Position numbers and translations under genes: made by a program. From an uncultured SAR86 cluster bacterium (lineage in GTDB: Bacteria; Pseudomonadota; Gammaproteobacteria; Magnimaribacterales; AG-339-G14), in contig CACOQX010000010.1 in NCBI GenBank assembly GCA_902629465.1, forward strand, positions 1 to 33,724: DNA of 33,724 nt, given 5' to 3'. The notes under the pieces were generated by a model, which did not search any database, was not told the DNA's origin, and saw only the letters and a list, made by a program, of their open reading frames with translations. Below are positions 1 through 33,724 of the stretch, one piece after another (the stretch's first letter is position 1; each line of letters opens with the position of its first letter).

Positions 1-175
1 CTGTTTCAGTTTCTTTAGCTAAATTTTCTAAAAATTTAAAAACTCTTGAAATAATCAAAGCTCTTAAAATCAATGAAAAAACTATGATTATTAAAGAAAT
101 AACTACATTACCAATAGATATACCTAGAAAATCTTGATTCCATACTTCCAGTATTAAATTAAAAAACCCGTCCAT
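1..175 (-). CDS. MscS-family mechanosensitive channel, N-terminal fragment (gene runs off the window start)
   Basis: Not in the ORF track. Reverse-strand reading from ATG at 175: MDGFFNLILEVWNQDFLGISIGNVVISLIIIVFSLILRALIISRVFKFLENLAKETET... One TM segment followed by an 'LAKETET' motif typical of the MscS N-terminal/TM3 junction. Confidence 0.6.
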   Translation of the reverse strand, partial: MDGFFNLILEVWNQDFLGISIGNVVISLIIIVFSLILRALIISRVFKFLENLAKETET

Positions 176-180
176 AAAAA

Positions 181-924
181 TTAATTGAAATTATACGAAA
201 AAACTGTAGCAAATCCTTCTTCTTTCTTTACAGCATTTGAAGGAGGTTTTGAGTCATAAAATGTATTGTATTGAAGGGAAATTTTAAAATTTTCATTTAC
301 ATGAAAATCGAACTGACCAATTAGAGTTGCCTTATAATCACTAAAAGAACTTAATGCAGGCTGAATAAAAGCTGATAAATCAAATACTATATTTTCATCT
401 ATTAAAAATTCACTGTGAAAGTAAGAGGATACTCTCAAAGTATTATCAGTAATTGTTGATAAATCCTCTTCATCTTCATTCATAACTCCAACGCCTGCCT
501 TAAAATTATTTTCTAAATTAAATCTTGCACCTAATCCAATTAATTCTCTCTTATTAAATTTTCTAAACGGATTCTTTGAATATTGTATATACGTTTCTAA
601 ACTGGGGTCTTTATCAAATAAAAAATTTAGTCTCAAATGAGCTAATGTTGCAGAATCATAATTTTTTTGATTAATTTGTTTTTGCGACCTCTTTATAACA
701 AAAAAAGTTTCCAAATCTTCTACGTTGTAATCTAATGAGGATTGAATTGAAAAACTGTCTCTATTTCTATTTCCTCTTGAAAAACTTAGCGATCCTGAGA
801 TGTTAGCAAAAAAGCCTTTTTCTCCGTCTCTCCTCAAGTCTTCTACATTTACAATCGCCTCTGAATGAATAAAAAAAGATGAAAATAAAGCAAAAATTAG
901 AAAAAATTTACTTTGTCTTTGCAA
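181..924 (-). CDS. Exported protein, likely outer-membrane beta-barrel (DUF481-like appearance)
   Basis: ORF 181..975. A TTG start at 924 gives a clean signal peptide (MQRQSKFFLIFALFSSFFIHSEA) and a short overlap with the upstream cyclase instead of 68 bp. Alternating polar/aromatic strands, C-terminal '...FATVFSYNFN'. Confidence 0.55.
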   Translation of the reverse strand: MQRQSKFFLIFALFSSFFIHSEAIVNVEDLRRDGEKGFFANISGSLSFSRGNRNRDSFSIQSSLDYNVEDLETFFVIKRSQKQINQKNYDSATLAHLRLNFLFDKDPSLETYIQYSKNPFRKFNKRELIGLGARFNLENNFKAGVGVMNEDEEDLSTITDNTLRVSSYFHSEFLIDENIVFDLSAFIQPALSSFSDYKATLIGQFDFHVNENFKISLQYNTFYDSKPPSNAVKKEEGFATVFSYNFN

Positions 925-3091
925 TAAATACTCCAGACCAGTCATTCGGCAAGGTTTGTTTTGATAATTCATCAATCCTTTCTAAAAATAGCGTGTAGTA
1001 TAAAGTAAATTCAGTTTTAGAAAACCTATATTTATCAATATGTTCTTTGGCTTTTAGCCAATTTTGATCTCTATAATTCTTTAAAAACTCTTGGTGTTCT
1101 ATTAAAAAATCCTCATCTGGAATCTCGGAATCCTCTTTATTAAATACTGTATAGATTGTTACAGGCTCTGATTTTCCTTTCACCGCAATCAAATCAAGTT
1201 CGCACACAGAATATTTATCCTGTGGAAGACCCTGAACAGATCCTTCACCCAAAATAATCTGCATCCCATAATTGCCCGACTGACCTTCCAAACGAGAAGC
1301 TAAATTAACTGCATCACCAAGCACCGTATAGTCAAATCTTTTATCAGAACCCATGTTTCCAACAATACATTCACCTGTATTTATTCCAATACCCACAGAC
1401 AATTTATCTTCATCATGTCTATTTAGATCTTTATTTAACTGCTCTAAAGCTTTGCTCATTGAAAAGGCAGCATCAATTGATTTTTCTCTATGTTTTGGAT
1501 CTTCAGAAGGCGCATTCCAAAAAGCCATAATACAATCCCCCATGTATTTATCTATGGTCCCTTGATTATTTAATATCTCATTGGACAAAACAGTTAATAA
1601 ATTATTTATTAAATTAGTTAAAGCTTCTGGATCTCCTTTGTATTTTTCAGAAATTGAAGTAAACCCTCTTATATCAGAGAAAAGAAAGGTCATTTCTTTT
1701 CTTTCTCCACCAAGTTTAAGTGATTCACTTGATTGAGCTAATTTCTCTACCATCACAGGTGACATATATTGAGAAAATGCGTTTCTTACCTTACTTCTTT
1801 CTAATTCAGTAAAGAGAAAATTAAAGAACGTAACCACCAAATAACAAATAAGACAAATAACAAGAGGGGATATAGGATCAACCAAATAGTTATAGGAATT
1901 AAAAATATAAAAACTACCAAATGAGGAAATTCCATTTCCCATGATAAAAACAAATAAACCTCCTATTGGACCCAAGAATTGAATAAAAAAAGTAATAAGA
2001 AGGGCTAAAAATAATCCTGTTACAACTTCCATACCAAATATCCAATCAGGTCTTTTAAGAAATTGTCCTGAAAGAATCTGATCTGTTAAATTAGCAATTA
2101 TGTTTACTCCCGGAACATTATTTTCAAGCGGGGTTGATCTTAAATCAAACAGCCCTGGAGCACTCGTTCCAACAATCAATATTTTGCCTTCAAAATCTTC
2201 TTGAGTGTATTTAGGGCTTAGTACTTCCCAGATAGGAATAGTTTTAATAGGCTCTTTGGAGTAATGAATCCAAGCAGATCCATCTTCGTTAGTTGGGATA
2301 ATTAAATTTCCTAATTTGACATGATTTATGCCTGTTTCTTCTCCAAAAGCGTCTTCTCCTGAAGCATTTGAAGATTTTATTTGAAAAGTACTTGCCCCTA
2401 TAGCAACTCTTAAAATTTCTAAAGATAGAGACGGAACAAGATTTCCATTTATATTTTCAAACAAAGGAAGTCTTCTTATAATTGAATCGTTATTTCCAAT
2501 ACTCATACTGCCTATTCCAGTTGCGGAATCATCTAAAATTCTTAAATTAGTTTGAATGCCAGTGTATTTTTGTAAAAATTTTCTTGGATTATCTCCTTGT
2601 TCAATTAGGCCAAACTTCATAACAAAATTATTTCTCTTTGAATTACTTGGTATAGCCCCAAGAACTACTGTTCCATGGTTTTTAATAGAATTTGCAAAAA
2701 TATCATCATTATCTTGAATCTCATTAAGAATATCTATTAAGGAGGAATTATTTTTGTATTGTTTCTTCAATTCATTCGATCCTGTTCTGTCGAACTCTGC
2801 AAAAACAATATCAAACCCAAGAGAAGATGATAGATAGGTTTTATTTACTAGATTAGCAAGAACACTTCTTGGCCATGGCCATTGACCTATCTCAGAAAGA
2901 GATTTTTCATCAATATCCAAAACTACTACTGTGTCTGGAGATATTGTCTCTCTCGGAGAGATGTTTTGAAACAGATCAAAAGCAGTATTTCTTAGACTTG
3001 AAAAAACATTCAAAGGATCAAAAATTGGAATAAAACTTACAAAAATTGCAAAAGGGATTAATAAATATCTTCCTATTTTTGAAAAATTCAT
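908..3091 (-). CDS. CHASE2-domain class III adenylate/guanylate cyclase
   Basis: N-terminal TM, CHASE2-like extracytoplasmic domain (VVVLDIDEKSLSEIGQWPWPRSVLANLV), further TMs, then a cyclase domain with FLFSDIRGFTSISE, TIDKYMGDCIMAFWNAP and FDYTVLGDAVNLASRLEG. Confidence 0.93.
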   Translation of the reverse strand: MNFSKIGRYLLIPFAIFVSFIPIFDPLNVFSSLRNTAFDLFQNISPRETISPDTVVVLDIDEKSLSEIGQWPWPRSVLANLVNKTYLSSSLGFDIVFAEFDRTGSNELKKQYKNNSSLIDILNEIQDNDDIFANSIKNHGTVVLGAIPSNSKRNNFVMKFGLIEQGDNPRKFLQKYTGIQTNLRILDDSATGIGSMSIGNNDSIIRRLPLFENINGNLVPSLSLEILRVAIGASTFQIKSSNASGEDAFGEETGINHVKLGNLIIPTNEDGSAWIHYSKEPIKTIPIWEVLSPKYTQEDFEGKILIVGTSAPGLFDLRSTPLENNVPGVNIIANLTDQILSGQFLKRPDWIFGMEVVTGLFLALLITFFIQFLGPIGGLFVFIMGNGISSFGSFYIFNSYNYLVDPISPLVICLICYLVVTFFNFLFTELERSKVRNAFSQYMSPVMVEKLAQSSESLKLGGERKEMTFLFSDIRGFTSISEKYKGDPEALTNLINNLLTVLSNEILNNQGTIDKYMGDCIMAFWNAPSEDPKHREKSIDAAFSMSKALEQLNKDLNRHDEDKLSVGIGINTGECIVGNMGSDKRFDYTVLGDAVNLASRLEGQSGNYGMQIILGEGSVQGLPQDKYSVCELDLIAVKGKSEPVTIYTVFNKEDSEIPDEDFLIEHQEFLKNYRDQNWLKAKEHIDKYRFSKTEFTLYYTLFLERIDELSKQTLPNDWSGVFIAKTK

Positions 3092-3134
3092 AGTTCTATC
3101 TAAAAATATTATCCAATATTAGCTTTATTTTTAA

Positions 3135-3140
3135 TATAAT
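3135..3140 (+). promoter_or_regulatory. Candidate -10 box (TATAAT) for the TPR/barrel gene in the divergent intergenic region
   Basis: Exact TATAAT about 22 nt upstream of the likely ATG at 3162. No convincing -35 element. Confidence 0.35.
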
Positions 3141-3161
3141 TCGTTCCGAAAGGATTTGCCG

Positions 3162-4502
3162 ATGAAAATATCAGTATCTTTAGCAAGAAGATTCATATTA
3201 TTTTTATGCTTTTTACTAAGTATAAATCTTCTGGCGCAGAATGTTCCACCATCTATAAGTGACCCTGAAGAGTTGAGAGCAACTCAAATTGAAAGACAAA
3301 AGGTTTTTGACTCAATTATTGAAGATCCAACAAATCTGGAGAATCTTTTTAATTATGCAAATTTATCAATCCTTGTAGGAGATTTAGAAGCAGCAATTGG
3401 AGTTTTTGAGCAAATGCTAATTTATAAACCTGATTTGCCGAGAATTAAGTTAGAGCTTGGAGTTTTGTATTTTAGATTGGGAGCGTATGCTTCAGCAAAA
3501 AGATATCTGGATGATGTTGAAAATTATGACCCTCCTCAAGAAGTTAAAGAGAAAGTGGATGTTTTTCTTAAACAAATTGACAACGAAACCAGACTTTTTA
3601 AGACGCAGTCAGTAGTTTCTATTGGAACCGGAATGTCAAGTAATGCTAATGCTGGATTGGATACAGATGTTGTAACTGTGGTGGGAGATTTGGGAGCAGT
3701 GGAATTAAATATATCAAATAAACCTAAGTCTGATCTTTATTATACAGCAGCTTTTTCATCTCAAATTACTCAAGATTTAAGGCATCCTAGAGGAGATACG
3801 ATTAATTATGTTATTTCTTTGTCAAGACAGGTTTATCGAGATTTTTCAAATTTCGATTCTTCAACTGGAGTATTTTCAGTAAATAGGAAATTTAATATGC
3901 TCGATAATGAAAAATTAAAACTAACTAATCAATCGTTTAGTCCCTCATTAACTGCTTTTAAAGTATTTTTACAAGGTTCAGAATTACTTAGATCACATAG
4001 AGTTGATGTTGATTGGAAGGCAACATTAATGGATTCAGGTACATTTGGTTTAAATGTATATCTAGATGAAAGAGATTTTCTTGGTTCTCAAAATAAATCT
4101 GGAGACTTTATTGGAGTTGGACTTAGCAGAAGTATTATTTTTCCTAAAAGCGGAATTTTCTTGAGTTACAAAACTAATTATGAACATTTCTATGCAACTT
4201 CACCAATCGAGACTTATATAAAAAGATCTTTTGACGTCAGTACTAGACAAGCATTGAATTCGACTACTTTTGCAACTACAAATGTTGGATATTCTTATAA
4301 GGATTATGAAGAAAAAGATCCTTTTCTTGGCTTGAGGTCCGATAAATCGTTAAACTTGAGATTAGGTCTTACTAAGATTCTTAATCTTTGTTGGAATACA
4401 GATTTAGGACTTTCTTTTTCTACCAATAAAAGCACAATTGGACTTTATGCTCGGTCAAATGAAGGATTTTCCGTAAAATTTAATTATCTTTGTACACCTT
4501 AA
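3162..4502 (+). CDS. Exported TPR plus C-terminal beta-barrel protein (surface lipoprotein assembly modifier-like architecture)
   Basis: Signal peptide, TPR-like repeats (NLENLFNYANLSILVGDLEAAIGVFEQML / LPRIKLELGVLYFRLGAYASAKRYLDDV), then a beta-strand-rich C-terminal half. ATG at 3162 preceded by AAAGGA; the track start 3156 is TTG. Confidence 0.6.
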   Translation: MKISVSLARRFILFLCFLLSINLLAQNVPPSISDPEELRATQIERQKVFDSIIEDPTNLENLFNYANLSILVGDLEAAIGVFEQMLIYKPDLPRIKLELGVLYFRLGAYASAKRYLDDVENYDPPQEVKEKVDVFLKQIDNETRLFKTQSVVSIGTGMSSNANAGLDTDVVTVVGDLGAVELNISNKPKSDLYYTAAFSSQITQDLRHPRGDTINYVISLSRQVYRDFSNFDSSTGVFSVNRKFNMLDNEKLKLTNQSFSPSLTAFKVFLQGSELLRSHRVDVDWKATLMDSGTFGLNVYLDERDFLGSQNKSGDFIGVGLSRSIIFPKSGIFLSYKTNYEHFYATSPIETYIKRSFDVSTRQALNSTTFATTNVGYSYKDYEEKDPFLGLRSDKSLNLRLGLTKILNLCWNTDLGLSFSTNKSTIGLYARSNEGFSVKFNYLCTP

Positions 4503-4503
4503 A

Positions 4504-5358
4504 ATGTCTAATGAATTTATATTAAGGGTTCAATGTCCTGATAAATATGGCATTGTTGCGAAAGTTTCCTCTACACTAAATAAAGCAAATCTTTTTATAC
4601 TTGACTCCGCACATTATGGGGATCCGGAAAACAAGATTTTCTTCATGAGAGCAAAGTTAGTTTATTCAAAAAAATTGCTTGATATAAAAAAATTTTCAAG
4701 CTTTTTTGAATCAGAATGCAAAAATTTGAAAATGAATTGGTCTATAAAAGAGGCCGGTTATAAACCAAATACAGCAATATTTGTCTCAAAATACGGACAT
4801 TGTCTTCAGGACTTAATGTATAGAGTCGACTCTGGTATTTTACCTATGAAAGTTTCTTGTATTATTTCCAATCACAAAGATCATGAAAAAATAGCAAATT
4901 GGCATGACATTCCTTTCTTTTTTATACCAATTAATAAAAATAATAAAGATGAGTCAGAATTACAAACAAGGAAAATCGTTAAAGATTTGAATATAGACTT
5001 GATGATTCTTGCAAGATACATGCAAATCTTATCTGACGAGATGTGTAAAGATTTTTATGGAAAAATAATCAATATTCACCATTCATTTTTACCAAGTTTT
5101 AAAGGTGCGAAACCATATCATCAAGCTTATGAAAAAGGAGTTAAGATTTTAGGAGCAACTGCACATTATGTTTCATCCGACTTAGATGAAGGTCCGATAA
5201 TAGATCAAAGTGTTGAGAGGGTAGATCATGCTAAAACTCCAAAAGATCTTGAATTGATTGGAAGAGATCTCGAATCTATTACTTTAGCTAGAGCCGTCAA
5301 ATATCATATAGAAAGAAGAATATTTATAAATAATTCTAAAACAGTTATTTTTAGTTAG
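4504..5358 (+). CDS. purU: Formyltetrahydrofolate deformylase
   Basis: N-terminal ACT-like domain (LRVQCPDKYGIVAKVSSTL) plus formyltransferase-like domain (INIHHSFLPSFKGAKPYHQAYEKGVKILGATAHYVSSDLDEGPIIDQ). Confidence 0.95.
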   Translation: MSNEFILRVQCPDKYGIVAKVSSTLNKANLFILDSAHYGDPENKIFFMRAKLVYSKKLLDIKKFSSFFESECKNLKMNWSIKEAGYKPNTAIFVSKYGHCLQDLMYRVDSGILPMKVSCIISNHKDHEKIANWHDIPFFFIPINKNNKDESELQTRKIVKDLNIDLMILARYMQILSDEMCKDFYGKIINIHHSFLPSFKGAKPYHQAYEKGVKILGATAHYVSSDLDEGPIIDQSVERVDHAKTPKDLELIGRDLESITLARAVKYHIERRIFINNSKTVIFS

Positions 5359-7844
5359 TTGTTGAGCAAGCTTTCTATCTTCCATCTAATAAGATTTTTA
5401 TGATTTTCTGTAGCTTCATCTCGAGAAGGCAAAAAAGTATATGCTTTTATTCTCTTCAGAGAAGCATAACTCGCAGAGGTTGAAGGAGAATCAAAATTTC
5501 CACTTCTAAAAATCATTATCAGCCTTTTAAGATAATAATTCTGTAGATTTTGATCTATACCGTTTAGTTCACGAGATTTACTTTCTTTAAAAATAGATAA
5601 AGTTAGATCTTTAAGCAGCTCATTTGGTAGATATTCATTTCCGTATAAAGAAGAATCAGTCAGTCTTTTTAGAACTCTAGAATTGGTAAAGTGTTTTAAT
5701 ACTTTTTTTTGTCCTTTTAAAATCATTTTGTGAATTTTGGGATCTTCAGTTTTACCGTAAAAATCAAAACTTCTTCTTTCCCGTTGCAACTTACTTGCAA
5801 TGTCAGGAGGAAGAAGAAATTTATCGCTATCGAAATAATATTCAGAAAGAATTTTTATTGATTCTTTTTGAATTTTATAAGGAACAACTTCATATGGATT
5901 TCCACCGTTTTCTAACATGTAGCCCCTATTTGTATAAACTCCACCAACTTGCCTTGAAATTATTTCAGCTGATGAATGAATTTGTCTTAAAAGAATTCTG
6001 TATCCCTGATAAATGCTTTCCCAGCTATCTGATTTTGATTTTAAAGTATCGTAAAGATTTGGTATTAAGTTTTGCGATAGTATAATTCTATCTTTGGCAT
6101 AACTGACAGGATCATTCGACATATCTCCAGTATTTATTCTTGGATCAATTCCTTTTCCAGGAGATCTCATATCATCAGCATCGTTCCCAAATAAATATTC
6201 TTTAGAGGAATATTTCTCAAGCATTTCATCTAAATCATTTTTTGAAAGTTCTGGAGTATAAGCGTACTTAATCGCCAAAATGTCATATTTACCGGGTTTT
6301 ATATCTGCATACTGTCCTTGTTTTACTCCCAGAGGAGCAATATTTAAAGCATGGTAATCCATTACAGAAGAACTTAAACCTTCTTTATAAGTTTTTTCAG
6401 GATTGTGTACATCAGAATTATTATGGAGAGTTGAAGCAGCGAAATTATGATTGAGACCTAACGTGTGACCAACTTCATGTAATATTAATTGGTATAAATC
6501 TTCTTTGTATAATTTACTTATCTCGGTTTCATTTAATTCTAGTGCTTCCATGGCTAATTTTCCAAATAGTCTATTTTCTTGTTTTATCAAAGAATTAAGA
6601 CAAAAATCGTTTCTATGATTTTGTTGATTATCTTGATTTTCAAATATTTCTGAGTATCTGACTCTATTAGTAAGGTAAATCCATTCAAGCATAATATCTG
6701 CTCCAAGAATTTCTCCTGTTCTAGGATTTGTAAAACTAGGGCCGTATCCTCCAAAAGGAGGATTAGGTGATGAAGTCCATCTTATAGTGTTGTATCTTAT
6801 ATCGCCCGCTGACCATTTTGCATCTTCAGGTTGTATTCTTACTTCAATTGCATTGAGGAAACCAGCTTCTTCAAAAGCAATATTCCATGCTAAAACTGCA
6901 TTTTTTATAATAGGTCTAAGTTCGTAAGGAGTAGAATTTTCAATCCAAAACAAAATAGGTTTAACTGGTATAGATTTTTCTTTATTTTTATCTTTTTTCT
7001 CTAGATGCCATTTATTAATTAGATCTTCATAAGGAGTAATATCTGTTGAAGATAAGTTGGTTTTTCTTTCAGAAAAGAAACCTATTCTTTGATCTTCTAC
7101 TCGAGTTTCAAAATTGTTTTCAGGATAATTTATAAAACTAAATCTAAGAGAAATTGAATTATTTCTTGAATCTTGATTTTCTATTGGTTTATTAGATGGA
7201 TTTGAGAAAACAAAATTAATTTCAAAGTCAGTGTTTTTAGGATAATTTAACACTTTATTGATACTAGATTTATTTCTGGATATAGAACCAATTCTAAAGG
7301 AATCTTTAGATTCTTCTTTGTTTTGAGCAACAGTTATTTTGGATAAGTTTTCACTTAATAATAAAGATGTAACATCTATTAAAAATTTATCTTTTGTTTC
7401 AGATTTTTTTTCAATTTTTAATGAATCTATCAAGGAATTAGAAATATTTGCATTTTTAGCTTTTGATAATGGATTTTTCTCATCAAATAAATAGGCAGTA
7501 TTGATTCGATCTATTCTGATCTGGTCAAAATATTTTATGAATTTAATGATGCCGTTATCTAAATAATTTCCTCTCCAAGTTCCAGCTTCTACTATTCCAT
7601 CCAAAATGTGAGCAAAATAAATAAATTCTTTCTCTAATTGATTTTTTTTTATTAAAAAATAAACTTTTCCATTTTCATCATTTCTATAAACATCAATGAG
7701 TCCGGGAAAGTGTGTCAAGTCTTCCAGAAAAGTCTCAAGTCCATCATCTTTTTCTTCTTTTTTATTATTATCTTCATCGGCCAAAATAGATATTGAAAGA
7801 AATCCAATAAGGGCTATCCTAAATAGTAAATTGTATAAAATCAT
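5355..7844 (-). CDS. Zinc-dependent metalloprotease (DUF5117/DUF4953-type metzincin)
   Basis: HEVGHTLGLNHNF zinc motif with downstream Met-turn SSVMDYHALN; long N-terminal region. Probable ATG at 7844 (MILYNLLFRIALIGFLSISILADE signal peptide); the track start 7856 is TTG. Confidence 0.85.
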   Translation of the reverse strand: MILYNLLFRIALIGFLSISILADEDNNKKEEKDDGLETFLEDLTHFPGLIDVYRNDENGKVYFLIKKNQLEKEFIYFAHILDGIVEAGTWRGNYLDNGIIKFIKYFDQIRIDRINTAYLFDEKNPLSKAKNANISNSLIDSLKIEKKSETKDKFLIDVTSLLLSENLSKITVAQNKEESKDSFRIGSISRNKSSINKVLNYPKNTDFEINFVFSNPSNKPIENQDSRNNSISLRFSFINYPENNFETRVEDQRIGFFSERKTNLSSTDITPYEDLINKWHLEKKDKNKEKSIPVKPILFWIENSTPYELRPIIKNAVLAWNIAFEEAGFLNAIEVRIQPEDAKWSAGDIRYNTIRWTSSPNPPFGGYGPSFTNPRTGEILGADIMLEWIYLTNRVRYSEIFENQDNQQNHRNDFCLNSLIKQENRLFGKLAMEALELNETEISKLYKEDLYQLILHEVGHTLGLNHNFAASTLHNNSDVHNPEKTYKEGLSSSVMDYHALNIAPLGVKQGQYADIKPGKYDILAIKYAYTPELSKNDLDEMLEKYSSKEYLFGNDADDMRSPGKGIDPRINTGDMSNDPVSYAKDRIILSQNLIPNLYDTLKSKSDSWESIYQGYRILLRQIHSSAEIISRQVGGVYTNRGYMLENGGNPYEVVPYKIQKESIKILSEYYFDSDKFLLPPDIASKLQRERRSFDFYGKTEDPKIHKMILKGQKKVLKHFTNSRVLKRLTDSSLYGNEYLPNELLKDLTLSIFKESKSRELNGIDQNLQNYYLKRLIMIFRSGNFDSPSTSASYASLKRIKAYTFLPSRDEATENHKNLIRWKIESLLNN

Positions 7845-7870
7845 GATTGGAAACAAATTATCTTAGGTTA

Positions 7871-8635
7871 ATGAAAAACAATCAATCAGAAAGAAAAAAA
7901 AGTTCTATGCCCTTGAGGATTACGAGAAAAAGTTTTTTGGGAGTACTAAGTTTAATTTTTCAAGAATTTATGGAATCTTTATTTACAAAATTTAAGTTAA
8001 AGAAACCAAAAGAAGAAGAAGTTCTATCAATTGTAAGGTTAAAAGCAGAGCCTAATAATCCAAATTCTGTGCTTAAAATAATTGATAATTATGCATATAA
8101 AAAAACTTTTCTTATGAATATCGGAGAAGAAAAAGGGCTTCTCTTAGAAAATGCAATTAATGAATCAGCAGCAAATAACATTCTTGAGTTAGGTGTTTAT
8201 TTGGGCTACTCAACAATTAGAATTCTTAAAAACTTAAATGATAATTCTAAACTTACTTCAATTGAATCAAATAATAGATTCGCCGAAATTGCATCTGAAA
8301 ATATAAATATAGCTGGACTATCAAATAAGCATAAATTGATTATAGGGAAATCAAACGAAGTCATTCCAAATCTAAGTGAAAAATATGATTTTATTTTCAT
8401 TGATCATTGGAAGGATTTATACCTAAAAGATTTAAAAACTTTAGAAGAAAATGATTTGATTGAAGATAAGGCTTGGATTTTTGCAGATAATGTAATTCTT
8501 TTTAATCTGGAAGATTATTTAGATTATGTAAGATTGTCTCCAAAATATACAAGTAAATTCATTCCTGCGAAAAGGGAATATTCAAAATCACACCCTGATG
8601 GAGTGGAAATCTCAATCTTTAATAATGAAATTTAA
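7871..8635 (+). CDS. Class I SAM-dependent O-methyltransferase, catechol-O-methyltransferase-like
   Basis: NILELGVYLGYSTIRI (SAM motif), FIDHWKDLYLKD, FADNVI. The track start 7847 is TTG and would overlap the divergent gene; ATG at 7871 is used here. Confidence 0.8.
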   Translation: MKNNQSERKKSSMPLRITRKSFLGVLSLIFQEFMESLFTKFKLKKPKEEEVLSIVRLKAEPNNPNSVLKIIDNYAYKKTFLMNIGEEKGLLLENAINESAANNILELGVYLGYSTIRILKNLNDNSKLTSIESNNRFAEIASENINIAGLSNKHKLIIGKSNEVIPNLSEKYDFIFIDHWKDLYLKDLKTLEENDLIEDKAWIFADNVILFNLEDYLDYVRLSPKYTSKFIPAKREYSKSHPDGVEISIFNNEI

Positions 8636-8849
8636 TACTCTTGATTTGCATGGAATCAAACATGCAGATGTAAAAATTGAAGTAGAAAATTATCTTTATT
8701 TGAATCAAGAGGATTGTCCGATATTAATTATCTGTGGAAACAGTCAAAAAATGATATCTTTAGTGGAGGAGGTTCTCGTCAAAATTAAATCAAGTTTTGA
8801 GATAGGTTCAGGTAATAATTATGGAACTATCATGGTGAGGTCAGTTTAA
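8625..8849 (+). CDS. Small standalone Smr-like domain protein
   Basis: MKFNTLDLHGIKHADVKIEVENYL...ILIICGNSQKM: LDLHG motif followed by a beta strand as in Smr domains. ATG at 8625 overlaps the end of the methyltransferase. Confidence 0.5.
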   Translation: MKFNTLDLHGIKHADVKIEVENYLYLNQEDCPILIICGNSQKMISLVEEVLVKIKSSFEIGSGNNYGTIMVRSV

Positions 8850-8851
8850 AA

Positions 8852-10189
8852 ATGGATAACTTTTCTTTAGTTTTAAAAAATTGTAATTTGGTAAATGAAG
8901 ACTCTATAGCTGCAGTAGATATTGGAATTAAGGGCGATAAAATAGAAAAGATTGCTTCCCAAATAACTTCAGAATCTTCTGAAATTATTGACCTTGAGGG
9001 AAATTACATTGCTCCTGGAATAATTGATGATCAAGTCCATTTTAGAGATCCAGGATTGACTGAAAAAGGAGATATACTTTCAGAGTCTTTGGCAGCCGTC
9101 TTTTCAGGCGTCACCTCTACCTTTGATATGCCTAATGTCAATCCTAATACAACTACTATTAATCTATTGAATGATAGGAATTCACTTGGAGCAAATAAAT
9201 CTTGGACTAATTATTCCTATTATTTTGGGGCAACAGAAACTAATTTAGAAGAAATAAAGAAATTAAATCCTAAAGAAACTTGTGGCTTAAAAGTTTTTAT
9301 GGGAACTTCTACTGGAACTTTATTAGTAGAAGACGATTTTGCTCTAGACCAAATCTTTCGATTTTGCCCAGTAACAATTGTGACTCATTGCGAAGATAAT
9401 GAAACTATAAAAGATAATTTAGAAAAAGTTAATTCAGAGCATCAAAAATTGAATGCAAGTTTTCATCCTATTATTCGCGACGATGTATGTTGTTACAAAT
9501 CATCATCGAAGGTCATTGAATTAGCAAAAAAACATTCTTCAGATCTACATGTTCTTCATTTGACTACTGAAAAAGAGATTGAACTTTTTGAAAATTTTGA
9601 TTTGAAGAATAAAAAAATTACTTGTGAAGTCTGCGTGCACCATCTGTGGTTTGATGAGAGAGATTATGAAAAGCAGGGAAATTTAATAGTTTGCAATCCA
9701 GCCATAAAAAAAGTATCCGATAGAGATGCGCTGAGAAAAGCACTTAAGGATGGTTTTATAGATTATGTTGCTACCGATCATGCTCCTCATTGTTTTGAAG
9801 ATAAGAAATTGCCTTATGGAGAAGCGCCAGCTGGAATTCCACTTATTGAGCATTCATTTCACATGATGATAGAACTTCATAAACAAGGATTTTATTCCCT
9901 TGGAGAAGTTATTTCATACATGAGTCACAAGGTAGCTGATAGGTTTTCTATTCAGGATAGAGGATATGTAAGGGAGGGTTATAAGGCAGACTTTATGATG
10001 TTTGATCTTGAGAAAAGAACCTTAGTAAAAAATAAAACAGAAAAAACTAAATGCGGATGGACACCCTTTGATGGATATACTTTCAATTCCTCTGTACTTG
10101 GGACAATCGTTAACGGAAAGCCTATTGTGGTTGATGGAAAACTAGTCGCAAAAAATTCTTCTGCAGAAAAAATATTATTTGATAGGTAA
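8852..10189 (+). CDS. Class I dihydroorotase / dihydroorotase-like amidohydrolase
   Basis: GIIDDQVHFRDPGLTEKGD, GLKVFMGTSTG (lysine), VTHCED, LHVLHLTTEKE, DYVATDHAPHCFEDK. Confidence 0.85.
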   Translation: MDNFSLVLKNCNLVNEDSIAAVDIGIKGDKIEKIASQITSESSEIIDLEGNYIAPGIIDDQVHFRDPGLTEKGDILSESLAAVFSGVTSTFDMPNVNPNTTTINLLNDRNSLGANKSWTNYSYYFGATETNLEEIKKLNPKETCGLKVFMGTSTGTLLVEDDFALDQIFRFCPVTIVTHCEDNETIKDNLEKVNSEHQKLNASFHPIIRDDVCCYKSSSKVIELAKKHSSDLHVLHLTTEKEIELFENFDLKNKKITCEVCVHHLWFDERDYEKQGNLIVCNPAIKKVSDRDALRKALKDGFIDYVATDHAPHCFEDKKLPYGEAPAGIPLIEHSFHMMIELHKQGFYSLGEVISYMSHKVADRFSIQDRGYVREGYKADFMMFDLEKRTLVKNKTEKTKCGWTPFDGYTFNSSVLGTIVNGKPIVVDGKLVAKNSSAEKILFDR

Positions 10190-11631
10190 TGAATTATTCA
10201 GAATACTTTTCCTATGATTCTCTTGGATTAGCCGACCTAGTAAGAACAAAGAAAATATCGCCTGAAGAGCTCTTAGATATAGCAATAGGATTAACTAAAA
10301 AATTGGATCCTAAATTAAATGCTATTCCAATTAAACATTTTGATTTAGCTAGAGATAATTTAAAAAATCAAAACAACAAAGGAATATTTTATGGCGTTCC
10401 GTTTTTGTTGAAGGATCTTAATAATTATTTAGAAGGAACTGTAACTTCAGGAGGTTCTAGAATCTTGAAAAATATTAAAGCAGATCATTCAAGCGAATTG
10501 GTTAAAAGAACTATAGATTCAGGATTAAATATATTTGGGAAAACTAACTCTCCTGAACTTGGATTGACTGTTACAACTGAACCAGTATTGTATGGTCCAA
10601 CTAGAAATCCCTGGAACTTAGACAGATCCTCTGGAGGGTCCAGTGGTGGAGCCTCATCTGCTGTTGCCGCAGGGATAGTTCCAATGGCACAAGCAAGTGA
10701 TGGAGGAGGTTCTATAAGAATTCCTGCTTCTTGTTGTGGACTATTTGGTTTAAAACCTACTAGAGCTAGGACACCTTTAGGTCCAATTTCTTTAGAAGGA
10801 TGGGGCGGGCAGTCAATTTTCCATTGTGTTTCTGTTTCTGTAAGAGATTCTGCTGCTCTTTTGGATGTTACCTCTGGCCATGAAAGGGGAGCTCCGTATA
10901 GATCTGCTCATCAAGAAAAAAGCTTTTTAGAACAAATTAACATCGAACCGGGAAAACTTAAAATTGGTTTTTTAGATGATTCAAGTATTTCTGTTGACGA
11001 AGATGTTAAAGAGGTAATGAATTCAACAATAGATTTATGTCAAAAATTAGGGCATTCAGTTGAGCGTACAAAAATAAATTTTTCTTCTGAAGAAATTTCC
11101 TTAGCTATCGTTACTATTATCTCTTCAAACGTAGCTTATACAGTTAAATCGCAATCTGAACAGACTGGAAGAAATATTTCCAATGAATTTTTTGAAAACG
11201 TTACTCTTCAAATGGCAGAAAATGGTAATAATTTTTCAGCCAGTGACTATGTCAATGCAATAAAAATTAACCATAGATTAGGACAAGAATTAGAAAAAAT
11301 GTTTGATAAATATGATGTTCTTTTATCACCAGTTTTAGCATCACCTCCGATAAAAATTGGAACTATAGATATGAACACTAATGATATGAAAACTTACATT
11401 GAAAGACTAAGTAATTACTCTCCCTTTACAGGAATATTTAATCAGTCTGGACAACCTTCTATGTCTGTTCCTCTATTTAGAACGAAAGATAATCTTCCAG
11501 TTGGGTCTATGTTTTCTGCCTCATTTGGAAATGAAAATTTATTATTTTCTCTAGCAGGTCAATTAGAGCAAGCACAACCTTGGAGAGAATCTCTTAATAA
11601 TATGAGAACGGTTTTGCTGGAGACTATTTAG
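10189..11631 (+). CDS. Amidase signature family protein (GatA-like amidase)
   Basis: GVPFLLKD (Lys) and RSSGGSSGGASSAVAAGIVPMAQASDGGGSIRIPASCCGLFGLKPTR. TAATG overlap with the dihydroorotase. Confidence 0.9.
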   Translation: MNYSEYFSYDSLGLADLVRTKKISPEELLDIAIGLTKKLDPKLNAIPIKHFDLARDNLKNQNNKGIFYGVPFLLKDLNNYLEGTVTSGGSRILKNIKADHSSELVKRTIDSGLNIFGKTNSPELGLTVTTEPVLYGPTRNPWNLDRSSGGSSGGASSAVAAGIVPMAQASDGGGSIRIPASCCGLFGLKPTRARTPLGPISLEGWGGQSIFHCVSVSVRDSAALLDVTSGHERGAPYRSAHQEKSFLEQINIEPGKLKIGFLDDSSISVDEDVKEVMNSTIDLCQKLGHSVERTKINFSSEEISLAIVTIISSNVAYTVKSQSEQTGRNISNEFFENVTLQMAENGNNFSASDYVNAIKINHRLGQELEKMFDKYDVLLSPVLASPPIKIGTIDMNTNDMKTYIERLSNYSPFTGIFNQSGQPSMSVPLFRTKDNLPVGSMFSASFGNENLLFSLAGQLEQAQPWRESLNNMRTVLLETI

Positions 11632-11797
11632 ATTCTAGGTAGCTAGATCTACTTTCTTCTTCTATTTCCTGTCTGAATTCCGATTCTTGAATGAAGTATC
11701 CTAGAAGACCAAGTAAGAATGTTAATCCAGCTATGAGTAGAAAAAAAACAACAATATTTCTGGTAATTTCAGAATCTTTCATACTGATATAATACAT
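11624..11797 (-). CDS. Small single-TM protein (57 aa), not in ORF track
   Basis: Reverse reading: MYYISMKDSEITRNIVVFFLLIAGLTFLLGLLGYFIQESEFRQEIEEESRSSYLESK*. One hydrophobic helix and an acidic C-terminal tail. An alternative ATG at 11782 gives 52 aa. Confidence 0.45.
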   Translation of the reverse strand: MYYISMKDSEITRNIVVFFLLIAGLTFLLGLLGYFIQESEFRQEIEEESRSSYLESK

Positions 11798-11817
11798 AAT
11801 TATCCTCTTTTGAAAGA

Positions 11818-13086
11818 ATGATTGTCGAAAAAAGATATACCTTTAGAGAAAAATTTTCTTGGTCTCTTTATGATTGGGCAAATTCTGTTTTTGCCACTAC
11901 TATTTTGGCAGGTTTTTTTCCTCTTTTTTTTAAATCTTATTGGGGAGGTGATCTTGATGACTCTACCTCAACTGCTTTACTAGGAACTGCTAGTTCGGTC
12001 GCTGGATTAATTATAGTTTTGATTGCTCCCTTACTTGGAGCAATGGCTGATTTATCTCGTAAAAAAAAGTTTTTTTTATTAATTTTTGCTTTGCTGGGAA
12101 TTATTTCGACAAGTCTTCTTTTTTTTATTTCCTATGGATTCTGGCAGTGGAGTTTAATAATTTTTGGTTTATCAGTTATTGGTTTTTCCGGAGCAAATAT
12201 TTTTTATGATTCTCTTTTGATAGACGTTTCATCTAATGAAGATAGGAATTATGTTTCTTCGATGGGATATGCCCTAGGATATTTAGGAGGAGGTATCTTA
12301 TTTTTGATTAACGTTCTTATGTATTTATATCCTTCATTTTTTAATTTAAATTCTCAAACTGAAGGTATCTTATATTCTTTTTTATCTGTTGCTGTTTGGT
12401 GGTTTGTATTCTCTATTCCTTTATTTTTATTTGTTCAACAAAAAAAAATTGAAGATATAACAGATTTTAAAAATCCATTTAAACAATCTTTTTTAAGAGT
12501 TTTTAATACTTTTAAAGAAATAAAGAAATTTAAATCTGTATTGATATTTTTAGTAGCATATTGGTTTTACATTGATGCAATAGACACTATAGTGAGAATG
12601 GCTGTAGCATACGGAACAGACTTAGGATTTGATTCTTCTAAATTAATAATTGCTTTAATTTTTACTCAATTTATTGGATTTCCTGCAACATTTGGATATG
12701 GGTATTTAGCTGAAAAGTTTGGATTATTTAAAATGTTAGTTTTTGGAATTTTGATATACATTTTTATTTGTATTTACAGTCTCTTTATAACAAGTGCTAC
12801 AGACTTTTTTATTCTTGCTGGACTTGTAGGATTAGTTCAAGGAGGTGTTCAATCGGTAAGTAGGACAATATTTAGTAGATTAATACCTCAAGAAAAGGCA
12901 ACTGAGTTTTTCGGATTTTATAATTTAATTGGAAAATCTGCTGTTGTAGTTGGTCCAGCTTTAGTAGGCTGGATGGCTTACTTATTTAATAACCCTAAAG
13001 CTGGAATTATAAGTTTACTGATACTATTCATTCCTGGAATTGTGATTTTATTTTATGTGCCTAGATCCAGTTTAGTAAGAGATTAA
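11818..13086 (+). CDS. MFS transporter, UMF1/Atg22-like family
   Basis: SWSLYDWANSVFATTILAGFFPLFFKSYW N-terminus; 12-TM-like hydrophobicity; C-terminal GGVQSVSRTIFSRLIPQEKATEFFGFYNLIGKSAVVVGP. Confidence 0.9.
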   Translation: MIVEKRYTFREKFSWSLYDWANSVFATTILAGFFPLFFKSYWGGDLDDSTSTALLGTASSVAGLIIVLIAPLLGAMADLSRKKKFFLLIFALLGIISTSLLFFISYGFWQWSLIIFGLSVIGFSGANIFYDSLLIDVSSNEDRNYVSSMGYALGYLGGGILFLINVLMYLYPSFFNLNSQTEGILYSFLSVAVWWFVFSIPLFLFVQQKKIEDITDFKNPFKQSFLRVFNTFKEIKKFKSVLIFLVAYWFYIDAIDTIVRMAVAYGTDLGFDSSKLIIALIFTQFIGFPATFGYGYLAEKFGLFKMLVFGILIYIFICIYSLFITSATDFFILAGLVGLVQGGVQSVSRTIFSRLIPQEKATEFFGFYNLIGKSAVVVGPALVGWMAYLFNNPKAGIISLLILFIPGIVILFYVPRSSLVRD

Positions 13087-13809
13087 ATCTCTTTCTTTCA
13101 TAATTTCCATCAGTAATTCTGGCTCATCGGTAACAATCCCATTAACTCCAAGATCTATTAAGTTATTTATTGTGTTTCTATCATTTATTGTCCATACGTG
13201 GACTAATAAGTTACATTTATCAGCTTTTTGAATTAAATTTTTTGTCAATACTTTGATTCCTTTCCAGTTAAGAGGGATTTGCATAATTTTTATGTTTTTA
13301 TCATATGCTTTAAAAAACTTAAATAATGCTACATCTTTCAAACCCATTGAGACTATTGCATTTTGATTATGTTTTAATACCTTTTTAGTATGACCAGAAT
13401 GAAACGAAGCAAAACAAACTCTATTGAACGCATTCATGTCTGCAACAACTTTTATACTATCTTGTATTACTTCTTTAATTTTTAAATCTATATTGAAATA
13501 TATATCAGGAAATTTTTTTAAAGCATCTTCAAGAGTTAGTAATCTACATTTTTTTTCTTTAAATAATCCGGCTATTTCCTTAAATGTAAGATCTTTTACC
13601 TGCAAATCAAGATTAAATAACCTTTTTAAATCTGAATCATGAAAAGCTATAACCTCATTATCCAAAGTAATTCTTAAATCAGTTTCTATGTATTTATAAC
13701 CCATTTGAATAACAGAATTAAAAGCTTCAAAGCTATTCTCAATAAATTTTTTAGAATTACCCCTATGAGATAAACCAACAAAAGAATCTTTTTGATAAAT
13801 ATTTTTCAT
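13072..13809 (-). CDS. Glycerophosphodiester phosphodiesterase family protein
   Basis: LSHRGNSKKFIENSFEAFNSVIQMGYKYIETDLRITLDNEVIAFHDSDLKRL; C-terminal VHVWTINDRNTINNLIDLGVNGIVTDEPELL. Confidence 0.93.
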   Translation of the reverse strand: MKNIYQKDSFVGLSHRGNSKKFIENSFEAFNSVIQMGYKYIETDLRITLDNEVIAFHDSDLKRLFNLDLQVKDLTFKEIAGLFKEKKCRLLTLEDALKKFPDIYFNIDLKIKEVIQDSIKVVADMNAFNRVCFASFHSGHTKKVLKHNQNAIVSMGLKDVALFKFFKAYDKNIKIMQIPLNWKGIKVLTKNLIQKADKCNLLVHVWTINDRNTINNLIDLGVNGIVTDEPELLMEIMKERDLISY

Positions 13810-13845
13810 ATAGAAAAAAATGATATTAGGATTTAAGATGAATGG

Positions 13846-14817
13846 GTGAATTATTTTTTATATTCTATTTTTTTAATTCTAGTCATCGTCTTTCTTCCAT
13901 ATATTTACTATTCAGTTAAATTAAAAAATCCATCAAAAATTATTAAACCTCAGTATGGAAAATTTGCAGAATTAAAAAATGGGAATATTTTTTATCAAAA
14001 ATTTACTTCAGATAACCCTTTAGGACAGATTGTTATTTTGGTACATGGTTTTTCTACTCCGAGTATAGTTTGGAAGGGAATCGTTCCTTATTTGACTAAT
14101 GCGGGGTATGACGTTATTGCTTACGATCATTATGGACGGGGTTTTTCATCAAGACCAAAAGTTGACTACACAAAAGATTTTTATATATCAACACTCCTAG
14201 AATTAGTTGATTACTTAAAAATAGAACAAAAAATTCATCTCGTAGGATATTCAATGGGTGGCCCAATTGTTGGATATTTTGCTAATGAAAATCCAAATAA
14301 AGTAAAGTCTGTTAATTTTATTGCGCCTGCAGGCTATATGTTCAAGAAAAAATCTCAATCAAGTTTTTATCTTAAAATCCTTAATATTAAATTTGTAAGT
14401 AATTATATTTCTATTGTATTCCCATCTTTAATGTATGGAGGCAGCTCTTCAATAGCACTGACAACTGAAGAAGATGAGAATAGATTATCTCAAGATGAAT
14501 TAAGCAGAGTTTACAAAGAACAAATGAAATATGAAGGCTTTACAAGATCATTAATTTCAACAGCAAACAATTTTAATTTATTTAATACCCAAAAGATGTT
14601 TAAAGAATTAGGAAAGAAAAATATAAATGCTTCTGTTATTTGGGGAGATGCAGATGAGGTTGTTCCTATTGATGGTTTAAGATATCTGAAGTCAGATTAT
14701 CCTAATATTAATTTTAAGGTAGTTGATAAAGGTCATCATGATTTAACTTATGCTCTACCGAGTGTCGTTGGTAAATTTTTATGTAAACAATTAATAAGTT
14801 TTTCAAACGGTGAATAA
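13846..14817 (+). CDS. Alpha/beta hydrolase
   Basis: VILVHGFSTPSIVW, LVGYSMGGPIVGYF (nucleophile elbow), WGDADEVVP, DKGHHDLTY. GTG start. Confidence 0.88.
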   Translation: MNYFLYSIFLILVIVFLPYIYYSVKLKNPSKIIKPQYGKFAELKNGNIFYQKFTSDNPLGQIVILVHGFSTPSIVWKGIVPYLTNAGYDVIAYDHYGRGFSSRPKVDYTKDFYISTLLELVDYLKIEQKIHLVGYSMGGPIVGYFANENPNKVKSVNFIAPAGYMFKKKSQSSFYLKILNIKFVSNYISIVFPSLMYGGSSSIALTTEEDENRLSQDELSRVYKEQMKYEGFTRSLISTANNFNLFNTQKMFKELGKKNINASVIWGDADEVVPIDGLRYLKSDYPNINFKVVDKGHHDLTYALPSVVGKFLCKQLISFSNGE

Positions 14818-16168
14818 AAAAATAGGCATAACAGAGGTTGTTCTCAGAGATGGTAATCAATCTCTACTCTCAACCCGTTTAAAGATAGAAGACATAATTC
14901 CAATTGCGTCTAAATTAGATGATATAGGTTATTCCTCAATTGAAAGCTGGGGCGGTGCTATTTTTGATTCCTGTGTACGTTATTTAGATGAAGATCCTTG
15001 GGAAAGACTGAGAGAATTTAAAAGGGCTATGCCAAAAACGAAACAACAAATGCTTTTAAGAGGCCAAAATTTAGTTGGCTACAAACACTATAGTGATGAA
15101 ATAGTATCTAAATTTATAGATATGTCTGTTTTCAATGGAATTGATATTTTTAGAATTTTTGACGCACTAAATGATTTAAGAAATATAAAACATAGTGTGG
15201 AAATAGTTAAAAAAAATGGTAAACATGCCCAAGGAACAATTGCTTATACAATAAGTCCTGTTCATACGCTTGAAACTTGGATTGATTTAGCTAAAGAAAT
15301 AGAAGATCTTGATTGTAACTCACTATGTATCAAAGATATGTCGGGGATTTTAAGCCCTGAGTTCGCTTATGATTTAATTTCTAGATTGAAAAAAGAAATA
15401 TCAATCCCAATTCATCTTCACACTCATGCAACGACTGGCATGTCTAACTTAACTAATATGAGAGCAGTTGAAGCAGGGGTGGATAATATTGATACCTCTA
15501 TTTCATCAATGAGTATGGGTTATGGACACTCAGCCACAGAAACTATGGTTTATTTACTGAAAGAAAAAAATATCGATGTAGATATTAACTTAAATGATTT
15601 GTTAAAAATCTCGGAATATTTCAAAACTATTAGAGACAAATATAAAGAATTTGAAGGAAGAATGAAGGGAGTAGATTTACAAATGCTTATTAATCAAGTG
15701 CCTGGAGGAATGCTATCTAATTTAGAAACTCAATTAAAAAATCTTGGAAAGGAAGAGCTTTTAGAGGATGTAGTTTCAGAGATATATGATGTAAGAAAAG
15801 ATGTTGGTTTTGTTCCACTTGTAACTCCTGCATCACAAATTATTGGAGCTCAGGCTCTTTCTAATATTTTAAATAAAAGATATGAAACATTATCAATAGA
15901 AATAATTGACATGGTATTGGGTTACTACGGAAAACTTCCAGGAGAAATAAATACCAATCTTTTCAAAAAAGCTTCAGAACAAAAAAATAATATTACAGTC
16001 CGTCCTGCAGATTTGCTTAAAGATAAATTTGAGGATTTTAGAGAAAATTTAAAACAATATTGTAATAAATTACAAATTAAAGATTTGAGTAATATTGAAG
16101 AAAATATTCTTACTTTTATTCTCATACCTTATGGTAGTGAAAAAATTTTCAAAAAGATGTCTTCCTAG
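14810..16168 (+). CDS. Oxaloacetate decarboxylase alpha / pyruvate carboxylase subunit B-type carboxyltransferase, lacking a biotinyl domain
   Basis: ITEVVLRDGNQSLLSTRLKIEDIIPIASKLDDIGYSSIESWGGAIFDSCVRYLDEDPWERLR, LCIKDMSG, HLHTHATTGMSN. 452 aa; no C-terminal MKM-type biotin motif before the stop. GTG start. Confidence 0.88.
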   Translation: MNKKIGITEVVLRDGNQSLLSTRLKIEDIIPIASKLDDIGYSSIESWGGAIFDSCVRYLDEDPWERLREFKRAMPKTKQQMLLRGQNLVGYKHYSDEIVSKFIDMSVFNGIDIFRIFDALNDLRNIKHSVEIVKKNGKHAQGTIAYTISPVHTLETWIDLAKEIEDLDCNSLCIKDMSGILSPEFAYDLISRLKKEISIPIHLHTHATTGMSNLTNMRAVEAGVDNIDTSISSMSMGYGHSATETMVYLLKEKNIDVDINLNDLLKISEYFKTIRDKYKEFEGRMKGVDLQMLINQVPGGMLSNLETQLKNLGKEELLEDVVSEIYDVRKDVGFVPLVTPASQIIGAQALSNILNKRYETLSIEIIDMVLGYYGKLPGEINTNLFKKASEQKNNITVRPADLLKDKFEDFRENLKQYCNKLQIKDLSNIEENILTFILIPYGSEKIFKKMSS

Positions 16169-16796
16169 AAATTGAGAATACAAAACCATCATCATCTTGG
16201 TCGCTGGAATCATTAGAATTAAAGTAAAAATAAAAAAGACTCAGATTAAAATTATTTTGTAATGTTTCTATTCCAATAGAATAATTTGAACCATTAGAAG
16301 TATTTATATTTTTATATGAATCAAAATCTCCATACGATAACGTCAAAGAATTATTCAAAAAATCAAAGCCATAAGAAAATTCATAATAGTCTGGAAAATT
16401 ATCAAGACCTGCAAAATAAGATATTTCAAAATCATAAAAAGAAAAATTAAATTCTAATTCATCATAATTATCAATTTTGGAATTAGGATAATTTGTTCCA
16501 ACGTAGTTAAAAGAAATATTTAGATTTTTATCTATCTCTTTTTGATAACCAAAGAAATAACCAATCTCTCTGTTTGGGTAATCAGTATTTTCTGAGCAGC
16601 AATTTTCAAGCCAAGCTCCTGAAAAAAATCCATTTTCTAGTGAAAAATTAATTTCAACTCCAACTGTAGCGTTTCCATTATTTTGAGTGATGCCTCTCCA
16701 AATAGAATCACTATTTAAAGAAAATTCAATATCACTATTTGTAAATATAGAAAGTGGTAAAAAAAATAAGAAGACTTTTATTAAAATATTATTCAT
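16149..16796 (-). CDS. TorF-like putative porin / TIGR02001-type outer-membrane protein (divergent third paralog)
   Basis: Signal peptide then SDSIWRGITQNNGNATVGVEINFSLENGFFSGAW; similar to the two upstream genes. Confidence 0.7.
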   Translation of the reverse strand: MNNILIKVFLFFLPLSIFTNSDIEFSLNSDSIWRGITQNNGNATVGVEINFSLENGFFSGAWLENCCSENTDYPNREIGYFFGYQKEIDKNLNISFNYVGTNYPNSKIDNYDELEFNFSFYDFEISYFAGLDNFPDYYEFSYGFDFLNNSLTLSYGDFDSYKNINTSNGSNYSIGIETLQNNFNLSLFYFYFNSNDSSDQDDDGFVFSISRKTSF

Positions 16797-16826
16797 AAAA
16801 AAAAGCCTCTCAAAAGAGAGGCTTTT
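16797..16826 (-). terminator. Rho-independent terminator downstream of the 16849-17475 gene
   Basis: Perfect 11-bp inverted repeat AAAAGCCTCTC (16801-16811) / GAGAGGCTTTT (16816-16826), 4-nt loop; on the minus strand it ends in an 8-T tract. Confidence 0.9.
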
Positions 16827-16848
16827 ATTTTAACTTTTTTTCAAGCTC

Positions 16849-17475
16849 TTAGAATGATCTGCTTAAAGATACATAAGCACCATCGTCGTCAACACCGGAA
16901 GAATTGTTTTTGTGAGCTTCAAAGTCGTAGTAGTAAAAACCAAGACTAAAGTCACCAATACCCCAATCATAACCAACTAAGGTGTTATCGCCAGTATCTT
17001 CATATTCTCCGTAAGAGATATTAAAAGAACCTGGACCCGCATCAACTGAGTAGCCGATCTCACTATATGAAGGACCATCATTTTGACCATCAGAGTACAA
17101 AATACTAAGGCCATAGATGTCGAAACCTACATAAGCTTCTTCAAAATCTGCAGCATCATTTCCGGGATAAATTACTGAAATATAACCTATGTTATAGGTC
17201 ATGTTTTCAGCCATTTCTCCTGAGAAACCTAGGTAGATGTCTAATTCCATAGATGCTGTTCCAACATTTGCATTAGACGCCCAAGTTCCAATATAGAAGC
17301 CCAAATCTGTGGATAGATCAAATCCACCATTCACAGAAGGGTCACCATTTGTCTGAGTAATTCCACGCCATATGTAGTCACTACTTAAGCCTACATTACT
17401 TGAAATTTCTACAGCAGATGCATAAGAACTTAAAATTAAAAACATGCTTGTTAAAGCAATTTTTATACTTTTCAT
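16849..17475 (-). CDS. TorF-like putative porin / TIGR02001-type outer-membrane protein
   Basis: SSNVGLSSDYIWRGITQTNGDPSVNGGFDLSTDLGFYIGTWASN...GYDWGIGDFSLGFYYYDF...GAYVSLSRSF. SD GGAGATGAT before ATG. Confidence 0.88.
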   Translation of the reverse strand: MKSIKIALTSMFLILSSYASAVEISSNVGLSSDYIWRGITQTNGDPSVNGGFDLSTDLGFYIGTWASNANVGTASMELDIYLGFSGEMAENMTYNIGYISVIYPGNDAADFEEAYVGFDIYGLSILYSDGQNDGPSYSEIGYSVDAGPGSFNISYGEYEDTGDNTLVGYDWGIGDFSLGFYYYDFEAHKNNSSGVDDDGAYVSLSRSF

Positions 17476-17575
17476 ATCATCTCCATTATAAATTTATAAA
17501 AGATAAACGCATTAAACATTAAAAGATTCCTTCTATAAAGAGTTTTTTTTAAAAGAATCTACATAAATAGGTATA

Positions 17576-17622
17576 AAAAACAAACAAACCCCTCAATCAA
17601 ACGCAGATTTAAAGGGGTTTGT
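17576..17622 (-). terminator. Probable rho-independent terminator for the 17709-18350 gene
   Basis: Inverted repeat ACAAACCCCT (17584-17593) / AGGGGTTTGT (17613-17622); minus-strand 3' side continues TTTGTTTTTTAT. Confidence 0.7.
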
Positions 17623-17678
17623 AAACCATATAATCACTAGAGAAAGGGGAATATAGTTCTTATATAGTTTCAATGGTA

Positions 17679-17701
17679 CCTCCCAGTAAGCAACTGGGAG
17701 G
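17679..17701. repeat. Perfect 8-bp hairpin just downstream of the 17709-18350 stop codon
   Basis: CCTCCCAG (17679-17686) - TAAGCAA - CTGGGAGG (17694-17701). No adjacent T-tract. Confidence 0.7.
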
Positions 17702-17708
17702 AATTTAA

Positions 17709-18350
17709 TTAGTAACTAATACTGAAATATGCTCCATCATCATCGGCCATACCACTCGCTGCTTCAGCTTGGAAATCATAAAAGTAAAAACCAAGAGTAA
17801 AATCTCCTATACCCCAGTCATAGCCGATTAATACATTTTCTCCTTTCTCATCATACTCGCCGTATGAAATTGAAAATGATCCTGGTCCTGCATCAATTCC
17901 ATAACCAAGTTCTGTATAGTCTGGAGAATTATCAATTCCCGCAGAAAAAGATATATAAGCTCCATAAAAATCAAAAGTTAAATATAATTCTTCAAAATCC
18001 CAAGAATCATAATCTGGGTAAGTGTAGGCTATATATCCTAAATCATATCCAGCGTCGTCGTTAAACGAACCTGAATATCCTAAATAGCCATCTAGTTCAA
18101 TTGAACCTGATCCAGCAACTGTATCGTCATCATCAGCTTCGACATTAGCTGCCCATACTCCGAGATAGAAACCGCTATCATCTTCTAAGTCAAAACCACC
18201 GCTTATGGATGGATTACCGTCATTTTGAGTCATCCCTCTCCAGATGTAATCAGTAGTAAGTCCAACATTCCCAGACAAAGAAACTTCGGCAAAAACTAAG
18301 CTATTTATGGAAAGAATAGAGCCAAAAATAATTTTTTTTAAAATATTCAT
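17709..18350 (-). CDS. TorF-like putative porin / TIGR02001-type outer-membrane protein
   Basis: SGNVGLTTDYIWRGMTQNDGNPSISGGFDLEDDSGFYLGVWAAN...GPGSFSISYGEYDEKGENVLIGYDWGIGDFTLGFYFYDF. SD AAGGAG before ATG. Confidence 0.88.
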   Translation of the reverse strand: MNILKKIIFGSILSINSLVFAEVSLSGNVGLTTDYIWRGMTQNDGNPSISGGFDLEDDSGFYLGVWAANVEADDDDTVAGSGSIELDGYLGYSGSFNDDAGYDLGYIAYTYPDYDSWDFEELYLTFDFYGAYISFSAGIDNSPDYTELGYGIDAGPGSFSISYGEYDEKGENVLIGYDWGIGDFTLGFYFYDFQAEAASGMADDDGAYFSISY

Positions 18351-18573
18351 GAAAACTCCTTTTTGTTTAAATAAAATTCAATTATATAAGTACGAAAAAA
18401 CCTAAATATTTTCCTTTTTTCAGATTAAAAATGGGTTTTTGATAGATAAGAGAGCTATTTATCAATTATCAAAGAAAAAATTGTTTGATTATGGTGCAAT
18501 AAAAAAATTATTACTTATTAAACAAGTCTTATCTTTTTAAGTTTATTTCAGTATGTTTTAATAGGTTCTTCTT

Positions 18574-19560
18574 ATGGAATATCGAGCTCTAATAACTACG
18601 GAAAAAAATAAAAACTTTATAAACTCAATTGAAAATAAAGACATTGCAGACCTTCCGGATAATGACACTTTGATAAAAGTTAAATATTCTTCATTAAACT
18701 ATAAAGACGCTCTTTCTGCCTCTGGAAATAAGGGGGTTACTAGGAGTTATCCTCACACGCCTGGAATTGATGCTGCAGGAATCATAGAAAATACATCTGG
18801 AAATAAATTTAAACCAGGAGATGAAGTCATTGTTACTGGTTATGATATGGGGATGAATACTTATGGAGGTTTTGGAGAATTCATTAAAGTTCCTCAAGAA
18901 TGGATAGTTAAAAAACCAAAAAATTTAACTCTTTCAGAATCTATGGCATTTGGTACTGCAGGCCTAACAGCCGGACTATGCTTGAGAAAACTTTTAAAAA
19001 ATGGGCTTAAGCCAGATGACGGAGATGTTTTTGTCTCTGGAGTTACCGGAGGTGTTGGAATTATTAGCCTGATGCTTTTTAAAAAATTAGGCTTCAGGGT
19101 CTCTGCAATTACTGGAAAAATGGATCAAGAAGAATTTTTAAAAAATTTAGGTGCTAACAATGTAATAGATAGAAATACTCTTGATTTAGAGTTGATCTCG
19201 CCCCTACAAAAACCAGTTTATGCTGGAGGAATTGATGCTGTAGGCGGAAAAATTCTTGCAAATTTAATCTGCTCAACATCACAAAGAGCAGCTATTGCAT
19301 GTTGTGGAATGGTTGGGGGATTATCTTTAGATACAAGTATATTTCCTTTTATTCTTAGAGGATTAAGTCTTTTCGGTATAGACTCGGCAGAATCTTTGAT
19401 AGATGTTAAAGAAGAGATATGGGAAAACTTTTCATCCGATTGGAAGCTGGAAAATATAGATGAAAACATTAAAGATATTTCTTTAGATGAGCTTCCTGAC
19501 GAGATTGATAAAATTTTAAAAGGAAAGCAAATTGGTAGAGTGAGAGTTGTATATGACTGA
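18574..19560 (+). CDS. YhdH/AcuI-type MDR oxidoreductase (quinone oxidoreductase / acryloyl-CoA reductase-like)
   Basis: VKYSSLNYKDALSASGNKGVTRSYPHTPGIDAAGIIE, VSGVTGGVGIISLMLFKKLGF, GIDSAE. Confidence 0.88.
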   Translation: MEYRALITTEKNKNFINSIENKDIADLPDNDTLIKVKYSSLNYKDALSASGNKGVTRSYPHTPGIDAAGIIENTSGNKFKPGDEVIVTGYDMGMNTYGGFGEFIKVPQEWIVKKPKNLTLSESMAFGTAGLTAGLCLRKLLKNGLKPDDGDVFVSGVTGGVGIISLMLFKKLGFRVSAITGKMDQEEFLKNLGANNVIDRNTLDLELISPLQKPVYAGGIDAVGGKILANLICSTSQRAAIACCGMVGGLSLDTSIFPFILRGLSLFGIDSAESLIDVKEEIWENFSSDWKLENIDENIKDISLDELPDEIDKILKGKQIGRVRVVYD

Positions 19561-19675
19561 CAATAATTTTGACGAAAAAATAGCTAATGAAGATAGCAAG
19601 TTAGATTCCCTTATGTCTGTGTTGATTATATTTGCGGTAACAGGAATTATAGTTTTTTGGGTGGCTACACAGTAA
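19553..19675 (+). CDS. Small single-TM microprotein (40 aa), not in ORF track
   Basis: MTDNNFDEKIANEDSKLDSLMSVLIIFAVTGIIVFWVATQ*. Start overlaps the end of the YhdH-like gene; stop overlaps the nitronate monooxygenase start (TAATG). Confidence 0.6.
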   Translation: MTDNNFDEKIANEDSKLDSLMSVLIIFAVTGIIVFWVATQ

Positions 19676-20649
19676 TGTCGGTCTCGGAACTCTTTGAAAA
19701 AACTAGATTGCCAGTATTGGCAGCTCCACTTTTTATTATTTCATATCCAGAACTTGTAATTGCTCAATGTAAAGCTGGAGTAATAGGTTCATTTCCTGCA
19801 TTAAATGCAAGGCCTGCTGAAGAACTGGAAAAATGGATAATTAAAATATCTTCTGAACTAGACAAATACAAAAAAGATAACCCAAACGAAATTGTTTCTC
19901 CTTTTGCAGTAAACCAAATCTGTCATAGCTCAAATGACAGGCTTGAACACGATGTAGACGTTTGTGTTAAACACAAGGTTCCCATGGTTATAACTAGTCT
20001 AAGAGCTCCTAAATTTGTTGTTGACTCGATTCATAGTTACGGAGGAGTAGTTATGCATGATGTTATAAATGTTAGACATGCTAAGAAAGCTATAGATGAG
20101 GGTGCAGACGGTTTAATTTTAGTCTGTGCAGGTGCTGGCGGCCATGCAGGCACATTGAGTCCTTTTGCCTTAGTAAGAGAAGTAAGAGAGTTTTTCGATG
20201 GTCCTATTGCCTTATCTGGAAGCATTTCTGAAGGTTCCTCAGTACTATCAGCACAAGCTTTGGGTGCAGATTATGCTTATATTGGAACAAGGTTCATTGC
20301 TACCAAAGAAGCTAATGCTTCACCAGGCTACAAACAGATGTTAGTGGATAGTGCTGCTAACGATATCATGTACAGTCCAACATTTACCGGCGTTCATGGA
20401 AACTACTTAAAACCTAGTGTGATTAATGCAGGCTTGGATCCTGATAATCTTCCTCATGCAGATAAGAACGACATGAATTTTGGCAGTTCTGGCCTTTCCG
20501 GAGATAATTCAAAAAAAGCCTGGAAGGATATTTGGGGATCAGGTCAAGGTATTGGATCAATCAAGGAAATCACTTCTGTAAAGGACACCGTTGATAAGTT
20601 AGTATTTGAATATCAAGCTTCAAAACAAAGACTAGATAAAATCAGTTAA
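19675..20649 (+). CDS. Nitronate monooxygenase family flavoprotein (2-nitropropane dioxygenase-like)
   Basis: TRLPVLAAPLFIISYPELVIAQCKAGVIGSFPALNARP, GADGLILVCAGAGGHAGTLSPFALV, IALSGSISEGSSVLSAQALGADYAYIGTRFIAT. Likely ATG at 19675 rather than track start 19657. Confidence 0.92.
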   Translation: MSVSELFEKTRLPVLAAPLFIISYPELVIAQCKAGVIGSFPALNARPAEELEKWIIKISSELDKYKKDNPNEIVSPFAVNQICHSSNDRLEHDVDVCVKHKVPMVITSLRAPKFVVDSIHSYGGVVMHDVINVRHAKKAIDEGADGLILVCAGAGGHAGTLSPFALVREVREFFDGPIALSGSISEGSSVLSAQALGADYAYIGTRFIATKEANASPGYKQMLVDSAANDIMYSPTFTGVHGNYLKPSVINAGLDPDNLPHADKNDMNFGSSGLSGDNSKKAWKDIWGSGQGIGSIKEITSVKDTVDKLVFEYQASKQRLDKIS

Positions 20650-20650
20650 T

Positions 20651-21370
20651 TTATTTTTTATAAAATTCCCTGGATAAGAGAAATTGATCGTAGTCCATAT
20701 GCATAATTGCATGATCACTTTTATAGGTTAAAGCGTTTACACTTCTTTTTATCATTTGCGACGGTAATGCAGGCTTGGATGCATATTTTTTTGCAAAAGT
20801 AGCTGTCTTTTTATCTAAATCTTCATCCTTATATAATTCATCAATAAAACCCCATTTAAGAAGATCATTTGCATTTTCTGTCATTCCGCCAATAACCATT
20901 TTTTTTGTTTTTGAAGGACCTATAAGCCTCAAAAGTAAGGGGAGACCAAACCAATTAAGATTCATTCCTAGATCAATTTCAGGATAAGCAACTAAAGTTG
21001 TTTCGGAGGCAACTCTAAAATCACATGCTGACGCAATACATGCTGCTCCTCCCAAACAATATCCCCTCAAAGAAGCTATTGTAATTTGATTAATCTCTAA
21101 AATAGAATCTATTGCTTCTTTGCCTAAATTGGTTCTCCAAATTTGTAATTTAGACAACTTTTTTTGTTGTTCTTTGATATCTGCGCCTGCAGAGAAATTT
21201 TTTCCTACAGAGCGATATACAACAACTTTTGTATTTACATCATTATTAAATTCTTTATTTAAATCAATTAACTCTCTGAGAGTTTGGCTGTTTAGAGCAT
21301 TTAATGATTTAGTTCTCGTAAAAGAGACATAAGAGATTTTATTTCTTTTTTCTAGTTTTAGAAATTTCAT
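20651..21370 (-). CDS. Enoyl-CoA hydratase/isomerase family protein
   Basis: SAGADIKEQ, IASLRGYCLGGAACIASACDFRVASETTLVAYPEIDLGM. Confidence 0.92.
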   Translation of the reverse strand: MKFLKLEKRNKISYVSFTRTKSLNALNSQTLRELIDLNKEFNNDVNTKVVVYRSVGKNFSAGADIKEQQKKLSKLQIWRTNLGKEAIDSILEINQITIASLRGYCLGGAACIASACDFRVASETTLVAYPEIDLGMNLNWFGLPLLLRLIGPSKTKKMVIGGMTENANDLLKWGFIDELYKDEDLDKKTATFAKKYASKPALPSQMIKRSVNALTYKSDHAIMHMDYDQFLLSREFYKK

Positions 21371-21397
21371 GAAAGATATGAATGATAGGATTAAGAA

Positions 21398-24714
<3,317 letters not shown>

Positions 24715-24725
<11 letters not shown>

Positions 24726-25269
24726 GCTTTTCTTAATATTCTTATTTATTTCATTTAATGTTTTTACTTGCGCAGAGTTAAATAGTTTAAGTATTTACAA
24801 TCAAGATACTAAGACAATATCTCTTAAATATATTCAATCTTTTGAAGGAATAAACAAATCTAATATCGTAGGACAAGTTTATTTTGAAAAACCAAATCTA
24901 TTTAAAATTAAAACCACAAAGCCTTCCAAAACTGAATTAATTGTAAATAATCAAGATGTCTACAGAACAGATTATGATCTCAATGAAACAATCAAATACA
25001 AACTGGCAAACGTTGAGTCACAGATTCCCGCTTTATTGTTATTAAAGTCGAAGAAAAAAGTTTGTAGTTTTTTAAATAATTCTGAGTCATCAGAATTTAT
25101 ATCCGATTTGAATATCGTCAATGACAATGGAGGATTAAAATTTATTTCATACAAAGATCAGTTTGGAGCTAATACCCAAATAAACTTCGTTAATATTAAA
25201 TTAAATGATGAACTAGATAAGAAGATATTTGACTATAATAAAGAGACAATTCTCGTTATTCTCAATTGA
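24715..25269 (+). CDS. lolA: Outer-membrane lipoprotein carrier protein LolA
   Basis: Signal peptide, VGQVYFEKPNLFKIKTTKPSKTELIVNNQDVYRTDYDLNE; located between ftsK and serS. Confidence 0.85.
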
Positions 25270-25270
25270 C

Positions 25271-26539
25271 ATGCTGGATATAAATCTTTTAAGAAATAAT
25301 TTCGAAGAAATAAAAAATAATCTTCAAAAAAAAGGTTTTGAATTTGATAAAAAGTCTTTTGAAAGAATTGATTCAGAGAGGAAAAAACTACAAGTTGATA
25401 CGGAGTCCCTTCAAGAAAAATCCAATATTCTAGCTAAAGAAGTTGCTCAAGAAAAAAATCAGACTTTAAAAGATCAAAAACTCAAAGATGCAAAAAAAAT
25501 ATCAACTGAATTAAAAAAAATTAAGACAAAACTTGATGCTACTTTAGAAGAATTAAATAACTTTTTATTGGAAATACCCAATGTCATATCAGAGGATGTG
25601 CCTGATGGTAAATCTGAAAAAAATAATAAGATTATTTATGAAAAGGGAATCATTCCAGAATTCTCTTTCAAAATAAAAGATCATCAGGAATTAGGAGAGC
25701 TTTCCAATGGAATAAATTTTGAAGAATCGGTAAATATCGCAAAATCTAGATTTATGGTTTTAAGAAAAGAAATTGCTAGGTTGCACAGGGCATTGTCTCA
25801 ATACATGCTAGATGTTCATGTTGAAAACGGTTACGAAGAAATTTATGTCCCGTATCTTGTTAATAAAAATTCACTAGTAGGTACTGGACAATTACCAAAA
25901 TTTGAAGAGGATCTTTTTAAAATTTCTAATGAGGAAATGTATTTGATTCCAACTGCTGAGGTGCCTGTTTCAAATATTTTCAGAAATAAAATTCTAAATT
26001 CAGAGGAATTACCCATTAACTTTGTTGCTCATACTCCATGTTTTAGAAGCGAGGCTGGTAGTTATGGAAAAGACACAAAAGGAATAATACGTCAACACCA
26101 ATTTGATAAAGTTGAACTCGTAAAATTTGTGCATCCCGAAGATTCTGAAAATGAACTTAACAAACTAACCAATGATGCCGAAAGTATTTTGAATAACTTA
26201 AATTTGCCTTACCGAAAAGTTATTTTGTGTAGTGGTGATACAGGTTTTGCATCATCAAAAACATTTGATTTAGAAGTTTGGTTTCCAAGTCAAAAAACAT
26301 ACAGAGAAATATCGTCCTGCTCAAATTTTAGAGATTTTCAAAGTAGGAGGATGAAAATTAGGATTAAACAATCCAAAAATAATATTTTTTGTCATACCAT
26401 CAATGGTTCAGGTCTAGCAATTGGCAGAACATTGGCTGCTATTTTAGAGAATAATCAAACTGAGCAAGGGTCAGTTATTGTTCCTGAGGTATTGGTTGAT
26501 TATATGGATGGATTAAAAGAATTGAATCTATCTAGATAA
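25271..26539 (+). CDS. serS: Serine--tRNA ligase
   Basis: MLDINLLRNNFEEIKNNLQKKGF, NGYEEIYVPYLVN, LIPTAEVPVSN, FRSEAGSYGKDTKGIIRQHQFDKVELVKF, GSGLAIGRTLAAILENNQ. ATG at 25271 rather than track start 25229. Confidence 0.97.
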   Translation: MLDINLLRNNFEEIKNNLQKKGFEFDKKSFERIDSERKKLQVDTESLQEKSNILAKEVAQEKNQTLKDQKLKDAKKISTELKKIKTKLDATLEELNNFLLEIPNVISEDVPDGKSEKNNKIIYEKGIIPEFSFKIKDHQELGELSNGINFEESVNIAKSRFMVLRKEIARLHRALSQYMLDVHVENGYEEIYVPYLVNKNSLVGTGQLPKFEEDLFKISNEEMYLIPTAEVPVSNIFRNKILNSEELPINFVAHTPCFRSEAGSYGKDTKGIIRQHQFDKVELVKFVHPEDSENELNKLTNDAESILNNLNLPYRKVILCSGDTGFASSKTFDLEVWFPSQKTYREISSCSNFRDFQSRRMKIRIKQSKNNIFCHTINGSGLAIGRTLAAILENNQTEQGSVIVPEVLVDYMDGLKELNLSR

Positions 26540-26571
26540 TTATATTTTTCCTGATAAACTCTTTTTTTCTT

Positions 26572-27588
26572 ATGGAATTTTTAGTTGATTATGGTTCTTT
26601 TTTATTGAAGACCATCTCTCTTATAATCATTATCTCTATTCCTTTTTTTATTTTGTTCTCATCAAAAGGAAAAGATGCTTCGTCACCCGGTACATTAAAA
26701 ATAACGAATTTATCAGACAAATTCGATAACATGGCCGGGGCAATAAAGTCTTTAACTTTGAATAAAAACGAAAGAAAAAAACTTCAGAAAGAAAAGAAAA
26801 AGAATTTAAAGGCTAAAAAAAACAAATCCATTCCTAAGCCTGTTTTTGTTTTAAATTTTAATGGCGATATTGAGGCCTCAAGTGTTGAAAATCTTAAAGA
26901 AGAAATAACAGCAATATTAAAAAGCGAAACTAAGTGCCAAGAACTAGTTTTGAGATTAGAAAGCCCTGGTGGCACTGTTATTGGTTATGGTCTTTGTGCT
27001 GCTCAACTTCAAAGATTAAGAGATGCAGGTATTAAAGTTACTGCTTGTGTGGATAAAGTAGCTGCGTCAGGTGGATATATGATGGCTTGTGTGTGCAATA
27101 AAATAGTTTCATCTCCTTTTGCAATTATTGGCTCTATCGGTGTAGTTGCGGCTATTCCAAACTTTCATAAAGTACTCAAAAAGAATAATGTAGATTATGA
27201 ACTTCATACCGCAGGAGAATACAAGAGAACGATCACAATGTTTGGAGAAACTACTCCAGCAGGTAGGAAAAAGTTTAAAGAACATTTAGAAGACATTCAT
27301 GTTCTTTTCAAAGATCATATCAAAAAATTTAGACCATCTTTAGATATGAAAAAAATAGCAACCGGTGAAACTTGGGAGGGTATTAAAGCCCTAGAGGTTG
27401 GTTTGGTTGATGAAATTTCAACAAGTGATGAGTATCTTTTAAATCTCTCAAAGAAACATGAAATTTTTGAAATTTCATTTATCACCAAAAAAAATTTCCA
27501 AGATAAATTAAGTTTTTTCATTACATCAACCGCAACTAGATTGATTTCATCTTTAGAAACTTTTTTTGATAAAAATAAATATCGTTAA
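26572..27588 (+). CDS. sohB: SohB-type S49 inner-membrane protease
   Basis: N-terminal TM, LVLRLESPGGTVIGYGLCAAQLQRLRDAGIKVTACVDKVAASGGYMMACVCNKIVSSPFAIIGSIGVVAAIPNFHKVLKKNNVDYELHTAGEYKRTITMFGE. Confidence 0.93.
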   Translation: MEFLVDYGSFLLKTISLIIIISIPFFILFSSKGKDASSPGTLKITNLSDKFDNMAGAIKSLTLNKNERKKLQKEKKKNLKAKKNKSIPKPVFVLNFNGDIEASSVENLKEEITAILKSETKCQELVLRLESPGGTVIGYGLCAAQLQRLRDAGIKVTACVDKVAASGGYMMACVCNKIVSSPFAIIGSIGVVAAIPNFHKVLKKNNVDYELHTAGEYKRTITMFGETTPAGRKKFKEHLEDIHVLFKDHIKKFRPSLDMKKIATGETWEGIKALEVGLVDEISTSDEYLLNLSKKHEIFEISFITKKNFQDKLSFFITSTATRLISSLETFFDKNKYR

Positions 27589-27596
27589 TTTTTTAA

Positions 27597-27968
27597 ATGG
27601 AAGATTTAATACTTCTTCTTGGTATTGAAAATGCTTCGTTAAGAGGGTTCACGTTTGGCTTTGTTCATGTTTTGTTAGTAGTTGTCGGTTATTATTCAGG
27701 TTGGAGTATTAATCGTTTTCTAAAAATTGTCTCAAACGGATATATTGCGGGAATTATTGGAGCAGCGTTGGCACATGTTATAGCTGATTTAGTTGCAGCT
27801 CTAATTGATCCAACTATAAGACCAATGACTTTTGGTATTGTTTTAGGAGGTATCATTCCCTTACTCTTTATCCCTTTCCTGGATAAGTATTTAGTAAAAA
27901 GCAAAAATCACATCATGGTTGGAGATCATGAGGACATTAGAAAAGATTTAGAGGACAGACATTCTTAA
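27597..27968 (+). CDS. Small multi-TM membrane protein of unknown function
   Basis: MEDLILLLGIENASLRGFTFGFVHVLLVVVGYYSGW...; about three hydrophobic segments and a charged C-terminus; ATG shortly after sohB. Confidence 0.7.
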   Translation: MEDLILLLGIENASLRGFTFGFVHVLLVVVGYYSGWSINRFLKIVSNGYIAGIIGAALAHVIADLVAALIDPTIRPMTFGIVLGGIIPLLFIPFLDKYLVKSKNHIMVGDHEDIRKDLEDRHS

Positions 27969-27985
27969 GTGAATGCCATTCTTTT

Positions 27986-28213
27986 TTATTTTTTTAAAAT
28001 GGCAAATATAATTATCAAAGACACAAGGGCTAAGAGCCCATTCTCTCCAAATAAATTCATTACTTCTGAAAAGTTATTCAAAACATTTCCAAAAACTGGA
28101 GTTTCAGGCCCAAAAATTAGTCCAATCAAGAGAGATATTGCAATGAAAAGCCCTAAAACCTCAGTAGACTTATATAAGAATTTTCTTATTTTTTTAAATT
28201 TAAATATATCCAT
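27986..28213 (-). CDS. Small two-helix membrane protein A (75 aa), similar to neighbour B
   Basis: ...LGLFIAISLLIGLIFGPETPVFGNVLNNFSEVMNLFGENGLLALVSLIIIFAILKK; aligns by eye with the 28259-28480 product. Confidence 0.65.
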   Translation of the reverse strand: MDIFKFKKIRKFLYKSTEVLGLFIAISLLIGLIFGPETPVFGNVLNNFSEVMNLFGENGLLALVSLIIIFAILKK

Positions 28214-28223
28214 TTTTTTTAAG

Positions 28224-28250
28224 TTGAGCCGAAGTGAAACTCCGGCTCAA
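28224..28250. repeat. Intercistronic hairpin between small membrane proteins B and A
   Basis: Perfect 8-bp inverted repeat TTGAGCCG (28224-28231) / CGGCTCAA (28243-28250), 11-nt loop, lying between the stop of B and the start of A. Confidence 0.75.
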
Positions 28251-28258
28251 AGCTAAAA

Positions 28259-28480
28259 TTACTTAAGTAATTTATAAAGCAGTGCTGCAGCTAAAAGTCC
28301 TACAATCCCCGCGTCACCCAACTGTTGGATTACTCCTAAAAGATTGCCAAGAACTCCGCCGAAGAACCAAGCATTGTTATCAAAAACAATACCAGCAACA
28401 ACACCCAGACCGATAACACCAACTAAGATTCCGGTTAATCCAGAAACTAAGTCTCTAATCATATCGAACGCTTTATCCAT
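28259..28480 (-). CDS. Small two-helix membrane protein B (73 aa)
   Basis: MDKAFDMIRDLVSGLTGILVGVIGLGVVAGIVFDNNAWFFGGVLGNLLGVIQQLGDAGIVGLLAAALLYKLLK. Strong SD (GGGGAGG) 8 nt upstream of ATG at 28480; the track start at 28495 would place the SD inside the ORF. Confidence 0.75.
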   Translation of the reverse strand: MDKAFDMIRDLVSGLTGILVGVIGLGVVAGIVFDNNAWFFGGVLGNLLGVIQQLGDAGIVGLLAAALLYKLLK

Positions 28481-28637
28481 AAGGTACCTCCCCATATATG
28501 TGTGATTTAGCTAACTTATAAAAACACAGGGTAATTAGTCCTTCAATTTTTAAAATTTTTTAGCTACTATCTAAGACAATTTCTGTCAAACACATATTTG
28601 ATAGTGTTATTAAAATAAAAAATAAAACAAGTAAAAA

Positions 28638-30203
28638 ATGAAAATTCCTGAAAACCAAACAATACAAGAATTATTTGAATGGCGTTTCGAGAGAACTCCG
28701 AAGGCGATAGCTCATAAGTTCCTTGATCGTGAAACTACTTATGAAGAACTGAATGTTTATTCAAATCAAATAGCTAATGGTCTTATCAGTTTAGGATGTA
28801 AACCTGATTCAAGGATTGCCTACTATGGAAAAAATTCTGATTATTTCTTTGAGTTCTTAATTGGAACTTTAAAATCTAACACAGTTGCAGTGGGTGTAAA
28901 TTGGAGATTGGCTCCTCCAGAAGTAAGTTATGTTCTTAATGATTCAAAAAGCGAAGTTTTGTTTGTTGGTGAAGAGTTTTATCCGATTATTGAACAAATT
29001 TTAGAAGAATTGCCTAATGTAAAAAAAATAATTGCTGTTGATGGAAATCATGCCGAGTATGAAGATTTTATATCATGGAGAGATTCTCAAGATTCTTTAA
29101 GTACCGGATTAAAATCATCTGACCAGGATGATATTCTTCAATTATATACATCAGGCACCACAGGCCATCCTAAGGGTGTTCAGTTAACCAACCGAAATTT
29201 TGCTGCTGCTAATGAATCTATCGATGGAATTGTTCCTTTTGAAGAGGGGACAACAAATTTAGTTTGTATGCCAGGCTATCATGTCGCGGGAACAAACTGG
29301 GGAATTTGGGGATATATATTCGGTTGTAGAAACATAATCATTGCAGATATAGATCCTGGATTAATTTTGGAACTCATTGAGCAGGAAAAAATAAGATCAA
29401 CGCTCTTTGTTCCTGCAGTCATTCTTTTTCTTATCAGTCATCCCAATGCTTTGACTACAGATTTTTCATCTCTAAATTTCGTTCTTTATGGGGCTTCACC
29501 CATTGCTGATGACACAATTATAAAAGCTAAAGAAATCATGAAGTGTGATTTGTATCAGGTTTATGGTTTGACAGAAACAACTGGAGCAATAACGATTATG
29601 ATGCCCGAAGATCATGATCCGAAAAAAGGAAAATTGAGATCATGCGGTAGAGCTCTCAAAGGAGTAGAACTTAAAGTTGTAGATGAGGAAGGAAATGATT
29701 TAAAAACTGGCGAAATCGGAGAGGTCATTTCTAAATCCGATCTAAATATGAAAGGATATTGGAATAAACCAGATGCCACAAAAGAGTCAATTGTAAACGG
29801 ATGGTTTTATTCAGGAGATGCAGGTTTTTTTGATGATGAAGGGTATTTGTTCATTCACGACAGAGTTAAGGACATGATTGTTTCTGGAGGTGAAAATATT
29901 TACCCAGCAGAAGTGGAAAATGCTTTGATGAGTAATTCCGAGATTCTTGATGCAGCCGTTGTAGGAGTTCCAGATGAAAAGTGGGGTGAATCGGTTAAAG
30001 GATTTGTTGTGCTTGCAGCTGATGCTTCTCTTTCAGAAGATGAAATTATCAGTTATACCAGAACACAAATCGCTGCTTATAAATGCCCTAAAACTATTGA
30101 ATTCATTAAAGAATTACCCCGAAACCCTTCAGGAAAAATCCTCAGGCGTGAGTTGAGGGATCCTTACTGGGAAGGCATTGATCGAAAAGTTTCAGGAAAT
30201 TAA
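28638..30203 (+). CDS. AMP-dependent acyl-CoA synthetase/ligase
   Basis: LYTSGTTGHPKGVQLTNRN, YGASPIADD, YQVYGLTETTGA, GWFYSGDAGFFDDEGYLFIHDRVKDMIVSGGENIYPAEVENAL, PRNPSGKILRRELR. Confidence 0.96.
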   Translation: MKIPENQTIQELFEWRFERTPKAIAHKFLDRETTYEELNVYSNQIANGLISLGCKPDSRIAYYGKNSDYFFEFLIGTLKSNTVAVGVNWRLAPPEVSYVLNDSKSEVLFVGEEFYPIIEQILEELPNVKKIIAVDGNHAEYEDFISWRDSQDSLSTGLKSSDQDDILQLYTSGTTGHPKGVQLTNRNFAAANESIDGIVPFEEGTTNLVCMPGYHVAGTNWGIWGYIFGCRNIIIADIDPGLILELIEQEKIRSTLFVPAVILFLISHPNALTTDFSSLNFVLYGASPIADDTIIKAKEIMKCDLYQVYGLTETTGAITIMMPEDHDPKKGKLRSCGRALKGVELKVVDEEGNDLKTGEIGEVISKSDLNMKGYWNKPDATKESIVNGWFYSGDAGFFDDEGYLFIHDRVKDMIVSGGENIYPAEVENALMSNSEILDAAVVGVPDEKWGESVKGFVVLAADASLSEDEIISYTRTQIAAYKCPKTIEFIKELPRNPSGKILRRELRDPYWEGIDRKVSGN

Positions 30204-30233
30204 TAATATCGATTTATGAATTATTAAAATTTT

Positions 30234-31745
30234 ATGCAATTTTATAAAAAGTTATTCTTAAGCCTGCTATTTCTTTTGGTTTTAGCACCAATATATGCAG
30301 ACGATATCAAATTAACAATTACTGGTATTGGTGATACAAAAGCTAATGCGATTCTTGATGCTCAAAGAAATGCCTTGAGATATTCTTATGGAGAATTCAT
30401 CTCGTCTGATATAACGGTCTTGAACAACGAACTAAAAAAGAACGAGATTGTAAATCTAGTTAGCGGCACTATAAAAAACTTTAAAGTTCTTTCCAGTACT
30501 GATGTTTTTTATGCTAATGAAAAATTTATTGAGGTTCTGTTAGAAGTTGAAACTTCTCAAGAAGACCTAATAGCTTTTTCCAAATCAATAGGAATAGACG
30601 CCAGCATCTCTGGTTCTTTGTTTGGAGCTCAAGTAAAACTTCAAAAAATAAATGCTAAAAACGAATCTGTTGCTATTGAGCATTTGCTTAAATTGGTTAA
30701 ATCAATCGATGATGTCTTTGATTACAAACTTAAAGTATTTGATCCTAAAATTTATAAAATTAGTAGCTGGATGTTCAATGGAAAAAACTACTATAGTCGT
30801 TATGGAGATGATAGGGCTCAATTAGACGCCTATAGAGGAGCAGAAGATAGATATAGCATTACAATTTATACCCCTTTGATACTTAATGATAATTATATTG
30901 TCTTAAGAGAGGCAATAATCAATACGCTTCAATCCATACGTATGAGTAGGAAAGAACAAACAGAATATAGTAAATACGAGAAGCCTTATTATAGTATTGA
31001 TATCTTGATTGATAGAGAAGGGGACTGTGCTTATGAGTTTATAGAAATAGATTATACAAATGAGCCGAAAGTTCTTTCTGTTCGAAATGATATGCGTTGT
31101 TTTAATCTTGATTTCTTTACAAAACAAGAGTTACGACGATTAAGCTACGATAATAGGTTTCGTTCTTGGAGTCGTTCAACTAATAGAATATGGTTACGCT
31201 CAGAAAAATCTATAAAGCTCCTCGGAGAAATAAATTCTGTAATGGATAGACATATTCGGAAGTATCAATTAAAGAGAATTTCAGGTTCCAAAGAGAATTT
31301 AGTAAACAAACTAGCCTTTGGAAGCGGTTTATATGTAAATCATTACGAGGGTCTCACAGAAAGAAGACCCACAAAGGGAAAGATAAAAACTTTTTTTTCT
31401 AATCCTGATTATTATTATTCAAATACACTGGAAGGCTGGCATGACAATCCGTATGTAAAAACAAGTCCTTTTGTATCTATTTTTAAAGAGTCTAAATTTA
31501 GAGATGGTTCGTATGTCCAAAGTAATTATCGATTAAGAAATAGTAAAGCTGATACTGGTACTGGTTACTGTAATGGTTATTACCCAACTTGGGATAACAG
31601 ATACTTTACTTATTGTGATATGCCAAGAAAAAATAAAATTAGATTTTATGAAAAAGGGCATCCATTCGCTTATCTTTTTTGGACGGATGTGGTTACAGAA
31701 AGTGAATTGTCAAAAATAACTAAATATTCAATTGATATTAAATAG
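30234..31745 (+). CDS. Exported protein of unknown function with an LPP20/FlgT-N-like N-terminal region
   Basis: Signal peptide, then LTITGIGDTKANAILDAQRNALRYSYGEFISSDITVLNNELKKNEIVNLVSGTIKNFKVLSS, followed by about 380 aa not recognised. Confidence 0.6.
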   Translation: MQFYKKLFLSLLFLLVLAPIYADDIKLTITGIGDTKANAILDAQRNALRYSYGEFISSDITVLNNELKKNEIVNLVSGTIKNFKVLSSTDVFYANEKFIEVLLEVETSQEDLIAFSKSIGIDASISGSLFGAQVKLQKINAKNESVAIEHLLKLVKSIDDVFDYKLKVFDPKIYKISSWMFNGKNYYSRYGDDRAQLDAYRGAEDRYSITIYTPLILNDNYIVLREAIINTLQSIRMSRKEQTEYSKYEKPYYSIDILIDREGDCAYEFIEIDYTNEPKVLSVRNDMRCFNLDFFTKQELRRLSYDNRFRSWSRSTNRIWLRSEKSIKLLGEINSVMDRHIRKYQLKRISGSKENLVNKLAFGSGLYVNHYEGLTERRPTKGKIKTFFSNPDYYYSNTLEGWHDNPYVKTSPFVSIFKESKFRDGSYVQSNYRLRNSKADTGTGYCNGYYPTWDNRYFTYCDMPRKNKIRFYEKGHPFAYLFWTDVVTESELSKITKYSIDIK

Positions 31746-31754
31746 TTTTATATT

Positions 31755-32336
31755 ATGGACATAGCATTTATTAAGACAAAAAAAAGAATGGAGTTTCCAG
31801 AACATGAAGAAATGTTTAGCTTCATTGAGAGTTATATGGGGTATTTGCCTTATTCTTATCTTTTAATGGCAGAGAATTCTGATTTATTAACTGCTTTTTC
31901 AGGATTAACCAATACAGTTTTTGGTTCAAATGAAATCGACAATCAAACCAAACAACTTATAGCGCTTGCAACCAGTTTAAGTTCAGGTTGTAAGTATTGT
32001 CAGTCACATACGTCTCATGGTGCAGAGAGGGCGGGTGTATCAGTAGAAAAGATCTCAAAGATCCTAGATTATGAAAACAGCGACCTTTTCTCTAATCAGG
32101 AAAAAAGCGTGCTCAACTTAGCTTTTGCTTCGGGTAAAGTTCCTAATCAGGCAACTAAAAAACATTTCGATAATCTTAATAAGTATTTTACTTCTTCTCA
32201 GATAACTATGATTGTCTCTGTAATATCACTCTTTGGATTTTTAAATCGATGGAACGATACATTTGGAACGGAAATTGAAAAAATACCGGGAGATTTTGTA
32301 GAGGACGAACTTGTCCCATTGGGCTGGATGAAATAG
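31755..32336 (+). CDS. Carboxymuconolactone decarboxylase / AhpD-like family protein
   Basis: QLIALATSLSSGCKYCQSHTSHGAERAGVSVEKI: CxxC...H motif in the expected context. Confidence 0.88.
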   Translation: MDIAFIKTKKRMEFPEHEEMFSFIESYMGYLPYSYLLMAENSDLLTAFSGLTNTVFGSNEIDNQTKQLIALATSLSSGCKYCQSHTSHGAERAGVSVEKISKILDYENSDLFSNQEKSVLNLAFASGKVPNQATKKHFDNLNKYFTSSQITMIVSVISLFGFLNRWNDTFGTEIEKIPGDFVEDELVPLGWMK

Positions 32337-32340
32337 AAAC

Positions 32341-32368
32341 CACTATGTCGAACTAGGTCGACATAGTG
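32341..32368. terminator. Hairpin between convergent genes, probable bidirectional terminator
   Basis: Perfect 11-bp inverted repeat CACTATGTCGA (32341-32351) / TCGACATAGTG (32358-32368), 6-nt loop; weak T-tracts. Confidence 0.7.
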
Positions 32369-32379
32369 ATCTCATAACT

Positions 32380-33069
32380 TTAATTAACTCTTACAGAATA
32401 TGCTGCTCTAATAAATTCTCCAGATGGATCTTTATTAACACCCATCCAGTGTTGATTCCATTCTTTAGAGGCATTTCTTTTCTCAATTTTCTTTTGTAAG
32501 TCTGACCAACTTTCGCCAGCCATAACAAAAAATACTTGTCCTAAACCTGAAGAGTAAGTGTATGCATCTAAATCATATTTTTTAGATATTGCTATGCTTT
32601 TTTGCATGCTTTCAATCATATCAACTCCTCTTCCAGGTAAAGCTTCCCAAGCAGAAAAATGAACTACATTTGCATCTTTCCAAATATTTTTATCTGCAGA
32701 AGGCTCTAAAAGATTATTAAGACTATAACTAGCTTGAACATTAGGTCCCAAAATTGGCCAGTACTCAGAAACCCAATTCTGGAATTCCTCACTTTGTACC
32801 AATTTATCCTTAAAGGAAGCCCATTCAGATCCAGTATTAAATCTAATAACGTATGACACAACATTATCTCCCATTACATCATGTTGCCAGTACTCAACCT
32901 TGGCCCCTAATTTTTCTTGTATAACCTTTACCTCATCAAATATTGAGAGAGTAAGGGCTGTGCTTCCATCTACAGGCTTGATATCCCATGCTTCAAAATT
33001 ATCGCTTAAAGCAAATGATGCAAACCCAAAAAGCAATACTAATAAAAATATTTTTTTTATATATTTCAT
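32380..33069 (-). CDS. Exported protein with two similar halves, possible duplicated ferredoxin-like (dimeric alpha/beta barrel) fold
   Basis: Signal peptide (MKYIKKIFLLVLLFGFASFALSDNF); halves ending NVQASYSLNN and EFIRAAYSVRVN, each preceded by a 'W..F...L/W..LQ' helix and an E/W-rich segment. Confidence 0.5.
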   Translation of the reverse strand: MKYIKKIFLLVLLFGFASFALSDNFEAWDIKPVDGSTALTLSIFDEVKVIQEKLGAKVEYWQHDVMGDNVVSYVIRFNTGSEWASFKDKLVQSEEFQNWVSEYWPILGPNVQASYSLNNLLEPSADKNIWKDANVVHFSAWEALPGRGVDMIESMQKSIAISKKYDLDAYTYSSGLGQVFFVMAGESWSDLQKKIEKRNASKEWNQHWMGVNKDPSGEFIRAAYSVRVN

Positions 33070-33191
33070 TTATTCTCCTATTAAAATTAAATACATATTC
33101 CCTAAAAAAATTATCAGAGAAGAATTGATTTGACTACAATTTTTTTCTTGATTCAATATCTTTGTGAGATGTGTATTATCCAAAGTCTAAT

Positions 33192-33236
33192 GGAGGGGTG
33201 GCAGAGCTTAGCTGATTGGACCAGTCTTAAAAAAGC
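33192..33236 (+). pseudogene. tRNA-Ser-like 5' remnant (acceptor 5' strand, D-arm, part of anticodon arm)
   Basis: GGAGGGGTGGCAGAGC...GGACCAGTCTTAAAAAAGC resembles the 5' half of bacterial tRNA-Ser(UGA) (GGA...GTGGC.GAGC...GCACCGGTCTTGAAAACCGGC), but no matching 3' acceptor strand or proper T-arm follows. Confidence 0.5.
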
Positions 33237-33290
33237 AATTTTTCTTTGCTCTCTATTAACTACTCAAGATTCACTGAATCCTTTATAAAT

Positions 33291-33724
33291 TTATAGTGAC
33301 TGAGCAAATCTTTTTACTTGTCTCATATGATTAGTAAATTCCTTATCACTCATATTTGGTAAAACAGAGAAAAATCTTAAATATTTTGTTTTCATTCCAC
33401 CTAATTGAAAAACAGTTTTTTTTAATCTTCTATATGGAATATTTTTGAAAAAAGAAAAATTGAAGTAGCTTATTTTTGGACCTCCATATGTTATGGACAC
33501 AATACCTAACTTATTTTTCATAGCACCAGGGACTGGAAAACCGTAGTTTTTAAAAAATTTACTATTTGGCAGTATTGATTTGTAAGAAAAAAACCAAGTG
33601 GGATGAAGAACCCAGTCAATCCAATTTTCAATTATTACGTTCATTCTTAAGTTATGACATGCTCCCATAAGAAACATCGCATCCGCATCTTCAAGTCTTT
33701 TTCTATAATCAATCACGAGTTTAG
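33291..33724 (-). CDS. Flavodoxin-like NAD(P)H oxidoreductase (KefF/NQO-type), probably partial at the window end
   Basis: YRKRLEDADAMFLMGACHNLRMNVIIENWIDWVLHPTWFFSYKS resembles the family's 'ADhlv..fP.WW...Pa.lK.WiDrVl.pGfaF'. The frame stays open to the end (KLV|IDYRK), so GTG at 33716 is probably not the true start. Confidence 0.6.
   Translation of the reverse strand, partial: KLVIDYRKRLEDADAMFLMGACHNLRMNVIIENWIDWVLHPTWFFSYKSILPNSKFFKNYGFPVPGAMKNKLGIVSITYGGPKISYFNFSFFKNIPYRRLKKTVFQLGGMKTKYLRFFSVLPNMSDKEFTNHMRQVKRFAQSL

Follow-up and report, generated by a model that had tools for sequence, protein, structure and literature searches.

Class II phage holins (the S21 type of phage 21) have two membrane helices with N-in and C-in termini (PMC9636201). 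Two adjoining genes of a SAR86 bacterium, called B and A here, encode proteins that resemble them in being small, with two helices, a predicted N-in/C-in topology and a cationic C-terminus, and some of their phage relatives adjoin lysozyme or spanin genes. Unlike class II holins, the SAR86 genes are chromosomal, conserved across the order and without a neighbouring endolysin; they show no significant match to PHROG or Pfam holin models, and a separate paralogue stands in place of a dual-start antiholin. Chromosomal holin-like membrane proteins are also found in cells as CidA and LrgA (PMC9636201), a setting that A and B share. Pfam and NCBIfam scans, however, gave no match between these proteins and A or B. 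CidA and LrgA are larger multi-helix proteins encoded in other operons. A likeness of layout is offered by the puf operon of purple bacteria, in which small membrane polypeptides (light-harvesting proteins) are made in excess and an intercistronic hairpin sets the ratio; the comparison concerns excess and hairpin, and no protein kinship is claimed. Finally, mycobacteriophages Girr and NormanBulbieJr are reported to have two neighbouring holin-like genes per cassette, the first encoding 88 aa with two helices and an N-in/C-in topology (PMC13056207). The likeness to A and B is that two holin-like genes stand together; the difference is that these are phage lysis cassettes with lysins.

The window, that is, the whole stretch of DNA analysed here, comprises 33,724 nucleotides of a contig (CACOQX010000010.1) from an uncultured SAR86 cluster bacterium with a 944 kb genome. 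Judged by profile similarity, A and B belong, as its cellular representatives, to a hitherto undescribed family common to marine Gammaproteobacteria and marine tailed phages. What is new is a pair outside all family libraries searched, tied by its sequence to an equally unnamed marine phage family; its function we infer. Table 1 lists the genes and signals of the pair.

Table 1. Genes and signals of the pair, in window coordinates.
Feature	Position	Strand	Description	Basis
Gene B	28259..28480	-	73-aa two-helix membrane protein, probably major partner	ORF
Gene A	27986..28213	-	75-aa B paralogue, cationic N-terminus, probably minor partner	ORF and homology
Shine-Dalgarno GGGGAGG of B	28487..28493	-		sequence; -11.8 kcal/mol
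B-A gap	28214..28258	-	45 nt, without recognisable Shine-Dalgarno for A	
B-A intercistronic hairpin	28224..28250	-	TTGAGCCGGAGT-TTC-ACTTCGGCTCAA	
Candidate -35 upstream of B	28584..28589	-	TTGACA; -10 uncertain	

Paralogy and distribution of A and B

Both open reading frames are present on the minus strand where the original prediction had placed them. B is read from a start at 28480, and a longer frame from 28495 is unlikely because the Shine-Dalgarno sequence lies six bases upstream of the former. AlphaFold2 models A as a two-helix hairpin (helices 3-34 and 41-74, pLDDT 89) and gives a weaker model for B (pLDDT 73; helical stretches 2-32, 37-56 and 59-72). Helix 1 of B is glycine-rich, and no conserved charged residue was found inside the helices of A and B. 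The pair is adjoined by a 123-aa multi-helix membrane ORF without family (27597-27968), of which the copy at locus L071 is 68% identical. Elsewhere in the window, positions 16149-18350 of the minus strand encode three related secreted proteins of 208-215 aa in tandem, probably outer-membrane proteins.

The mutual similarity of A and B, at first seen by eye, is beyond chance. BLASTP aligned them over 70 gap-free residues with 27% identity and 51% positives (E 6e-9, single comparison), and the A family profile matched the B family profile at 99.1% (E 1.2e-18, score 92.5). In the controls for the profile matches among A, B and phage proteins, reversed profiles scored 14-20, none of 60 column-permuted profiles scored above 17.1, and the real profiles scored 74-104; because the reversed and permuted profiles fail, the matches are not explained by hydrophobicity alone, and the homology is real. 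In trees built from fewer than 80 columns and left unrooted, A and B each form a separate single group across SAR86, and the duplication is therefore older than the radiation of the order. A local duplication with divergence, as originally proposed, thus stands as regards the divergence and the neighbouring positions, with the event itself being old.

A match was found in 47 of the 61 SAR86 relatives searched (counting G027, whose weak match is probably unrelated), and 26 of the 29 near-complete genomes have one; wherever both genes could be read, B precedes A on the same strand. Tandem copies recur order-wide, and the ORFs are not absent from relatives. Two families of the order carry the pair between rpsO-pnp and ychF-pth-rplY and a third carries it between an oxidase-like gene and ychF (all gene labels read from sequence, without a family scan), while in the window's family it has been relocated to other places. 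The pair is cleanly missing from G016 (97% complete, one contig), where the flanks join directly at the site that holds the pair in its congener G034. Loss in G016 is the simpler reading, because in the more distant G028 of the same genus the pair occupies this very position. A mobile element was also considered and set aside: position varies between families and the one empty site is clean, element ends having been sought in the empty-site alignment only. Beyond SAR86, members of the family were seen in Thioglobus-type genomes and in a small number of other Gammaproteobacteria, in several cases as tandem copies; when 399 sampled genomes of the phylum were scanned with the B profile, it matched the window's own genome alone. 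A distant A/B-like hairpin in genome G285 (L079 1150-1701) is fused to a lysine/threonine-rich C-terminal tail of about 110 residues with KT repeats.

Sequence-family scans and Foldseek yielded no characterised small-protein family, in keeping with the first inspection, which had recognised none. A and B matched no Pfam, NCBIfam or PHROG family, MscL profiles in Pfam and NCBIfam included, and the PHROG and Pfam holin models gave no significant match to the family (one phage member reached E 0.022 against a PHROG holin). Profile searches of the PDB returned nothing at E 1, Foldseek nothing significant in PDB or BFVD, and Rfam no match. Candidates such as YrvL, SecG, BrnQ and HpsJ-like proteins were discarded, being far below cut-offs and different from member to member, as was a weak MscL hit, far below cut-off, for a neighbouring ORF.

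Constraint and expression signals

B is under strong purifying selection. Within the genus its identity is 99-100% (99.5%), and its dN of 0.006 is 7-15 times lower than that of A and three neighbours (0.044-0.092). Synonymous divergence is also low (pS 0.30 vs 0.49-0.65 for the same four genes), which may reflect selection on the mRNA. The Shine-Dalgarno sequence of B is stronger than in any of 309 background genes of the same genome (starts taken as the first ATG), and the site of A in the window lies near the median strength of that background. In three families the A gene mostly lacks a Shine-Dalgarno sequence; in family f2 it has one. Upstream of B, TTTGACAG is invariant in 14 aligned members of the genus.

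The gap between the two genes holds a hairpin in 51 of 51 SAR86 pairs (MFE -16.7 to -24.4 kcal/mol, median z -5.0). Among 50 further codirectional gaps sampled from the genus, only two reach this strength, both terminator-like. The sequence of the B-A hairpin varies between families. Within the genus, 97.6% of cells are paired, vs 22-49% when the structure is slid; covariation there is weak by shuffle control (62/500), and support for the hairpin comes instead from differing sequences that form the same structure between families. A U-run of at least four follows in only 18 of the 51 pairs, so that a stabilising or coupling element is as likely as a terminator. Because this conserved hairpin fills the B-A gap, B is probably made in excess of A, which agrees with the Shine-Dalgarno sequence, the hairpin and the selection on B. 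The strong translation first suggested for B is thus backed by the Shine-Dalgarno comparison, by constraint and by the hairpin. Codon usage gave no such backing and was no longer used to gauge expression: B does not resemble the ribosomal genes, which are themselves hardly biased in this genome.

Relatives in marine phage contigs

Scans of IMG/VR found relatives in at least 158 stretches with the B profile and in at least 274 with one phage protein as query. The contigs are from uncultivated marine phages, many of them T4-like, and the proteins are mostly 73-79 aa long with the same landmarks as A and B. Against the phage profile, B matches over all 73 residues (E 7.3e-21, 32% identity) and A at E 1.9e-14. 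In the tree, A, B and the phage proteins form separate groups, and the Thioglobus-type cellular copies group with two phage proteins (support 99/97; one pair is 63% identical). A second phage group, kin to those copies, is flanked in some of its contigs by small membrane-protein genes on one side and a terminase gene on the other. Each of eight phage contigs searched over its full length holds one copy. A search of viral contigs with one pattern found no A-type protein, and profile searches of the cultured pelagimyophage HTVC008M and methylophage Melnitz did not find the family; a search of phage isolates gave no match, although low-complexity filtering may hide hydrophobic proteins.

Gene context was counted over 112 dereplicated loci, among the matches listed, with gene names resting on PHROG and Pfam scans of examples. 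The major capsid gene gp23 (PHROG major head protein, E 4e-99) lies upstream in 45 of the 112, at a median distance of 184 nt, and T4-like gp21, gp22 and gp23 are present in contigs with the phage homologues. A GH24 lysozyme gene is directly upstream (about 120 nt) in six loci and an Rz-like i-spanin gene directly downstream in six, with an o-spanin further downstream in two; altogether a lysozyme or spanin gene directly adjoins in 12/112. Cell-wall hydrolase or transglycosylase-like genes lie near the homologue in three loci. Within 4.5 kb, a recognised endolysin or spanin occurs in 16 of the 112 loci and in none of the 45 gp23 loci.

Two other groups of genes recur in these phages. A single membrane protein of 55-58 aa with a WVKDR.AERTS-like motif and no PHROG match repeatedly adjoins the homologue (L250 4785-4955, L251 3635-3808, L259 and L263). 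The curli gene csgF lies within 4.5 kb in 18/112 loci, as in other curli-carrying phages. Curli modules of marine myophages (L317, L326, L337, L340, and L343, which is HTVC008M 7562-10666) comprise csgF, csgG and genes for a curlin-like-repeat protein and a FecR-like protein, with two small membrane/coiled-coil genes ahead of them; isolate records carry a curlin-associated annotation, although papers call csgA/B missing.

Possible roles of the pair

Our preferred reading, with a probability of roughly 0.4, is that A and B form a cellular holin-like oligomer in which B would be the main subunit and A a scarce regulatory paralogue, the phage members probably being class II-type holins. Size (70-79 aa), two helices and a topology that is probably N-in/C-in in A, B and the phage proteins fit class II holins. 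The charge pattern agrees with this topology: the C-termini are cationic, and the loop averages 0 K/R in B, 0.36 in A and 0.53 in the phage proteins. B, made in large excess, would use its glycine-rich helix 1 to assemble into oligomers of the inner membrane that could alter its permeability or potential; the less abundant A, with its cationic N-terminus, would join the assembly and restrain or cap it as an antiholin or minor subunit. In the cell the assembly might act in a tamed, non-lethal form, or it might be kept for lysis under control or as a defence against phages, mixing with the holins of an incoming phage. In the SAR86 loci examined, the pair had no recognised endolysin or spanin gene as a neighbour, and the cell's use must therefore be tamed or conditional. 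That the phage proteins act as holins we likewise infer, since a lysis gene is near in only 16/112 loci and in 0/45 of those with gp23. The original prediction of a membrane-active pair or oligomeric assembly had the right direction, in that the phage homologues point to a holin-like assembly, its function being put forward conditionally. Conservation across the order, the hairpin between the genes and the viral relatives were beyond the reach of that prediction. Several observations count against a holin: near-invariance together with a very strong Shine-Dalgarno sequence is not what a lethal gene would show, the PHROG and Pfam holin models give no significant match, and the pair is missing from G016, the family from HTVC008M and Melnitz, and A-type proteins from the viral contigs searched. 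A wider version is doubtful: marine T4-like and related phages would have in this family a holin that has gone unrecognised, and SAR86 would have kept a domesticated holin/antiholin-like pair for as long as the order has existed, for a membrane function or for interference with phage lysis by co-assembly with phage holins.

Two other membrane functions seem unlikely. A small constitutive channel or valve (serving, for instance, osmotic release through a glycine-packed pore helix), with phage copies borrowed from cells, is kept under consideration because MscL was not found in any of the 61 SAR86 genomes, by a search that was positive in 10 of 14 controls; the glycine-rich helix 1, near-invariance of B and strong Shine-Dalgarno sequence would accord with it, but A and B have no sequence match to MscL models and G016 lives without the pair. 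A pore-less scaffold is improbable to a similar degree: B oligomers would organise or bend the inner membrane, with A anchoring or ending them, as the apparent excess of B, the paralogous major/minor design, the lack of conserved charge inside the helices and the lysine-rich tail of the one distant homologue (L079) might suggest, yet no known scaffold is alike by sequence or fold. Neither explains the lysis neighbours (lysozyme and spanin) in phages.

Phage exclusion takes those phage copies as its starting point: they would block superinfection like small T4-type immunity proteins, and the cell would have adopted the pair as a defence. Many phage contigs do carry the family, and its neighbours there are more often genes for capsid or replication than for lysis; its presence is polymorphic among close SAR86 relatives. 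Order-wide upkeep with little diversity is, however, unlike most defence genes, and none was recognised among the listed flanking genes. This reading is quite improbable. A toxin-antitoxin or bacteriocin-like pair is very improbable indeed, for although two small adjoining membrane proteins with an intergenic hairpin recall one, B is nearly fully conserved within the genus, Rfam gave no match, none of the neighbouring genes was recognised as serving export or immunity, and homologues are spread over phages.

SAR86 is a dominant heterotroph group of the surface ocean, and a small membrane pair that is near-invariant, probably made in quantity and assigned to no family leaves a gap in the understanding of this group. 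For marine phages without a named holin, the phage family offers holin candidates; for the OM43 phage Melnitz, its authors propose the curli pore as a pinholin analogue (PMC9004378). A and B present a testable case of long-term cellular upkeep of a relative of a phage lysis protein, and their similarity to the phage family suggests that these bacteria may be using, in tamed form, a relative of a viral protein that forms holes.
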